The notes beneath the pieces were generated by a model. That model ran no database searches. It was not told the DNA's origin and saw nothing but the letters and a program-made list of their open reading frames with translations. The translations under genes and the position numbers were made by a program. Positions 1 through 64,000 of a stretch of 64,000 bases of DNA are shown piece after piece. The first letter of the stretch is position 1. Each line of letters starts with the position of its first letter. Source of the stretch: Achromobacter deleyi (GTDB lineage Bacteria > Pseudomonadota > Gammaproteobacteria > Burkholderiales > Burkholderiaceae_B); assembly GCF_016127315.1 (NCBI RefSeq), contig NZ_CP065997.1, positions 2,604,001 to 2,668,000 of the forward strand, in the 5' to 3' direction.

Positions 1-1
1 G

Positions 2-565
2 CATTCGCTGGGGGGCATCAACGCCATTGTGTACGCGGCGAGGCATCCGCAGCGGGTCCGCCAGTTGGTCATCGAAGACGCGGGACCGGGAGCTTTTGAA
101 GTCAGCGCGGGGGCCTCGCGTATCTGCCAGGAACTTCAGACCACGCCGGAGCGGTTCGCGTCATGGGACGAGGCCTCGGCGTTCATGCGTGCGTTGCGCC
201 CTTCTGTCAGCGACGCGGCGCGCCAGGAGCGTTTGGCCAGCATGCTCAAGCCGGCAGCGGAGGGGGGCTTTACCTGGCGCTACGATCATGCGGGCATTGC
301 CGCAACCCGCTTGAACCCGGATCCCGCGCGGGTCGTAGACTTGGAGCCATATGTGCGGGCGATTGCGTGTGATACGTTGGTGGTACGCGGCGGGAGGACG
401 GACTACTTGCAGCCCGACATGGTGCGGCGCATGTGTGACCTCAATCCGCGTCTTCAATGGGTCGAGATCCCGGATGCCGGCCATTATGTCCACGATGACC
501 AGCCTGTCCTGTTTGCTGAAGCGGTGCGGGCATTCCTGAGCGGCCAGCGTGCCGCGGACGCCTGA
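2..565 (+). CDS. alpha/beta hydrolase, 3' part (start lies left of window)
   Basis: The reading frame is already open at the first base. It opens with H-S-L-G-G, the right part of the G-x-S-x-G nucleophile elbow, so the serine at bases 5-7 is probably the catalytic nucleophile and about the first 100 residues are missing. Later parts of the triad are visible: an Asp in VRGGRTDYL and a His in DAGHYVHDD close to the C terminus, as in the alpha/beta hydrolase fold (esterases, C-C bond hydrolases, dehalogenases). An internal GTG at 29 is not a sensible start because it would remove the nucleophile. The gene converges on a Bug receptor gene, so a catabolic role with the GntR regulator further right is plausible. 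The substrate cannot be inferred. Confidence 0.85.
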   Translation, partial: HSLGGINAIVYAARHPQRVRQLVIEDAGPGAFEVSAGASRICQELQTTPERFASWDEASAFMRALRPSVSDAARQERLASMLKPAAEGGFTWRYDHAGIAATRLNPDPARVVDLEPYVRAIACDTLVVRGGRTDYLQPDMVRRMCDLNPRLQWVEIPDAGHYVHDDQPVLFAEAVRAFLSGQRAADA

Positions 566-576
566 CGAGAGTGGCA

Positions 577-595
577 TGGCGGGAAAGGCCCGCCA
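577..595. terminator. hairpin between convergent genes
   Basis: A perfect 7-bp stem (TGGCGGG / CCCGCCA) with a 5-nt loop lies 12 nt after the hydrolase stop. A second, weaker hairpin (GCCCC...GGGGC) follows at about 609-631. There is no clear U-tract. The position between two convergent stop codons favours a bidirectional terminator. Confidence 0.5.
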
Positions 596-646
596 GGATG
601 CATCCAGGCCCCCGGCTTGCATGCCAGGGGCTGGACTACTCGTTCC

Positions 647-1633
647 CTATCCGGCCAGATCTGCCGCTTCCGTCGCCAGGACCTTTTGATAGATTGCGAT
701 GGTGCTTTCCACTGCGGCCTGCAATCCTGTCGGCGAAGAGCCCACCCAGTCGTAGCCCTGTCCAATCATGCGTTGGCGAGCGGCGGCGTCTTTGCCCAGG
801 TCTTCTGCCAGCCTCGCGACGCTACCGCAAATGGACGCGGGGACGCCCGCGGGTCCAAACAAGCCGAACCAACCGCTGAAGTCCAATTGCCGCACCTGCT
901 GTTCCTCAAAGGTCCTGGCTTCGGGAAAAACTCGCGTGCGGGTCTCGCCCGTCACACCGAGGACGCGAACCTTGCCTTCGCGGACCAGGCTTTCAAGCGC
1001 GCTGCTGGTCAGGAATACCGCATCGATGTGGTCGCCCAGCAGATCGGTGAGCGCCTGCCCGGAACCTTTGTAGGGCACGTGGGACAACTTGGCTCCCGTC
1101 GACTGGGCCAGCAGCAGGCCATACAGATGCGCTGACGAGCCGGTGCCGAAGGTGCCGTACGTCAAAGCCTGCTGGCGGGCGTCGGCCAGGAATTCCTCCA
1201 GCGTTTTCCAACGCGACTTGCTGGCGACGGCCAGCACATTGGCGGTGGTTGCCAGCAAGGTGACGGGGCTGAACTCTTTGGTGATTTCGGCAGCGGCCGT
1301 CTTGGCGATGAGCGGCCCGAGCACATGCGTGCTGGATGTGCCTAGCAACAAGGTCGCACCGTCGGGCTTCTGGCGCGCGACATGGCGGGCGGCGATGGCG
1401 CCGTTGGCGCCCGGTTTGTTCTCCACCACGAAGGTGGTGCCGGGTGCGTGTGTCTGGGCGAAGTGGGCGAATTCGCGCGCGAGCTGATCGGCGCCTCCCC
1501 CCGGGGCGAAAGGCACCACCAGCGTAATCAGTGCGGGGAGTGGTTGGCCCTGGGCCTTGGCCAGCTTGGTTCGCCCCAGGGCCCCCGCCGCTATGAGGCC
1601 CAATAACCCTGTGGTGAAAGATCTGCGTTTCAT
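647..1633 (-). CDS. Bug-family (TctC) periplasmic solute-binding receptor
   Basis: 328 residues, usual length for the Bug/TctC family of tripartite tricarboxylate transporter receptors. These bind small carboxylates or other organic acids in the periplasm. The N terminus is a cleavable signal with a twin-arginine-like start (KRRSFTTG) and a small-residue region ending near AKAQ. Family landmarks are VVPFAPGGGAD, VENKPGANG, the YGTFGTGSS segment and the HVPYKGSG segment. The nearest regulator gene, a GntR protein, lies 133 bp upstream on the same strand, and two operator-like sites sit in that gap. As is common in this family, no membrane TctA/TctB partners are nearby. Ligand unknown. Confidence 0.92.
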   Translation of the reverse strand: MKRRSFTTGLLGLIAAGALGRTKLAKAQGQPLPALITLVVPFAPGGGADQLAREFAHFAQTHAPGTTFVVENKPGANGAIAARHVARQKPDGATLLLGTSSTHVLGPLIAKTAAAEITKEFSPVTLLATTANVLAVASKSRWKTLEEFLADARQQALTYGTFGTGSSAHLYGLLLAQSTGAKLSHVPYKGSGQALTDLLGDHIDAVFLTSSALESLVREGKVRVLGVTGETRTRVFPEARTFEEQQVRQLDFSGWFGLFGPAGVPASICGSVARLAEDLGKDAAARQRMIGQGYDWVGSSPTGLQAAVESTIAIYQKVLATEAADLAG

Positions 1634-1709
1634 GACCGCCTGCTCCTGGGGTAAGGATCGGCCGCGGCAACGCCCGCCAGCCGTCCGAGAACGTGAGTGA
1701 CGGTCCAGA

Positions 1710-1751
1710 TCGTACTACCAAAAATAGATAAAATTGATTTTGGTACTACAA
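1710..1751. promoter_or_regulatory. tandem GntR-type operator candidates
   Basis: Two 11-bp sites, TCGTACTACCA (1710-1720) and TGGTACTACAA (1741-1751), start 31 bp apart, three helical turns. Both fit the TnGTnnnACnA core bound by FCD-type GntR regulators. They lie between the GntR gene and the start of the Bug receptor gene, in AT-rich sequence suited to a promoter. Binding by the adjacent regulator is inferred. Confidence 0.55.
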
Positions 1752-1766
1752 TTTAATGGATAACAC

Positions 1767-2462
1767 CTAGTGCTGGCGGATCCGCAATACCTGTAGTGCC
1801 GTACGCGCGGCTTGACGGACGTGGTGCAGGGCGGCTTTGCCGGCGGCTGCTTCGTCACGGGCCTTGAGCGCATCGAAGATCTGGGTCAATTCATAGAGGG
1901 TTTCAGGTAACCGAGCGGGCGCTGATAAGGATGTCCGTCGCAACAGCACGATGCGGTTGTGCAGTTGGCGCAGCATGTTGCCCAGCAGGCGATTACCGCA
2001 CCCCGCGGCTATTGTGTCGTAGAAGGTATCGCTGAGGGCGACCGTCTGCTCGACGTCACCGCGACGCGCGGCGTCGGCGAGAGAGTCGAAGGTGGTTGCC
2101 AAGGTCTGCATGTGCTCGCTGCGCGCGCGTAATGCGAAGCCGGTGCAGATCTGCGCTTCCAGGATGCCTCGTACTTCGTAGATTTCTTCTGCCTCTTCGT
2201 AGGTCAGCACCGCGACCACTGGACCTCGATTGGGGATGATCTCGATAAGGCCTTCGGCCTCGACCTGGCGTAGCGCTTCGCGCACCAGTGTTCGACTGAC
2301 GTCGAGCAGTTCCATCAACTCACGTTCCTTGAGGCGCTCGCCTGGTTGGAATCTGCCTGAAAGGATGGTTTTGCGTAGCGCATCTTCCGCTTGCCGCCGC
2401 AATGGGGTTGACGGGATGTCCTGTTCGGTAGGCGCGTGCGAGTCCTGTTTATCGTTATTCAT
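1767..2462 (-). CDS. GntR-family transcriptional regulator, FCD type
   Basis: 231 residues. An N-terminal winged helix-turn-helix (about 25-95) contains ILSGRFQPGERLKERELMELL and VSRTLVREALRQVEAEGLI, typical of FadR/VanR-like GntR proteins. It is followed by an all-helical FCD ligand-binding domain (about 100-220) with the usual C-terminal HHVRQAA segment. Such proteins usually repress catabolic or uptake genes and are released by a small acid. The likely targets are the Bug receptor gene downstream and its own promoter: two matching half-palindromes lie in the 1634-1766 gap and a CATAC/GTATG dyad lies upstream of its start. The effector is unknown. Confidence 0.92.
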   Translation of the reverse strand: MNNDKQDSHAPTEQDIPSTPLRRQAEDALRKTILSGRFQPGERLKERELMELLDVSRTLVREALRQVEAEGLIEIIPNRGPVVAVLTYEEAEEIYEVRGILEAQICTGFALRARSEHMQTLATTFDSLADAARRGDVEQTVALSDTFYDTIAAGCGNRLLGNMLRQLHNRIVLLRRTSLSAPARLPETLYELTQIFDALKARDEAAAGKAALHHVRQAARTALQVLRIRQH

Positions 2463-2501
2463 AGAGTGTCATACCGGAATTTGCCGTTCTCTCAAATCGA
2501 T

Positions 2502-2518
2502 CATACGAAAATTGTATG
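2502..2518. promoter_or_regulatory. dyad upstream of the GntR gene
   Basis: CATAC-N7-GTATG is centred about 48 bp upstream of the GntR start codon. It does not match the GTACTAC sites at 1710 and 1741, so if it is an operator it may belong to another regulator. The rest of 2463-2645 shows no gene. Confidence 0.3.
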
Positions 2519-2645
2519 GCATTGCGGAGTTTGATCGTACGTCGTTTCCGTCCAGGCGCTTGAACTGCGCATCCCCTGCGCGCTCAGCGAGGTGTGCTTT
2601 CGGTCCCCCTCGATGAACCAAGCGGCTTTAAACCCTTGATTTCCA

Positions 2646-3041
2646 TCAGCGAGCCCGGCGCAACGCCTCGCTTACGGCGCCGAGGTCGAGCTTTCGCGCC
2701 GCGGCGGAAAGTGTCCGCTGCGCCAGGCCGCGCCTGATCCAGTCGAGCACGGCATCTTGTTCGGCATCGCCCGCGATCGTTTCGGCCTCGTGACGTGGCA
2801 CCGCGATGACCAGGCCGAGCTGCTCGCGCGCCGCCTGGTACCGGCCCTTGGCCTCGAAGCCGTGCTGGCCGTGGTCCGTCACGCTGCCGCCGATCCACAG
2901 CGAGAGATCGAGCGTGGCGAGACCGGACACCGCGAGCGGCGCGAGCGCGGCCTTGAGCCGCGGCCGGCAGCCCACGATGGCGGCAAGGTACCGCACGCCG
3001 GTTTCCGGGCCGCCCATGACGCCGTGCAACGTGACTTCCAT
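2646..3041 (-). CDS. small protein of unknown function
   Basis: 131 residues if translation begins at the ATG at 3041, which has a strong ribosome-binding site (AAGGAGA, 5 nt upstream); the frame stays open 18 codons further but without a comparable site. I do not recognise the family. The protein lacks a signal peptide and membrane segments. It has a glycine-rich first half (HGVMGGPETGVRY) and a helical C-terminal third rich in Arg, Ala and Leu (LDWIRRGLAQRTLSAAARKLDLG). It is the last same-strand gene after the DapA-like gene, with a 119-bp gap, so it may be the distal cistron of the catabolic operon. Confidence 0.6.
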   Translation of the reverse strand: MEVTLHGVMGGPETGVRYLAAIVGCRPRLKAALAPLAVSGLATLDLSLWIGGSVTDHGQHGFEAKGRYQAAREQLGLVIAVPRHEAETIAGDAEQDAVLDWIRRGLAQRTLSAAARKLDLGAVSEALRRAR

Positions 3042-3160
3042 GTTTTCTCCTTCAGCGTGTCTGGCCAGACGATACTCGTATCTGCCCTGGCGCATGCGGG
3101 AGCACCCACTTCAGTGAACGCGGACGGGGGGCGCGCCGGGTGTCGACGCGGCCCCCAGGT

Positions 3161-4066
3161 TCAGTCCGCCTTGAGCTGCAGCTTCTCGAACAGGGCGTCG
3201 ATGCGGCGTTCCAGTTCCGGGGTCGCGGGCATCATGGGCAGGCGATGTTCGTTGCTTTCCAGCAGGCCCATCCGCTTCATCAGGTATTTCAGCGGGATGG
3301 GGTTGGTGTCCCAGAAGATCATCTTCATCAGCTCGAACAGCTTGAAGTGCAACGCGCGCGCCGCTTCGAGCCTGCCGTCGCGCACCAGGTTGCACAGCTG
3401 CGCCACTTCCGCCGGCGCCACGTTGGCGACCGCATTCATGGTGCCGCCCGCGCCCAGGCACATCATGGGAAAGGTGAATTCCTCCAGCCCCACGAAAATG
3501 CGGAACTCGGGGCCGAAGCGATACAACATCTCGGTCACGAACGAGTGGTCGTCCAGGGCATGCTTGATGCCCACGAAGTGGGGAACCGCCTCGGAAATCT
3601 GCTCCAGCGTGGCCAGGTCGGTCTTGAACGCGGTGCGGCCGGGGATGTGATACATCATCAGCGGCACGTCGACCCGCTTGCCCAGGTCGATGAAATAGGC
3701 TGCCACGCCGCGTTGCGGCGGCCGGATGTAGTAGGGCGTCACCACCAGCAGCGCGTCGACCTCGGCGCGGGCCGCGTGCTCGGTCAGCACGACGCTTTCG
3801 GCATGCGATTGCGAGCCGGTGGCGGCCACCACCTGCAGCCGTCCGCGGGCCGCCTCGACGGCGACGGTCACGGCCTGGTTGCGTTCTTCGAGGGTCAGCG
3901 TCGACGGCTCGGAGGTGGTGCCGTTGATCAGCACGCCATGCGTGCCGTTGCGCGCCTGGAAGTCGATCAGGCTGGCCAGCCTGTCGTAATCGACCTTGCC
4001 GTTCCTGAACGGCGTCACGATAGGCGGGATCGAGCCCCGCAGGGCGTCCTTCTGCAAAGTGATCAT
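3161..4066 (-). CDS. dihydrodipicolinate synthase family (DapA-like) lyase/aldolase
   Basis: 301 residues, full length for the DapA/N-acetylneuraminate lyase superfamily of class I TIM-barrel aldolases. The Schiff-base lysine is K168 (VGIKHA), the accessory tyrosine Y139 (MMYHIPGRT), and the pyruvate carboxylate loop is GTTSEPS (49-55). In true DapA this loop is GTTGE-like, so the S at this position and the catabolic neighbours argue against lysine biosynthesis. Related enzymes handle keto acids, for example pyruvate-forming aldolases or hydratase-aldolases. It sits 16 bp after the bicupin dioxygenase gene in the same operon and could act on the ring-cleavage or keto-acid product. Exact substrate unknown. 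Confidence 0.88.
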   Translation of the reverse strand: MITLQKDALRGSIPPIVTPFRNGKVDYDRLASLIDFQARNGTHGVLINGTTSEPSTLTLEERNQAVTVAVEAARGRLQVVAATGSQSHAESVVLTEHAARAEVDALLVVTPYYIRPPQRGVAAYFIDLGKRVDVPLMMYHIPGRTAFKTDLATLEQISEAVPHFVGIKHALDDHSFVTEMLYRFGPEFRIFVGLEEFTFPMMCLGAGGTMNAVANVAPAEVAQLCNLVRDGRLEAARALHFKLFELMKMIFWDTNPIPLKYLMKRMGLLESNEHRLPMMPATPELERRIDALFEKLQLKAD

Positions 4067-4082
4067 TGCGGTGCTCCGGCGT

Positions 4083-5201
4083 TCAGGCGGCCTTGCGGTT
4101 GGTGATGAAGCCTTCCTGCTTGCCCAGCACGGCGGCGGGGTGGTGCAGGTCTTCCTGCCAGAGCAGGGATTCCATGAAGATGTTCAGGGGCTGGTCCTGC
4201 ACGGTCAGCTCGTACACGTAGTCATCGTAGGAGGCGTGGTTGTGCACCGCCCAGCCCGGCGCCGACAGCATCAGGTCGCCGGCTTTCCACTCGTAGCGGT
4301 TGCCCGCCACGCTGCTGTAGCCGCTGCCGGAGAAGTAGTAGTTGATGGCGGCGGAGACGTGGCGGTGCGGGCGGTCGATGATCTTCGGCGGCCGGATCGT
4401 CATGGTCGCGAAGAAGTTCGGGGTGATCCCGTTGAAGCGGCCGGTGGCGGGGTTGTAATACATGTACAGGCGCCGTCCCACATATTCCTTGCCCAGCGCT
4501 TCCAGCTTGTCCAGCTGCGGCTTGACCTGGTCCCAGGCGAAATGCAGCGTGCGCGAATCCACCGCGGTCGGGTTGATCAGCGTCTCGTAGGGCATCAGCA
4601 GCCCGCCGTCGTCGTTGATGGGAAAGATGCCGAAGGGATTGCGGCGGCGCGGGTCGTCGGACTCCTCGCGCTGGCCCGTGCCGGCGCGCGCGTCCATGTC
4701 CGGCTGCGCATCCGTCACGTAGACGTCCATGAACTGCAGCAGCGGCACGTTCGAGTAGGTCAGGCGTACCTGCAGGTCCTCGCCGTCGTTGTAATGGCTG
4801 TACGGCGTATAGCTGGGGTGGTTCCACACGTCGTACTGCCTGAAGGCGACCTGCTTGCCGCCCACTTCGGTCACGCCCTGCCCGCGGATGCAGAAATTCA
4901 CCTCGGTGGCGTTGTGGCGAAAGGGCGCGGTGCGCTCGCCGGGCTTGAGCACCGACAGCCGGACCTGGATGCCCGGCGCCATGCCGGGGGCGAACTCGCG
5001 TGCGTTGGGGTGGGCGATCAGCGACTCGCGGCGGCCCGAGGCCGGCAGCGGCGAGGCGGCCAGGCGCTCGATTTCGGCGTCGATCTCTTCCTTGGTCACC
5101 ACGATGGGCGCCCATTGCGTGTTGTACGAAACGGGCGGTTCGCCGCCGCAATCAAGGAAGCGGCCATTGAGTCTTTCGAATTCGCGGGTGTATTCGTTCA
5201 T
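4083..5201 (-). CDS. bicupin dioxygenase-like protein (gentisate 1,2-dioxygenase superfamily)
   Basis: 372 residues with two cupin barrels, the layout and length of gentisate/1-hydroxy-2-naphthoate dioxygenases. The second barrel keeps a full metal motif (PHRHVSAAINYYFSGSG, then WAVHNH). The first barrel keeps only part of it (PFRHNATEVNFCIRGQG), so a single iron site in the C-terminal cupin is the simplest reading; in classical gentisate dioxygenases the active site is in the N-terminal cupin. It lies between an ornithine-cyclodeaminase-like gene (106-bp gap) and the DapA-like gene. Ring cleavage of a hydroxylated aromatic acid is possible but not proven. Confidence 0.82.
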   Translation of the reverse strand: MNEYTREFERLNGRFLDCGGEPPVSYNTQWAPIVVTKEEIDAEIERLAASPLPASGRRESLIAHPNAREFAPGMAPGIQVRLSVLKPGERTAPFRHNATEVNFCIRGQGVTEVGGKQVAFRQYDVWNHPSYTPYSHYNDGEDLQVRLTYSNVPLLQFMDVYVTDAQPDMDARAGTGQREESDDPRRRNPFGIFPINDDGGLLMPYETLINPTAVDSRTLHFAWDQVKPQLDKLEALGKEYVGRRLYMYYNPATGRFNGITPNFFATMTIRPPKIIDRPHRHVSAAINYYFSGSGYSSVAGNRYEWKAGDLMLSAPGWAVHNHASYDDYVYELTVQDQPLNIFMESLLWQEDLHHPAAVLGKQEGFITNRKAA

Positions 5202-5306
5202 GGTTCGATCTCCGGGGTCGGTGTGGATGTCGGGTCGGTATGTCGAGCGTCGTCGTGTTCGTGTTGGGGGGGCAGTAGGTATCGCGCGCCGTGCCTGTGC
5301 GCGTCC

Positions 5307-6308
5307 TCAGGCCTGCCGCGCGGCGAAGAACCGCGGCTTGCTCTTGACCGGCGCGGGCATGGCGCGGCCGATGCCCTGGTTGCGCGCGCGTTGCAGGATC
5401 TCGACGCCCAGCGCGAGGTCGGACAGGCCCATGCCCATGGCCTTGAACAGCGTCAGGTCGGCGTCGGCGGGGCGTCGCGCGCCGTCGTGGATGCGGGTCG
5501 ACAGGGTCTGCACCGTCTCCCAATCCTCGCCATAGCGGGTGCGGAACTCGCGTGACAGGCGCTGCACGCTGGACAGGTCGTCCACGGCGATCACGCCGGC
5601 CCGGTCGAACACGTCCTGGCAGAACTCTTCGCGGTCCGGCGCGATGGCGCCAATGGCGTTCAGGTGCGCGCCGCGCGCGAGCATGCCGGCGTCGACGAAG
5701 GGGGTGCGCGCGCGCGTCGCCAGCGTGACGACGTCCGCGCCGTCGCAGGCCGCCGCCATGCTGGCGCAGGCCTTGACGCGCAGCCCGCGGTCGGGGAAGG
5801 CTTCGGCGATGCGCAGGGCGAAGGCGTCGCGCGAGGCCTCGGTCGGGGTGTAGACGCGGATTTCCTCGATGTCGCGCACGGCCAGCACCGCGGCCACCTG
5901 CGACATGGCCTGCTTGCCGGCGCCCGCCATGGCCAGCACGCGGGCGTCGGGCCGGGCCAGCCAGTCCGTGGCCACGCCCGTCGTGCCGCCGGTGCGCATG
6001 TTGCCCAGCGCGAACGCCTCGATGATCGCGGCCAGTTGGCCATCCTCGGCATTCCACAGCAGCAGCAGCGGGCATGTGCCGCCATCGGTATGCGCCCAGC
6101 TTTTCGTGCCGACGTAGTGGCCCAGCCGCGCGCCCAGCGCGTGCAGGTTGCTCTGGCCGAACTGCAGCATGGTCTTGGGCATGCTGGCCGCCAGGCCCTG
6201 CGCCTGCATGCTCAGGCCCGTGCCGAGCGCGGGGATGGCCTCGTCCAGCGTCAGCAGCGCGGTGACCTGGGCTTCGGTGATCCACACGGGTTCTGCATTC
6301 GTCATCAT
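5307..6308 (-). CDS. ornithine cyclodeaminase/mu-crystallin family protein
   Basis: 333 residues, full length for this NAD(P)-dependent family (ornithine cyclodeaminase, alanine dehydrogenase, ketimine reductase). Visible features are the substrate-side lysine in VGTKSWAH and the Rossmann motif AGAGKQAMSQ. The ATG at 6308 is chosen because it overlaps the upstream stop codon as ATGA and has AAGGAA upstream; a second ATG follows directly. The frame continues open upstream but there it is the shadow of the neighbouring gene. Placement inside a dioxygenase/aldolase operon suggests imine or amino acid processing of an unknown compound rather than proline synthesis. Confidence 0.87.
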   Translation of the reverse strand: MMTNAEPVWITEAQVTALLTLDEAIPALGTGLSMQAQGLAASMPKTMLQFGQSNLHALGARLGHYVGTKSWAHTDGGTCPLLLLWNAEDGQLAAIIEAFALGNMRTGGTTGVATDWLARPDARVLAMAGAGKQAMSQVAAVLAVRDIEEIRVYTPTEASRDAFALRIAEAFPDRGLRVKACASMAAACDGADVVTLATRARTPFVDAGMLARGAHLNAIGAIAPDREEFCQDVFDRAGVIAVDDLSSVQRLSREFRTRYGEDWETVQTLSTRIHDGARRPADADLTLFKAMGMGLSDLALGVEILQRARNQGIGRAMPAPVKSKPRFFAARQA

Positions 6309-6925
6309 GGGTTTCCTTGCGTGGGTGGCGCGCTGTTGGCGGTGGGCGGGGCATCCGCGGCGGCATCGGCGCCGAAGCCGTCGTCCCAGATGGACGGCAC
6401 CGGCGGGCGCAGCCCGAACGTGTTGACCACCAGCGCGTGGGTGATGTAGCGGCCGGCCAGCATCGCGATGGCGACGGCCTGGCTGGCGGGCAGCAGCGCC
6501 GCCAGCCGCTCGAAATCGTCCTGCGCCTGCAGGCCGCGTGTGCGCACCGCCGCCATGACGTAGCGCTGCACGGCGCGCTCTTCCTCGGACAGCAACGCGG
6601 CTGAATCGGGTTGCAGGCGTTCGGCGTCCTTGACCCAGTCGCGGCCCAGGCCCAGCCGCACGCACAGGCGCTCGTGCTGGTGCCGTTCATAGGCGTTGTC
6701 CATCAGGGTGGCCGTGGTCAGCACCGCGACTTCGGCCAGGTTGTCGGGCAGGGCCTCTTTCAGCGACTCGGTAAAGCGCATGAAGTCCAGCAGCACGTCG
6801 GGCGCGTGGGCGCTGACCTGGAACAGCTCGCCCAGGTAGCCCAGGCGGCGCACCCGCGGCGTCAGGTACTCGGCGAGGTCGGGCCGCATGGCTTGCAGCT
6901 GCAGGCGTGGAATGGTCTGGCTCAT
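6305..6925 (-). CDS. carboxymuconolactone decarboxylase-like (AhpD-fold) protein
   Basis: 206 residues, all helical, with a CMD-type core (DFMRFTESLKEALPDNLAEVAVLTTATLMDNAYERHQHERLCVRLGL). The CxxC pair of peroxidase-type AhpD proteins is absent, so a thiol peroxidase role is unlikely. Family members include gamma-carboxymuconolactone decarboxylase and many catabolic proteins of unknown activity. It lies 5 bp after the Bug receptor gene, and its stop codon overlaps the next start (ATGA), so it is translationally coupled to the cyclodeaminase-like gene. The last 15 or so residues are Pro/Ala-rich and probably unstructured. Confidence 0.85.
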   Translation of the reverse strand: MSQTIPRLQLQAMRPDLAEYLTPRVRRLGYLGELFQVSAHAPDVLLDFMRFTESLKEALPDNLAEVAVLTTATLMDNAYERHQHERLCVRLGLGRDWVKDAERLQPDSAALLSEEERAVQRYVMAAVRTRGLQAQDDFERLAALLPASQAVAIAMLAGRYITHALVVNTFGLRPPVPSIWDDGFGADAAADAPPTANSAPPTQGNP

Positions 6926-6930
6926 GATCG

Positions 6931-7935
6931 TCAGTCGATGGTGATGTGATATTGGTCGGCCAGCTTCTTCCACTTCACGAGCTCGGCGGCGATCTGCTTC
7001 TGCAGCTCGGGGCCGTTCATCTGCAGGGGCACGAACAGGCGGTCGGACAGCGCCGTCTGCGTGGCCTTGTCCTGGGCCAGCGCCATGAATTCCTGGCTCA
7101 GCTTGTCGACGATGGGCCGCGGCGTGCTGGCGCTCACGAAAAAGCCGATCCACACGGCGAAGTCGTAGTCCTCGAACCCCGGCAGCTCGGCCAGCGCGGG
7201 CACGTCGGGATGGAAGGGGACGCGATGCTTGGTGGCCACGGCCAGCAGGCGGATCTTGCCCGTCTTCAACTGCGGGCTGATGTTCGAGATGGCGTTGAAG
7301 ATCACGGGCACCTGGCCGCCGATGCCATCCGTCAGCGCGGGCGCGCAGCCCTTGTAGGGCACGTGGACCATGTCGATGCCGGCCCGGTGGGCGAATTCGA
7401 CGCCGGCGAAATGCTGCGCCGTGCCGGTGCCGCAGGACGAGAAGCTGAGCGTGCCGGGATGGGCCTTGCCGTAGGCGATCAGTTCCTGCACCGAATTGAC
7501 CGGCAGCTTGGTGCTGACGGCCAGCGCGACGGGAGTCTCGGCAATCGCCATGATGGGGGTCAGGTCCTTCTGCAGATCGAAGTTCTGCGCCACGCCCAAC
7601 GCGGCGTTGACCGTCATGGTGTTGTTGCCGATCAGGATGGTCTCGCCATTGGGCACGGACCGGGCCACCGCGCCGCTGGCGATGTTGCCCGACGCGCCGG
7701 CGCGGTTCTCCACCAGGAAGCTCTGCTTGAAGATCTCGCCCAGGCGCGGCGACAGCATGCGGCCGATAACGTCGGTGCTGCCCCCCGGCGGGAAGGCCGA
7801 GATCATCGTCACCGGGTGCTCGGGATAGCCGGCATGGGCGGCGCTGGCCAGCATCAGGGTCAGGCCGAGCCGGGCGGCCCAGCGGATGGCGCGGCGATGC
7901 GGGGATTGCTGCAGGCGGATGTTTCGTTCCGTCAT
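6931..7935 (-). CDS. Bug-family (TctC) periplasmic solute-binding receptor
   Basis: 334 residues. The ATG at 7935 has a good ribosome-binding site (AAGGAGA, 6 nt away); the frame is open 21 codons further without one. A signal peptide (RRAIRWAARLGLTLMLASAAHA) precedes the mature protein beginning near GYPEHPVTMI. Family landmarks are AFPPGGSTD, VENRAGASGN, LSFSSCGTGT and HVPYKGCAP. It is the first gene of the catabolic operon running to 2646, so it probably captures the substrate of that pathway. Its promoter region carries the 35-bp element at 8009-8043, reading toward this gene. Confidence 0.92.
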   Translation of the reverse strand: MTERNIRLQQSPHRRAIRWAARLGLTLMLASAAHAGYPEHPVTMISAFPPGGSTDVIGRMLSPRLGEIFKQSFLVENRAGASGNIASGAVARSVPNGETILIGNNTMTVNAALGVAQNFDLQKDLTPIMAIAETPVALAVSTKLPVNSVQELIAYGKAHPGTLSFSSCGTGTAQHFAGVEFAHRAGIDMVHVPYKGCAPALTDGIGGQVPVIFNAISNISPQLKTGKIRLLAVATKHRVPFHPDVPALAELPGFEDYDFAVWIGFFVSASTPRPIVDKLSQEFMALAQDKATQTALSDRLFVPLQMNGPELQKQIAAELVKWKKLADQYHITID

Positions 7936-8008
7936 GGTTGTCTCCTTGTGGCTGTTGGGTTTTTGTTCCCAACTTTGCGTTGTGATTTTGGATATCATCG
8001 TAGGATCG

Positions 8009-8043
8009 CAATCAACCTATGTATAGATTGATTTACAATCAAT
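8009..8043 (-). promoter_or_regulatory. 35-bp shared promoter element, copy 1
   Basis: Read on the minus strand, this element matches 31 of 35 bases of the element at 14789-14823. It contains a 17-bp palindrome, ATTGATT-N3-AATCAAT (8027-8043), followed by a CTATACA segment and a further GTTGAT half-site. It lies between the divergent Bug operon (ATG 74 nt away) and the citrate-synthase-like gene. It is probably an operator for the left-hand catabolic genes. Confidence 0.65.
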
Positions 8044-8112
8044 CAACTAGCATGGTGATCTGGAAAACCGCTACAGCCGGACGCTTGGCGCCACCGGCCG
8101 GGAACACGCAGC

Positions 8113-9414
8113 ATGGAAAACCGACGCAAGAAAACGGCCGCCCCGGTGGCTGACGAGAACGCTCCCGCCGCGGGGACGTTGGTCGATGCGCGCACCGCCA
8201 TCGAGCGGCTGGGCATCAAGATGCAGACGCTGTATGCCTACGTCAGCCGTGGCTGGGTGCGCGTGGTGCCGGCGGTGGGCGGCAAGGGCAACCTGTACTA
8301 CGTGGAAGACCTGGATGCGCTGGCCGCGCGCGGCCGCGGCCGATCCATGACCGGCGCGGGGGCCGAGCGCATGATCCGCTGGGGCGGCAACGCGGTCATG
8401 CAGACCTCGATCACCGCCATCGGTCCCGAGGGGCCGCGCTACCGGGGCAAGCCCGCGGCCGAGCTGGTGCTGCACCATCGAACCTTCGAGGACTGCACCG
8501 AACTGCTGTGGAACGGCATGCTGCCCGACACCTCGGTGGCCTGGCAGCCCGCCAGGCCCGGGGTCGGGTTCCAGGCGCTGGCCGACGGCATCGTGCAGGT
8601 GGCCGCGCGCAATCAGGCGCGCCGGCTGCTGTCCGTGGCGGTCGAGGCCTATGCGGCCAGCCTGGGCCGCAATCCCGAACTGGCGCTGGGCGCGCCGGTG
8701 CTGGCCGCGCGCCAGTTGATTCAGGCCATGTCCGCGGCGACCGGCCTGCTGGCCGACCCGCCCACCTATGCGCTGAACGAGACGCCGCAATCCATCGCGC
8801 AGATACTGGCCGTCAATCTGCGCGTGGGCGATACGCCCGAGCATCTGCGCCTGCTGGACGCGGCGTTGATCCTGAGCGCCGACAACGAACTGGCGCCCGC
8901 CACGTTTGCGGCGCGCATCGCCGCGTCGGCGGCGGCCGACCTGTTCTCCTGCGTGACGACGGCGCTGGGCGCCTTCGAGGGCATGCTCACCGGGCTGGGC
9001 TGCGAACAGGCCGAGTCGGTGCTGGCGCAGGCGCGGTCGCGCGACGCCTATCTCGATCAACTGAAGAGCCTGCTGGCGCGCAAGAGCCCCGTGCCGGGGT
9101 TCGGCCATCCGCTCTATCCAGACGGCGACCCGCGCGCCACGCTGCTGCTGGACCTGGTGCGCGAGGTCGGACCCGCCAGCGCGCGTGGCGAGATGGCGCT
9201 GCAAGGGGTGGACCAGGCCAGCAACGAGCTAGGCCTGAAGCCCAACCTGCCGCTGGCCCTGGCGGTGTTGTCGGCGGTGCTGGGCGCGCCGCTGGGGGCC
9301 GCTGGCGCGCTGATGTCCGTGGGACGCGCGGCGGGGTGGGTGGCGCATGCGCTGGAGCAGCGCCTGGCCGGTTTCCTGGTGCGGCCGCGCGCGCGGTACA
9401 TCGGGCCCTCGTGA
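8113..9414 (+). CDS. helix-turn-helix protein fused to a degenerate citrate-synthase domain; candidate regulator
   Basis: 433 residues. Residues about 22-70 form a MerR/excisionase-type helix-turn-helix (DARTAIERLGIKMQTLYAYVSRGWV, then LYYVEDLDALAARG). Residues about 90-430 follow the citrate synthase fold to the C-terminal LVRPRARYIGP, which corresponds to the usual IRP-x-x-x-Y-x-G end. Key catalytic positions are changed: the oxaloacetate-site His in the H-x-E motif is N258 (SADNEL), the active-site His of the GPLHG loop is T293 (GMLTGLG), and the catalytic Asp of NVD is P380 (KPNLP). Only the His of PGFGH (H332) and the following DPRA are kept. Databases would probably call this citrate synthase; the residues and its place divergent to the Bug operon suggest a metabolite-sensing transcription factor. 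Confidence 0.85.
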   Translation: MENRRKKTAAPVADENAPAAGTLVDARTAIERLGIKMQTLYAYVSRGWVRVVPAVGGKGNLYYVEDLDALAARGRGRSMTGAGAERMIRWGGNAVMQTSITAIGPEGPRYRGKPAAELVLHHRTFEDCTELLWNGMLPDTSVAWQPARPGVGFQALADGIVQVAARNQARRLLSVAVEAYAASLGRNPELALGAPVLAARQLIQAMSAATGLLADPPTYALNETPQSIAQILAVNLRVGDTPEHLRLLDAALILSADNELAPATFAARIAASAAADLFSCVTTALGAFEGMLTGLGCEQAESVLAQARSRDAYLDQLKSLLARKSPVPGFGHPLYPDGDPRATLLLDLVREVGPASARGEMALQGVDQASNELGLKPNLPLALAVLSAVLGAPLGAAGALMSVGRAAGWVAHALEQRLAGFLVRPRARYIGPS

Positions 9415-9452
9415 GGCCATCGCGGGCCTGAGGTCCGCGCCACCAGGCCTCA
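9412..9452. terminator. hairpin shared by two convergent genes
   Basis: Nested inverted repeats: outer TGAGGCC/GGCCTCA, in which both flanking TGA stop codons take part, and inner CGCGGGCC-TGA-GGTCCGCG with one mismatch. No U-tract. Probable bidirectional terminator. Confidence 0.5.
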
Positions 9453-11237
9453 GTGGCCGCGCCCCAGCGCCTTGGCCATGGTCTTGGCGTATTCGCGCGC
9501 CACGCGCGCATCGATCACCGCGACCTTGCCCGCCTTCACGGCGGCAATCGCCTCGTCCAGCGCCTGGGCCAATTGGTCCGCGGTCTGCACCGGTCCCCAG
9601 CCCAGCGCTCCCTGCGCGCGAGCCAGCCCCGCCAGGTCGATCTCCGGGCCTTCGATGCGCTGGCCGATCCATTTATTCTCGACCGGGCGCGAGCGTATTT
9701 GCGCCACCTTCTCCTGGTGGACCTCGTCGTTGAAGAACGAGCGGTTGTTGGCCACGATCACCAGAAGGGGGATGCCATAGCTGACGGCGGTCCACAGCGC
9801 CGTGGCGCCCATCAGATAATCGCCGTCGCCCAGCACCGCCACCGGCAGCCGCGGCGTGCCGCGAAGGCCCAGGGCCGCGCCCACCGCCATGCCCGGACCC
9901 GAGCCGATGCCGCCGCCGCCGTCATAACCCAGATAGTCGAGCGGATGCGCCAGCGGATGCGCGTCGCCGGGCCAGCCCAGATTGGCGCGGATCAGGCAGG
10001 CGGGCGCATGGCGGCGCAAGTGCTGGCTGACCGTGCCCGAGAATACGGCCAGCGACATGCCTTCGGCGGCGTCGCCCGATTCGTGTGGCGCCATGTCGGG
10101 CTCGGGCGGCAAGTCGGCCGCCGCCATGCGCGCATCGCCCAGGTCGCGCAGCGCCGCCAGCGTCTGCGCCACGAACTCGTCGGGATCGCACATCAGATAG
10201 GTGTCCGCGCCCACCAGCCCCTGATGCTCGCCGCCGAAGCCGTTGTGCAGCACCTGGTCCAGCGACACCTGCATCACGTGGGCCGGCGTGCGCGTCGGGC
10301 CCCAGGCCGTGCGCAGCGTGCCGGCCAGATCCACCCAGTCCAGGCTCAGGACCACGTCGGCCTCGCGCAGCGCCTGCAGGCCTTCGTCGGCCATGAAGAA
10401 CGACGGCGTCGTGCCGTGCAGCGGATGGCGCGTCGGAAACGCCGCGCCCACCTTGAAGTCGGTCAGCACCGTGGCGGCGCAATGTTCGGCCAGCGCCACG
10501 CGGCGGTCCCAGTCGGCTTCGTCGCGCGAGACGCGTCCGATCAGGATGACGGGCCGCCTGGCCGCGTGCAGCCGTTGCGCCGCCTCGCGCGCCAGGCGGT
10601 CGGCGATGCCCGGGCGCGGCGGCGGCGCATGCCGCGCCAGCGGCAGCAGCGGCGGCGCGTCCGCGCAGGGCGCTTCCTGCAGCGCGCTGTCGAAACACAC
10701 GTAGACCGGGCCTTGCGGCTGCGTCGTGGCAATCTGCCGCGCGCGCAGCACCGCATCGCGCGCGCCTTCCAGCGAGTACGGCTCGGCGTCCCATTTGACG
10801 AACGAGCGCACGAGCGCGCCCTGGTCCTTCGAGGTGTGCAGCCAGTCGATCCACGGACGGCGGCGCGCCGAATCGACCGGCCCGGTGGCGCCGAACACCA
10901 TGACGGGCACGCGATCGCAATAGGCGTCGAAGATCGCCATAGAGCCGTGCATCAGGCCCACGTTGGCGTGCAGGATGGCCCCCATGGGGCGTCCCGTCAC
11001 CTTGGCATAGCCATGCGCGATCGCGACCGCGTGTTCCTCATGCAGCACGGTCAGCATCTTGGGCGATTCGTCGCCCAGGTAGTTGACCAGGCTGTCGTGC
11101 AGGCCGCGATAGCTGGCGCCCGGATTGAGCGCCACGTACTCCAGGCCGAGATGCCGCAGCAGCGCGGCCAGGTAGTCGCTGCCCCATTCGGGCGGGGGCG
11201 TGTCTTGGTGGGACGGGGCGTGCGTGGGAGTAGACAT
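9450..11237 (-). CDS. thiamine-diphosphate-dependent enzyme (acetolactate synthase/benzoylformate decarboxylase type)
   Basis: 595 residues with the three-domain ThDP architecture: an N-terminal pyrimidine-binding domain with the catalytic glutamate in LHEEHAVAIAHGYAKVTG, a central domain, and a C-terminal pyrophosphate domain with GDGDYLMGATALWTAV followed by VANNRSFFND for Mg and diphosphate. The start is the ATG at 11237, after an 8-nt gap from the aldehyde dehydrogenase stop; the frame is open far upstream only as a shadow of that gene. Pairing with an aldehyde dehydrogenase suggests decarboxylation of a 2-keto acid to an aldehyde that is then oxidised. The fold is certain; the substrate is not. 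Confidence 0.87.
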   Translation of the reverse strand: MSTPTHAPSHQDTPPPEWGSDYLAALLRHLGLEYVALNPGASYRGLHDSLVNYLGDESPKMLTVLHEEHAVAIAHGYAKVTGRPMGAILHANVGLMHGSMAIFDAYCDRVPVMVFGATGPVDSARRRPWIDWLHTSKDQGALVRSFVKWDAEPYSLEGARDAVLRARQIATTQPQGPVYVCFDSALQEAPCADAPPLLPLARHAPPPRPGIADRLAREAAQRLHAARRPVILIGRVSRDEADWDRRVALAEHCAATVLTDFKVGAAFPTRHPLHGTTPSFFMADEGLQALREADVVLSLDWVDLAGTLRTAWGPTRTPAHVMQVSLDQVLHNGFGGEHQGLVGADTYLMCDPDEFVAQTLAALRDLGDARMAAADLPPEPDMAPHESGDAAEGMSLAVFSGTVSQHLRRHAPACLIRANLGWPGDAHPLAHPLDYLGYDGGGGIGSGPGMAVGAALGLRGTPRLPVAVLGDGDYLMGATALWTAVSYGIPLLVIVANNRSFFNDEVHQEKVAQIRSRPVENKWIGQRIEGPEIDLAGLARAQGALGWGPVQTADQLAQALDEAIAAVKAGKVAVIDARVAREYAKTMAKALGRGH

Positions 11238-11245
11238 CGAATGAA

Positions 11246-12739
11246 TCAATCCAGGGTGACGTTGACGTTCTTGGTCTGCGTGAATTCCAGCAGCTCTTCC
11301 TTGCATTCCTCGCGGCCGACGCCCGACTGCTTGTAGCCGCCGAACGGCGCGCCGATGAAGTGCGCCGACGAGCCGTTGATCCACACATAGCCGGCCTGCA
11401 CGCGCGCCGCGGCGCGATGCGCGGTGCGCAGGTCGGTGGTCCAGATCGAGGCCGTCAGGCCGTATTCCACGCCGTTGACCGCGGCGTACAGGTCTTCCTC
11501 GTTCGACCACTTGAGCACCGACAGCACCGGGCCGAAGATCTCCTCGCGCGCCACGCGCATTGACGGCGTCACGTTGGCCAGGATGGTCGGCTCGACGAAG
11601 TAGCCCGCGGCCAGCGCGGGGTCGCCGCTGCGCTTGCCGCCATGCGCCACCCGCGCGCCTTCGGCCACCGCCGATTCCACATAGGACAGCGTCTTGTCCA
11701 TCTGCTGGCTCGAAACCAGCGCGCCCATCGTCGTGCGCATGTCGGTGGGCAGGCCGGGCGTGTGCAGCTGCGCGGTCAGCTCGACGATGCGCGCCAGCAC
11801 GTCGTCGTGGATGGACTCGTGCAGGAACAACCGGCTGGTCGACCCGCACGATTGGCCGCACCAGGTGAAGTTCATGCCGCGCACCGCGCCCAGTGGCATC
11901 TTGTCCAGGTCCGCGTCGGGATAGACGATCATGGCATTCTTGCCGCCCAGTTCCAGCAGCACCTTCTTCAGGTCGTCCGCGGCCGTGCGCATCACCGCCT
12001 TGCCGGCGTTGACGCTGCCGATCAGCGCCACCGCCGCCACGTCCGGATGCGCCGACAACGCGGCGCCCGTCTCGCGGTCGCCGCCCAGGCAGTTCAGCAC
12101 CCCGGGCGGGAACAGGTCGGCAATCAGTTCGAACAGGCGCAGGGTGGACAGGGGCGCCTGCTCCGGCGGCTTCACGATCACCGTGTTGCCGGCGGCCAGC
12201 GGGGCCGCGATCTTGCCGGCGGCGAACATGAAGGGATGGTTGAACGGGATGATGCGCGCCACCACGCCCAGCGGTTCGCGCAGCGTGTAGTCCAGCGAGC
12301 CGTTCATCGTGGGGATGGTCTCGCCCTTCAACTCCATCACCAGGCCGGCGAAGTACTCCAGCTGCGCGGCGGCGAACACCGCGTCGTCCTGCATCTGCCT
12401 GACCGGGTTGCCGCAATCGACGGCATCGATCAGGGCCAGTTCCAGGCCATGTTCGCGGATGATCGCCGCCGCCTGGCGCAGCAGCGCGGCGCGGGTCAGC
12501 GGCGGCGTGTCGCGCCACGCGGGGAATGCCTGCCTGGCCGCGGCCACGGCCGCATCGACGTCGTCGGCATCGGCCACCGCATAGCGTCCCAGGTCGGCCT
12601 GCGTGCCGGGGCTGTGGCTGCGTTGATAGTTGCCGCCGCGGGGCGGGTGCCAGGCGCCGCCGTAATACAGGTCGCGCCGGGTCGGCAGGGCGTGGGGCAC
12701 CTGCGCGGACAGGTCGGGCCCCTGGTCGGGAGTGATCAT
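11246..12739 (-). CDS. NAD(P)-dependent aldehyde dehydrogenase
   Basis: 497 residues, full length for the ALDH superfamily. The catalytic cysteine is C298 (GQSCGSTSR), the general base E263 (LLELGGKNA), the oxyanion asparagine N167 (IIPFNHPF), and the cofactor region lies around GSVNAGK (241-247). The C-terminal GAPFGGYKQSGVGREE motif is intact. It is the first gene of a two-gene operon with the ThDP enzyme, which follows after 8 nt. A perfect 15-bp palindrome lies 110 bp upstream of the start, linking it to the other operons carrying that core. Likely role: oxidising the aldehyde made by the ThDP enzyme. Confidence 0.93.
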   Translation of the reverse strand: MITPDQGPDLSAQVPHALPTRRDLYYGGAWHPPRGGNYQRSHSPGTQADLGRYAVADADDVDAAVAAARQAFPAWRDTPPLTRAALLRQAAAIIREHGLELALIDAVDCGNPVRQMQDDAVFAAAQLEYFAGLVMELKGETIPTMNGSLDYTLREPLGVVARIIPFNHPFMFAAGKIAAPLAAGNTVIVKPPEQAPLSTLRLFELIADLFPPGVLNCLGGDRETGAALSAHPDVAAVALIGSVNAGKAVMRTAADDLKKVLLELGGKNAMIVYPDADLDKMPLGAVRGMNFTWCGQSCGSTSRLFLHESIHDDVLARIVELTAQLHTPGLPTDMRTTMGALVSSQQMDKTLSYVESAVAEGARVAHGGKRSGDPALAAGYFVEPTILANVTPSMRVAREEIFGPVLSVLKWSNEEDLYAAVNGVEYGLTASIWTTDLRTAHRAAARVQAGYVWINGSSAHFIGAPFGGYKQSGVGREECKEELLEFTQTKNVNVTLD

Positions 12740-12848
12740 CGATGTGCTCGCTGACAGGCCGGCCCGCGCGGGGATGTGCTGATTACGCGCAGGCGGCGGG
12801 GTGATGAAGAACGCCTAGGCTATTGCCGTGGATACATATCGGTCAATC

Positions 12849-12863
12849 TTGATTTGAAATCAA
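12849..12863. promoter_or_regulatory. perfect 15-bp palindrome, core of the shared operator
   Basis: TTGATTTGAAATCAA is a perfect dyad with the same TTGATT-N3-AATCAA core as the elements at 8009-8043 and 14789-14823. It lies in the 145-bp gap between the SDR stop and the aldehyde dehydrogenase start. The flanking half-sites of the other two copies are not conserved here. Confidence 0.55.
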
Positions 12864-12884
12864 TATAAGAGGGAGGGCGGCCGC

Positions 12885-13640
12885 CTAGATCGATTGGCCG
12901 CCGGAGACTTCGATGCGTTGGCCGTTGACCCAGCGGTTGGCCGGGCCCAGCAGGCTGGCGATCATCGGGCCGATGTCATCGGGCACGCCCACGCGGCCCA
13001 GCGCGGTCATGTTGGCGAAGGCGTCGTTGTAGTCCGGGGTGTCGCGCACCGCGCCGCCCAGGAAATCGGTCTCGATCGCGCCCGGGGCGACGACGTTCGC
13101 GGTGATGCCGCGGCCGCCCAGTTCCCTGGCCAGGTACACGGTGAGTGTTTCCACCGCGCCTTTGGCGGCCGCGTAGGCCGAGAAGCCGGGAAAGGACACG
13201 CGGGTCAGGCCCGACGAGAAGTTGATGATGCGTCCGCCATCGGCCAGCATCGGCAGCAGCGACTGCGTCAGGAAGAACACGCCTTTGACATGAACGTCGA
13301 AGAGCGCGTCGAACTGCGCCTGCGTGGTGGCGGAAAACGCCGTCATCTCGCCGTGTCCGGCGTTGTTGATGAGATGATCGAACGTATCGCGGCCCCAGGT
13401 GTCCTCGAGCGCCGCGCGCACAGCCATGACGAAGTCCGGGAAAGATGAGACTTTGCTCGTATCCAGCCGCAGCGCGACCGCCTTGCGGCCGAGCGCCTGG
13501 ATGTCCGCCACGACGGCATCCGCGGCGTCCTTGCCATCGCGATAGGTGACGATCACGTCGCCGCCATGGCGGGCGATGCTCAACGCGGTGTTGCGGCCCA
13601 GGCCGCGGCTGGCGCCGGTCACAAGGGAAAGGGTGGTCAT
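12885..13640 (-). CDS. short-chain dehydrogenase/reductase (SDR)
   Basis: 251 residues, classical SDR. The cofactor motif is TGASRGLGRN (residues about 7-16), the NNAG motif is LINNAGHGE, and the catalytic Ser-Tyr-Lys set is NFSSGLTRVSFPGFSAYAAAK. No basic residue after the glycine loop clearly decides between NAD and NADP. It is divergent from an AraC regulator gene with an intervening direct repeat, the usual layout for an AraC protein that controls an oxidoreductase. Substrate unknown. Confidence 0.92.
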   Translation of the reverse strand: MTTLSLVTGASRGLGRNTALSIARHGGDVIVTYRDGKDAADAVVADIQALGRKAVALRLDTSKVSSFPDFVMAVRAALEDTWGRDTFDHLINNAGHGEMTAFSATTQAQFDALFDVHVKGVFFLTQSLLPMLADGGRIINFSSGLTRVSFPGFSAYAAAKGAVETLTVYLARELGGRGITANVVAPGAIETDFLGGAVRDTPDYNDAFANMTALGRVGVPDDIGPMIASLLGPANRWVNGQRIEVSGGQSI

Positions 13641-13695
13641 GGGGAAGCTCCTGGTTGGGTGAGCTTCGATCTTAGGAACCCGGGGCGTGGGCAGG

Positions 13696-13732
13696 TTGCC
13701 TGATTATTTTGAATTCTTGCCCGATTGTTTTG
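13696..13732. promoter_or_regulatory. AraC-type direct-repeat operator candidate
   Basis: Two 16-bp direct repeats, TTGCCTGATTATTTTG (13696-13711) and TTGCCCGATTGTTTTG (13717-13732), differ at two positions and are spaced exactly 21 bp, two helical turns. This is the standard arrangement of AraC-family half-sites. They lie between the divergent SDR and AraC genes and argue that the AraC gene starts downstream of them. Confidence 0.6.
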
Positions 13733-13785
13733 TTCGCGCCGGTTCAGGCTTGAATGGTGCTATGTTGGCGGCAGGCGGAATCCCC

Positions 13786-14766
13786 ATGCAATTGCCCGAA
13801 GAAATGAAAGAGGTTGCCCGATCCTGTGATGAAAGCCCCGCGGGGGCCGGCCTGTCCAGGCCCGGCGAACTGACCGGGGCCCTGCTGCGGGCGGCACGGC
13901 AATATGCCGACGCACGCCTTGACGGCGAGGGCGTGGCCGCCACCCCCATCGATGGCATGTTCATCCTGCGCGAGACCGCGCCGTCGCCCCTGCAGTACGC
14001 CATCACCCGGCCCCTGGTCGCGCTGGTGCTGCAAGGCGGCAAGCGCGTCGGCATGGGCGAGCGCAGCTTTACGTTTGGCGCTGGCGAGTCGCTACTGATC
14101 GCGATGGACGTGCCGACGGTGAGCCAGGTCATCACGGCGAGCGCGGCCGCGCCCTACTACTCGCTGGTCGTGGAACTGGATGCCGCGGTGATCACCGAGT
14201 TGGTCGGTGAAATGGGCGAGCTGCCGCTGCAACCCGACCACCCGGTACGGGTGGGCCGGACGGAAGCGGAGGTCGCCGACGCGGCCTTGCGCCTGCTCAG
14301 GCTGCTCGACAGGCCGCGATCGCTGGCGGTGCTGGGCCGCCAGCTGGTGCGGGAACTGCATTACTGGTTGCTTGCCGGGCGGCATGGCGGCGCCATTCGC
14401 GTGCTCGGAGTGGCCGACGGCCATGGCCGCAGGATTGCCCGCGCCATCGAGATGCTCAGGGCCGGATATGCCCGGCCCCTGCGCATCGAAACGCTGGCCG
14501 AGGCGGCGGGCATGAGTCTGTCCGTGTTTCATACGCACTTTCGCAACATCACGACGCTGACGCCGCTGCAATTCCAGAAGCAGCTTCGGCTGCTCGAGGC
14601 GCGGCGGCGCATGCTCGCCGAAGGCGTTGCCATCGGCGCCGCCGCCCATGGCGTCGGCTATGAAAGCGTGACGCAGTTCACCCGTGAATATGCGCGGATG
14701 TTTGGCCAGCCTCCGGCCCGCAACATCCGGGAAATGCGCGCGCTGGCGCATTCGGCGACGTCTTGA
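13786..14766 (+). CDS. AraC-family transcriptional regulator
   Basis: 326 residues from the ATG at 13786, which has AGGCGGA upstream; starts at 13762 or 13687 are possible, but the latter would put the operator repeats inside the gene. The N-terminal part (about 30-200) matches the AraC-type regulator N-terminal domain (MFILRETAPSPLQYAITRP, LVLQGGKR, YYSLVVELD). The C-terminal 100 residues hold the double helix-turn-helix (LRIETLAEAAGMSLSVFHTHFRNITTLTPLQFQKQLRLLEARR, then GVGYESVTQFTREYARMFG). Proteins of this type commonly activate a divergent oxidoreductase gene; the divergent SDR is the obvious target. Effector unknown. Confidence 0.88.
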   Translation: MQLPEEMKEVARSCDESPAGAGLSRPGELTGALLRAARQYADARLDGEGVAATPIDGMFILRETAPSPLQYAITRPLVALVLQGGKRVGMGERSFTFGAGESLLIAMDVPTVSQVITASAAAPYYSLVVELDAAVITELVGEMGELPLQPDHPVRVGRTEAEVADAALRLLRLLDRPRSLAVLGRQLVRELHYWLLAGRHGGAIRVLGVADGHGRRIARAIEMLRAGYARPLRIETLAEAAGMSLSVFHTHFRNITTLTPLQFQKQLRLLEARRRMLAEGVAIGAAAHGVGYESVTQFTREYARMFGQPPARNIREMRALAHSATS

Positions 14767-14788
14767 GCCGCGGCGCGCGCGGTCAAAA

Positions 14789-14823
14789 ATTGATTGTAAA
14801 TCAACCTATACACACGTTGATCG
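14789..14823 (+). promoter_or_regulatory. 35-bp shared promoter element, copy 2
   Basis: This plus-strand element matches the minus-strand element at 8009-8043 in 31 of 35 bases: core ATTGATT-N3-AATCAA (14789-14804), then CTATACA and a GTTGAT half-site. It ends 68 bp before the cupin ATG, much as copy 1 ends 73 bp before the Bug ATG. The equal orientation and distance imply one regulator. Confidence 0.65.
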
Positions 14824-14891
14824 GGCTTCTAGGATAGCGGCGACGCTACAAGCCGAAGCGGCACACGCGCCGCACAATCAGGAGACGAGCC

Positions 14892-15413
14892 ATGCCCGCA
14901 GAAACTTCAGGATCCGCATTCGCGCCCATCGTCCACAGCGCGCAGCAGTGGCGCGACGCGATGTCGGAAATGTCGAAACGCAAGACGCCGAGTTTCTTCC
15001 ATATCCGCGCCCGCTTGCCGCGGCAGGGGCGCACCAATCAGGTGCTGGGCGCGTCGCCCTACATGAACGTCGTGCTCAAGACCTATGCCGGCGGCGGCGA
15101 GAACGAGATCCATGCCCACACCAACGAGGACCACGTCTTCGTCGTGCTGCAGGGCGGCGCCACTTTCCTGGGGCCGCGTGGGGAAACGCGGCGGGTCGGG
15201 CGCAACGACTGCGTGCTGGTGCCGGCAGGCGCGTTCTATTCGTTCCAGGCCGACGAGGCCGAACCGCTGGTGATGCTGCGGGTGGGCGCCGCCATCGACC
15301 GGGCGGGGGACGTGCTGGCGCGCGTCGACGAGCGGGGGCAACCTTTCGATGGCTACTCCGAACGCAACAGGGAAGTCCCCGCCATCCTGCACGATGCGCT
15401 GATTTACGAGTGA
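14892..15413 (+). CDS. single-domain cupin protein
   Basis: 173 residues; the ATG has AGGAGAC 7 nt upstream. One cupin barrel occupies about 55-150, with a canonical metal motif (EIHAHTNEDHVFVVLQGGATF) and a second His replaced by the FYSFQADE segment. An N-terminal helical stretch rich in Lys/Arg precedes it. Small cupins of this sort are found in aromatic and sugar-acid catabolic operons as dioxygenases, isomerases or ligand-binding proteins. The upstream 35-bp element links its expression to the Bug/bicupin operon, so it may process an intermediate of that pathway. It is not a helix-turn-helix cupin regulator. Confidence 0.8.
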   Translation: MPAETSGSAFAPIVHSAQQWRDAMSEMSKRKTPSFFHIRARLPRQGRTNQVLGASPYMNVVLKTYAGGGENEIHAHTNEDHVFVVLQGGATFLGPRGETRRVGRNDCVLVPAGAFYSFQADEAEPLVMLRVGAAIDRAGDVLARVDERGQPFDGYSERNREVPAILHDALIYE

Positions 15414-15435
15414 CCCGCGGGCGGCCGGCCGCGGG
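15414..15435. terminator. GC-rich hairpin between convergent genes
   Basis: CCCGCGG and CCGCGGG form a perfect 7-bp stem around an 8-nt loop that is itself partly self-complementary. It begins right after the cupin stop codon and ends 5 nt before the stop of the convergent luciferase-like gene. No U-tract. Confidence 0.45.
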
Positions 15436-15440
15436 ATCCG

Positions 15441-16397
15441 CTAGTCCCCCGCGACCGCATGCGCCGGGAATGCCGGCACCACGAATTCCCCCAGTTCCTG
15501 GACGACTTCATGCGCCGGCCGGCGGCTGTACTTGAGGTTGAGACCGACGTGGTTGACGCCGATGGCCTTCAGGGAATGCAGGTACTGGATGACGAAATTT
15601 CGGCCCGCGCGGAATCCCAGATGCATGGGAGCGGGCGGCGCATCGGCTTGCTCGGCCAGGTCGATGTACAGCGATTGCGCAAACGGCTTGAATGCCGGCG
15701 TCAGCGATCGCCACCGCTTGATCGTGCCGGCCTGCTCCGCCAGGTTCTGCGGATAGAAGAGCCAGCCGTCGCCATGCTCGGCGATCCATTCGATGGATTG
15801 GCGGGAGTTGCCCGTCACCATCACGGGGATGTTCCGCAATGTCGGCTTTGGCAGCGTGTCCGCGCCGGACAGGTTCACGCGAGGCGTGGCGATCCGCGGA
15901 AAGTCCTCGGCCCAGGCCTGGCGCATGACGGCCAGGGCCTCCCGGAACAGTTCGCCACGCGCGGCCAGGGTCTGGCCGAAGGCCGGGAACTCCGCCGGCC
16001 GGTCGCCGGTGGCGATGCCCAGCACCAGGCGCTGGTTCGACAGGCGGTCGATGGACGCCGCCGCCTTGGCGACGAGCAAGGGGTGGCGCAGCGTGGTGAT
16101 GATGCTGCCGGTCGCCAGGGCAATGCGCGACGTGTGCGCGGTCACGTAGCCCATGAATGCCCAGGGGTCATGGATGTGGCCCACGTCGCCGAACGAGGGC
16201 ACGTTGAGGAACACGTCCCGGAAGTACAGGGCCGCGAAGCCATGGGATTCGGCCAGTTGGGCCGTGCGGATCTGCTGCGCCAGGTCCATGTCGGGAACGG
16301 CGCCGGAATAGGACTCGATGGCGAAGAAGAGCCCCAGCGTCAGGCTTGCCTCCCGGTACATGGTCGAGTAGCCACGGTGGTGTGTGATCGCGTTCAT
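15441..16397 (-). CDS. LLM-class (luciferase-like) flavin-dependent oxidoreductase
   Basis: 318 residues with the bacterial-luciferase TIM-barrel pattern: ESHGFAALYFRDVFL, then LATGSIITTLRHPLLVAKAAASIDRLSNQRLVLGIATGD and VMVTGNSRQSIEWIAEHGDGWLFYP. Such enzymes are FMN- or F420-dependent monooxygenases or dehydrogenases. It is the last gene of an operon that begins with the NAD-kinase-like protein and the glycine decarboxylase subunits, 10 bp after GcvPB. This company is not usual for glycine cleavage and may mean oxidation of an amine or amino-acid-like compound. Substrate unknown. Confidence 0.88.
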   Translation of the reverse strand: MNAITHHRGYSTMYREASLTLGLFFAIESYSGAVPDMDLAQQIRTAQLAESHGFAALYFRDVFLNVPSFGDVGHIHDPWAFMGYVTAHTSRIALATGSIITTLRHPLLVAKAAASIDRLSNQRLVLGIATGDRPAEFPAFGQTLAARGELFREALAVMRQAWAEDFPRIATPRVNLSGADTLPKPTLRNIPVMVTGNSRQSIEWIAEHGDGWLFYPQNLAEQAGTIKRWRSLTPAFKPFAQSLYIDLAEQADAPPAPMHLGFRAGRNFVIQYLHSLKAIGVNHVGLNLKYSRRPAHEVVQELGEFVVPAFPAHAVAGD

Positions 16398-16407
16398 GAT
16401 CTGGCAT

Positions 16408-17964
16408 TCAGAGAGGCGAAGGGGACTGCTTCTTCTTGAACGCGCGCCAAGTCATGGCGCGTTTGCCCGGCGCGTCGGTATCGCCCGGCTTCAGGCGGTG
16501 GATCGCCTGGTTGTGCGGCGCGGACTTGACGATGCGCGGATCGGAATAGGCTTCGTCGGAAATCTGCGCGAGCACCGCGATCCAGCGGTCCAGCGCCTCC
16601 TTGCCGTACATCTCGCCGGCCTCCGGCGTGAACGGTTCGGGCAGCAGCCAGGGTTCGTGGCTGGTCCACATGGCGTCGATGCCGAAATCGGTCATTCGAT
16701 TCTGCACGTCATGGACGTCGACGCCGGTCTCCTCCTTCATCTGTTCAAGGCTGTAGCGGGTCATTTCCAGCCTTGGCAGCGTCGCTTCGGGATGGGATCT
16801 GTTGACGCCGCGGATCGCGAGCAGTCCCTTCTCCATGTAGTTGTTGGCCAGCACCGAGATGTCGGAGGCTTGCGCGATGCCGGCGGCGCCCATGGCGCGG
16901 ACCCAGGCATAGGCTTTCAGGATGACCTGCACGTTGCCCCAGAACTCGCGGATCTTGCCGACGCTTCGCGGCCGGTCATGGTCGAGGCGGTAGCGGCCGT
17001 CCGCATGCGTCACCAGCGGCGTGGGAAGAAACGGCGCCAGCTCGGCGGTGCATCCATAAGCCCCGGTGGCCGGGCCGCCGACGCCGCTCTTGGGCGCGCC
17101 GAAGGTCTTGTGCAGCATGAACATGCAGGCGTCGAAGCCGATCTCGCGGGCCCGGACCTTCGACATGGTGCCGTTGAAGTTGGCGGCGTCGTAGAACGCC
17201 AGGCCGCCGGCCTCATGCACGATGCGGATCCATTCCTTCATCTCGGGGTTGTAGACCCCCATGTCGTCGGGGTTGTTGACCATCAGGGCGGCGGTGCGGT
17301 GGGAAACCGCCGCTTTCAGCGCGTCGAGCGACGGATAGCCGTTTTCATCCAGCATCAGCGTGATGACCTTGAATCCCGCGGTCGCCGCCGTCGCCGGATT
17401 GCACGGGTGGGTCTGGATGGTCGTGATGATCTCGTCGCGCTGTTCCAGTTCCCCGCGCGCGGCGTGGTAGGCGCGCGTCACCGCACAATGCGTGAACGCG
17501 GCCTCGGCGCCGCCGCCGGCCTGGAACACGAACTGGTCCATGCCCGACAGCTCGCGCAAGGCCAGGTCCATGTTGTGCACGATCTCCAGGGCGCCCTGCA
17601 TGGTGTCTTCATGCTGCAGCGGGTGCAGTTGGGTGAGCTCGGGGCGCCACGCCATCTGCTCATTGATTTGCGCGTTGTACTTCATCGTGCAGGTGCCGAA
17701 CAGGCTGGTGCCCATCATGCCGAGCGTCTGCTGCGACAGGCGCAGATAGTGGTACAGAACCTCCGGCTCCGACATTTCCGGCAGGGCGGGCTTATCCTGG
17801 CGGCGCAGGGCGAACGGGATGAGGTCGTCGGCGTCTCCGACCTGGTCGCGGATCTCGCTTTCGATCGGCGGGAACAGGAGGCCTCGGCGTCCGGGGTGGC
17901 CCATTTCCATGATGATGGGTTCGTTCCAGACCGGGGCGTGATATTCCTTGGGCTTGATTGTCAT
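16408..17964 (-). CDS. gcvPB: glycine dehydrogenase (decarboxylating) subunit 2-like, PLP enzyme
   Basis: 518 residues, length and order of the C-terminal half of glycine decarboxylase (P-protein). The PLP lysine is K286 in LHKTFGAPKSGVGGPATG; the glycine-rich AGGGAEAAF and the THPCNPATAATAGF region are as in GcvPB. The ATG at 17964 overlaps the upstream stop (ATGA), so it is coupled to subunit 1. In the known system the two subunits form the P-protein that decarboxylates glycine onto the lipoyl H-protein. No H- or T-protein gene lies in this window, so either those come from elsewhere or this pair acts on another substrate. Confidence 0.9.
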   Translation of the reverse strand: MTIKPKEYHAPVWNEPIIMEMGHPGRRGLLFPPIESEIRDQVGDADDLIPFALRRQDKPALPEMSEPEVLYHYLRLSQQTLGMMGTSLFGTCTMKYNAQINEQMAWRPELTQLHPLQHEDTMQGALEIVHNMDLALRELSGMDQFVFQAGGGAEAAFTHCAVTRAYHAARGELEQRDEIITTIQTHPCNPATAATAGFKVITLMLDENGYPSLDALKAAVSHRTAALMVNNPDDMGVYNPEMKEWIRIVHEAGGLAFYDAANFNGTMSKVRAREIGFDACMFMLHKTFGAPKSGVGGPATGAYGCTAELAPFLPTPLVTHADGRYRLDHDRPRSVGKIREFWGNVQVILKAYAWVRAMGAAGIAQASDISVLANNYMEKGLLAIRGVNRSHPEATLPRLEMTRYSLEQMKEETGVDVHDVQNRMTDFGIDAMWTSHEPWLLPEPFTPEAGEMYGKEALDRWIAVLAQISDEAYSDPRIVKSAPHNQAIHRLKPGDTDAPGKRAMTWRAFKKKQSPSPL

Positions 17965-19364
17965 TGCTGGGTCACCTCTTTGAGGGCGCCGGCCAGGCGC
18001 TCGATGTCGGATAGGGTGTGGATCTCGGTCACGCTGAAGAGGGCGCTTTCGCCCAGTTCCGGAAAGTCCGCCCGCAGGTCCTTGCCGCCGAAAATTCCCC
18101 TTGCGAGAAGGGCGCGGTTGATGTGCGCGACGGTCTTGCCGGTGCCGTCGAAATTGACGACGAACTCCTTGAAGAAGCCCGCCGGGAAATGGATGCGAAT
18201 CCCGTCGATCTGCGCCAGGCGCCGCGCGGCATGATGGGCGCGCTGCAGAATCAGCCTGCCGACGTCGACGAATCCCTGCGGACCCATCATCGCCATGTAG
18301 GTGGTGGCGGCGATCGCCCACATGTAGACCGAATGCCCGGTCCAGTCATTGCCCTTGTCGCGAAGGCCATAGGATGACTGGTGGAAAAGGCCGAGGCCGA
18401 AGCCATATTCGCCCGGCTTCAGGGTCTCGGAAATGCTGATGAAGAGCGTGGGGTACGCCTCGGCGTAGCGGGGTTCGTCGCGCGATGCGATAAAGCCGCC
18501 GAGGCCTCCGCCGGCGTGCAGGTGGACGCCCAGCGGCTGGATGGTGCCCACCACGATATCGGCGCCGTAGTCGGCCGGCGAGGCCAGCACGCCCAGCGAG
18601 ATCGGATCGACGCCGACGATCGTCTCTGCCCCCGCGGCACGGGCGATGGCGGCGATGGCGGCTGCCTGGTGCTCGATCACGCCGAGATAGGACGGCACCT
18701 CGAAGTACACGGCGGCGGTCCGGGAATTGACGGCGGCGCGCAGGTCGTCCAGGTCGATCAGGCCGGTGGCGGGATCGTAGTCGACGAGGCGGATGGCGAT
18801 ATGGCTTGCCATCTCGGGCGGCTCGCAATAGTTGCGGATGACCGACAGCCGCTCGGGATCGATCGCGCGCACCACCACGACCTCGCTGCGCGCCGTCAGG
18901 CGCGCGGCCATCCGCATGGCGTGGCCGGCCGCGGTGCCCCAGCTGCGCACGGGCAAGCCGACGAGGTCGAGGTTCAGCAGTTCGCCGAGCTGGCTGCAGA
19001 ATTCGAACCACGCCTGGTTGCGGCCGTGATCGGAGCTGGGCTCGCCGAAGATGGACGTCAGCCACTCGTTGCGGCGGACCACTTCGTCGACGGCCGCGGG
19101 GACGTGATGCTGCCAGATGCCGGCGCCCAGGAAGCTCAGGTTCTGCTCGGTGGTCTGGTTCTTGGCGAGCGTTTCGACGAGATGCCGTCGCAGTTCGCGT
19201 TCGGTGAGCGCCGGCGGCAGGTCGAGCGGTCGCGCCAATCGATGATCCGCGGGGATCTGGGCGAACAGTTCCTCGATGGTCTGGACGCCGACCGAGGCCA
19301 GCATGTCCTGCTGTATCGATGGCACTGAATTGGCCATGTAGGGGTGGGCTGTGGATGGTCGCAT
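17961..19364 (-). CDS. gcvPA: glycine dehydrogenase (decarboxylating) subunit 1-like
   Basis: 467 residues, matching the N-terminal half of P-protein in split systems. It starts with GVQTIEELFAQIP and continues with NLSFLGAGIWQHHVPAAVDEVVRRNEWLTSIF; this corresponds to the FLGAGxxxHxxP motif of GcvPA. The start at 19364 has AGGAG close by; an ATG at 19337 is possible. It overlaps GcvPB by 4 nt and follows the NAD-kinase-like gene after 32 nt. Whether it truly serves glycine cleavage is open, as several conserved segments (RSWGTAAGHAMRMAAR) look adapted and no gcvH or gcvT is near. Confidence 0.88.
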   Translation of the reverse strand: MRPSTAHPYMANSVPSIQQDMLASVGVQTIEELFAQIPADHRLARPLDLPPALTERELRRHLVETLAKNQTTEQNLSFLGAGIWQHHVPAAVDEVVRRNEWLTSIFGEPSSDHGRNQAWFEFCSQLGELLNLDLVGLPVRSWGTAAGHAMRMAARLTARSEVVVVRAIDPERLSVIRNYCEPPEMASHIAIRLVDYDPATGLIDLDDLRAAVNSRTAAVYFEVPSYLGVIEHQAAAIAAIARAAGAETIVGVDPISLGVLASPADYGADIVVGTIQPLGVHLHAGGGLGGFIASRDEPRYAEAYPTLFISISETLKPGEYGFGLGLFHQSSYGLRDKGNDWTGHSVYMWAIAATTYMAMMGPQGFVDVGRLILQRAHHAARRLAQIDGIRIHFPAGFFKEFVVNFDGTGKTVAHINRALLARGIFGGKDLRADFPELGESALFSVTEIHTLSDIERLAGALKEVTQQ

Positions 19365-19396
19365 CGGACGCTCCTGTCTTGTTTGGGGGGAAGGGG

Positions 19397-20554
19397 TCAG
19401 GCGGTGAGCCTGAGGCGGGTGCTGCGGCCGGGGCCGATCTCGACCCGGATGTGGCCCGTGAGCAGGGCGTCGACCTCGTCGTCGCCGGTGTCCACGCGCA
19501 ATGGCGCATTGCCGAGCGCGATGAGTTTCTCGGTGCTGGCGATGACGGTGATCCGGTCGCGGCCGACCTGGCGGATGACCTCGGCGCTGATCTGTTGATT
19601 GCCGCGTCCGAACACGCTGCCTTGTCCGCCCAGGACGCCGACGATGAGGTGCGACGCGCGCCGCGCCATCAGGCGCAGCAGGGTCTGTTCGTCCAGGTCC
19701 TGGCCGACCAGCGCGCCGTTCAATACGGCATCGACGCCGAGCAAGGTGCTGGGCAGCCCCAGCGCGTTCGAGACGCGTCGGGTGGTGGTGCCGGGGCCCA
19801 GGATGTAAAGCCGGTCCGGCCGCATGCCGACGGCGATCTGACGAGCGATCGCATCGAGTGTCGCGTCCTCGCCGGGGCCCGCGCCGGCTTTTGCGTTCTG
19901 GGCCAGCCGGCGTGCGTGCGGGCTTTTCGCATAGCCGAACAGGCGCGCGGATACGCGGTCCTGGCGCATGGCCGCCTCGTCCAGGTCCATGATCTCGGCG
20001 TCGCGCAACGACACGCCAGGGGCCCCGCTAAGATGCAGCGCTGCCAGCAGGCCCGCGTTGCCCGGGCTCGTGCCGAAGACGGCGGAGTGCATTTTCACGC
20101 CGGCGGGGACGCCCAGCAGGGGGACGCGATCGCCGACGGCGGCGAGGACGTCGCGCGCGGTGCCATCGCCACCGACGAACAGGAGCAGCTCGATGCCGTG
20201 GTCCAGCATCGCGGCGGCGGCGGCCCGGGTGTCGGCGCTGGAGGACGCGGCGCCGCCTGGAAACGGCAGCAGCGCGGGCGCGAGTCCGGCGCTTCGGACG
20301 GCGTCTTCACCCATGCCGCCCCGAACGGTCAGGACACGCAGGGCGGGGCAGGCCATGACGGCTCGGCGCAGCGCCTTGGCCGCTTTCGACCCGGCGATGG
20401 GGCGCGCGCCGCGGTGCAATGCCGCTTGGAGAATGGCGGCGCCATCCGTTCCTTTCAAGCCGACGCTGCCGCCCATGCCGGCGATCGGATTGACGATGAG
20501 CCCCATGAGCGGGCAGGCAACCCCGGCGCCGGCGGTGATCTCGACATTGGCCAT
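19397..20554 (-). CDS. ATP-NAD kinase family (AcoX-like) protein
   Basis: 385 residues, longer than housekeeping NAD kinase (about 300). The N terminus carries LIVNPIAGMGGSVGLKG and the kinase motif LLLFVGGDGTARDVLAAV; a later LYILGPGTTTRR segment and LLGVDAVLNG complete the AcoX/ATP-NAD-kinase pattern. AcoX-type proteins occur in acetoin and other catabolic clusters with no settled function. The ATG at 20554 has GGAGGC upstream. It is the first gene of the GcvPA/GcvPB/LLM operon and lies divergent to a TetR gene across three tandem operator copies. Supply of phosphorylated cofactor for an operon enzyme is possible. Confidence 0.85.
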   Translation of the reverse strand: MANVEITAGAGVACPLMGLIVNPIAGMGGSVGLKGTDGAAILQAALHRGARPIAGSKAAKALRRAVMACPALRVLTVRGGMGEDAVRSAGLAPALLPFPGGAASSSADTRAAAAAMLDHGIELLLFVGGDGTARDVLAAVGDRVPLLGVPAGVKMHSAVFGTSPGNAGLLAALHLSGAPGVSLRDAEIMDLDEAAMRQDRVSARLFGYAKSPHARRLAQNAKAGAGPGEDATLDAIARQIAVGMRPDRLYILGPGTTTRRVSNALGLPSTLLGVDAVLNGALVGQDLDEQTLLRLMARRASHLIVGVLGGQGSVFGRGNQQISAEVIRQVGRDRITVIASTEKLIALGNAPLRVDTGDDEVDALLTGHIRVEIGPGRSTRLRLTA

Positions 20555-20588
20555 GCAGCCTCCACGCTTGCAACGGTTTCAGGTTTCA

Positions 20589-20656
20589 CATACATTGTGA
20601 ATGTGGAATTCTGAACGGCATACATTGTGTATGTCAAGTGAAATACATTATGTATG
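20589..20656. promoter_or_regulatory. three tandem copies of a CATACA-N3-TGTATG operator
   Basis: Copies at 20589-20603 (CATACATTGTGAATG), 20619-20633 (CATACATTGTGTATG, perfect dyad) and 20642-20656 (AATACATTATGTATG) fill the gap between the divergent NAD-kinase-like and TetR genes. Spacings are 30 and 23 bp. The arrangement strongly suggests a site bound by the adjacent TetR protein that controls both directions. Confidence 0.7.
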
Positions 20657-20674
20657 TGAAAAAAGGGGGAAGGG

Positions 20675-21280
20675 GTGAGAAGTCGTGCTGAGACCATGGC
20701 GGAAACGCGCGAGAAGCTGATCGCCGCGGCGCGGAAAACGTTCGCGGCCCGGGGATATGTCGACAGTCCGATGGAAGACATCACGGCCGAGGCCGGGCTG
20801 ACCCGGGGAGCGCTCTACCATCAGTTCGGCGGCAAGAAGGGCCTGCTCGAGGCGGTCATCGAGCAGATCGATGCGGAGATGACGGAGCGCCTGTCGGCGA
20901 TCTCCAGCCGCGCGACCTCGACGTGGGCGGCGCTGATCGACGAATTGGTGGCTTATGTGGCGATGGCGGCCGAGCCGGAAATCCAGCGCATCGTCCTGCT
21001 GGACGGTCCCGCCGTATTGGGCGAGCCATCTCAATGGCCGACGCAGATTGCCTGCGTCCGCAACACCCGGAGGCATATCGAGCGGCTCATCGACGAGGGC
21101 GTTGTCCAGCCCGTCGATGCCGAGGCCACCGCGCGCCTGGTGAGCGCGGCCGCGCTCGGCGCCTCGCTGTGGGTGGCGAACGCCGAGGATCCGCACGCGT
21201 CTTCGCGCAGGGTGTCGGAGAGTCTTCCCGTGCTCCTGTCCGGCCTTCTGGTCAAGCCGCCCAAGGCGGCGGGAAAGTAA
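20675..21280 (+). CDS. TetR/AcrR-family transcriptional regulator
   Basis: 201 residues. The N-terminal helix-turn-helix is TREKLIAAARKTFAARGYVDSPMEDITAEAGLTRGALYHQFGGKKGLLEAV, typical of TetR proteins. The rest is an all-helical ligand-binding domain. The GTG at 20675 lies directly after a G/A-rich stretch that could serve as ribosome-binding site; the ATG at 20696 lacks one. It is divergent from the GcvPA/GcvPB operon, and three palindromic operator copies lie between. It probably represses both that operon and itself until an unknown inducer binds. Confidence 0.92.
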   Translation: MRSRAETMAETREKLIAAARKTFAARGYVDSPMEDITAEAGLTRGALYHQFGGKKGLLEAVIEQIDAEMTERLSAISSRATSTWAALIDELVAYVAMAAEPEIQRIVLLDGPAVLGEPSQWPTQIACVRNTRRHIERLIDEGVVQPVDAEATARLVSAAALGASLWVANAEDPHASSRRVSESLPVLLSGLLVKPPKAAGK

Positions 21281-21299
21281 GCCGACCGCGTCCTGCCGG

Positions 21300-22151
21300 C
21301 TAGGCCCGGAAGTGCTTGCGCAGGATGCTGTCCAGCTGGTTCGCGGCGGGATCTTCCAGGGCCGAGGCCGCGCGCAGCAGGACGATCTCATGCGCGGCGA
21401 TGGCCGGCAATTCCTCCAGCACCCGCATGCCCGCGGTGATCCGCGAACGGTCGACCAGGCTTATGCCCAAGCCGGCTTCCACGCACGCTTCTACGGCCTG
21501 GCTGGACGGGCTGCTCAGGACAATGCGCCAGGCGCGCCCCGCCTGGTCGAGCGCGCCGGTCATGGCGTCGCGATAGGGGCAATGCGTGGCATGCAGCGCC
21601 AGGGGAAGGGGCTGCGGCAGATCCCCGGTCCGCATCGCGCTGCCGACCCAGACCGGCGTGGCCCTTGCCAGCACCTGCGCCGCGGGGCCGGCGCGCGCCG
21701 GTCGCACGGCAAGGGCCAGGTGCAGCCGCCCGCGTTCGACCTGCGCGCGCAGCGTCAGGCTGGGCGCGGTCGAGACATCCAGCACCACGTTGGGCCACGC
21801 CGCGGCGAACAGGGGAAGCACGTCGCGAATCACGTGAACCGCGTACTCGTCGGGCACGCCCAGCTTGATGCGCCCGGTCAGATCGGTGCCGCGCAGATCC
21901 TCCAGCACCTTGTCGTGGCGGCGCAGCAGGTCGGCCGTTCCGGCCAGCAGCCGTTTGCCCAGCGGCGTCAACGTGACGGACTGGTTGTCCCGCTCCAGCA
22001 GGCGTCCACCGGCAACGGCCTCGAGCCGCTGGATATGCATGCTGACGGCGGCGGGGCTGCGGTGGACGTGCTCGGCGGCGGCCCGGAACTGCCCGAGTTG
22101 GGCAACCGCCTGAAAGGTACGCAGCAGCTCGATGTCCAGGACAGGATTCAT
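21300..22151 (-). CDS. LysR-family transcriptional regulator
   Basis: 283 residues. Residues 5-65 form the winged helix-turn-helix (LLRTFQAVAQLGQFRAAAEHVHRSPAAVSMHIQRLEAVAGGRLLERD), followed by a two-lobe effector domain (LGVPDEYAVHVIRDVLPLFAAAWPNV). It lies divergent from an EamA-type transporter gene across a 107-bp AT-rich gap, the classic layout in which a LysR protein controls a divergent exporter. Effector unknown. Confidence 0.93.
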   Translation of the reverse strand: MNPVLDIELLRTFQAVAQLGQFRAAAEHVHRSPAAVSMHIQRLEAVAGGRLLERDNQSVTLTPLGKRLLAGTADLLRRHDKVLEDLRGTDLTGRIKLGVPDEYAVHVIRDVLPLFAAAWPNVVLDVSTAPSLTLRAQVERGRLHLALAVRPARAGPAAQVLARATPVWVGSAMRTGDLPQPLPLALHATHCPYRDAMTGALDQAGRAWRIVLSSPSSQAVEACVEAGLGISLVDRSRITAGMRVLEELPAIAAHEIVLLRAASALEDPAANQLDSILRKHFRA

Positions 22152-22258
22152 GGTTTTGATTTCTTGAACGACATAGTCAGTACATTTTGATTTATTTAAT
22201 AGCGGGGCGGCGCTAAGGTCAAGGCATCAGAAAGACGTGTTGATGAGCCGAACCCTCC

Positions 22259-23224
22259 ATGCCCGATGTCGATGCCCGCGTGATCCCTTGTTCCCCGCCG
22301 CCTGCCGTGTCCCGCGGCGCGCCCGGGGTGGCGCCGCTCCTGCTGCTGGAAGCGGCGCTGGTGGTGGCCTGGAGTTCGGGCTTCGTGGGCACGCGCTTTT
22401 CGATCGATCACGCGCCCGCGTTCCTGGTGGTGTTCTGGCGCTGCGTGGTGGTGACGCTGGTACTGCTGCCGTGGGCCATCGGCGCGCTTGGCCGCGTGCC
22501 GGCCGCCGTGCTGCTGCGCCATGCCGGGATCGGCCTGCTGGCCATGGCGGGCTATCTGGCGGGCGTCGCCAAGGGCATCGAGCATGGCGTCCCGGCCGGG
22601 TTGGCGGCGTTGATCGCCGACCTGCTGCCGCTGGGGACGGCGCTGCTGGCCCTGCGTTTGCCCGGCAAGCGGCTTGGCGGGCGTGGCTGGGCCGGCCTGT
22701 TTGTCGGCTTGCTGGGCGTGCTGATGGTGACGCGCGATGCGCTGGCGTGGGGGGACGCGCCGCTCTGGGCGTATTGCCTGCCGCTGCTGGGCATGCTGTC
22801 GCTGGCCGTGGCGACGTTGTGGCAGAAGCGGATGCACGCCGAGGCGTCGCTGGGTCTGTTGCCCAGCCTGTGGTTGCAGTGCGCCGTGTCGGCCGTGGCG
22901 TTCGCGGGGTTGGCGGGCCGGGAAGGCAGCTTGATGCCGGTCGCAAGCGTTGGGTTCGCCGTGAGCGTGTCGTGGACGGTCGTGCTTTCCACGTTGGGCG
23001 GCTATGGCCTGTACTGGGCCTGCCTGCGGCGTTCGTCGCCGACCCGCGTGGCCAGCGTGCTGTACCTCAGCCCCGCGGTGACGCTGCTGTGGGCCTGGGC
23101 GATGTTCGGCGAGCCGCTGTCATGGCTGATGCTCGTGGGCACCGGGGTCTCGGGCCTGGGGATCTGGCTGGTGGCGCGGTCGGAGCGGGCGCTGCCGGCA
23201 GGCGCGTCACACTGCGGGCGATGA
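22259..23224 (+). CDS. EamA/DMT-superfamily transporter
   Basis: 321 residues with about ten predicted membrane helices in two EamA repeats of five, for example LLLLEAALVVAWSSGFVGTRF at the start and YLSPAVTLLWAWAMFGEPLSWLMLVGTGVSGLGIWLVA near the end. Family members export amino acids, metabolites or drugs. The ATG at 22259 is taken because the signature first helix follows soon after; no strong ribosome-binding site is visible. Control by the divergent LysR gene is likely. Confidence 0.9.
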   Translation: MPDVDARVIPCSPPPAVSRGAPGVAPLLLLEAALVVAWSSGFVGTRFSIDHAPAFLVVFWRCVVVTLVLLPWAIGALGRVPAAVLLRHAGIGLLAMAGYLAGVAKGIEHGVPAGLAALIADLLPLGTALLALRLPGKRLGGRGWAGLFVGLLGVLMVTRDALAWGDAPLWAYCLPLLGMLSLAVATLWQKRMHAEASLGLLPSLWLQCAVSAVAFAGLAGREGSLMPVASVGFAVSVSWTVVLSTLGGYGLYWACLRRSSPTRVASVLYLSPAVTLLWAWAMFGEPLSWLMLVGTGVSGLGIWLVARSERALPAGASHCGR

Positions 23225-23433
23225 TAAGCTTTATTCTCATCTTCGCTCGCGCCTGGCCCGCGCTTTCTTCGCTATTCAAGTCTCATGGCAACCTGACGCG
23301 CGCTCCGCCTGACCGGTCGCAGACAGCCGCAACAGGTCCGGTCCACGGATTTGAAAGGGCAACGGGATCGGCGGCGGCCTGGCGTGATGAACCCCGGATT
23401 CAAGACGATTGCGGTACGACCTGGAGTGGACCG

Positions 23434-24522
23434 ATGAGAGCGGCAAAATTCCTTTCATGCATCAAATGGGGCTTGCTGTGCGGGCCGCTGTTGCTGGCGG
23501 CGGCCGGGTGCGGCACGCACGAAGCGGCGCGCGCCGCGCCGAAGGCGTCGAAGCTGGAGGCGCCGGTCAAGCAGGTGGCGAATCAGGCGCTGGTCATCAA
23601 GGGTTCATCGGGAGAGGGAGAGCTGCCGCTCTATGCTTCCGCCGATATCCTGGCCCGGGCCCCGAAGATATCGACCGTGCTGATCGTGATCCATGGCACC
23701 TTGCGCAACGCGGACACGTACTTCGACACCGGCAAGGAAATCGTGTCGGGGGCGGGGAAATCGGACGGCACGGTGATGGTGGTCGCGCCGCAGTTCCTGA
23801 CCGCGCCGGATGTCGAGAAGTTCTCGATGTCCGCGCGCACCCTGAGGTGGTCCCAGGAAGGCTGGAAGAGCGGTGAGCCGGCGCTGGGCCCGGCGCCCCT
23901 CAGCTCGTTCGAGGCGATCGACGCGCTGCTGGACCACTTCGCGGACAAGAAACGCTATCCGGCCCTGACGCACGTCGTCGTGATGGGGCATTCCGCGGGC
24001 GCGCAGATCCTTCAGCGATACGCCGCCGTGGGGCGCGGCAGCGCTGCCCTGGCGCGCCGCGGCGTGCCGCTGCGCTACGTCGTTGCGAACCCTTCCAGCT
24101 ACGTCTATTTCAGCGATGAGCGGCCCGCGCCGCCGGCTGCCGGCACCTGCCCCGCCGCGACGAAATGGAAGTACCAGCTGACGGGTGGCCCGCCCTACGT
24201 GGCCGCGCAGGATCCCGCCGAGGCGGAGGCGCGTTACGCCAGCCGGAATGTGGTGTATCTGCTGGGCCAGGCGGACACCGATCCCTACACCCACTTCATC
24301 GACCGTTCCTGCGGCGGCATGGCGCAAGGCCCCAATCGGCTGGAACGCGGCCGCGCCTATTTCGACTACCTGACGCGCAGGCACCCGGCCGGACTGAACC
24401 AGAAGGTCGTGGAAGTGCCGGGCGTCGGCCACAACAACCTGGGGATGTTCACCTCGGCATGCGGCATCGCGGTGCTGTTCGATCGGCCGCTGCCGGCGAG
24501 TTGTCCGGTCGTGGGGCGATGA
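23434..24522 (+). CDS. predicted lipoprotein/secreted alpha/beta hydrolase
   Basis: 362 residues. It starts with a signal peptide that ends LLLAAAGCG, a lipobox-like site whose -3 residue is alanine rather than leucine, so lipidation is likely but not certain. The hydrolase fold is indicated by LIVIHGTLRNADTY (oxyanion region), the nucleophile elbow GHSAGA with S187, and a His in GVGHNNLGM near the end. The ATG at 23434 has GGAG upstream; the frame is open further left only as a shadow of the transporter gene. It converges with the molybdopterin oxidoreductase gene with only 2 bp between stops. The substrate, perhaps an ester or polymer fragment, is unknown. Confidence 0.85.
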   Translation: MRAAKFLSCIKWGLLCGPLLLAAAGCGTHEAARAAPKASKLEAPVKQVANQALVIKGSSGEGELPLYASADILARAPKISTVLIVIHGTLRNADTYFDTGKEIVSGAGKSDGTVMVVAPQFLTAPDVEKFSMSARTLRWSQEGWKSGEPALGPAPLSSFEAIDALLDHFADKKRYPALTHVVVMGHSAGAQILQRYAAVGRGSAALARRGVPLRYVVANPSSYVYFSDERPAPPAAGTCPAATKWKYQLTGGPPYVAAQDPAEAEARYASRNVVYLLGQADTDPYTHFIDRSCGGMAQGPNRLERGRAYFDYLTRRHPAGLNQKVVEVPGVGHNNLGMFTSACGIAVLFDRPLPASCPVVGR

Positions 24523-24524
24523 GG

Positions 24525-26792
<2,268 letters not shown>

Positions 26793-26802
26793 GCAAACCT
26801 CT

Positions 26803-28116
26803 TCATGTCGGGCCGGGCAGCGGCGCGCCGGCCGCTGCCGCTGCCGCGGTCCGGGTGGCCCGAGCCGCGCAAAAATGGTGGGTCGCCGCGGAGCCTACCA
26901 CCGCCAGGATGATCGGCACCAGGAAGCCCTGGTCCACGCGCGTGAATTCCAGGATCAGGACGGTGGCGGTCAGGGGCATGCGCATCGATGCTGCCAGGAA
27001 CGCCGCCGCGCCCACCACCGCGTAGGCGCCGGGCGGCGCGTCGGGCCAGACCTGGTTCCAGGCCGCGCCCAGCACGACCGCCAGCAAGGCGCCGATGGCG
27101 ATGCCGGGCGTGAGCAGGCCGCCGGAGGCGCCGGCGCGCAGCGAGCCGCTGGTGATCGCCACCTTCAGGACGAGCAGCAGGGCCGCCATGCCCAGCGTCA
27201 GCTCGCTGCTGAAGCCCAGCTGCGCCGCGCCCTTGCCGTTGCCCAGCAGCGCCGGCAGAAAAACCGCCAGGACCCCGATCAGCGTGAAGTTCACCAGCGC
27301 CGCCGCCGGCAGCCGCCATCCGCGCGCCGCCTGGCGCCGCGCGGCGGAGGTCAGTTGCACGAAGCCGTGCGCGGCCACGCCGAAGACGGGGCCCGCGATC
27401 ACCGACCAGACGATCAGGCTGGCGTCCGCGGTCATCGGCGGCACGGCGTACTGGATCTCGTTGCCCAGCCCGATCCAGGCGATCACGGCGCCGATGCAGC
27501 ACGCCGCCAGCGCCACCACGGCGGCGGGCCACGCGAACGAACCCAGCAACACTTCCAGCACGAACAGCGCCGCGCCCAGCGGCACGTTGTACACCGCGGC
27601 CAGGCCCGCGCCGGCGCCGCACGCCACGATCAGGCGATGCTGGTCGGCCGGCAGGCGCAGCCACGCCGACACGCCGCTGGCCGCCAGCGCGCCGACTTCC
27701 CGCGGCGCCACCTCGCGCCCCAGCGGCGATCCCAGCGCGACGGTGACGATCTGCAGGATCGCATGCGCCAGGGTGGTCTTGGCCGGCATGCGCGCGGCGG
27801 GATCCTGCACCGCCTGTGTCACGCTGACGAGCGGCCGTCCGAACCGGTAGACCAGCCACCAGCCGCCGCCGGCCACCAGGCCGCACAGTATCAATACCGC
27901 CAGGCGCCGCGGGCCGCCGGCGGCCTCGACGCCCTGCAGGAAGGATTCGGGGCCGACGATGCGGTCCAGGCTGTAGCCGTACGCCACATGCTGCACGGCG
28001 TGCAGCAACATGCCCAGCAGCATGCCGCCCAGGCCGGCGGTCAGGCCGGTGAGGAGGATGGCGAGCAAAAACCGCGGATGAGAGCGTGGTCGGGCGTCAG
28101 CCGGCGCTTCATTCAT
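26803..28116 (-). CDS. CLC-family chloride channel or H+/Cl- antiporter
   Basis: 437 residues with about ten to twelve membrane helices. CLC signatures are GSPLGREVAPREVGA (the GREGP-like segment with the gating glutamate), GAGAGLAAVYNVPLGAALFVLE, and SGSLRAGASGGLLTPGIAIGA for the anion site. The gating Glu is present, but the Gly-Pro of the GREGP motif is changed to V-A-P, so coupling behaviour cannot be predicted. CLC proteins serve extreme acid resistance in E. coli. It precedes the YdeP-like gene by 10 bp, which suggests a shared pH or redox function. Confidence 0.92.
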   Translation of the reverse strand: MNEAPADARPRSHPRFLLAILLTGLTAGLGGMLLGMLLHAVQHVAYGYSLDRIVGPESFLQGVEAAGGPRRLAVLILCGLVAGGGWWLVYRFGRPLVSVTQAVQDPAARMPAKTTLAHAILQIVTVALGSPLGREVAPREVGALAASGVSAWLRLPADQHRLIVACGAGAGLAAVYNVPLGAALFVLEVLLGSFAWPAAVVALAACCIGAVIAWIGLGNEIQYAVPPMTADASLIVWSVIAGPVFGVAAHGFVQLTSAARRQAARGWRLPAAALVNFTLIGVLAVFLPALLGNGKGAAQLGFSSELTLGMAALLLVLKVAITSGSLRAGASGGLLTPGIAIGALLAVVLGAAWNQVWPDAPPGAYAVVGAAAFLAASMRMPLTATVLILEFTRVDQGFLVPIILAVVGSAATHHFCAARATRTAAAAAAGAPLPGPT

Positions 28117-28225
28117 GCCTGGATCGGCTCCTGTCGGGTCGGGGAGGGGGCAGCGGTCCGCTTTCGGTGGATGATGATGGACGGTAGACCAGGCAACGTC
28201 AACGAATCGTTAACGACCGGGGCCG

Positions 28226-28594
28226 TCACCCCTGGGGACGGTGGCAGACGGCTTCCAGATTGTGGCCGTCCGGGCTGATGACAAAGGCGGCATAGTAGTG
28301 GGGATGGTAGTGCGGGCGCAGGCCTGGGGGGCCATTGTCTTTTCCCCCCGCGGCGAGCGCGGCGCGGTGGAAGGCGTCCACTTGCGCGTGGTCGTCCGCG
28401 CTGATGGCAATATGTAAAGGGGCCGAAACATGGGTTCCCGAGTACAGCCAGAGTGACGGCTTGCCCTGCCTGCCCAGTCCGAGGCTCGTGGGGCCCTGCA
28501 TGACCAGGCTCACGCCCAGCGGCGCCAGCGCCTTGATGAAGAAATCGTGGCTCAGGTCGATGTCGCTGACGCCAAAGCCGATGTGATCGAGCAT
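28226..28594 (-). CDS. VOC-superfamily (glyoxalase-like) protein
   Basis: 122 residues, one beta-alpha-beta-beta-beta pair of the vicinal-oxygen-chelate fold. Features: LDHIGFGVSDIDLSHDFFIKALAPLG at the start with a metal-ligand His, HVSAPLHIAISADDHAQVDAFHRAAL in the middle, and YYAAFVISPDGHNLEAVCH at the end, where a conserved Glu is metal ligand. Typical relatives are glyoxalase I-like lyases, dioxygenases and resistance proteins; small orphan VOC genes of this length are common. No functional context: it stands alone between the CLC gene and the two-component genes. Confidence 0.9.
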   Translation of the reverse strand: MLDHIGFGVSDIDLSHDFFIKALAPLGVSLVMQGPTSLGLGRQGKPSLWLYSGTHVSAPLHIAISADDHAQVDAFHRAALAAGGKDNGPPGLRPHYHPHYYAAFVISPDGHNLEAVCHRPQG

Positions 28595-28725
28595 GCCGCA
28601 CCTCCGGAGTCATTGGGGTATGCGTGCTCTTTTAACACCCCGGACTTCGCGCCATAGCGGGGGGACGCCGCCGCTGTTCAACCCGTCTTGCGCGGGTAGG
28701 GCCGCGCCTGGCCGATCGGGTATTC

Positions 28726-30108
28726 TTGCGACTATTCACGCGAAGGAGCGCGATCCTGTCACCGCAGAAATCGATTCGCCGGGACTTGGCGATCCTCTGG
28801 TTCTGGATCGCCATCGTCGCGCTGGTGTTGGCGGGGTTGCTGGTCGCACTCAGCCGCCAGGGCGCCAGTTCGCAGGTCGCGCGTGCGCGCGACCTGGCGG
28901 CCGTCAGTTGCGAGGCCCTGCGCGCTGGCTCGGCGCGCCTGCGGCTGGTCGACGCGGTCGGCCCGCAAACCGCAGCGTCCGCTCTGCCCGGCGCCCAGGC
29001 GATCCTCGATCTGGCCTTGCGGGATCGTCCCGGCATGGAAGGCGGTTTCTGGCAGCCGGGCGCGGGGGTGGTCGCCTATGCTTTTCCCACCTATGACGGC
29101 ACCGGCATCAAGCGTGACCCGCCCAGCGCGGAACTGGAGCGCATCGGCGCCACGGCGCAGCGCGCGCTGGACGCGGCCGTGCTGGTGACCGACATGCGTC
29201 CCGGCCTGCGCGAAGCCGTGGTTTTCGCCGCCTGCCCCGTCGACACCCCGAATAACCCGCTTGCGGCCTGGACCCTGACCCGCGTGCCGCTGATCGGCGG
29301 CGACGTGATCAATGCGCTGATCCTGGCGGTCAGCCTGCTGCTGGGCATGGTGGTGGTCTCCGGCCTCTGGCTCGGCCGCACGTTCGCCCGCTGGCGCCGT
29401 CAATCCGACGACATGCAGCGCCAGCTGCAACAGGCCGAACGGCTCGCCACGCTGGGGCGCATGTCCGCGGGGCTGGCCCACGAAATCCGCAATCCCCTGG
29501 GCACCATGCGCATGAAGGTCGAGAATGCGCTGGTCGCGCCCGAACCGGTCCGGGAGGCGCGCGTGGCCGGCGCCCTCGAGGCGGTGCTGACGCAGACCGA
29601 GCGCCTCGAATCGCTGGTGGCCAGCCTGCTGGCCCTGACGCAGCCGTTTCGCGTCGAGCGCCAGGCGCTTGATCTCGCCGCCTTCCTGGATGACCGGGTG
29701 CAGGCGCATGCGGCGATGGCGCAGGAGTCCGGAATCCGGCTGACGACGGACGTCTCGGACGTGTCCGGCTCGCGCGGGTGGTTCGACCCGGCACAGATGG
29801 CGCGGGTATTCGACAACCTGCTGCTGAACGCGCTGGCGCACACCGGCGACGGCGGCGTGGTCGAGCTGGGCGCCGGCCGCAGCCCGCGCGGCGCCTTGCT
29901 GCTGTGGGTCGCCGATGACGGCACGGGCGTGCCGGAAGCATTGCGCGAAACCCTGTTCGAGCCGTTCGTCACGGCCCGCACCGGCGGGTCCGGCCTGGGA
30001 CTCGCCCTGGTGCGGGAAATCGTCCAGGCGCATGCCGGGCAGATCCGGTTGGCCCGGACCGCGCGGGGCGCCCGCATCGAAATGGAGCTGCCATGGCCCG
30101 CATCCTGA
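28726..30108 (+). CDS. membrane sensor histidine kinase
   Basis: About 460 residues from a TTG at 28726; the best ribosome-binding site (AAGGAG, 28743-28748) points instead to a rare CTG start at 28756, so the N terminus is uncertain. Two membrane helices (about 23-45 and 190-215 of the longer form) flank a periplasmic sensor. The kinase core follows: H-box [17 protein letters not shown]-box [22 protein letters not shown] and [12 protein letters not shown]. No known small sensor domain is recognisable in the loop. It overlaps the NtrC-type regulator gene by 16 bp, so the two form a two-component pair. Confidence 0.92.
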
Positions 30109-31436
30109 TCGTCGACGACGACGCGGCATTTCTCGACAGCCTGAGCGAGACGCTGCAAGACCTGGGCCATGCGGTGCTGCAGGCCACCTCGACCCGCGCG
30201 GGCCTGAACCGCCTGCGCACCGAGGCGGTGGATCTGGCCATCGTCGATCTGCGCATGCCGGGCGATGATGGGTTGGTGTTCCTGCACAAGGCGGCCGAGC
30301 TGTCGCCGGTTCCCTGCATCATGCTGACCGCCTACGCGAGCGGCGGCAATACGATCGACGCCATGCGCCTGGGGGCCTTCGACCACCTGACCAAGCCGGT
30401 GGCCCGCGCCGCCCTGGTGGAGACGCTGGATCGGGCGCTGCGCAGCGTCGCGGCGGCCGGCCAGGACGCCGCCGGCGCCGACGCTGACGACGCGCCCGTC
30501 GACGACTTCGAACTGGTCAGCGGCAGCGCCGCCATGCGCGAGGTCTTCAAGCGCATCGGTATGGCGGCGCGTGGTGATGCCACGGTGTTGATCCTCGGCG
30601 AGACCGGCACCGGCAAGGAACTGGTCGCACGCGCCCTGCATCGCAGCAGCGCGCGCGCGTCGCGGCCTTTCGTCGCCGTCAATTGCGCCGCCATTCCGGC
30701 CGAACTGATGGAAAGCGAACTGTTCGGCCACGTCAAAGGCGCGTTCACCGGCGCCACCAACGATCGCGCCGGACGTTTTCGCGAGGCCGAGGGCGGCACG
30801 CTGTTTCTCGATGAAATCGGCGATATGCCGCTGGCGACGCAGGCCAAGATCCTGCGCGTGTTGCAGGAACGGGAAATCACGCCCGTCGGCGGCGCGCGCG
30901 TCGTTCCCGTGAACGTGCGCATTGTCGCGGCGACCCACCGCGATCTGCCGGCGGCGGTCTCGGCGGGGCAATTCCGCGAGGATCTCTGGTATCGGCTGCA
31001 GGTGGTGCCCATCGCGTTGCCGCCCCTGCGCGACCGGCTGGGCGACGTGGTGCTGCTGGCCGAGCATTTCCTGCGGCGTATCGGCGGTGGCTCGCCCAAG
31101 CGCCTTTCCCGCGCGGCCGCGCAGCGGCTGCTGGCCCACGGCTGGCCCGGCAACGTGCGCGAACTGCGCAACGCCATGGAGCGCGCGGCGGTGCTGTGCC
31201 GCGGCATGACCATCGAGCCCGAGCACATCGACCTGCCGTCCCTGCATGCGGCCCCCGAGACGGGCAGCGATATGGCCCTGGATGGTCCGTTGGCCGACGC
31301 GGTGGCCGCCCTGGAACGCACCATGATCCGGCGCGCACTGGCGGCCACGGCCGGCAATCGTGCCGAGGCCGCCCGCCGGCTCGGGCTGTCGCGCCAGCAA
31401 CTGTACCGAAAGCTGGCCGAGCACGGCCTGGAATGA
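30093..31436 (+). CDS. NtrC-family sigma-54-dependent response regulator
   Basis: 447 residues, full three-domain architecture. The receiver domain has the phosphoacceptor D52 ([12 protein letters not shown]). The AAA+ domain has Walker A GETGTGKE (169-176), the sigma-54 contact loop GAFTGA (216-221), Walker [13 protein letters not shown] and the [16 protein letters not shown] segment. The C terminus is a Fis-type helix-turn-helix ([26 protein letters not shown]). Overlap with the kinase gene indicates a pair. A sigma-54 promoter lies 94 bp beyond the stop, before the next gene, which is the most obvious target. Confidence 0.95.
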
Positions 31437-31481
31437 GGTGTCCGGTCCTGTGACGCCCGGCCGTCACAAGATCGGACACCT
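31436..31481. promoter_or_regulatory. 46-bp inverted repeat; candidate enhancer site and/or terminator
   Basis: Two 20-bp arms (31436-31455 and 31462-31481) are 18/20 complementary around a 6-nt loop; the left arm overlaps the stop codon of the response-regulator gene. The centre lies about 72 bp upstream of the -24 element of the sigma-54 promoter, a usual place for an NtrC-type activator. It could instead end the kinase/regulator transcript, though no U-tract follows. Both may be true. Confidence 0.6.
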
Positions 31482-31529
31482 GTGGCGTGCCGGACTGCGC
31501 AAGTCCTTGATTTTCCTGGATCTCCTTGT

Positions 31530-31544
31530 TGGCACACGGTTTGC
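31530..31544 (+). promoter_or_regulatory. sigma-54 (-24/-12) promoter
   Basis: TGGCACACGGTTTGC matches the sigma-54 consensus TGGCAC-N5-TTGC at every defined base. The GG and GC dinucleotides are 12 bp apart. It lies about 43 bp before the start codon of the secreted repeat protein, giving a predicted transcript start near 31556. It is preceded by the NtrC-type regulator gene and an inverted repeat. Confidence 0.8.
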
Positions 31545-31586
31545 GTTCAAACCAGGTGTGTTCACTGCCGGTGCAAGGAGTCCATC

Positions 31587-32273
31587 ATGTCTCGATCCGC
31601 GTTTTCCCTTTTCGCCATTGCGGCCGCCCTTGCCGCTGGCACGGCCTGCGCCGCGCCGCCGCCTGCTGGCGCGATGCCATCGCCACCCCTTGGCGCGATG
31701 CCGCCGCCCGCGCCCGGCGCCGCCGCGCCGGCGGTGGCTCAGGGGCAAGTCCAGCGCCTGCTGATCAACCCCTATGGCGAGGTCGACGGCCTGCGGCTGG
31801 TCGATGGCACCGTGGCGCAGTTCCCGCCGCATCTGTCCCAGGCGCTCAGCGCTGCCGTCAAGCCCGGCGACACCGTTCGCATCATCGGTCGCCCGCTGTC
31901 GCGCGACAGCGTCAAGGCCGATGCCATCGTCAATGCCACCAGCGGCCAGACCGTGTACGACCAGCCGCCGACGCCGGACGCGGGGCGGCCGCTGCCGCCG
32001 CATCTGCGCGCGCAGGCGCTGCGGCCGCAGCGGGTGGAAGGCCAGGTCGATGCCGTGTTGACCGGCCCGCGCGGCGAAGCCAACGGCGTCATCCTGACCG
32101 ACGGCAGCATCGTCCGCTTCCCGCCGGAGAGCCTGCGTCTGTCGGTACTGCCGGGGGCATCGTTCGCGGCCGACGGCCTGGGAACGCGCAATGCCCTGGG
32201 CACGTCGCTGGAGGCCGTCAGCATGGGGACCAGCCTGTCGGCGCTGCAACCGCTGTACGACCGGGCCCCCTAA
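31587..32273 (+). CDS. secreted protein with two internal repeats, unknown function
   Basis: 228 residues from the ATG at 31587, with AAGGAG 7 nt upstream. A signal peptide ends near TACAA, followed by a Pro/Ala/Gly/Met-rich linker. Two related repeats follow, beginning VQGQVQRLLINPYGEVDGLRL..VDGTVAQFPPHL and VEGQVDAVLTGPRGEANGVILTDGSIVRFPPESL; each looks like a small all-beta OB-fold similar to DUF5666 domains. No catalytic motif is seen. The sigma-54 promoter just upstream and the adjacent NtrC-type pair suggest stress- or nutrient-dependent induction. Probably periplasmic. Confidence 0.8.
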   Translation: MSRSAFSLFAIAAALAAGTACAAPPPAGAMPSPPLGAMPPPAPGAAAPAVAQGQVQRLLINPYGEVDGLRLVDGTVAQFPPHLSQALSAAVKPGDTVRIIGRPLSRDSVKADAIVNATSGQTVYDQPPTPDAGRPLPPHLRAQALRPQRVEGQVDAVLTGPRGEANGVILTDGSIVRFPPESLRLSVLPGASFAADGLGTRNALGTSLEAVSMGTSLSALQPLYDRAP

Positions 32274-32621
32274 ATGTCCCCCAAGCTCCTGCCCGTCGCG
32301 CTGCTGCTGGTCTCCAACGTATTCATGACCTTCGCCTGGTATGGACACCTGAAGTTCGGCGAACGTCCGTTGTATGTCGTCGTCCTGGCCAGCTGGCTGA
32401 TCGCCTTCGCCGAATACTGTTTTGCGGTGCCGGCGAACCGCATCGGCCACACGGTCTACAGCGCCGCCGAGCTCAAGACCATGCAGGAAGTCATCACGTT
32501 GACGGTGTTCGCCGTGTTCTCGGTCTTCTACCTTGGCGAACGGCTGACGCTCAATCACCTGGTGGGATTCGGCTGCATCGGACTGGGCGCGTTCTTCGTT
32601 TTCAAGGGCCCGTTGCCTTAG
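32274..32621 (+). CDS. small DUF486 (DMT-like) membrane protein
   Basis: 115 residues with about four membrane helices: LLPVALLLVSNVFMTFAWYGHLKF, VVVLASWLIAFAEYCFAVPANRIG, VITLTVFAVFSVFYL and LVGFGCIGLGAFFVFKG. This is the DUF486 family, related to small multidrug resistance proteins, with no established substrate. The start codon abuts the upstream stop codon (TAAATG), so it is the second gene of the same operon and is likely controlled by the sigma-54 promoter. Confidence 0.9.
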   Translation: MSPKLLPVALLLVSNVFMTFAWYGHLKFGERPLYVVVLASWLIAFAEYCFAVPANRIGHTVYSAAELKTMQEVITLTVFAVFSVFYLGERLTLNHLVGFGCIGLGAFFVFKGPLP

Positions 32622-32630
32622 GAAGCGATC

Positions 32631-33893
32631 ATGCAGACCGCGCAAACGGACAACGACTCGCGACGCTGGCTCGCCGGCGTCAATTTCTTCCTGGCGGATG
32701 TGCGTGACGGGCTTGGCCCGTTCCTGGGGGTATTCCTGTTGGGCCATGGCTGGCGAGCCGATGCCATCGGCTACCTGATGACGGCGGCCGGCCTGGCGGG
32801 CATGCTGGCCACCACGCCGATGGGGGCGTGGGTGGACGCGTCCCGCCGCAAGCGCGGCTTGCTCGCTGGCGCCACCTTGGCGCTGATCGCCTGCAACCTG
32901 ATGCTGTGGGCCATGCCCGTCGCCAGCGTGGCGGCCGCCACGCAGATCCTCGCGGCAATCATCGGCGCGTTGTTCGCGCCCGCCATCATGGGCCTCACGC
33001 TGGGGCTGGTCGGCCCGCACGGCCTGCCTCGGCAGCTTGGCTTGAACGAAGCCTGGAATCACGCGGGGAACGTCGCGGCCGCGGCGCTGGCCGGCCTGGC
33101 GGGCTACCGCTGGGGGTTGTCCGCCGTCTTCGTCCTGATGATGATCGTGCCGTGTGGCGCGTTCCTCTGCCTGGGGCGGATACGGCCGTCGGCGATCGAT
33201 CATGAGGTTGCGCGCGGCGCGGCGCCGACGGCGCAGGCCGACGCCACCCAGGAACGGACGCCGACAACCTGGCAAGTGCTGTCGCGCTCGAAGGCGTTGC
33301 GCCTGGTAGCGCTCGTCATGATGCTGTTCCATCTCGGCAATGCGGCCATGCTGCCGCTGTTGGGGCAGGCCGCTGTCTCGCGTGGGGAGGCCGACCCCAG
33401 CGCCTACACGGCATTGACCATCATCGTGGCGCAACTGGTCATGATCCCGGTGGCTTTGCTGGCGGGACGCCACGCCCGGCGGCATGGCTATTGGCGGCTT
33501 CTCACGCTGGCTTGCGCGGTCCTGCCCGTGCGCGGATTGCTGGCCGCCACGTTGCCACCGAGCTGCGCCCTGGTGCCGGTGCAGATGATGGATGGCGTCG
33601 CCGCGGGCCTGGTGGGCGTGGCGCTGCCCGGGTTGGTGGCATCGATCCTGCGCGGAAGCGGTCACGTCAATGCCGGGTTGGGCGCCGTCATGGCCGTGCA
33701 GGGCGTCGGCGCGGCGCTCAGCCCCGCATTGGCCGGCTGGGTGGCGCAACGCTTTGGCTACGGGGCGGCGTTCGTGGCGCTGAGCGTGGCCGCGGCCATC
33801 TCGCTGGGACTGATCGTGACGCATCGGGCTGAATGCGGGAGCGGCCGATCCCGCAGGCCAAGGCGCGTCCCCGACGTACACTCTTCACATTGA
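32631..33893 (+). CDS. MFS transporter
   Basis: 420 residues with about twelve predicted membrane helices. Typical MFS cytoplasmic loop motif: GAWVDASRRKRGLLAGAT between helices 2 and 3. The N-terminal segment WLAGVNFFLADVRDGLGPFLGVFLLGHGW fits a major-facilitator family of unknown substrate, sometimes beside secreted DUF proteins. It starts 9 bp after the DUF486 stop, so it completes a three-gene operon. The C-terminal tail is Arg-rich and short. Export of a toxic or stress compound is a reasonable guess only. Confidence 0.9.
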   Translation: MQTAQTDNDSRRWLAGVNFFLADVRDGLGPFLGVFLLGHGWRADAIGYLMTAAGLAGMLATTPMGAWVDASRRKRGLLAGATLALIACNLMLWAMPVASVAAATQILAAIIGALFAPAIMGLTLGLVGPHGLPRQLGLNEAWNHAGNVAAAALAGLAGYRWGLSAVFVLMMIVPCGAFLCLGRIRPSAIDHEVARGAAPTAQADATQERTPTTWQVLSRSKALRLVALVMMLFHLGNAAMLPLLGQAAVSRGEADPSAYTALTIIVAQLVMIPVALLAGRHARRHGYWRLLTLACAVLPVRGLLAATLPPSCALVPVQMMDGVAAGLVGVALPGLVASILRGSGHVNAGLGAVMAVQGVGAALSPALAGWVAQRFGYGAAFVALSVAAAISLGLIVTHRAECGSGRSRRPRRVPDVHSSH

Positions 33894-33924
33894 ACATGCA
33901 GGTCCCAAGGCGGGAGAGCACGCC

Positions 33925-35151
33925 ATGCTATCGACATTGATCTACCGCAGCCGCGTCCGTGAACCCTGGAATGCCGAGGCGCTCGGTGTTCTCATCCAGC
34001 AAGCCAGGGAGCGCAATGCGTCCTTGAACGTCACGGGGATACTGCTTTTTGACGGCGTCCATTTCGTGCAGCTGCTGGAAGGACCGGCCCGGGCATTGGC
34101 GGTGCTGTTCGAGGCGATCCAGAAGGATGCGCGGCACACAAATGTCGTGCATCTTCTGCGCGACCAGGGGCCATTTCGTCGCTTCGCGGGCGATCAGATG
34201 GCGATGGTCGATCTGCGTGAGCTCGACTCGACGCAGGTGGCATCGCTGATTCTCGAAAAAATGAAGAAGAAGGCCAGGTTGGCCGCCAGCGACGACCGGG
34301 TCATCAAGCTTCTCTCGTGGTACGCGCTTGCGAGGGGCACGGGCCATATCGTCGAAGGGGAAAACGCGGGGAACTGGCGATTCGTGACGCAGGGGGAAAC
34401 CTCGCCCGGACAGGGCTTGCTGGCGGAGCAGGCGTATCAATTCGCCTTGCAGCCGATCGTGGAGCCCATGCGTCGAACGATCACGTCCTTCGAGTTCCTG
34501 ATCCGCGGCGATTCCGGCGGCTCGCCCGAGCAGCTGTTCTCGTCCGTTCCGCCTGTCCAGCGCTACCGGATCGACCTGGAGTCCAAGGCATCCGCGTTCC
34601 GATTGGCAAGCCGCCTGTGCTTGGAGGACGTCAAGCTGTCGGTGAATTTGTTGCCCATGTCGCTGGTTGCCGATCCCTCCGCAGTGGATCATCTGCTTGA
34701 CCAGATAGCCGCCTGCGGCCTGTCTCCCCAGCAGGTGATCGTGGAGGTCACCGAGCAGGAGGCCGTCGCCAATCAGGGCGATTTCGGCTCCGCCATCGAA
34801 CGTTTGCGCAGAGCCGGGATCGGGGTCGCGATTGACGATTTTGGCGCGGGCTTTGCCGGCCTGTCCCTGCTGGCCGAGTTTCAGCCCGACAAGCTCAAGA
34901 TCGACCGGAAGATCATCCAGAACATCCATTCGGACGGCCCCCGCCAGGCGATCGTGCGCGCGATTCTCGAGGCGTGCGCGGCCATGGGTATCACGCCGGT
35001 GGCCGAGGGCGTGGAACTGATCGAAGAGTGGTGCTGGCTCGAGGCGGCCGGACTGGAGCGTTTCCAGGGCTACCTGTTCGCCAGGCCCGCGCTGAATTGC
35101 CAGCCCGAGGTCAGGTGGCCTGAACGGGTCGCCCCGTGCCAGATCACCTGA
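33925..35151 (+). CDS. BLUF-EAL blue-light-sensing c-di-GMP phosphodiesterase
   Basis: 408 residues. Residues 1-95 are a BLUF flavin domain; the photocycle residues fit by spacing: Y7, N31 and Q49 match AppA Y21, N45 and Q63 (offsets 24 and 42), and M92 matches the conserved Met. Residues about 155-395 are an EAL domain with catalytic and metal residues kept: E in FEFLIRG (E-F-L rather than E-A-L), N in SVNLLP, E in EVTEQE, DD in DDFGAG, K in LKIDRK, and E in AEGVE. So it should be able to cleave c-di-GMP under light control. The ATG has GGGAG upstream. E. coli YcgF has the same order but a degenerate EAL. Confidence 0.92.
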   Translation: MLSTLIYRSRVREPWNAEALGVLIQQARERNASLNVTGILLFDGVHFVQLLEGPARALAVLFEAIQKDARHTNVVHLLRDQGPFRRFAGDQMAMVDLRELDSTQVASLILEKMKKKARLAASDDRVIKLLSWYALARGTGHIVEGENAGNWRFVTQGETSPGQGLLAEQAYQFALQPIVEPMRRTITSFEFLIRGDSGGSPEQLFSSVPPVQRYRIDLESKASAFRLASRLCLEDVKLSVNLLPMSLVADPSAVDHLLDQIAACGLSPQQVIVEVTEQEAVANQGDFGSAIERLRRAGIGVAIDDFGAGFAGLSLLAEFQPDKLKIDRKIIQNIHSDGPRQAIVRAILEACAAMGITPVAEGVELIEEWCWLEAAGLERFQGYLFARPALNCQPEVRWPERVAPCQIT

Positions 35152-35170
35152 GGGGGGAGTGTGGATCTGA

Positions 35171-36391
35171 TTACCGGTGCGGCGACCGGGCCGAGGCCAT
35201 GGCGATCATGCACAGGCCCGCGGCCAGCGCGCCGCAGGCGCAGATCGCCAGCGGCAGCAGCGCCGGCCCTTGGGGCGCCAGGCTGACGGCATAGCCGATG
35301 GCGGCCGACATCAGGTAGTGCAGCGTGCCCATCAGCGCCGACGCCACGCCCGCCTGCCTGCCGGCGTGGCTCATGGTCAGGGCGGTGAGGTTGCCGAAGA
35401 TCAGCCCCAGCGCGCCGACGGCCACGGCCAGCAGGCCCGCGTACACGGCGAACGGCGCGTGGCCGGCCCGCGCCAGCAGGAACAGGACCAGCCCCGCCAG
35501 CGCGTGCGCCGCGATGCCCGCCAGCAGGATGGCGCCGGCCGGGCGTCCTTGTCCAAGCAGCCGGTTGCTTATCATGCCCCCCAGCACCAGGGCCACCGAG
35601 TTGCCGGCGAACAGATAGCTGAACTGCGTGGCGCTGAGCCCGAAGTGGCCAGTGAACACGAAGGCCGACGCGCTGATGTAGTTGAACAGCGACCCCAGCA
35701 CGAAGCCGCCGGCCAGCGTGTAGGCCATGAAAACCGGATGCCGCAGCTGGCGGCCGTAGGCGCGCAGGATCGCGCCGGCATGCAGCGGCGCGCGGCGCTC
35801 GGCCGGCAGCGAGTCGGGCAGGGCGCGCCAGCCCCATGCCAGCCCGGCCACGCCCAAGCCCGCCAGCACCCAGAAGATGCCGCGCCAGCCACCGTGCGCG
35901 AGCAAGCTGCCGCCCAGGATCGGCGCGGCGATGGGCGCGATCATCATGACCTGCATCAGGAGCGAGAAGATGCGCGCCGACTCGGCCACGCCGCACAGGT
36001 CGGCGACGATGGCGCGCGGCGTCACCAGTCCGGCCGCCGCGCCCAGCGCCTGCACGAAGCGCGCCGCCAGCAGCCATTCCACCGTCGGCGCGACGGCCGC
36101 CATCACCGAGCCCGCGACGAAGATGGCCACGCCGGCCAGCAGCGGCAGGCGGCGGCCGTAGCGGTCCAGCAACGGGCCGTACAGGGCCTGGCCGATGGCC
36201 AGCCCCGCCAGGAACACGGACAGCGTCTGCTGGATGCGCCCGGCCGAGACGCCGAAGTCCGCGGCGATGGCGGGCATGCCCGGCAGGTACATGTCGATCG
36301 CCATGGCGTCGAGCGCGGTCAGCAGCGCCAGCAGCAGGATCAGGCCGGCGCCGATCAGGTCGCCGCGTTGGGTCGTGGCGGCGCCGTTCAT
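35171..36391 (-). CDS. Bcr/CflA-type MFS drug efflux transporter
   Basis: 406 residues, twelve membrane helices. Bcr/CflA-type features are [54 protein letters not shown] (motif A with the DRYGRR loop) and a proline/glycine-rich helix 5 region ([12 protein letters not shown], antiporter motif C). Its start at 36391 overlaps the TetR stop (ATGA), so it is co-transcribed with and probably repressed by that TetR protein. Chloramphenicol or other drug export is typical for the family; the real substrate is unknown. Confidence 0.93.
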
Positions 36392-36996
36392 GCCGCGCGC
36401 TCCGGCCCGATGGCGTATGCCAGGGCGTCGGCCTGCAGGCGCTGCATGGCCGCCAGCCGCTGCCCCGCCTGATCGGCATTGGTGTAGACCAGCTTGACCT
36501 GCACGGCGTCGATCATGCCCAGATAGGCTTCCGCGTAGCGCGCCGCGGCCGCCTTGGACAGCCGGGCGCGCTGGCCGACCCAGGCGCGCAGCCGGGCGTC
36601 GAAATCCGCGCGCAACTGCGCCAGATAGGTTTCGTAGTCGGCGGTGATGGCGCTCTCGAGCGTCTCGGGCGGGACGTAGCTGGCGCGCAGCAGGAAGCGC
36701 AGGTGCAGGGAGTCGCCATGGCGCCCTACCAGATGGGCGCAATAGGCGGAGCCGGGCAGGGCGTTGCCGGCCTCGGCGTCGAAGCAGTCCCGCGCCAGCT
36801 GCATTTCCAGCGCCAGCGCATCGCCGAAGATCTCGCGGTACAGGGCGTCCTTGCTGGCGAAGTGCGTATAGAGCGAGGCTTTGCGGATGCCGACGGTGTC
36901 GGCGATATCGGCGAGCGACGCGCCGTCGTAGCCCTGGTTGGCGAAGTGGCCGAGCGCGGCGTCGAGGATGCGCTGGACGGAAGGGGTGCGTGTCAT
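36388..36996 (-). CDS. TetR/AcrR-family repressor of the adjacent efflux gene
   Basis: 202 residues. Helix-turn-helix: [51 protein letters not shown]. The rest is helical and includes an unusual C-terminal Arg/Gln-rich helix ([21 protein letters not shown]). It overlaps the downstream Bcr/CflA gene by 4 nt. An almost perfect dyad lies 85 bp upstream, the probable operator for autorepression. Confidence 0.93.
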
Positions 36997-37080
36997 GGCG
37001 GGGAAGTCCTGGTCGATCCGCTGAAGGCCGGGGGCGGGCGCCGTTGATGGCCGGCCTTCAGGTGAACGGACTTTAAACTA

Positions 37081-37096
37081 ACTACCGGTCGGTAGT
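37081..37096. promoter_or_regulatory. TetR operator candidate
   Basis: ACTACCG-GT-CGGTAGT is a perfect 7-bp dyad with 2-bp centre, about 85 bp before the TetR start, in the only gap upstream of the TetR-efflux operon. The ACCGgtCGGT core resembles known AcrR/TetR-type operators. Confidence 0.6.
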
Positions 37097-37150
37097 CTAG
37101 TGCCCGGCACGCGCCACGCAGCACGTGGCAGGGGGGCAAGCGCCGCGGAC

Positions 37151-38005
37151 TCAACCCGCGGCGAAATCGGTCGAGCGCGCCAGGGCCTGCCAGGCCTCGG
37201 TCTCGCGCGCCACGTAGGCCTGCTTGTCGGCGATGGCGGCCAGGGTGTCGCTGCCCAGCGGCAGGCGCAGCGGCGGCTCGGCGGCGTTGGCCAGTTCGAC
37301 CATGGCCGCGGCCAGCTTGACGGGGTCGCCGGGTTGCTGGTGGTTCAGGTGCGCGGCCTTCTGGCGCACCTGGCCCGACGTGGCGGCGTAGTCGGCGATT
37401 TCGCCGGGCGCGACGACCAGCGAACTGGCGTCCAGGAAGTCGGTGCGGAAGTAGCCGGGTTCGACCACGGTGGCGTGGATGCCCAGCGGCGCCAGCTCGT
37501 CGTGCAGGGCCTCGGTCAGCCCCTCGACGGCGAACTTGGTCGAGCAGTACGCGCCGAAGCCGGCCCCCGAGCGGAAGCCGCCGATGGACGAGATATTGAT
37601 GACGTGGCCGGCGCGGCGCGCGCGCATGGCCGGCAGCACCGCGCGGGTCACGTTGAGCAGGCCGAAGACGTTGGTGTCGTACATGCGGCGCACGTCGGCG
37701 TCGCTGGATTCCTCGACCGCGCCCAGCAGGCCGAAGCCGGCGTTGTTGACCAGCACGTCGATGCGGCCGAAGGCGTCCAGCGCGGCGGCGACCGCGGCCT
37801 GGGCCTGTTCGGGGCGGGTCACGTCCAGCGCGACCGGCAGCAGGCCGGGCGCCTGGCCCAGGCGTTCGATGATGGCGGCGGTATTGCGGCCGGCGGCGAC
37901 CACGGCGTTGCCGTCGGCCAGGGCGGCTTCGGCGATCAGCGCGCCCAGGCCGCGCGAGGCGCCGGTGATGAACCAGATTCTCTTGAAATTCGTCGGGGTG
38001 TTCAT
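37151..38005 (-). CDS. short-chain dehydrogenase/reductase (SDR)
   Basis: 284 residues. Motifs: FITGASRGLGALIAE at the start, NNAGFGLLG, and ISSIGGFRSGAGFGAYCSTKFAVEGLTEAL with the YxxxK pair. The length and the GFRSGAG segment fit the common retinol-dehydrogenase-like oxidoreductase group. It is divergent from a LysR gene, with a perfect 15-bp palindrome between the starts. The LysR protein is the likely regulator. Substrate unknown. Confidence 0.93.
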   Translation of the reverse strand: MNTPTNFKRIWFITGASRGLGALIAEAALADGNAVVAAGRNTAAIIERLGQAPGLLPVALDVTRPEQAQAAVAAALDAFGRIDVLVNNAGFGLLGAVEESSDADVRRMYDTNVFGLLNVTRAVLPAMRARRAGHVINISSIGGFRSGAGFGAYCSTKFAVEGLTEALHDELAPLGIHATVVEPGYFRTDFLDASSLVVAPGEIADYAATSGQVRQKAAHLNHQQPGDPVKLAAAMVELANAAEPPLRLPLGSDTLAAIADKQAYVARETEAWQALARSTDFAAG

Positions 38006-38063
38006 GCGTTTCTCCAGTCAGGGGGAAGGGATGAAACGCATGGTAGAGAGTCAGGTGTGTTCC

Positions 38064-38078
38064 GAATAGCGGCTATTC
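38064..38078. promoter_or_regulatory. perfect LysR-type palindrome
   Basis: GAATAGCGGCTATTC is a perfect 7-1-7 dyad in the gap between the divergent SDR and LysR genes; it also contains the T-N11-A core of LysR sites. A second partial dyad ATTC-AATA-GAAT overlaps it on the right. Confidence 0.6.
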
Positions 38079-38140
38079 AATAGAATGATAATCAACTTTT
38101 ATTTGCCAATAGGCCGCCCCGACCGGCCGGGAGACCTGCC

Positions 38141-39079
38141 ATGAATGAAGTCCGCGCCCTGACCATCTTCGTGCGCACCGCCATGCTGGGCAGCCTGCGC
38201 AAGGCCGCCGTGGACCAGGGCATTTCGCCGCAGGCGGCGAGCCACGCGGTGATGCAGCTGGAGAAATCGCTGGGCGTGCAACTGCTGCGCCGGACCACGC
38301 GCAAGCTGAGCCTGACCGAGGAAGGGCGGCGGCTGCTCGACAGCGCCAGCCCGGCGCTCGGCCTGCTGTCCGAAGCGCTGGCGGATGCGCGGCGCGCCGG
38401 CGACGAGATCAGCGGTCCGCTGCGCATCAGCGCGCCGCGGTCGCTGATCCACTGCATGCTGTGGCAGCACGTGCTGGCGTTCGCGCGTGAATATCCCGCG
38501 GTGCAGCTCGACGTGCATTTCGACGACCGTTTCACCGATCTCGTCAGCGACCGGGCCGACGTGGGTTTTCGCGGCGGTTCGTTGCCGGCGGCGGGCACCG
38601 TGGCGCGCCGGCTGCTGCCGATCCAGCTGCTGATCTGCGCCGCGCCCGACTACCTGGCGCGCCACGGCGCGCCCGCCGATATCGACGACCTGGCGCGGCA
38701 TCGCTGCACGGGGTACATCCACGCCAACACGGGCAAGCTCGCGCCGTGGGCATTCCAGGTCGATGGCGAACAGGTCTACCGCGAGATCACGCCGGCGCTG
38801 TGCATGAACGACATCGACGCCGAGGTCCAGACCGTGCTGGCGGGCGAGGCCATCGGCCAGCTGGGCAGCTTCAGCGCCGTGCCGCACATCCGCGCCGGCC
38901 GGCTGGTGCCTTTGCTGCTGCGGCACGTGGTGTATCTCGAGGGCATCTACCTGTACTACGGGCGCCGCACCGAGCAACCGCTGCGCGTGCGGACGTTCGT
39001 CGACTTCATGGTCAGGCAGCTGGAAGGCAACCGCCAGTTCTTCCTGGAGCCTGGCGAGCTGGCGCGGGCGTGGGGCTAG
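38141..39079 (+). CDS. LysR-family transcriptional regulator
   Basis: 312 residues. Winged helix-turn-helix: LTIFVRTAMLGSLRKAAVDQGISPQAASHAVMQLEKSLGVQLLRRTTRKLSLTEEGR. The effector domain contains GPLRISAPRSL and HFDDRFTDLVSDRADVGFRGG, as in the AaeR/DsdC-like subgroup that often controls an adjacent oxidoreductase. It is divergent from the SDR gene with the palindrome at 38064-38078. Confidence 0.94.
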   Translation: MNEVRALTIFVRTAMLGSLRKAAVDQGISPQAASHAVMQLEKSLGVQLLRRTTRKLSLTEEGRRLLDSASPALGLLSEALADARRAGDEISGPLRISAPRSLIHCMLWQHVLAFAREYPAVQLDVHFDDRFTDLVSDRADVGFRGGSLPAAGTVARRLLPIQLLICAAPDYLARHGAPADIDDLARHRCTGYIHANTGKLAPWAFQVDGEQVYREITPALCMNDIDAEVQTVLAGEAIGQLGSFSAVPHIRAGRLVPLLLRHVVYLEGIYLYYGRRTEQPLRVRTFVDFMVRQLEGNRQFFLEPGELARAWG

Positions 39080-39098
39080 CCGCGTCAGGCCTGTCGCC

Positions 39099-39719
39099 TC
39101 AGGTTCGCGGCGTCTCGCTTTCCAGCACCGCCAGCACCCCGATGATGAGCGCCTGCATGCCCTGATCGAGCTCCGCCTCCATCTCGGCTTCCTCGGCGGT
39201 GCGCGCCGCCTCGACCACCGGCTCCAGGCCGGCCACCGAATACACGGTGTCGGCCACCGCCATGCAATGGAACGCCACCGTCGCCAGCAGCATGCGCGCC
39301 TGTTCTTTTGAAATACCGTAGGCGTGGGCGATGTGGCGCTGGTGCCCTTCGATCTTGGCGATCATCGACGGCGTGGCCGCCAGCCGCCGGATCACGTAGG
39401 GCGTCACGCCCGGATGCGCCTTGACGAATTCCCGCACGGATGCGGTGAACACGGTCAGGTATTCCTTCAGCCCGCCGCGGCCGTTGCCGCTCGCTTGCGG
39501 GATCTGCCAGCGCTTGAAGATCTCCTCGGCGATCAGGCGCTTGAGCGCCTCGAGGCTGGGCACGTGCTTGTAGAGCGCCATGTGGCTGACGCCCAGCGCG
39601 GCGGCGACGCCGACGAAGGTGAGGTTGGGCAAGCCCATTGCAATGCCGGCGTCGGCAATCCGCTCCAGGGTGATGGTGGGCGGGCGGCCCCGCGCCGGAC
39701 GGCGCTCTGGCGGGTTCAT
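39099..39719 (-). CDS. TetR-family regulator next to the siderophore uptake operon
   Basis: 206 residues. The ATG at 39719 has AAGGA 6 nt upstream; the frame is open 25 codons beyond but without a site. Helix-turn-helix: TLERIADAGIAMGLPNLTFVGVAAALGVSHMALYKHVPSLEALKRLIAEE; this GRPPT-type start is common to a TetR subgroup with a C-terminal all-helical domain. It is divergent from the ABC operon, and two 27-bp direct repeats and a Fur-like site lie between. It probably controls that operon together with iron supply. Ligand unknown, perhaps the siderophore. Confidence 0.9.
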   Translation of the reverse strand: MNPPERRPARGRPPTITLERIADAGIAMGLPNLTFVGVAAALGVSHMALYKHVPSLEALKRLIAEEIFKRWQIPQASGNGRGGLKEYLTVFTASVREFVKAHPGVTPYVIRRLAATPSMIAKIEGHQRHIAHAYGISKEQARMLLATVAFHCMAVADTVYSVAGLEPVVEAARTAEEAEMEAELDQGMQALIIGVLAVLESETPRT

Positions 39720-39773
39720 GTCTGGTCCTTGGTGATGACGGCGGCTATCCGTCACTTTAACCCGCGCACGATT

Positions 39774-39831
39774 ATTTAGTTTATGGCAATGCAACTAATT
39801 CAGGATTTAGTTTATAGTCATGCAAATAATT
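39774..39831. repeat. two 27-bp direct repeats before the siderophore operon
   Basis: Copies at 39774-39800 and 39805-39831 match at 23 of 27 bases and start 31 bp apart, three helical turns. Each contains TTTAGTTTAT and ATGCAA-TAATT blocks. Copy 1 includes the dyad TAGTT-N11-AACTA. They lie in the gap between the TetR gene and the ABC operon start and are probably TetR operators. Confidence 0.6.
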
Positions 39832-39835
39832 ATCA
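39821..39835 (+). promoter_or_regulatory. Fur-box candidate
   Basis: TGCAAATAATTATCA matches the 7-1-7 Fur core TGATAATnATTATCA at 12 of 14 defined bases. It overlaps the second 27-bp repeat and lies 25 bp before the first gene of a ferric-siderophore uptake operon, the expected place for an iron-responsive repressor site. Confidence 0.55.
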
Positions 39836-39859
39836 CCAACATCTGGGTAGTCCGATTTC

Positions 39860-41659
39860 ATGAGCACGTCCGCAGTCGCCGCGGCCACCCCTGGCCCGCT
39901 CAGGCAAGTGTTGTCCCCGATCCGCGGGCAACTGATCGCCGCGGCGGTATTGGCCTCGGTGGGCACCATGCTCACACTGGCGCCGCTGGCGGGCATCGCG
40001 CACATCGCGAAGCTTCTGCTGGCCGCCCTCGACCTGGCGGACGCCGCCCGCGCGGCGGTGCAGGCGGAACTCTGGTGGGTGGCGGGCGCCAGCGTGATCT
40101 GCCTGTTCGCCGGCATGGCGCTGGTGTCCGCCGGCGAACTGACCGCGCATCTGGCCGATAACCGCGTCACGCACCACCTGCGACTGGCCGTGGCGCGGCG
40201 GCTGGCGCAGGCGCCGCTGGGCTGGTTCAGCGGCAAGGCGTCGGGCGAGGTCAAGCAGGCGATGCAGGACGACATCGCCACGCTGCACAGCCTGACCGCG
40301 CATTTCTACACGGCGGTGGGGCGCGCGGCGGGCGCCATCGGGCTGTCGGTCATCTACCTGTTCGCGCTGGACTGGCGCATGGCGCTGGCGGCGTTGCTGC
40401 CGTTTCCGGGGTTCTTCCTGTTCCTGCGCCGCGCCATGAAAGCCGGCGGCGGCGAGATGCAGGCCTTCGTCACCCGGCTCGAACGCCTGAACGGCGCGAC
40501 AGTCGAGTTCGTCGGCGGGATGCCGGTGGTCAAGGCGTTCGGCGCCGGCGGCAAGGCGCATCGCGGCTACCACGAGGCCGTGGATGGACTGGCCGAGGCC
40601 TTCGTCCGTTTCACCCGCCCGCTGGTGGCGTCGATGGCCCATGCGCACGCCATGATCGCCCCGGTCACGGTGCTGGGCGTGGTGTTGGCCAGCGGCGCGC
40701 TGTTTGTCGGCCTGGGATGGATCGCGCCGGTGCAGGTGCTGCCGTTCGCGCTGGTGGCGCCGGCCATCTGCGCGCCGGTGCTGCTGTTGCATACCTTGCT
40801 GCACGACCTGGGCAGCGCCACGGCCGCCGCGCAACGCGTGCTGGCGTTGCTGCGCACGCCGGTGCTGGCATCGCCCGAGGCCGCACGCCGCGGGACGCCG
40901 GCCGGCCACGAGGTGCGTTTCGAGAACGTCGCCTATGCCTATGGCGAGTCACGCCAGGTATTGTCGAACATCAGCTTCACGCTGGAGCCCGGCACCGTGA
41001 CGGCCGTCGTCGGGACGTCGGGCGCGGGCAAGTCCACGCTGGCGCGGCTGCTGCTACGGTTCTTCGATCCGGACGAGGGGCGCATCACGCTGGGCGGGGT
41101 GGACCTGCGGCACATCGAGACCACGCAGCTCTACCGGCGCATCGGCTTCGTGTTGCAGGAGGTGCGCCTGATCCACGCCAGCATCCATGACAACATCGCG
41201 CTGGGCCGGCCGGCGGCCAGCCGCCTGGAGGTCGAGGCCGCCGCGCGCGCCGCCAACATCCATGAACGCATCCTGGCGCTGCCGCGTGGCTACGATTCGG
41301 TGGTTGGCGAGGACGCGCAGCTGTCGGGCGGGGAGCGCCAGCGCGTGAGCATCGCGCGCGCCGTGTTGCTCGATGCGCCGGTGCTGGTGTGCGACGAGGC
41401 CACGGCGGCGGCCGATGCCGGCAACGAGGTGGCGATCCAGGAGGCGCTGTCGCGTTTCGCGCAAGGGCGCACGCTGATGGTGATCGCGCACCGGCTGGAC
41501 ACGGTGATGCACGCCGACCGCATTCTCGTGCTGGAGGATGGCGCCATCGTCGAGCAGGGCCGTCACGATGCGCTGCTGGCGCTGGGCGGCCGCTATGCCC
41601 GGCTGTGGACGCTGGGCGGCTACGACGTGGCGGCGGAACAGGCGGGGGCGTCATGCTGA
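39860..41659 (+). CDS. ABC transporter, fused permease-ATPase (YbtP/PchH-like)
   Basis: 599 residues. N-terminal six-helix exporter-type membrane domain (about 20-320) and C-terminal ATPase: Walker A GTSGAGKST (385-393), signature LSGGERQR, Walker B VLVCDEATAAAD, H-loop VIAHRLD. In Yersinia YbtP/YbtQ and mycobacterial IrtA/IrtB, such paired proteins of exporter fold work with siderophores, and P. aeruginosa has PchHI in the pyochelin cluster. It overlaps the next gene by 7 bp and heads a six-gene operon, so heterodimer formation with the next protein is likely. No siderophore synthesis genes are near. Confidence 0.92.
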   Translation: MSTSAVAAATPGPLRQVLSPIRGQLIAAAVLASVGTMLTLAPLAGIAHIAKLLLAALDLADAARAAVQAELWWVAGASVICLFAGMALVSAGELTAHLADNRVTHHLRLAVARRLAQAPLGWFSGKASGEVKQAMQDDIATLHSLTAHFYTAVGRAAGAIGLSVIYLFALDWRMALAALLPFPGFFLFLRRAMKAGGGEMQAFVTRLERLNGATVEFVGGMPVVKAFGAGGKAHRGYHEAVDGLAEAFVRFTRPLVASMAHAHAMIAPVTVLGVVLASGALFVGLGWIAPVQVLPFALVAPAICAPVLLLHTLLHDLGSATAAAQRVLALLRTPVLASPEAARRGTPAGHEVRFENVAYAYGESRQVLSNISFTLEPGTVTAVVGTSGAGKSTLARLLLRFFDPDEGRITLGGVDLRHIETTQLYRRIGFVLQEVRLIHASIHDNIALGRPAASRLEVEAAARAANIHERILALPRGYDSVVGEDAQLSGGERQRVSIARAVLLDAPVLVCDEATAAADAGNEVAIQEALSRFAQGRTLMVIAHRLDTVMHADRILVLEDGAIVEQGRHDALLALGGRYARLWTLGGYDVAAEQAGASC

Positions 41660-43422
41660 AGACCTTCCTGCTGTTGCTGGGCAAGGAGGCGCCCGTGCTG
41701 CGGCGTTATGCCTGGATGGCCGTCGCCTATGGCGTGCTGTGCGGGCTGGCCATCACCTCGCTGGCGCCGGTGCTGATCCATCTGCTTGACGGTGACGTGC
41801 GGCGGGTGGCGCCCTGGCTGGCGTTGCTCGTGGCCGAGGTGGCGGCCTGCTGGCTGCTGCGGCGCCAGGTGGAGCGGGCCGGCGTGCGCGTGGGCGTGGC
41901 CATCCTGCAAAGCGGTCGCCATCGCCTGGGCGAGCACGTGGCGAGCCTGCCGGTCGGATGGTTCACGCCGGCGAACACGGCGCGTCTGGGGCATGTGGTC
42001 ACGCAGGGCATGATGGCGGTGGCCCAGCTTCCCGCGCACGTGTTCACGCCGGTGCTCACCGGGATCGTGACGCCGATGGTGCTGGTCGTCGCGCTGTTCG
42101 CGCAGCACTGGCTGCTGGGCATGATCGCGCTGCTGGCGTTGCCGCTGCTGGCGGGCATGCTGGCGCTGACGGCCGCCATGTCGCGGCGGGCGGACGACGC
42201 CTTCCATCGCAGTTTCGCCGACGCCAGCCAGCGCGTGGTGGAGTTCGCCCAGGCGCAGTCGGTGCTGCGCGCGTTCAATGGCGACGGTGGCGGATTGCGG
42301 TTGCTGGAGCAGGCGGTCGAACGCCAGCGCCAGGCCGGCGCGCGGCTGATCGGGTTGTCGGCGGGGGCGGCCGTCCTGAATGCCTGGGCCGTGCAGGCGG
42401 CGTTCGCCGCCATGCTGATGGCGGCGGTGTGGTGGGCCAATGGCCTGGCGGGCGGTCCGTTGGCGTCCGGGGCGGTCGTGGCGGTCATCGTCTCGCTGGT
42501 GCTGGCGGCCCGCTACGTCGATGCGCTGCTGGAGGTGGCGGGCTATGGCGAGGTGCTGCGCGGCGCGCGCGGGCAGCTCGATGCTATTGCGGCGCTGTTC
42601 GCGGTGGAACCGTTGCCGGAGCCCGAAGCGCCGCAGGCGCCGCGCGATGGCGCGATCGAGCTGCGCGGGGTGGACTTCCGCTACGCGCCGGATGAACCGG
42701 ACGTGTTGCGCGACGTGACGCTGCGCATCGCGCCGGGCAGCATGGTCGCCCTGATCGGCGAGTCCGGCTCCGGCAAGACCACGCTGGCGCGGCTGATCGC
42801 CCGCTTCTTCGACGTGACCGCGGGCAGCGTCAGCGTCGGCGGCGTGGACGTGAGGCAGATCGCCAGCGCGCGCCTGGCCGGCCAGATCAGCCAGATCTTC
42901 CAGGACAACTACCTGTTTTCGGGCAGCATCGCCGACAACATCCGCGTCGGCAAGCCGGACGCCAACGACGCCGAGGTCATGGAGGCCGCGCGGCAGGCGG
43001 GCGTGGCGGCGATTGCCGAACGGCTGCCGCAAGGCCTGGACACGCCGGTGGGCGAGGGCGGCGCGCGCCTGTCCGGCGGCGAGCGCCAGCGCGTCGCCAT
43101 CGCCCGCGCGTTGATCAGCGCCGCCCCGATCCTGCTGGTGGACGAGGCGACCGCGGCGCTGGACGCGGAGAACCAGATCGTCGTCACCGAGGCGCTGGCG
43201 CGGCTGCGCGGCCGGTGCACGCTGGTGGTGATCGCGCACCAGTTGTCCACGGTGGCAATGGCCGACCAGATCGTGGTGCTGGAAGCCGGCCGCGTCGTCG
43301 AGCAGGGCTCGCCCGCGCTGCTGCGCGCAAGCCAGGGGCGCTATGCGCGATTCCTGGCGCAACGCCGGGCCGCCAAGGGCTGGCGCATCGCCGCCGCGGA
43401 ATCGGACGAGGTGTGCGGCTGA
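41653..43422 (+). CDS. ABC transporter, fused permease-ATPase, second half-transporter (YbtQ/PchI-like)
   Basis: 589 residues. The ATG at 41653 overlaps the previous gene; the frame is open much further upstream, but that is shadow. Membrane domain about 15-310, ATPase 340-570 with Walker A GESGSGKTT (369-377), signature LSGGERQR, Walker B ILLVDEATAALD and VIAHQLST. Both copies keep complete ATPase motifs, so both sites could hydrolyse ATP. It probably pairs with the preceding protein. Import of ferri-siderophore across the inner membrane or release of iron from it is the family precedent. Confidence 0.92.
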   Translation: MLKTFLLLLGKEAPVLRRYAWMAVAYGVLCGLAITSLAPVLIHLLDGDVRRVAPWLALLVAEVAACWLLRRQVERAGVRVGVAILQSGRHRLGEHVASLPVGWFTPANTARLGHVVTQGMMAVAQLPAHVFTPVLTGIVTPMVLVVALFAQHWLLGMIALLALPLLAGMLALTAAMSRRADDAFHRSFADASQRVVEFAQAQSVLRAFNGDGGGLRLLEQAVERQRQAGARLIGLSAGAAVLNAWAVQAAFAAMLMAAVWWANGLAGGPLASGAVVAVIVSLVLAARYVDALLEVAGYGEVLRGARGQLDAIAALFAVEPLPEPEAPQAPRDGAIELRGVDFRYAPDEPDVLRDVTLRIAPGSMVALIGESGSGKTTLARLIARFFDVTAGSVSVGGVDVRQIASARLAGQISQIFQDNYLFSGSIADNIRVGKPDANDAEVMEAARQAGVAAIAERLPQGLDTPVGEGGARLSGGERQRVAIARALISAAPILLVDEATAALDAENQIVVTEALARLRGRCTLVVIAHQLSTVAMADQIVVLEAGRVVEQGSPALLRASQGRYARFLAQRRAAKGWRIAAAESDEVCG

Positions 43423-44363
43423 TGCGTGCGGGTCTGGTCGGCGTATTCATCGTGCTGTGCGGCGCGTCGTTGCTGGTGGGCGCGCGGCAGATGGCGTGGT
43501 CGCAGGTGTTTTCGCTGTCGGGCGACGACTGGCTGACGCTGACGGCGAGCCGGTTGCCGCGCCTGGCGGCGCTGGTGCTGACGGGCGTGGGCCTGTCGGT
43601 CTGCGGGGTGATCCTGCAACACGTCGTGCGCAACAAGTTCGTCGAACCGGCCACCTCGGGCGGGCAGGATGCCGCCAAGTTCGGCATCCTGGTGTCGCTG
43701 ACGCTGGCGCCCGCCGCCGGCACGGCGGCGCGGATGCTGTTCGCGCTGGTCTTCTGCCTGGCCGCCAGCCTGCTCTTCGTGGCGATCGTGCGCCGCGTGA
43801 AATTCAAGAACACCGTGCTGGTGCCGGTGATCGGGCTGATGTATGGCGGCGTGCTGAGCGCGCTGGCGGAGTTCTACGCCTACCGCCACAACATCCTGCA
43901 GAGCATGCAGGGCTGGATGCTGGGCGACTTCTCGCGGATCGTGCAGGGCCACTACGAGATCATCTACCTGATCCTGCCGATCGTCGCGCTGACGTATCTG
44001 TACGCGCACCGCTTCACCGTGCTGGGCATGGGCGAGGGCATGGCGTCGAGCCTGGGGCTGAACTACTCGGCTACCGTAGCGCTGGGGCTGGTGCTGGTGG
44101 CCGTGACGGTGTCCGCCACGGTCATCACGGTCGGCGCCATTCCCTTCGTCGGCCTGGTGGTGCCGAATCTGGTGGCGCTGCATTACGGCGACAACCTGGG
44201 CCGCACCCTGCCGCTGGTGGCGCTGGGCGGCGCGTCGCTGCTGCTGGCCTGCGACGTGCTTGGCCGCCTGTTGATCCACCCGTTCGAGGTGCCGATCGGC
44301 CTGACCGCGGGCGGGCTGGGCGGCCTGCTGTTCCTGGCGCTGATCTTCTGGAAGCACCGATGA
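43422..44363 (+). CDS. FecCD-type ferric-siderophore permease 1
   Basis: 313 residues with eight to ten membrane helices, FecCD/BtuC family. The helix with RLPRLAALVLTGVGLSVCGVILQHVVRNKFVEPATSGGQDAAKFG is the signature R-x-P-R region with GxxxQ; the segment AIPFVGLVVPNLVALHYGDNLGRTLPLVALGGA is the family's coupling-helix region. The start ATG overlaps the stop of the ABC gene by one base. With the next permease it should form the heterodimeric channel of a type II importer, FatC/FatD style. Confidence 0.9.
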   Translation: MRAGLVGVFIVLCGASLLVGARQMAWSQVFSLSGDDWLTLTASRLPRLAALVLTGVGLSVCGVILQHVVRNKFVEPATSGGQDAAKFGILVSLTLAPAAGTAARMLFALVFCLAASLLFVAIVRRVKFKNTVLVPVIGLMYGGVLSALAEFYAYRHNILQSMQGWMLGDFSRIVQGHYEIIYLILPIVALTYLYAHRFTVLGMGEGMASSLGLNYSATVALGLVLVAVTVSATVITVGAIPFVGLVVPNLVALHYGDNLGRTLPLVALGGASLLLACDVLGRLLIHPFEVPIGLTAGGLGGLLFLALIFWKHR

Positions 44364-45306
44364 TGCGCCGGGCTCCACGGCAACTGGCCTGGCTGCTCGT
44401 CATCGCCCTGGCGCTGGCGTTCCTGTTCCTGGGCGCCGGCTTCGATTTCGACTACGTCATCCCCAAGCGGCTTGCGCGGCTGGCGGCCATGCTGATCGGC
44501 GGCGTGGCCATCGCCTGGTCGTCGATCGTGTTCCAGACGCTGACGGGCAACCGCATCCTGACGCCGGCCATCATGGGCTACGAGGCGGTCTACCTGTTGC
44601 TGCAATCGCTGCTGGTGCTGGCGCTGGGGGCGCAGAGCCTGGTGCTGCTGGGGGCGAACGGCAATTTCTTCCTGTCCGTGGCGGTGATGCTGGGCTATTC
44701 GTGGCTGATCCATCGCGGATTGTTCCGCCAGGGCCGGCAGAACGTCTATTTCCTGCTGCTGGTGGGGTTGGTGCTGACGATGGTGATCGGCACCTTCACG
44801 CAGTTCGTGCAGCTCAAGACCAGCCCCGGCGAGTTCTCGATCCTGCTGGGGTTCTCCCAGGCGTCGTTCAACAAGACCGAACCGGCGCAGTTGCTGGTGT
44901 CGGGCCTGCTGGTGGCGGGCGTGTGCCTGGCCGGCCTGAAGACCTTGCCGACGCTGGATGTGATGTCGCTCGGACGCGATCAGGCGATGTCGCTGGGCGT
45001 GGATTATCAGCGCCAGGTGCGGCGGCATCTGGCGCTGATCGCCACGCTGGTCGCGGTATCGACCAGCCTGCTGGGACCCACGGCGTTCATGGGCATCTTC
45101 GTCGCCAACATGGCCTATGCGCTGGCGCGCACGCGTCGCCACCGGGTCACCCTGCCCACTGGCTGCGCCATCGCGATCGGCCTGTTCCTGCTGGCCCAGT
45201 TGGCGGTGGAGCATCTTTTCAACTATCGGACCACCGTCGGCATCCTGGTCAACCTGGTGTGCGGCGCCTGGTTCCTGGCGCTGATGGCGCGGGCGCGGGG
45301 CACGGC

Positions 45307-45310
<4 letters not shown>
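44360..45310 (+). CDS. FecCD-type ferric-siderophore permease 2
   Basis: 316 residues, eight to ten membrane helices. Signature region RLARLAAMLIGGVAIAWSSIVFQTLTGNRILTPAIMGYEAVYLLLQ, later LLGPTAFMGIFVANMAYALARTRRHRVTLPTG. The ATG at 44360 overlaps the previous stop (ATGA). FatC-type partner of permease 1. Confidence 0.9.
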
Positions 45311-46079
<769 letters not shown>

Positions 46080-46083
<4 letters not shown>

Positions 46084-47081
46084 CCTTCAAGCACAGATCC
46101 TGGGCGCTGGCCCTGCTGGCGGCCGCCACGATCGCGGTGCAGGGCTGCGGCCGGGAGGCGGCGGATCCGCCCCAGGCCGCGCGTGCGCCCGATGCGCCCA
46201 GCGCCGCCGCGCAACCGGCCTATGCGGCCGTCACGGTGCAGCACAAGCTCGGCACCACCGTCATCGACAAGCGGCCGCAGCGCGTGGTGGCGCTGGACAT
46301 GAACGAGGTCGATTTCCTGGACCTGCTGGGGGTGCCCGTGGCCGGCATGCCGAAGGATTTCGTGCCGCACTTCCTGGCGCAATACAAGGACGCGCCGGAC
46401 GTGCGCGACATGGGCGCGATCGTGCAGCCGAACCTGGAGCGGGTGCACGCGGCCAAGCCGGACCTGATCCTGATCACGTCGCTGCAGGCCAACCACTACA
46501 AGGAACTGAGCCAGATCGCGCCGACGATCCATTTCGACGTGGATTACCGCGACAGCCAGGTCAATCACATCGAGGTCATCAAGGACCACCTGATGACGCT
46601 CGGGCGGATCTTCGAGAAGGAAGACCTGGCGCGCCAGCAGGCGGCGGCGCTGGACGATAAGGTCCGGGAGGCGCGCCTCCTGATCCAGGGCCGCCCCGAG
46701 AAGGCGCTGATCGTGCTGCACAACAACGGCGCCTTCACGTCCTTCGGCGTCCAGTCGCGCTATGGCTTCGTCTTCAACGCGCTGGGCGTGAAACCGGCCG
46801 GCCCGGGCGGCGAGGCCGGCCTGCATGGCCAGCCGATCTCGAGCGAGTTCATCCAGCAGGCCAATCCCGATGTCATCTACGTGGTGGACCGCACCGCCGT
46901 GATGGAACGCCGGCCGGTCCTGAACGCCGAGACGCTGGGCAACCCCCTGCTGCGCCAGACGCCCGCCTGGAAGAACGGCCGCGTGGTCTTTGCCGATGCC
47001 GAGGCTTGGTACGTCACCGCCGCCAGCGTGAATTCACTGCGCATCGTGATCGACGACGTGATGAAGGGCTACCGCGACTGA
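46080..47081 (+). CDS. iron-siderophore substrate-binding lipoprotein (FatB/CeuE type)
   Basis: 333 residues. Signal peptide with lipobox ATIAVQGC, so anchored to the membrane by lipidated Cys. A Pro/Ala-rich linker leads to a class III binding protein: DKRPQRVVALDMNEVDFLDLLGVPVAGMPKDF, KPDLILITSLQANHYKELSQIAPTIHF, and a C-terminal lobe with NPLLRQTPAWKNGRVVFADAEAWYV. The long single-helix backbone between lobes is typical. It is the last gene of the operon and hands the ferri-siderophore to the FecCD permeases. Confidence 0.92.
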
Positions 47082-47090
47082 CTCGAGCGG

Positions 47091-47118
47091 CCGGCGCTTC
47101 GGCGCCCCGGATTTTATT
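47091..47118 (+). terminator. rho-independent terminator
   Basis: GGCGC-TTCG-GCGCC stem with a UUCG tetraloop, extended by flanking CC/CCGG, and followed by ATTTTATT. It starts 9 nt after the binding-protein stop, so it ends the six-gene ABC operon before the receptor gene. Confidence 0.75.
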
Positions 47119-47208
47119 GATTAACGATTCCCATTCGCTTCATTGTTTTCATTCGCAGTGCAGAAAACCGATGAAGGCCAACCCACGCTCAACCGAACGG
47201 AGCATCCC

Positions 47209-49482
47209 ATGAGCAAACGTCGCCATAGCGGCCGCGTCGCACGTCCTTCATCGCGCGCCGCGAATGCCAGGACCGTCTTTCCCTTCAATGTCCTGACCGC
47301 GGCCCTGTTCGGCCTGACGGCCGGCGCCGCCCTGGTCGCGGCCCCTGCCGCGCTGGCCCAGGAGGCCGTCGATGGCCGCGCCCGAACCAGCGAAACGGCG
47401 ACGCAGGCGCCAGCGGGCGAGTCCGGCGCCGGGGTCAAGACGCTGCCGGCGGTGCGCGTCACGGGCCAGTCCGAGGAACCCGCCGCGCCTTATGCCGGCG
47501 GACAGGTCACGTACGGTGGCCGCGCCGGTTTCCTGGGCGAACGGGACTCCATGAGCACGCCGTTCTCGGTCATCAGCTACACCGACAAGTACATCCAGGA
47601 CCTGCAGGCCCAGGACATCACCGACGTGATCGCCCGCACCGACCCGTCGGTGTTCAGCAATGGCGTCACCGGCGCCTGGAGCGAGAACTACTCGATCCGC
47701 GGTTTCGCTTCCGCCACCACCGACATCTCCTTCGGCGGGCTGTTCGGCATGGCGCCGTACTACCGCACCACGCCTGAAATGTTCGAGCGCATCGAGGTGT
47801 TGAAGGGTCCGTCGGCCCTGCTCAACGGCATGCCGCCGGGCGGCTCGGTGGGTGGCACCGTCAACCTGGTGCCCAAGCGCGCCGGCGATGAACCGTTGAC
47901 GCGGCTGACCGCGACCTACATGTCGGACGCGCAGTTCGGCGGGCACCTGGACATGGGCCGCCGCTTCGGCGAGGACAAGCAGTTCGGCATCCGCTTCAAC
48001 GGGGTCTACCGCAACGGCGCCGGCGCCATCAAGGACCAGGACAAGAAGGCGCAGCTGGCCGCCGTCGGGCTGGACTGGCGCAGCGAGCGCGTGCGCATCT
48101 CGGCGGACCTTTACGACAGCGACGAGCGGGTCGACGGCGTGACCCGCGGCATCAACCTGGCGCCGGGCGTGGGGGTGCCCAAGCCGCCCAAGGCCGACAC
48201 CTTGCTGAACCCGGACTGGGCGTACGTGCACAACCGCGATCGCGGCGCGATGGTGCGCGGCGAAGTCGACCTCAATGACAACCTGATGGCGTATGCGGCG
48301 ATCGGCGCCAGCCGGTCCGAGTACACCTACAACGGCGCCATCTCGGCCCAGGTGCTCAATGCCGCGGGCGATTTCCGCACCACCATCGGCCAATTGAACA
48401 TGCACATCAAGAAGACCACGGGCGAAGCCGGGGTCCGGGGCAAGCTGCAGACGGGCGGCGTCAAGCACCAGTGGGTGCTGAACACCACCTACTACACCGA
48501 TACCGAACATGACTATGGCCGCCGTTCGGTGCCCGGCGCGGACTGGACCACCAACATCTACAAGCCGGTCTGGGGCCCGGAGGTCGACGGCGTCTGGCCG
48601 GCGATCCTGCATACCGAGACGCGCCTGATCAGCTACGGCCTGGCGGACACCCTGTCGTTCGCCGAGGACCGCGTGCAGCTGACGCTGGGCGCGCGCCGCC
48701 AGGAAGTTCGTTCGGACACCTTCAACGTCGCCACGGGCGCGCGCACCAGCCGCTATGACGCCAATGCCACGACGCCGGCGGCGGCGATCCTGGTCAAGGC
48801 CACCGACAACATCTCCGTCTACGTCAACTACATCGAGGGCCTGAGCAAGGGCCAGACGGCGCCGGTCACCGCGGCCAACGCCGGCCAGTTGTTCGCGCCG
48901 TACAAGACCAAGCAGAAAGAGGCCGGCATCAAGCTCGACTTCGGCGACTTCACGCATACCCTCAGCGTGTTCGAGATCACGCGGCCGAGCGGCTACACCG
49001 ATCCCGTCACCAACGTGTTCTCGTTCGGCGGCGAACAGCGCAACCGGGGCGTGGAATGGGGCTTCTTCGGCGAGCCGCTGCGCGGCGTGCGCCTGATGGG
49101 CGGCGTGGCGTACATCGACCCGAAGGTCACGAAGGCCGCGCTGGCCGTCAACGAGGGCAGGCAGGCGACCGGTGTGCCCAAGCTGCAGGGCAAGCTCGGC
49201 ATCGAGTGGGACGTGCCGGCCGTGCAGGGGCTGACGCTGACCGCCAACGCGACCTCGCTGTCCAAGCAGTACATCAGCGCCGACAATTCGCTGTCGGTGG
49301 CTGGCCGCACCACCTATGACGTCGGCGCGCGCTACGCCACCAAGGTGGCCGACCGTCCGCTGATCTTGCGGGCGGGTATCAACAACCTGACCAACAAGGC
49401 CTATTGGGGCATGCCGCAGCTGTCGAGCCTGGCGCTGGGCGCCCCGCGCACCTTCATGCTGTCGGCATCGATGGACTTCTGA
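47209..49482 (+). CDS. TonB-dependent ferric-siderophore receptor
   Basis: 757 residues. The ATG at 47209 has CGGAG upstream; the frame opens 22 codons earlier without a site. Long signal peptide ending near AAPAALAQ. Plug domain: STPFSVISYTDKYIQDLQAQDITDVIARTDPSVF and NYSIRGFASATTDISFGG; barrel motif FERIEVLKGPSALLNGMPPGGSVGGTVNLVPKRA; C-terminal outer-membrane signal ending LSASMDF with terminal Phe. This fits the TonB-siderophore receptor family (FpvA/FptA/FhuE-like). It lacks the extended N-terminal signalling domain of receptors that talk to FecR/FecI. A separate promoter is likely because of the terminator in front. Confidence 0.94.
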   Translation: MSKRRHSGRVARPSSRAANARTVFPFNVLTAALFGLTAGAALVAAPAALAQEAVDGRARTSETATQAPAGESGAGVKTLPAVRVTGQSEEPAAPYAGGQVTYGGRAGFLGERDSMSTPFSVISYTDKYIQDLQAQDITDVIARTDPSVFSNGVTGAWSENYSIRGFASATTDISFGGLFGMAPYYRTTPEMFERIEVLKGPSALLNGMPPGGSVGGTVNLVPKRAGDEPLTRLTATYMSDAQFGGHLDMGRRFGEDKQFGIRFNGVYRNGAGAIKDQDKKAQLAAVGLDWRSERVRISADLYDSDERVDGVTRGINLAPGVGVPKPPKADTLLNPDWAYVHNRDRGAMVRGEVDLNDNLMAYAAIGASRSEYTYNGAISAQVLNAAGDFRTTIGQLNMHIKKTTGEAGVRGKLQTGGVKHQWVLNTTYYTDTEHDYGRRSVPGADWTTNIYKPVWGPEVDGVWPAILHTETRLISYGLADTLSFAEDRVQLTLGARRQEVRSDTFNVATGARTSRYDANATTPAAAILVKATDNISVYVNYIEGLSKGQTAPVTAANAGQLFAPYKTKQKEAGIKLDFGDFTHTLSVFEITRPSGYTDPVTNVFSFGGEQRNRGVEWGFFGEPLRGVRLMGGVAYIDPKVTKAALAVNEGRQATGVPKLQGKLGIEWDVPAVQGLTLTANATSLSKQYISADNSLSVAGRTTYDVGARYATKVADRPLILRAGINNLTNKAYWGMPQLSSLALGAPRTFMLSASMDF

Positions 49483-49493
49483 CGGCGGCAAGG

Positions 49494-49524
49494 CGCCGGC
49501 CCGCGGCGCTGACGCGGGCCGGCG
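49494..49524. terminator. strong hairpin between convergent genes
   Basis: Perfect 12-bp GC stem (CGCCGGCCCGCG / CGCGGGCCGGCG) with 7-nt loop, flanked by GGCAA/TTGCC. It lies between the TonB receptor stop and the lipocalin stop; likely bidirectional. Confidence 0.6.
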
Positions 49525-49528
49525 TTGC

Positions 49529-50044
49529 CTATTGGCAGCGCTGCGGCACCTTGCGCAGGGGCTCGGTGTAGCCCAGCGCCGCGACGCGGCCGGCCAGCTG
49601 GGCGTAGGCGTCGTCGCTCAGGCACGGCACGCGCGCCATGATCCACACATAGTCGCGCTTGGAGCGGCCGATGATGGTGGTCTGGTAGGCGTCGTCCAGA
49701 TAGGCGATGACGTACTCCGCCTGGATCGGCCAGATGAATTGCATGCCCCAGACGGCGTTGCCGCTGTCCGGCCGCACCGTGGCCACCGGGTGCATGGTGC
49801 TCACGTCGGCGTCGAAGCTGCCCTTGCGGTAGCGGAAGTCCGTCCGGATCCGGCCATCGGGCAGTGGCCGGTAGCTTTCCACCGCGTCGTAGGCGTTGCG
49901 CTCGGGCCAGCTGGGGATGTGCGCGATGACGTACCAATCGCCCATGAAGCGCGACAGGTCCACATGGGCCACGGGCGGCATGGGCGCGGGCCCGGCGCAG
50001 CCCGCCAGCAGGCCCATCGCGGCGACACACAGGGCGCGCAACAT
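49529..50044 (-). CDS. lipocalin-family outer-membrane lipoprotein (Blc-like)
   Basis: 171 residues. Lipobox GLLAGC at the signal end. Lipocalin G-x-W motif is FMGDWYVIAHIPSWPER, followed by the beta strands VESYRPLPDGRIRTDFRYRKGSF, the YVIAYLDDAYQTTIIGRSKRDYVWIMAR region, and a C-terminal helix. Blc binds lysophospholipids/fatty acids in E. coli. It is the last gene of the lipid-modification operon, 10 bp after a CFA-like methyltransferase gene, so it may carry or protect the modified lipids. Confidence 0.9.
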   Translation of the reverse strand: MLRALCVAAMGLLAGCAGPAPMPPVAHVDLSRFMGDWYVIAHIPSWPERNAYDAVESYRPLPDGRIRTDFRYRKGSFDADVSTMHPVATVRPDSGNAVWGMQFIWPIQAEYVIAYLDDAYQTTIIGRSKRDYVWIMARVPCLSDDAYAQLAGRVAALGYTEPLRKVPQRCQ

Positions 50045-50054
50045 GGCGGTCTCC

Positions 50055-51137
50055 TCAGGGACGGGTGAAGCGGTAGTGGGCGACGCCCCATTGCTGGCCG
50101 TCGTCGTAGCCGAACAATTCGGCGCAGGCCATCCAGAACATGCGCCAGCGCTGGTGCCACAGCGGCGCCAGCTGGGGGCCGTAGGCCTGCTCCAGCACCG
50201 CCCGGGCCTGGGCGGCGCGGGCGTCCTGGTTGGCCAGCCAGTGGTTGGCCGTGCGCGCGTAGTGCGTGCCGTCGAGAAACCACTTTTCCTGCAATTGCAG
50301 GTCGCGCTGGAAGTGCAGCAGCGTGTCGGCCGCCGGCATGATGCCGCCGGTGAAGAAGTGGCGTCCCATCCAGTTGCCGGCGCCTTCGGTCTCGAACGGG
50401 TAGGCGCGTTCGCGGTGCGCGAAGATGTGCACGAACAGCTTGCCGCCGGGGCGCAGCCATTGGCCGATGCGGGCCAGCAGGTCCTGGTAGTTGCGCATGT
50501 GCTCGAACATTTCCACCGAGACGCAGCGGTCGTAGGCGGCCGCGGGCAGCGCCAGCACGTTCACGTCGCAGGTGATGACCCGCACGTGTTCCCAGCCGCG
50601 CTCGCGGCAGCGCGCCTCGATGTGCTGGCGCTGGGTGGCCGAGTTGGACACCGCGGTGATGCGGGCGTTGGGATAGTGTTCGGCCATCCACAGCGTCAGC
50701 GAGCCCCAGCCGCAGCCCAGTTCCAGGATGTCCTGGCCGTCGGCCAGTTCGGCGCGTTCGCCGTACAGGCGCAGCATGGCGGCTTCGGCCTGGTCCAGGG
50801 TCTCGGCGCCGGTCGGGTACAGGCAGCCGGAGTATTTCATGCGGGCGCCCAGGCAGAGCTGGAAGAATGCGGTCGGCAGTTCGTAGTGCTGGGCATTGGC
50901 GGCGTCGGTGTGGATGGCCACCGCGCTGGCGCGCAGGCGCGCGATCAGGTCCTGGTTGCGCGCCGTCCAGGCGTCGATGCCGCCGGCGTATTCGGCCGCC
51001 AGGCGTTCGGCGCACAGGCGGCGGATGCCCAGGCGCAGCAGCGCGTCGGGCACCAGGCCGCGTTCGGCCAGGCCGAGCAGGCCGGGCGCGGGGCGGTCGG
51101 TGGCGAGCGGAAGGTCGTGCAGGCTGGCGGTCGTCAT
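50055..51137 (-). CDS. CFA-family SAM-dependent methyltransferase 2
   Basis: 360 residues, shorter than classical CFA synthase. SAM motif: DILELGCGWGSLTLWMAEHYP, with the post-motif SVEMFEHMRNYQDLL. Upstream segment MKYSGCLYPTGAETLDQAEAAMLRLYGERA is the CFA-type substrate side. The start at 51137 is the ATG preceding MTTASLHDLP; the frame is open far upstream only as shadow. It follows the DUF1295 gene after 11 nt. A second CFA-type enzyme beside the one at 52425-53699 is unusual and suggests two methylation steps. Confidence 0.88.
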   Translation of the reverse strand: MTTASLHDLPLATDRPAPGLLGLAERGLVPDALLRLGIRRLCAERLAAEYAGGIDAWTARNQDLIARLRASAVAIHTDAANAQHYELPTAFFQLCLGARMKYSGCLYPTGAETLDQAEAAMLRLYGERAELADGQDILELGCGWGSLTLWMAEHYPNARITAVSNSATQRQHIEARCRERGWEHVRVITCDVNVLALPAAAYDRCVSVEMFEHMRNYQDLLARIGQWLRPGGKLFVHIFAHRERAYPFETEGAGNWMGRHFFTGGIMPAADTLLHFQRDLQLQEKWFLDGTHYARTANHWLANQDARAAQARAVLEQAYGPQLAPLWHQRWRMFWMACAELFGYDDGQQWGVAHYRFTRP

Positions 51138-51148
51138 GGCGGGCCTCG

Positions 51149-51916
51149 TCAGGATTTGGGGAACCACGGGAAGAAGGCCGAGGTGCGGCGCTGGTACGCG
51201 CGGTAGTCGTCGCCGCGCGTGCGCAGGGCCTGCTGCTCGGTGAAGGGGATGCCGCTGATCCAGCGCAGGAACACGTACATCAGCACGGGGCCGAGCCACG
51301 CCAGCCAGGCCAGGGGCGAGCCCCAGGCCAGCGCGACGTAGCCGAACCAATGGCACCATTCGAAGAAATAATTGGGATGGCGCGAGTAGCGCCACAGGCC
51401 ATCGCGGCAGGTCTGGCCGCGATGGGCCGGATCGTCGCGGAAGCGGTCGAGCTGGCGGTCGGCGATGACTTCGCCGGCCAGCGCCGCCAGCCAGATCGCC
51501 AGGCTCAGCGCGACGGGCAGGCCGCGCGCGGGGCTCACGCCCACGGCCAGGAAGGGCAGGCTGAACAGCATCACCAGGCCGGCCTGGAACATGAACAGGC
51601 CGAAGAACTTGCCCTGATGGCCCGCCCAGTGTTCGCGCAGCGCGCGGTAGCGCCCGTCCTCGCCCTGCCGGACCCTGCGCCACAGATGCCAGGCCAGCCG
51701 CAGCGACCAGACGCCGGCCATCACGGCCAGGCTGGCCCTTGGCGCCCGGTCGCCCTGGCCGGTGGCGGCGACCAGCAGGGCGCTGGCGCCCATGCCCGCG
51801 GCCCAGACCACGTCGACGATGCCCGCGTTGGCGCGGCGGCGCTGCCAGGTCCAGGCCAGCGCCATGGCGATGACCATGACGACGGCGATGACCAGCCATT
51901 GCGACAGGGGATTCAT
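51149..51916 (-). CDS. DUF1295 membrane protein (steroid 5-alpha reductase-like)
   Basis: 255 residues, about six membrane helices. The C-terminal signature DGLWRYSRHPNYFFEWCHWFGYVALAWGS and the FTEQQALRTRGDDYRAYQRRTSAFFPWFP end are characteristic of DUF1295/steroid reductase-like proteins, which include isoprenylcysteine methyltransferase relatives. It overlaps the DUF2878 gene by 4 nt. M. tuberculosis has a DUF1295 gene (Rv0446c) beside sigK and the lipid genes. Confidence 0.9.
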   Translation of the reverse strand: MNPLSQWLVIAVVMVIAMALAWTWQRRRANAGIVDVVWAAGMGASALLVAATGQGDRAPRASLAVMAGVWSLRLAWHLWRRVRQGEDGRYRALREHWAGHQGKFFGLFMFQAGLVMLFSLPFLAVGVSPARGLPVALSLAIWLAALAGEVIADRQLDRFRDDPAHRGQTCRDGLWRYSRHPNYFFEWCHWFGYVALAWGSPLAWLAWLGPVLMYVFLRWISGIPFTEQQALRTRGDDYRAYQRRTSAFFPWFPKS

Positions 51917-52425
51917 GCGGCCTCCCGCGTCCAGCGGTGCGCCCAGCGCGTCAGCGCCGGCAGGATCAGGCCCCAGCCCAGCGCCAGCGCCACGGTGGCG
52001 CGCCAGGCGGGCGCGTCGAACTGCACCGCCTGCCAGCCGCGCGCAGCGCCCCAGTAGGCCAATGGCCCGCCGATGGCGCCGAAAGCGCAGGCCAGCCAGC
52101 GGCGCGGCCGCAGGTAGGCCAGCGAATGATTCAGCGTCAGGGCGAAGGCCGCCCACAGCGCCAGGATCCAGCGCGGCGCGGGCCAGGCATCGGCGGCGTA
52201 CACCGACCAGCCCAGCGCGGACAACGCGCCGTCGAGCAGGCAGCCGCACAGCAGCGCGGCGGCGGCCAGCTTGAGGTCGGCGCGCCACTCGACCGAGCAG
52301 GCCAACTGCGCGGCAATGAAGACCAGGGCCGAGACCACGCCCGGCCAGGCCAGGCCGCGGCCGGCGCCGATGACGGCGCTGAACCAGACCAGCTGGTAGC
52401 CGAGCAGGTTGGTCCAGAAGCGCAT
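51913..52425 (-). CDS. DUF2878 membrane protein
   Basis: 170 residues, mostly membrane helices (LLGYQLVWFSAVIGAGRGLAWPG, LACSVEWRADLKLAAAALLCGCLLDGALSALGW, WILALWAAFALTLNHSLAYLRP). DUF2878 family; function unknown, but it occurs in lipid-modification clusters of proteobacteria. One-base overlap with the CFA synthase stop (TGATG). Confidence 0.85.
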   Translation of the reverse strand: MRFWTNLLGYQLVWFSAVIGAGRGLAWPGVVSALVFIAAQLACSVEWRADLKLAAAALLCGCLLDGALSALGWSVYAADAWPAPRWILALWAAFALTLNHSLAYLRPRRWLACAFGAIGGPLAYWGAARGWQAVQFDAPAWRATVALALGWGLILPALTRWAHRWTREAA

Positions 52426-53699
52426 CACACGCCTGCCTGGACCCAGCGTTCGCCGCTGCCGCGGGCGCCGGGGTGGGTCAGCAACAGGTGCGAGACGCCG
52501 ATGGAACGCTCGCGAAAGCCGCCTTCGCAGTACGCCAGATAGAACTCCCACAGGCGGCAAAAGCGGCTGTCGAAGCCCTGATCCCGCACTTCGGGCAGAT
52601 GCGCCAGGAAGCGTTGCCGCCAGGCCTGCAGCGTGCGCGCGTACGACAGGCCGAAGTCCTCCAGGTGCACCAGGGCCAGGTCGCTGGCGCGCGTCTTGGC
52701 GCGCAGCATCGCTTCGATCGAGGGAATGAAGCTGCCCGGGAAGATGTGGCGCTTGATGAAATCCACTTCGCCCAGCGCTTGCTGGTAGCGGTGGTCCTCG
52801 ATGGTGATGGCCTGGATCAGGGCGCGCCCGTGCGGCGCGAGCAGGTCGGCGACCTTGGCGAAATAGGTCTCGAGGTATTGCGCGCCGATGGCCTCGATCA
52901 TCTCGATCGACACCAGCTTGTTGTAGCGGCCCTGCAGGTCGCGGTAGTCCTGCAGCACCACGCTGACGCGATCGTCCAGGCCGGCGGCGCGCACCCGCGC
53001 CAATGCCATGACGTGCTGCTCGCGCGAGATGGTGGCGGTGGTGACGTGGCAGCCGTAGTGGCGCGCGGCATGGATGGCGAATCCACCCCAGCCGCTGCCG
53101 ATTTCGACGACGCGGTCGCCCGGGCCGAGTTCGAGCTTGCGGCAGATGGTGTCCAGCTTGCGCCGCGACGCCTCTTCCAGCGTGTCGTCGGCGCCGGCCC
53201 ACAGGGCCGACGAATACATCAGGTCGGGCGACAGGAACAGCGAGAAGAAATCGTTGCCCAGGTCGTAGTGGGCGGCGATGTTGCGGCGGCTGCCTGCGTG
53301 GGTGTTGCGGTTGCCGGCGTGCCAGCGCTTGAGCACCCAGCCGGCCACGCGCGCCAGCCCCGATTCCATGCCGTCCAGCGTGTCGCGGTTGCGCACCAGC
53401 AGGCCCACCAGGGCGACCAGGTCGTCGCAGGTCCACATGCCGTCGCCATACGCCTCGCCCGCGCCGACGCTGCCCTGCGTGGCCACCAGGCGGTAGAAGG
53501 CCATGTCGCGGATGGTCAGGCGCACCACCGGCTCGCCCTGGCCGAGCGTGGCGCTGCCCAGGCTGTCCTCGATCGCCAGCCGCCCGCCGGTCAGCGTCGA
53601 GAGGCTGGCGAACAGCCGCTTGCGCAACAGGCGATCCAGCGCGCCGGGCGGGCGGGTCGCCGCGATGGCGGCATGTTCGGAAGGCGTCATGGCTTTCAT
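52425..53699 (-). CDS. cyclopropane-fatty-acyl-phospholipid synthase-like methyltransferase (UfaA1/UfaM-like)
   Basis: 424 residues, length of CFA/mycolic-acid cyclopropane synthases. N-terminal lipid-binding part (GQGEPVVRLTIRDMAFYRLVATQGSVGAGEAYGDGMW), then SAM motif RVVEIGSGWGGFAIHAARHY, active-site region NKLVSIEMIEAIGAQYLETYF and FIKRHIFPGSFIPSIEAM. Acts on unsaturated acyl chains of membrane phospholipids using SAM. The ATG at 53699 overlaps the DUF1365 stop (ATGA). Neighbouring DUF1365 and FAD oxidoreductase genes match those beside ufaA1 in M. tuberculosis, where methyl-branched fatty acid formation has been reported. Confidence 0.92.
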   Translation of the reverse strand: MKAMTPSEHAAIAATRPPGALDRLLRKRLFASLSTLTGGRLAIEDSLGSATLGQGEPVVRLTIRDMAFYRLVATQGSVGAGEAYGDGMWTCDDLVALVGLLVRNRDTLDGMESGLARVAGWVLKRWHAGNRNTHAGSRRNIAAHYDLGNDFFSLFLSPDLMYSSALWAGADDTLEEASRRKLDTICRKLELGPGDRVVEIGSGWGGFAIHAARHYGCHVTTATISREQHVMALARVRAAGLDDRVSVVLQDYRDLQGRYNKLVSIEMIEAIGAQYLETYFAKVADLLAPHGRALIQAITIEDHRYQQALGEVDFIKRHIFPGSFIPSIEAMLRAKTRASDLALVHLEDFGLSYARTLQAWRQRFLAHLPEVRDQGFDSRFCRLWEFYLAYCEGGFRERSIGVSHLLLTHPGARGSGERWVQAGV

Positions 53700-54472
53700 T
53701 GGGGTTCTCCGTTGGGCGTGCGGGGATGGTCGTGGATCGGGTTGCGCTTGAGCCAGAGGCGCAGGGCCTGCCAGTGGATGGCGCCGATGACCTGCGCGGT
53801 CATCAGCGGAAAGCGCCACAGCAGGCGCGCCAGCGCCGCGCCGTCGAGTTCGCGGCGTTGCAGGTGCAGGTGGGCGTCGAACTGCGGCTGGCCCTGGCGG
53901 TTGACGCGCATGTGCACCCGCAGGTCCTCGCCCGGCGCGTTGAAGCGCCAGTCGTAGACGCAGTCCATCGGCATGAAGGGCGAGACGTGGAAGCGCTTGT
54001 CGAAGCGCCAGGCCAGCGCGCCGTCGCGGCGGTCGGCGGTCTCGACCGGCAGGACGACGCAGTGGCGCTGTTTCCAGGGCGTGTTGGTGATCTCGGCCAG
54101 GATGGCGGCCAGGGTCACGCCATCGGCTTCGTAGCAGTAATAGAAGCTGACCGGGTTGAAGACATAGCCGGCGTAGCGCGGATGGGCCAGCAGCCGGATC
54201 GGTCCGGCGGGGGCCTGGCCCAGGCTGGCCTGCAACCGCGCCCGCACGGCCTGCGCCAGCGGCAGGCCGGCATCGCCGTCGAGATAATCGCCGCGGCGCC
54301 ATTCGGCCAGGTTGGGCCGGTCCACCGACCAAAGCCAGCGGCGCTGGAACACCTGGTCGATCTCGTCCAGGTCCAGGTAGAGCTGCGCCATGCAGTAGCT
54401 GAAGCCGTGCGCGTGCGGCACGTGGCGCCGGTGCGTCACGCGGCCTTCGTAGAGGGCGCTGTGGCCGTTCAT
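53696..54472 (-). CDS. DUF1365 protein
   Basis: 258 residues. Start ALYEGRVTHRRHVPHAHGFSYCMAQLYLDLDEID and core LAHPRYAGYVFNPVSFYYCYEADGVTLAAILAEITNTPWKQRH are characteristic of DUF1365, found next to the FAD oxidoreductase and CFA synthase in many genomes. Function is unknown; a role in the oxidative lipid step has been proposed from context. Coupled at both ends by ATGA overlaps. Soluble, no signal peptide. Confidence 0.9.
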   Translation of the reverse strand: MNGHSALYEGRVTHRRHVPHAHGFSYCMAQLYLDLDEIDQVFQRRWLWSVDRPNLAEWRRGDYLDGDAGLPLAQAVRARLQASLGQAPAGPIRLLAHPRYAGYVFNPVSFYYCYEADGVTLAAILAEITNTPWKQRHCVVLPVETADRRDGALAWRFDKRFHVSPFMPMDCVYDWRFNAPGEDLRVHMRVNRQGQPQFDAHLHLQRRELDGAALARLLWRFPLMTAQVIGAIHWQALRLWLKRNPIHDHPRTPNGEPQ

Positions 54473-55740
54473 GCCGCCACCGCGGACAGCGCCGCGGCCT
54501 GTGACTGGATGCCGCGCACCACGTCCAGCGCGCTGGCCACGCCGTCTTCGTGGAAGCCCCAGCCCCAATAGGCGCCCGCGTACCAGCAGCGCTGGTGGCC
54601 GGAGATCTCGTCGCGGCGCGCCTGGGCGGCCACGGACGCCAGTGTGTGGACCGGGTGGTGGTAGCGCATGCGGGCCAGCACCCGCGCCGGATCGATGGCG
54701 TCGCCGCGATTGAGCGTGACGATGAACGGCTGGCGCGATTGCAGGCCCTGCAGGAGGTTCATGCAGTAGCTGACCGAGCACGGCGCCGACGGATCGGCCG
54801 GCACGTAGGCATTCCACGCCGCCCAGGCCTTGGGGTGGCGCGGCAGCAGGCGCGCATCGGTGTGCAGCACGACGTCGTTGTGCTGATAGGTGATCGCGCC
54901 CAGCACCTCGCGCTCGGCGGCGCTGGGCGCGGCCAGCAGCTTCAGGGCCTGGTCGCTGTGGCAGGCGAACACCACCTGGTCGTAGCGCGGCCGGCCCTCG
55001 CACGAGGCCAGGGTGACGCCGTCCGCCTGGCGCGTGACCTGGTACACCGGGCAGTTCAGGCGCACCCGCACGTTCCAGCGTTCGCGCAGCGCGCGGATAT
55101 AGCTGCTGGAGCCGCCCTGCACCACGCGCCATTGGGGCCGCGGATCGACTTGCAGCATCTGGTGGTTGGCCATGAACTGCACCAGGTAGCGCGCCGGGAA
55201 CTCCAGGATGCGCGCGGCGGGCGACGACCACAGCGCCGACGCCATCGGGATCAGGTGGTTGGCCTGGAACGCCTGGCCGTAGCGGCGCCGCGCCAGGTAC
55301 TCGCCCAGCGTCGGGCCGGGTTCGTCGCCGGCCAGCAGCGCCGGCGCCTCGCGGTAAAAGCGCAGCAGGTCGCGCACCATGCCCAGGAAGCGCGGCGACA
55401 GCAGGTTGCGGCGCTGGCAGAACAGGGTGTCGAGCGAGGTCGCGTTGTATTCCAGGCCGCCGGCCTCCTGGTGTACCGAGAAGCTCATGGTGGTGGGCTG
55501 CGAGCGCACGCCCAGCTCGTCCAGCATGGCCGTGAAATGCGGGTAGTTGACCGGGTTGTGCACGATGAAGCCGCTGTCCACCGCGTAGCGGCGGCCGTCC
55601 TGCTCGACGTCGTGGGTGTGGGTGTGGCCGCCCAGGTAGTCGTTGGCTTCGTACAGCGTCACGTCATGGTCCTGGCCCAGCTTCCAGGCGCAGACCAGTC
55701 CCGCGATGCCCGAACCGATGATGGCGATGCGCATGGTCAT
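54469..55740 (-). CDS. FAD-dependent oxidoreductase (amine oxidase/desaturase type)
   Basis: 423 residues. Rossmann FAD motif IIGSGIAGLVCAWKLGQDHDVTLYEANDYLGGHTHTHD and conserved region VDSGFIVHNPVNYPHFTAMLDELGV. The ATG at 55740 overlaps the upstream desaturase stop. C-terminal CWYAGAYWGWGFHEDGVASALDV closes the FAD fold. The same triple (FAD oxidoreductase, DUF1365, CFA methyltransferase) occurs at Rv0447c-Rv0449c and in furan-fatty-acid-producing bacteria, where the flavoenzyme introduces a further double bond next to the methyl group. Confidence 0.92.
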   Translation of the reverse strand: MTMRIAIIGSGIAGLVCAWKLGQDHDVTLYEANDYLGGHTHTHDVEQDGRRYAVDSGFIVHNPVNYPHFTAMLDELGVRSQPTTMSFSVHQEAGGLEYNATSLDTLFCQRRNLLSPRFLGMVRDLLRFYREAPALLAGDEPGPTLGEYLARRRYGQAFQANHLIPMASALWSSPAARILEFPARYLVQFMANHQMLQVDPRPQWRVVQGGSSSYIRALRERWNVRVRLNCPVYQVTRQADGVTLASCEGRPRYDQVVFACHSDQALKLLAAPSAAEREVLGAITYQHNDVVLHTDARLLPRHPKAWAAWNAYVPADPSAPCSVSYCMNLLQGLQSRQPFIVTLNRGDAIDPARVLARMRYHHPVHTLASVAAQARRDEISGHQRCWYAGAYWGWGFHEDGVASALDVVRGIQSQAAALSAVAA

Positions 55741-56669
55741 TCCTTGGCGCGCGCCAGCACCCAGGCCGGCACGGGTTTCAGGTCCCAGATCAGGCCGGTG
55801 GCCGCCAGCAGGCGCAGGCCGTACCAGGTGAGGTCGATTTCGCGGGCGCGAAAGCCCTGGCGCGCCGAACCGGGATAGAAATGGTGGTTGTTGTGCCAGC
55901 CTTCGCCGAAGGTCAGCAGCGCCAGCCAGGCGTTGTTGCGGCTGTCGTCGGCGGTGTCGTAGCGGCGCTTGCCGTAGCAGTGCGCCAGCGAATTGATGGT
56001 GACGGTGGCGTGGAACAGCGCCACGGTCGAGATGAAGAAGCCCCACACCAGCATCTGCGGTCCGCTGGTGCCCAGGCCGGGAGCCAGGCGTTCGAGCGCG
56101 GCGCCCAGGGCGTAGCACAGCAGCGCCAGCGCGATGGGCACGGCGGCGTCGAAGCGGTCCAGCCAGCGCAGTTCGCGGTAGCGGCGCAGGTCCGGCACGC
56201 GGGCCAGGTCGGTGGCGAAGGCGCGCGGCGTCAGGAACCACCCCATGTGGCTCCACCAGAAGCCATGGCGGGCCGGCGAGTGCAGGTCCTGGTCGTCGTC
56301 CGCGTGGCGGTGATGGTGGCGGTGATGGGCGGCCCACCACAGCGGGCCGCGCTGGGCGCACGAGGCGCCGAGGATGGCGAAGACCAGCTGCATGGTGCGC
56401 GACGTGCGGAAGGTGCGGTGCGAGAAATAGCGGTGGTAGAAGCCGGTCAGGGCGAACATGCGCAGGGCGTAGAGCGCCGCCGCCACGGCCAGCGCCACCG
56501 GCGATACGCCGGTCCACGCCACGCCCAGGCAGCCCGCGTGCAGCAGCGCGAAGGGCAGGGCGCGGGTCCAGTCGATACGGTCGGGCGGGCCGCCAGGCGC
56601 GCCCGCCGCCTGGGTGTCGACCCAGCGGCGCATCGAGGCGGTCCAGCGAGAGAGTTCGGGGCGCATCAT
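55737..56669 (-). CDS. membrane fatty-acid (acyl) desaturase
   Basis: 310 residues. All three His boxes: HRYFSH (79-84), HHRHHH (115-120) and HNNHH in the GEGWHNNHHFYPG segment, as in the delta-9 acyl-CoA/acyl-lipid desaturase family with a di-iron site. About four membrane helices. The ATG at 56669 has AGGA upstream; the frame is open further without a site. An ECF-type promoter lies 27 bp upstream, so it opens a transcription unit of eight genes. Confidence 0.93.
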   Translation of the reverse strand: MMRPELSRWTASMRRWVDTQAAGAPGGPPDRIDWTRALPFALLHAGCLGVAWTGVSPVALAVAAALYALRMFALTGFYHRYFSHRTFRTSRTMQLVFAILGASCAQRGPLWWAAHHRHHHRHADDDQDLHSPARHGFWWSHMGWFLTPRAFATDLARVPDLRRYRELRWLDRFDAAVPIALALLCYALGAALERLAPGLGTSGPQMLVWGFFISTVALFHATVTINSLAHCYGKRRYDTADDSRNNAWLALLTFGEGWHNNHHFYPGSARQGFRAREIDLTWYGLRLLAATGLIWDLKPVPAWVLARAKE

Positions 56670-56695
56670 CGTGTCCTGTTCAAGGCTTGCGGGGA

Positions 56696-56723
56696 TATAC
56701 GGGCGGGCGCGCCGGCTGGATGC
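56696..56723 (-). promoter_or_regulatory. ECF-type promoter before the desaturase gene
   Basis: On the minus strand: -35 GCATCC (56718-56723), 17-bp spacer, -10 GTATA (56696-56700). The same hexamer, spacer and -10 occur before the esterase gene (58433-58460). Predicted transcript start near 56688, about 20 nt before the ATG. Confidence 0.65.
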
Positions 56724-56737
56724 GTTGGTAAAAACCC

Positions 56738-57508
56738 TTAGTCGCAACGCCCCGTCAGCGGCGTGGCCGCGGCGGCGTCCATGTCTTGCTGCGTGGGCGG
56801 GGCCAGCTCGGCGTCGGCGGGGAATTCGATCCGCACGGTCTGCGTGCCGCCGTTGCCGTCGCGCAGGTTGCTGGGCCCTTCGAAGCGGCGCAGGCGCCGG
56901 CTGTCGCGGTCGTAGGTCACGCGCAGCGGGGGCGCGGCGAAGCCGTACCAGGCATCGAGCCGCAGCCGGAACATGCGCTGGCCCGGCTCCGGCGAGTCGC
57001 GCACCTGGACCTCCAGCGGCACCCAGGCCAACCGGCTGGGCACCAGGAATTGCAGGGGCGCGGCGGGCGCGTCCCAGTGCGTGCCCAGCCAGGCGTCGAA
57101 GCCGGCGTCGATCACGGGGTCCGCGACCGCCGGCAGCTTCTGGCTCTGCATGGCGGCGCTGGCGCGGGCCTGCATGTAGACGTGACGTTCGCCGTCGCGG
57201 CGGCTGGCGCCCTCGCGGTAGCCGTCGCGCTGGTCAAACAGCGCGAAATCGGGCGCGGGATCGTCGACGCCGCCCCGCACCCATTTGCGCGCGAAGGCGG
57301 CGCCGTCCGGACAGCGGTACAGCACCAGCCGGGTCTGCCGCGCGCCGTCCCTGACGACCCAGTGCTCTTCGCGGTAGCGCTCGGCGCCGCCGTGGGGGGC
57401 ATAGGCGTAGCCCAGGTAATGCTCGTTGGCCGCCCGGGTGACCAGCGGCGCCAGCGGCAGGATCAGGGCAAGCAGCAGAGCCAGCGGCAGGTCGGGGCGC
57501 ATGGTCAT
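56738..57508 (-). CDS. secreted protein of unknown function
   Basis: 256 residues. Signal peptide LALLLALILPLAPLVTRAA. I do not recognise the family. The body is predicted beta-rich, with many charged residues (DQRDGYREGASRRDGERHVYMQARAS). The sequence QSQKLPAVADPVIDAGFDAWLGTHWD lies mid-protein. It overlaps the upstream esterase gene by 4 nt and ends just before the desaturase promoter. Within a lipid-modification locus it is probably periplasmic. Confidence 0.75.
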   Translation of the reverse strand: MTMRPDLPLALLLALILPLAPLVTRAANEHYLGYAYAPHGGAERYREEHWVVRDGARQTRLVLYRCPDGAAFARKWVRGGVDDPAPDFALFDQRDGYREGASRRDGERHVYMQARASAAMQSQKLPAVADPVIDAGFDAWLGTHWDAPAAPLQFLVPSRLAWVPLEVQVRDSPEPGQRMFRLRLDAWYGFAAPPLRVTYDRDSRRLRRFEGPSNLRDGNGGTQTVRIEFPADAELAPPTQQDMDAAAATPLTGRCD

Positions 57509-58404
57509 TCTCCTGGGGAGGGGGCGCAGGGGCGGGCCACGAAGGCGGCGATGTCGTCCAGCACCGGCGCGCGCCAGCGCAGGGGCCGCGCCAGCGCGCC
57601 GACCAGCAGCTTGTGGCCGAGGCCGGGGTATTCGACCAGGCGCGCGCAGGCCCCCGCGGCGCGCAGGTCGCGCGCCAGGGCGGCGCTGTTGCGTTGCGGG
57701 TCCACCTCGGTGTCGGCGGCGCCGGTCAACAGCAGGCCCGGCGGGGCCGCGGCGCTGGCGTGGCGGATGGGCTGCGAATCGGCCGGCGTGTCGGGGAACA
57801 GGAAGACCGGCCGCACGTCGCGCGCGGTGATCGGCAGGAAGTCGTAGGGGCCGGCCAGGCCGATCCAGCCGGCCAGCGTGCCCGGCGCGGAGCCGGCCTC
57901 CCGCAGCCAGCGCGGGTCCAGCGCCAGCATGGCGGCGAGGTAGCCGCCGGCGCTGTGGCCGGCCACGAACACCCGGCCCGGGTCGCCGCCATAGGCGCCG
58001 ATATGCCGCTGCGTCCAGGCCACCGCCAGCGCGGCGTCCTGCAGGAACGCCGGGTAGGCGGCTTCGGGGTAGAGGCGGTAGTCGGCGATGACGGCAATGA
58101 TGCCGCGCGAGGCCAGCGCGTCGCCGGCGAAGCGGTAGTCGGCGCGTTCGCCGCTGCGCCAGCTGCCGCCGTAGAAGAACACCACCACCGGCGCGCCGGC
58201 GGCGTCCGGCGGCGCGTAGAGGTCCAGGCGCTGGCGCGGCAGCGGGCCATAGGCCAGCCCGGACGTGGCGCGGCTGGCGCCGTCCGGCACGGCGCCGTTG
58301 AGCAGGGTCAGGGGCGAGCAGGCGGCCAGCAGGCACAGCGCCAGGCCGGCCACCAGCAGCATTTCGAGCAGGCCGCGCGGGCCCGGGCCGATCCAGGAAG
58401 ACAT
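57505..58404 (-). CDS. secreted alpha/beta hydrolase (BD-FAE/carboxylesterase type), lipoprotein
   Basis: 299 residues. Signal with lipobox LLAAC, so probably a lipoprotein. Esterase features: VVVFFYGGSWRSGERADYRFAGDALASRG (oxyanion HGG-like region, here YGG), nucleophile FVAGHSAGGYLAAM, and a His in YPGLGHKLLVG. This is the hormone-sensitive-lipase-like secreted esterase family. It starts the operon opened by the promoter at 58433-58460 and overlaps the unknown secreted protein gene. Confidence 0.9.
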   Translation of the reverse strand: MSSWIGPGPRGLLEMLLVAGLALCLLAACSPLTLLNGAVPDGASRATSGLAYGPLPRQRLDLYAPPDAAGAPVVVFFYGGSWRSGERADYRFAGDALASRGIIAVIADYRLYPEAAYPAFLQDAALAVAWTQRHIGAYGGDPGRVFVAGHSAGGYLAAMLALDPRWLREAGSAPGTLAGWIGLAGPYDFLPITARDVRPVFLFPDTPADSQPIRHASAAAPPGLLLTGAADTEVDPQRNSAALARDLRAAGACARLVEYPGLGHKLLVGALARPLRWRAPVLDDIAAFVARPCAPSPGE

Positions 58405-58432
58405 GGGGTGCTCCGCAACGGGGACACCCCTC

Positions 58433-58460
58433 TATACGGGCCCGGGCCCGCGTTGGATGC
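58433..58460 (-). promoter_or_regulatory. ECF-type promoter before the esterase gene
   Basis: On the minus strand: -35 GCATCC (58455-58460), 17-bp spacer, -10 GTATA (58433-58437). Identical hexamer and spacing to the promoter at 56696-56723. It fits between the anti-sigma stop and the esterase start. Confidence 0.65.
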
Positions 58461-58463
58461 GGC

Positions 58464-59135
58464 TCAGATCTTCAGCACGTCGCCGCTCATGATGACCGGC
58501 CCGGTGGGCGCGCCGGTGGGCGAGCCGCCCGGCGGTTCCAGCGTGATGGCCAGTTGCTGGACGCCGGCCAGGCCCTGGGCGCGGCGCAGCGCCGTCAGGC
58601 CTTCGGGCGACACCAGCCCGACCGACTGCGGCGCCTGGCCGGGCGGGATGGCCCAGAGCTCCAGCGCCTTGCCGCCAGCGCGCGTGGCCAGGTTCTGCAG
58701 CGCCTGGATACGCAGGCCGCCGGCTTCGTCGGCGCGCACCACCAGCATGGCCTGGGCTTCGGGGCTTTGCAGCACGGCCATCAGTTGCGCGCGGGCGGCG
58801 CGGTCCACCTGCATGGGGTAGATGACGACGCCGGCCACCAGCAGGGCGGCCAGCGCGCCGCTGGCGATGCGCCAGAACGCCAGGCCGCGCCACCAGGGGG
58901 CGGCGCCGGGGCGCAGGCGCGATTCGATGGCGCGCCAGACGCGGCCCGGCGGCGTCCTGCCCGGCAGCGACCAGAGCAAGGGGTAGATGTCGTCTTCCCA
59001 GCCGCGCACCTGCCGGCGCAGGTTGGCATCGGCGGCCATCAGGCCCTCGAAGCGGCGGCGGGCGCCGCCCCGCATGGCGCCCGAGACATAGTCGGCCGCC
59101 AGCCGGGCGCGCAATTGCGGATCGCGGTAGTTCAT
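58464..59135 (-). CDS. RskA-type anti-sigma factor
   Basis: 223 residues. N-terminal sigma-binding region (about 1-75) lacks the HxxxCxxC zinc motif of ZAS anti-sigmas; one membrane helix follows (WRIASGALAALLVAGVVIYPM, about 82-105) and then a periplasmic domain (LVVRADEAGGLRIQALQNLATRAGGKALELWAIPPGQAPQSVGLVSPEG), the RskA C-terminal pattern. So it is the anti-sigma of SigK-like factors and senses a periplasmic signal. The ATG at 59135 overlaps the sigma stop (ATGA); a GTG at 59144 is less likely. Confidence 0.9.
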   Translation of the reverse strand: MNYRDPQLRARLAADYVSGAMRGGARRRFEGLMAADANLRRQVRGWEDDIYPLLWSLPGRTPPGRVWRAIESRLRPGAAPWWRGLAFWRIASGALAALLVAGVVIYPMQVDRAARAQLMAVLQSPEAQAMLVVRADEAGGLRIQALQNLATRAGGKALELWAIPPGQAPQSVGLVSPEGLTALRRAQGLAGVQQLAITLEPPGGSPTGAPTGPVIMSGDVLKI

Positions 59136-59677
59136 GACAGGCACCTCTTGAGCCGTTCCATGCCCCGCCGCACCCAGCTCTTGATCGTGCCCAGCGGCGC
59201 CTGCAGGCGGCGGGCGATCTCGCCGTGGCTCAGGTCGTCGAAGAAGGACAGCGCGATGGCCGTGCGCTGCTGGCCTTCCAGCTGCTTGAGGCAGTCGGCC
59301 AGGCGCCGGGCGTCCTGGTCGGTCTGCAGGCGCTCGAAGGGGCCGGGCGCGTCATCCGCCCAGGCCAGCGTCAGTTCGCCGTCGGCGTCCGGGCGCTCCA
59401 GGTCCGGCCTGCGCAGCAGGTCGATACAGCGGTTGCGCACGATGCGGGTCATCCAGGTCATGACTTGGCTCTGTTCCGAAGAATAGCGGGCGGCGTTGCG
59501 CCAGATATTGATGAAGCTGTCCTGGAGGACTTCTTCCGCCCAGTCGCTTCGTCGCAATATACGGACGGCGAGGGCAAACAGATGCGGGGACGTTTGACGA
59601 TAGAGTTCGGCCAGCGCGGATTCCTGGCCGCGCGCGCAATCCTGTATCAGGGCCTGCAGACGTATCGGGTCGGGCAT
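59132..59677 (-). CDS. ECF RNA polymerase sigma factor (SigK-like)
   Basis: 181 residues. Sigma region 2 (ALAELYRQTSPHLFALAVRILRRSDWAEEVLQDSFINIWRNAARYSSEQSQVMTWMTRIVRNRCIDLLRR) recognises the -10; region 4 (LEGQQRTAIALSFFDDLSHGEIARRLQAPLGTIKSWVRRGMERLKRCL) recognises the -35. It is paired with an RskA-type anti-sigma. The likely regulon includes the adjacent lipid locus; the two matching GCATCC-N17-GTATA promoters support this. No such promoter is seen upstream of the sigma gene. Confidence 0.93.
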   Translation of the reverse strand: MPDPIRLQALIQDCARGQESALAELYRQTSPHLFALAVRILRRSDWAEEVLQDSFINIWRNAARYSSEQSQVMTWMTRIVRNRCIDLLRRPDLERPDADGELTLAWADDAPGPFERLQTDQDARRLADCLKQLEGQQRTAIALSFFDDLSHGEIARRLQAPLGTIKSWVRRGMERLKRCLS

Positions 59678-59870
59678 GAAGAATATCCGGGGTCACATTG
59701 GGGTGCGGCCGCAGAGTGCGCGGAAGGGGGGCGGCGGCGGAACGCGCCGCGGCACCATGGCGACATACTACCGAAAACTCCGGCGTCGTTGCGCGGTCCA
59801 GGTCCCCGATCCGGCGATGCGCGCCGCCTTGGCCCGGGCGCGCGGGGCTCATGGGGCGCGGGGCCGGGCC

Positions 59871-61007
59871 TCAACCCTGAGCGGTCGACGCCTGTCGTGG
59901 CAGCGCCACGCGGAAGCGGGTGATGCCGTCGCGCGATTCGGCGCTGATGCGGCCGCCATGCGATTGCGCGACCTGCTGCGCGATGAACAGCCCCAGGCCC
60001 AGGCCGCGATGGCCGCCGGCCGGCCGCACGCCGCTGCGGAACGGATTGAACAGCTGCGGCAGCAGCTCCGCGGGGATGCTGCCGCCGTTGCTGACCGTGA
60101 CCACGACCCGGTCGGCGGCGGAACCATCCACCTCGATCCGCACCGGCACGTCGCGGGCGCCATGGTGCAGGGCGTTGCCGAGCAGATTGGCCAGCACCTG
60201 CGCGATGCGCTCGCCGTCCCACTCGCCGATCGGGTCGCCATGGAATTCGGCGTCGATGTCGCGCTCGGCGAAGCCGGTGCGCAATTCGTCCAGCGTGCGG
60301 TTGACCAGCGTGTCCATGCCGATGCGCGCCGGCGTCAGCGCCAGCCCGCCGGCCTGGCGGATGCGCGTCACGTCGAGCAGGTCCTCGATCAGGTGCTTCA
60401 TGCGCTCACTGCTTTGCAGCATGCGCTGCGCCAGGCTGACGACGCGGGCGTCGCCGCCCTGGCGCTCCAGCATCGACGCGCCCATGATGACGGCCTGCAG
60501 CGGCGTGCGCAGGTCATGGCCCAGCACCGCCATGAACATGTCGTTGACCCGCAGGGCCTCGGTGCGCGCTTCCAGCTGCTGCGCCAGCGCGCGCCGGCGT
60601 TCGTGCAACTCGAAGAACACGTTCGCCTTGCTGCGCAGCATGTAGGGGTCGACCGGCTTGTAGAGGAAGTCCACCGCGCCGCTCTCGTAGCCGCGGAACT
60701 GCCAGTTCTGTTCGCGCGAGCCGGCGGTGATGAAGATCAGCGGAATGTGGCGGGTGCGTTCGCTGCCGCGGATCAGTTCGGCCAGCTCGAAGCCGTTCAT
60801 GTCGGGCATCTGCACGTCGAGCAGCGCCAGCGCCACGTCGGGATGGTTCAGCAGCAGTTCCAGCGCCTGCGGGCCCGACTGCGCTTTCAGAACCTCGACC
60901 CGGTCGCTCGCCAGCAGCGCTTCCAGCGCCACCAGGTTCTCGGGCACGTCGTCGACCAACAGGCACTTGATGCGGTCGTCCGAGGGTTTGGCGGATGTCA
61001 ATATCAT
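59871..61007 (-). CDS. REC-histidine kinase, soluble
   Basis: 378 residues. N-terminal receiver domain with phosphoacceptor D64 (ALLDVQMPDMNGFELAELI) and K117. Kinase core follows: H-box GHDLRTPLQAVIMGASML with H164, N-box LANLLGNALHHGARD and HRGLGLGLFIAQQVAQSHGG. No membrane helix, so cytosolic. In clusters with a hybrid kinase, CheR and CheB, it probably takes phosphate from the large kinase. It is the last gene of the module; 21-bp gap to CheB. Confidence 0.92.
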   Translation of the reverse strand: MILTSAKPSDDRIKCLLVDDVPENLVALEALLASDRVEVLKAQSGPQALELLLNHPDVALALLDVQMPDMNGFELAELIRGSERTRHIPLIFITAGSREQNWQFRGYESGAVDFLYKPVDPYMLRSKANVFFELHERRRALAQQLEARTEALRVNDMFMAVLGHDLRTPLQAVIMGASMLERQGGDARVVSLAQRMLQSSERMKHLIEDLLDVTRIRQAGGLALTPARIGMDTLVNRTLDELRTGFAERDIDAEFHGDPIGEWDGERIAQVLANLLGNALHHGARDVPVRIEVDGSAADRVVVTVSNGGSIPAELLPQLFNPFRSGVRPAGGHRGLGLGLFIAQQVAQSHGGRISAESRDGITRFRVALPRQASTAQG

Positions 61008-61028
61008 GGTGTCGTGGGGTTGGGGAGT

Positions 61029-61640
61029 TCAGGGGTGCGGCTGCGCGGGCTGTTGTGACAGCAGCGCCGCGATGGCGGCGGGCGCCAGGACTTCGGCGGC
61101 GTCGATGCGGGCCAGGGCGGCGTCGGGCATGGCCCGCATGGCGGCGGTGTCCGGCGCCTGGACCACGGCGCGGCCGCCCGCGGCGTGGATGGCGGCCAGG
61201 CCGGCGGCGCCGTCCTCGTTGGCGCCCGACAGCAGCACGCCCAGCAGCCGTTCGCCATAGCCGTCGGCGGCGGACTGGAACAGCACGTCGATCGACGGCC
61301 GCGAGAAATGCACCAGCGGGCCGATCGACAGCGCCAGCCGCGGTCCGCGGTCGACCAGCAGGTGGTAGTCGGGCGGCGCGAAATACACGTGGCCCGGCCG
61401 GACGGGCTGCTGGTCCTCGGCCTCGCACAGCGGCAGCGCGCAACGGTCGCGGAAGATGTCGACCAGCAGGCTGCGGCGGTCGCGCGGCAGGTGCAGCAGC
61501 ACGATCACGGCCGCGCGCAGGCCGGCCGGCAGGGCGGGCATCAGCAGGTTCAGGACCTCGATGGCGCCCGACGAGCCGCCGATGACGATGGCGTCCCAGG
61601 CGAGCGCCGCGTCGCGGCGATCCGGCGTCGGGGCGCTCAC
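61029..61640 (-). CDS. CheB-type methylesterase without receiver domain
   Basis: 203 residues; the catalytic half only. Triad: S23 (VIGGSSGAIEVL), H50 (VLLHLPRDRR) and D143 (LSGANEDGAAGL). The N-terminal REC domain of classical CheB is missing. The GTG at 61640 overlaps the CheR stop (GTGA); the frame is open much further only as shadow. With the adjacent CheR, it presumably reverses glutamate methylation on an unidentified partner, perhaps the hybrid kinase rather than a chemoreceptor. Confidence 0.9.
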   Translation of the reverse strand: MSAPTPDRRDAALAWDAIVIGGSSGAIEVLNLLMPALPAGLRAAVIVLLHLPRDRRSLLVDIFRDRCALPLCEAEDQQPVRPGHVYFAPPDYHLLVDRGPRLALSIGPLVHFSRPSIDVLFQSAADGYGERLLGVLLSGANEDGAAGLAAIHAAGGRAVVQAPDTAAMRAMPDAALARIDAAEVLAPAAIAALLSQQPAQPHP

Positions 61641-62482
61641 AGGCCGGCCTTCTTGCGGTAGATGCGGTCTTCGAGCACGAAGTCGTCGAAGCCGTCGGCC
61701 TGGGCGGAAAAGCGCACCGACTCGCGCGAACCCAGGCCCATGAAGCCGCGATGCACCAGCGCGTCGTGGAACAGGCGCAGCGCGCGGTCCTGCAGGTCGC
61801 GCTCGAAATAGATGAGCACGTTGCGGCACGACACCAGGTGCACTTCGGCGAACACGCTGTCGGTGGCCAGGCTGTGGTCGGAGAACACCATGTGCTCGCG
61901 CAGCCGCTTGTCGAACACCACGCGGCCGTAGCGCGCGGTGTAGTAGTCGGACAGCGAGCTGCGGCTGCCGGACTGGGCGTGGTTGCTGGTGAAGGCGGCG
62001 ACCCGCTCCAGGTCGAACACGCCCTGTTCGGCCGCGCGCAGCGCATGCGGGTTGATGTCGGTCGCGTAGATCAGGGCGCGGTCCAGCAGGCCTTCCTCGT
62101 GCAGCAGGATGGCGAGCGAATAGACTTCCTCGCCGGCGCTGCAGCCGGCCACCCACACCTTGATCGAAGGGTAGGTGCGCAGGATCGGCACCACTTCGCG
62201 GCGCAGCGCCAGGAAGTAGCTGGGGTCGCGGAACATGTCGCTGACCTGCACTGTCAGGAATTGCAGCAGGCCGGTGAACACCGAGGGCTCGTGCAGCACG
62301 CGGTCCTGCAGCTGCGACAGGGTCTTGCAGCTGAAGTGCGACAGCGCGCTCTGCAGGCGGCGCTTGAGCGAGGCCTGCGCATAGGCGCGGAAATCGTAGT
62401 GGTACTGGTGGTAGATCGCGTCGAGCAGCAGCCGCTGCTCGATATCCTCGGTATGCGCCTTGTTCGGTGGGGACTGGGGCAT
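61637..62482 (-). CDS. CheR-type SAM-dependent methyltransferase
   Basis: 281 residues. N-terminal helical domain, then SAM-binding VWVAGCSAGEEVYSLAILLHEEGLLDRALIYATDINPHAL and CRNVLIYFERDLQDRALRLFHDAL, the CheR core. Neighbouring genes are a CheB esterase and two kinases rather than chemoreceptors or CheA/CheW. Starts 15 bp after the hybrid kinase stop. Confidence 0.93.
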   Translation of the reverse strand: MPQSPPNKAHTEDIEQRLLLDAIYHQYHYDFRAYAQASLKRRLQSALSHFSCKTLSQLQDRVLHEPSVFTGLLQFLTVQVSDMFRDPSYFLALRREVVPILRTYPSIKVWVAGCSAGEEVYSLAILLHEEGLLDRALIYATDINPHALRAAEQGVFDLERVAAFTSNHAQSGSRSSLSDYYTARYGRVVFDKRLREHMVFSDHSLATDSVFAEVHLVSCRNVLIYFERDLQDRALRLFHDALVHRGFMGLGSRESVRFSAQADGFDDFVLEDRIYRKKAGL

Positions 62483-62497
62483 GGTCGCGGGGCCGCG

Positions 62498-64000
<1,503 letters not shown>

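Follow-up and report, generated by a model that had tools for sequence, protein, structure and literature searches.

Enzyme folds are known to act as sensors in one-component regulators. In the MocR/GabR proteins, a GntR-type winged helix-turn-helix (wHTH) is joined to an aminotransferase fold that works as the sensor, and the genes often lie divergent from their targets. MerR regulators carry a long dimerisation helix after the wHTH, and their target promoters have a spacer of 19-20 bp. For a citrate synthase, the sections used here of a study on Caulobacter CitA describe a regulatory role that is independent of catalysis and acts on CtrA and the cell cycle; they also report that the paralogues citB and citC have consecutive locus tags and that CitC fails to rescue an E. 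coli gltA mutant (PMC7083601).

The protein studied here, which we call an HTH-citrate-synthase (HTH-CS) protein, is encoded by an open reading frame of 433 residues at 8113..9414 (+ strand) of the window, the whole stretch of 64,000 nucleotides from Achromobacter deleyi that was analysed. Like MocR/GabR, it joins an HTH to an enzyme fold as a putative sensor, but the HTH family and the enzyme fold are different ones, and the parallel is one of working principle, not of kinship. Its N-terminal wHTH is similar to that of MerR and HTH_17 (excisionase-type) proteins. It differs from citrate synthase and 2-methylcitrate synthase (PF00285; GltA, PrpC) by the wHTH, by replaced catalytic His and Asp residues, and by the position of its gene, which is divergent as in regulators and accompanied by predicted operators. 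Unlike HTH-CS, Caulobacter CitA has no DNA-binding domain described in the sections of the study cited here (PMC7083601). The sequence-only reading of this DNA had known of no regulatory role described for such proteins, and our searches of open-access papers likewise listed no account of HTH-citrate-synthase regulators; they very likely constitute an undescribed family of one-component regulators.

Domain architecture and active-site residues

The C-terminal fold of the query protein is that of citrate synthase: the PF00285 profile matches residues 92-426 with E=3.2e-50, placing the protein in this superfamily, and the domain takes up residues 92-433 (8386..9411, + strand). The wHTH (8182..8337, + strand; residues about 24-75) was located from HTH_17 matches, a structure model and column counts. 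Against the first 80 residues of the query, HTH_17 scored 17.8 bits (E=0.0041), which is under the Pfam cut-off of 27; among 79 aligned members, namely the query and 78 sequences selected by hand from 120 listed homologues, it matched 68 at E<=0.01, and MerR_1 matched 42. In the AlphaFold2 model, the N-terminal part consists of two helices (26-33, 37-45), two strands (51-53, 60-63) and a further helix (64-74); the block-mean pLDDT is 87-93 across residues 21-70. Helix 64-74 is followed by a low-confidence linker (residues 76-94) and then by the citrate-synthase domain, so that the model has no long helix of the MerR type after the HTH. In the Pfam search the query gave no match to GntR or aminotransferase profiles, and it does not belong to MocR/GabR; all 20 NCBIfam models listed for it scored under their cut-offs. 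The gene-caller score for 8113-9414 carries no evidence, since the training set included this very gene. The proposal of an HTH placed on a citrate-synthase fold is thus upheld by the profile matches and the model. The TLYAYVSRG helix, which would be the recognition helix, is almost invariant in both the query-side and the intact sets that we compared, which fits a half-site common to both. We define the HTH-CS family by a wHTH with the TLYAYVSRG helix, a citrate-synthase fold and an operator of the TTGAT/ATCAA type at the own gene; the query, with TTGATTTACAATCAA as its predicted operator, has all of these.

The query was aligned with two enzymes of its own genome that we labelled GltA-type (L001) and PrpC-type (L002), both of which have H/H/H/D at the four catalytic positions; a second HTH-citrate-synthase of the genome also has H/H/H/D at positions 258/293/332/380. 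All residue coordinates that follow are on the + strand. In the query, N258 (8884..8886) replaces the first catalytic His, T293 (8989..8991) replaces the His of GPLHG/GPAHG (by motif H264 of E. coli GltA), and P380 (9250..9252) replaces the catalytic Asp (by motif D362 of E. coli GltA), while the third His is retained as H332 (9106..9108). The query therefore lacks three of the four residues expected of a (methyl)citrate synthase, in agreement with what had been noticed from the letters alone. Three arginines, R341 (9133..9135), R405 (9325-9327) and R424 (9382-9384), are retained, and 147 of the 150 query-side rows have all three; presumably they act at substrate carboxylates, as in citrate synthases. 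M401 (9313..9315) stands where the GltA-type and PrpC-type enzymes have Phe, and by motif we take it to correspond to F383 of E. coli GltA. This column holds M in 87, W in 29 and F in 25 of the query-side rows, besides other residues, and F in 119 of 120 rows of the intact set. A study of E. coli GltA names H264 as the active residue and D362 as catalytic, and reports that F383 contacts the acetyl group and that the F383M change cuts kcat by 93% (PMC11167817).

The three replacements differ in weight. A phmmer alignment with citrate synthase 2p2w places His opposite T293 and Asp opposite P380, but Gln opposite N258. Because of this Gln, and because most query-side rows keep His at position 258 (113 H and 37 N of 150), N258 is by itself a weak sign; it is confined to part of the family, which corrects the earlier reading on this point. 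T293 and P380 are the stronger signs of lost catalysis. Over the same 150 rows, position 293 has T in 89 cases and either L or I in 32, and position 380 is A in 46, E in 35, P in 26, V in 9 and D in 9, with S, G, N, T, F and C also found.

The query search returned at least 2490 homologues at E<=0.001 and a search with the second HTH-citrate-synthase at least 6483, of which 120 each were listed; HTH carriage was counted within these 240 listed homologues. Where the listed relatives bear names, they are mostly called citrate synthase, as had been anticipated. The query-side set of 150 rows comprises the query, 119 listed homologues and 30 locus proteins, with a few doubles (among them L011 and L012, which repeat listed homologues). 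A catalytic triad conserved across homologues would have spoken against a dead enzyme fold, and such conservation is confined to a separate group: HHHD occurs in 119 of 120 rows of the other search, the remaining row being incomplete, and in only 4 of the 150 query-side rows, all four outside the degenerate clade in our tree. In this tree, a quick one without bootstrap, built from 81 rows chosen by hand from the aligned set with the four catalytic columns masked, all 64 degenerate rows fall in one clade (SH-aLRT 100), and the 15 intact HTH forms lie outside it; the tool warned of long branches coming together between the outgroup and the main clade of intact forms. Loss of the catalytic residues within one well-supported clade, with the three arginines kept, supports the suggestion of a fold that would no longer catalyse.

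Both forms coexist in the source genome, where the second, intact HHHD protein lies at G000:C1:4847380-4848588 (L003; L068:7381-8589) with TTGATTAAAATAATCAA upstream; a scan of the genome's contigs gave 3 loci. As a separate observation, one locus elsewhere (L059:7993-10459) has two tandem HTH-citrate-synthase matches adjoining a TctC gene.

Predicted operators in the cluster and across the family

The gene divergent from the HTH-CS gene, in the window as in four orthologous stretches, encodes a tctC-type periplasmic receptor (6931..7935, - strand; PF03401, 3.5e-54). Its reading frame opens at 7998, and we consider 7935 the likelier start because it lies inside the transcript from the predicted promoter. 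The rest of the divergent row (3161..6925, - strand) encodes a 205-aa protein, an OCD/mu-crystallin-type reductase, a gentisate-dioxygenase-like cupin and a DHDPS-family protein; this order is kept in L006, L007 and L048, and L049 is without the DHDPS gene. The gene of the 205-aa protein (6308-6925) has no Pfam match at E<=0.001 and is kept in all four stretches; a further gene of the same strand row (2649-3095) also has no Pfam match at this threshold. On the other side of HTH-CS, genes for a TPP-dependent enzyme and an aldehyde dehydrogenase (ALDH) occupy 9450..12739 (- strand); both are found in L006, L007 and L048 and both are absent from L049. A small cupin protein is encoded at 14892..15413 (+ strand; Cupin_2, 6.5e-10). 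In the outer part of the window lies a second TctC-type gene (650-1603), whose Pfam match spans profile positions 14-221 of 274, near a short FCD/GntR regulator gene (1770-2315), whose HTH match is without the first 30 positions of the profile; truncation or a misassigned start may affect one of these genes or both. The 7-Mb genome contains 110 TctC-family matches.

The palindrome that had been pointed out in the shared promoter region is present at 8010..8043. Here the interval separating the HTH-CS gene from the divergent tctC gene has a composite predicted operator, AATCAA...TTGATT-TAC-AATCAA, which is conserved in five genomes. In the window this intergenic sequence is AATCAACCTATGTATAGATTGATTTACAATCAAT; in the four other genomes the AATCAA and GTATAGATTGATTTACAATCAAT parts are identical and the bases between them differ, and the operator parts are unchanged even beside an orthologue of only 64% identity. 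Of 268 family genomes, five have an exact copy of the 18-bp core GATTGATTTACAATCAAT (G000, G006, G089, G104 and G106), and these are the five with an orthologue of at least 64% identity, the next-best matches being at most 43% in a survey that scored part of the candidates per genome, so that absences are not certain. With up to 2 mismatches the core is found in 31 of the 268 genomes; apart from the five, there is one place with 1 mismatch, in G145, and all others differ by 2, and we take these sites for chance.

Two more predicted operators lie in the cluster. A 16-bp version of the operator has 6 matches in the 64-kb window, that is, 3 places read on both strands, against 0.04 expected. The second operator, ATTGATTTCAAATCAA at 12848/12849-12864 (- strand), is upstream of the ALDH-TPP genes and is followed by a -35-like TTGACC (12846-12841); it also accompanies these genes in L006, L007 and L048, and the L049 stretch has neither. 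The third, at 14789..14822, is upstream of the cupin gene and has 1 mismatch to the 18-mer core; its core at 14789-14806 is the only other place in the 7-Mb genome with at most 1 mismatch. At the predicted tctC promoter (7997..8025, - strand), a -35 TATACA (8025-8020) and a -10 TACGAT (8002-7997) are separated by a 17-bp spacer, and the predicted cupin promoter has a -35-like TATACA (14807-14812) and a -10-like TAGGAT (14830-14835). At tctC in five genomes and at the cupin gene, the predicted promoters have palindrome, TATAC(A/G), 17 bp and TA(C/A/G)GAT in one common spacing; four ALDH promoters have TTGACC equally far from the palindrome, with no constant -10. The spacing from operator to -35 is thereby identical in ten predicted promoters. 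The 17-bp spacer of the predicted tctC and cupin promoters would differ from the lengthened spacer of the MerR type, and the predicted ALDH promoters are without a constant -10. A generic promoter scan applied to 7900-8150 gave one terminator-like site and no promoter.

Related motifs occur at more distant relatives. A first set of 48 HTH-CS loci forms 19 clusters at 60% identity. Taking one upstream region from each cluster, we tested every palindromic tetramer dyad without a preset pattern (4352 tests); TCAA-N2-TTGA came out on top, being present in 10 of the 19 clusters and in 3 of 173 control upstream regions (p=1.6e-9). With selected patterns, several of which were chosen after the sites had been inspected, an operator was found in 11 of 19 clusters, against 6 of 173 controls, and none in the other 8. 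The strict motif TCAA-N2-TTGAT-N5..7-ATCAA is present in 7 of the 48 loci (2 of 19 clusters) and in none of the 173 controls. In the class- and phylum-wide draws it stands near the likely start codon in 13 of 13 loci (5 clusters), against a maximum of 0 in 200 shuffles; 12 of these loci and 4 of the clusters are new. L104 had already appeared in the first set as L079, and L111 was left out of the count as a duplicate of L100. Twelve of these 13 loci have HHHD, and L104 has HIHE. Matches were found in at least 4 of 229 genomes of the class draw and at least 15 of 249 of the phylum draw, and an intact paralogue in at least 2 of 101 family and at least 4 of 300 order genomes, the own genome being included throughout; all these draws scored part of the candidates per genome, and absences are not certain. 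As so few genomes hold an intact paralogue, the operator test on the intact forms rests on five loci, the second HTH-citrate-synthase of our genome and four others found through it, all of which have TTGATT-N5-AATCAA upstream.

Gene neighbourhoods of relatives

Of 43 loci, 22 (in 7 of 19 clusters) have a TctC-type gene no more than 500 bp away, against 35 of 286 control genes; in 9 of the 43 loci the HTH-CS gene was not called and was placed by tblastn. By cluster this enrichment is only moderate, and adjacency to TctC is weak as proof because the source genome alone has 110 such matches. For the intact forms, the neighbours are as follows. At two loci (L105 and L106) the divergent partner of an intact HTH-CS gene is prpB, and the gene after prpB is about 81% identical to our PrpC-type enzyme; at L109 HTH-CS is divergent from an acnD-like gene that is cut by the end of the locus and for this reason scores below the cut-off; the HTH-CS proteins of these three loci are candidates for a so far unrecognised regulator of propionate utilisation. 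In nine loci (L108, L110 and L112-L118) an intact HTH-CS gene is divergent from another citrate-synthase gene, the gap being 42-93 bp in eight of them. All nine partner genes encode HHHE, with Glu for the catalytic Asp, and the four that were scanned are of the PRK12350 type. These divergent pairs are reminiscent of Caulobacter citB/citC. In our own genome the intact form is divergent from a CoA-transferase III gene, and at L111 HTH-CS is divergent from a CoA-transferase-like gene, by a weak match. The placement of intact forms beside (methyl)citrate-pathway genes suggests that, in part of the family, the ancestral sensor would read a metabolite of this pathway.

A regulatory model and its alternatives

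We are confident, short of certain, that the protein encoded at 8113-9414 acts as a one-component transcription factor, in which a wHTH is combined with a citrate-synthase fold that has lost catalysis and would sense a small carboxylate. The fold, the residue losses, the predicted operators, and the conservation of these operators and their co-occurrence with the orthologue are borne out by the sequence; from these we infer physical DNA binding, a dimeric state, the class of ligand, the sign of regulation and the lack of activity. The regulator proposed by the sequence-only reading has gained in support from an operator that is conserved and co-occurs with its orthologue, from the two further sites in the cluster and from the related motif at distant relatives. 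In the mechanism that we propose, the N-terminal wHTH would bind TTGAT/ATCAA half-sites, and the C-terminal domain would form a citrate-synthase-fold dimer in which catalysis is lost and the arginines for a di- or tricarboxylate are kept. In known citrate synthases, one arginine of the substrate site is supplied by the partner subunit. The ligand may be a small carboxylate, probably imported or made by the products of neighbouring genes; its binding could shift the dimer between open and closed states and so change how the two HTHs are seated on the operator. Probable targets are tctC, the own gene, the ALDH-TPP genes and the cupin gene. The predicted operator either overlaps the predicted -35 of its targets or sits immediately upstream of it, and in intact forms it is near the start of the own gene, which fits activation together with self-limitation. 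The likeliest sign would be activation of the divergent operon, with HTH-CS keeping its own expression in check; repression with release by the ligand is nearly as likely.

Three other explanations were weighed. The operator could belong to the AraC-family regulator (13687-14766) or the FCD/GntR regulator, with HTH-CS merely adjacent: genes for both lie in the window, and the third operator adjoins the AraC gene. However, the four orthologous stretches (17-18 kb), which still contain HTH-CS together with the operator, yielded no relative of either protein by tblastn (best E 0.12 for AraC and 0.49 for GntR); this points to HTH-CS as the operator binder. Since related motifs also occur upstream of HTH-CS genes in differing neighbourhoods across the phylum, we regard ownership by another regulator as decidedly improbable. 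That the protein is a bifunctional trigger enzyme, which condenses an unusual substrate in a Claisen-type reaction in addition to regulation, is unlikely as well, even if H332 and the three arginines are retained, HHHD is kept throughout the complete rows of the sister group, and 2p2w shows that a citrate synthase can have Gln at the first His position. Against such an enzyme stand Pro in place of the catalytic Asp, Thr in place of the second His and Met in place of the GltA Phe; moreover, the many residues accepted at position 380, where Asp is found in 9 of 150 rows, are expected if there is no selection for catalysis. The protein might also be an ordinary citrate synthase whose N-terminal extension is decorative, as the usual naming of the listed relatives would suggest; we reject this as highly implausible in view of the residues lost, the HHHD GltA-type and PrpC-type paralogues in the genome, and the operators.

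Extending the transcription-factor model to the whole family, it seems probable that HTH-CS proteins are spread across a phylum, presumably Pseudomonadota, in which intact forms control (methyl)citrate genes and a single loss of catalysis was followed by radiation into pseudoenzyme regulators. The intact members may sense a metabolite of the neighbouring enzyme and act from TTGAT...ATCAA operators; each pseudoenzyme regulator would serve a catabolic operon close by, in many cases a TctC-linked one, and would grip its ligand through the arginines. If this is true, citrate synthase would join the enzyme folds that have been turned into bacterial transcription factors, in both intact and degenerate forms, and a part of the proteins filed as citrate synthase would be regulators. 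As the operators predict the targets, the role and the ligand of many uncharacterised carboxylate operons would become testable.
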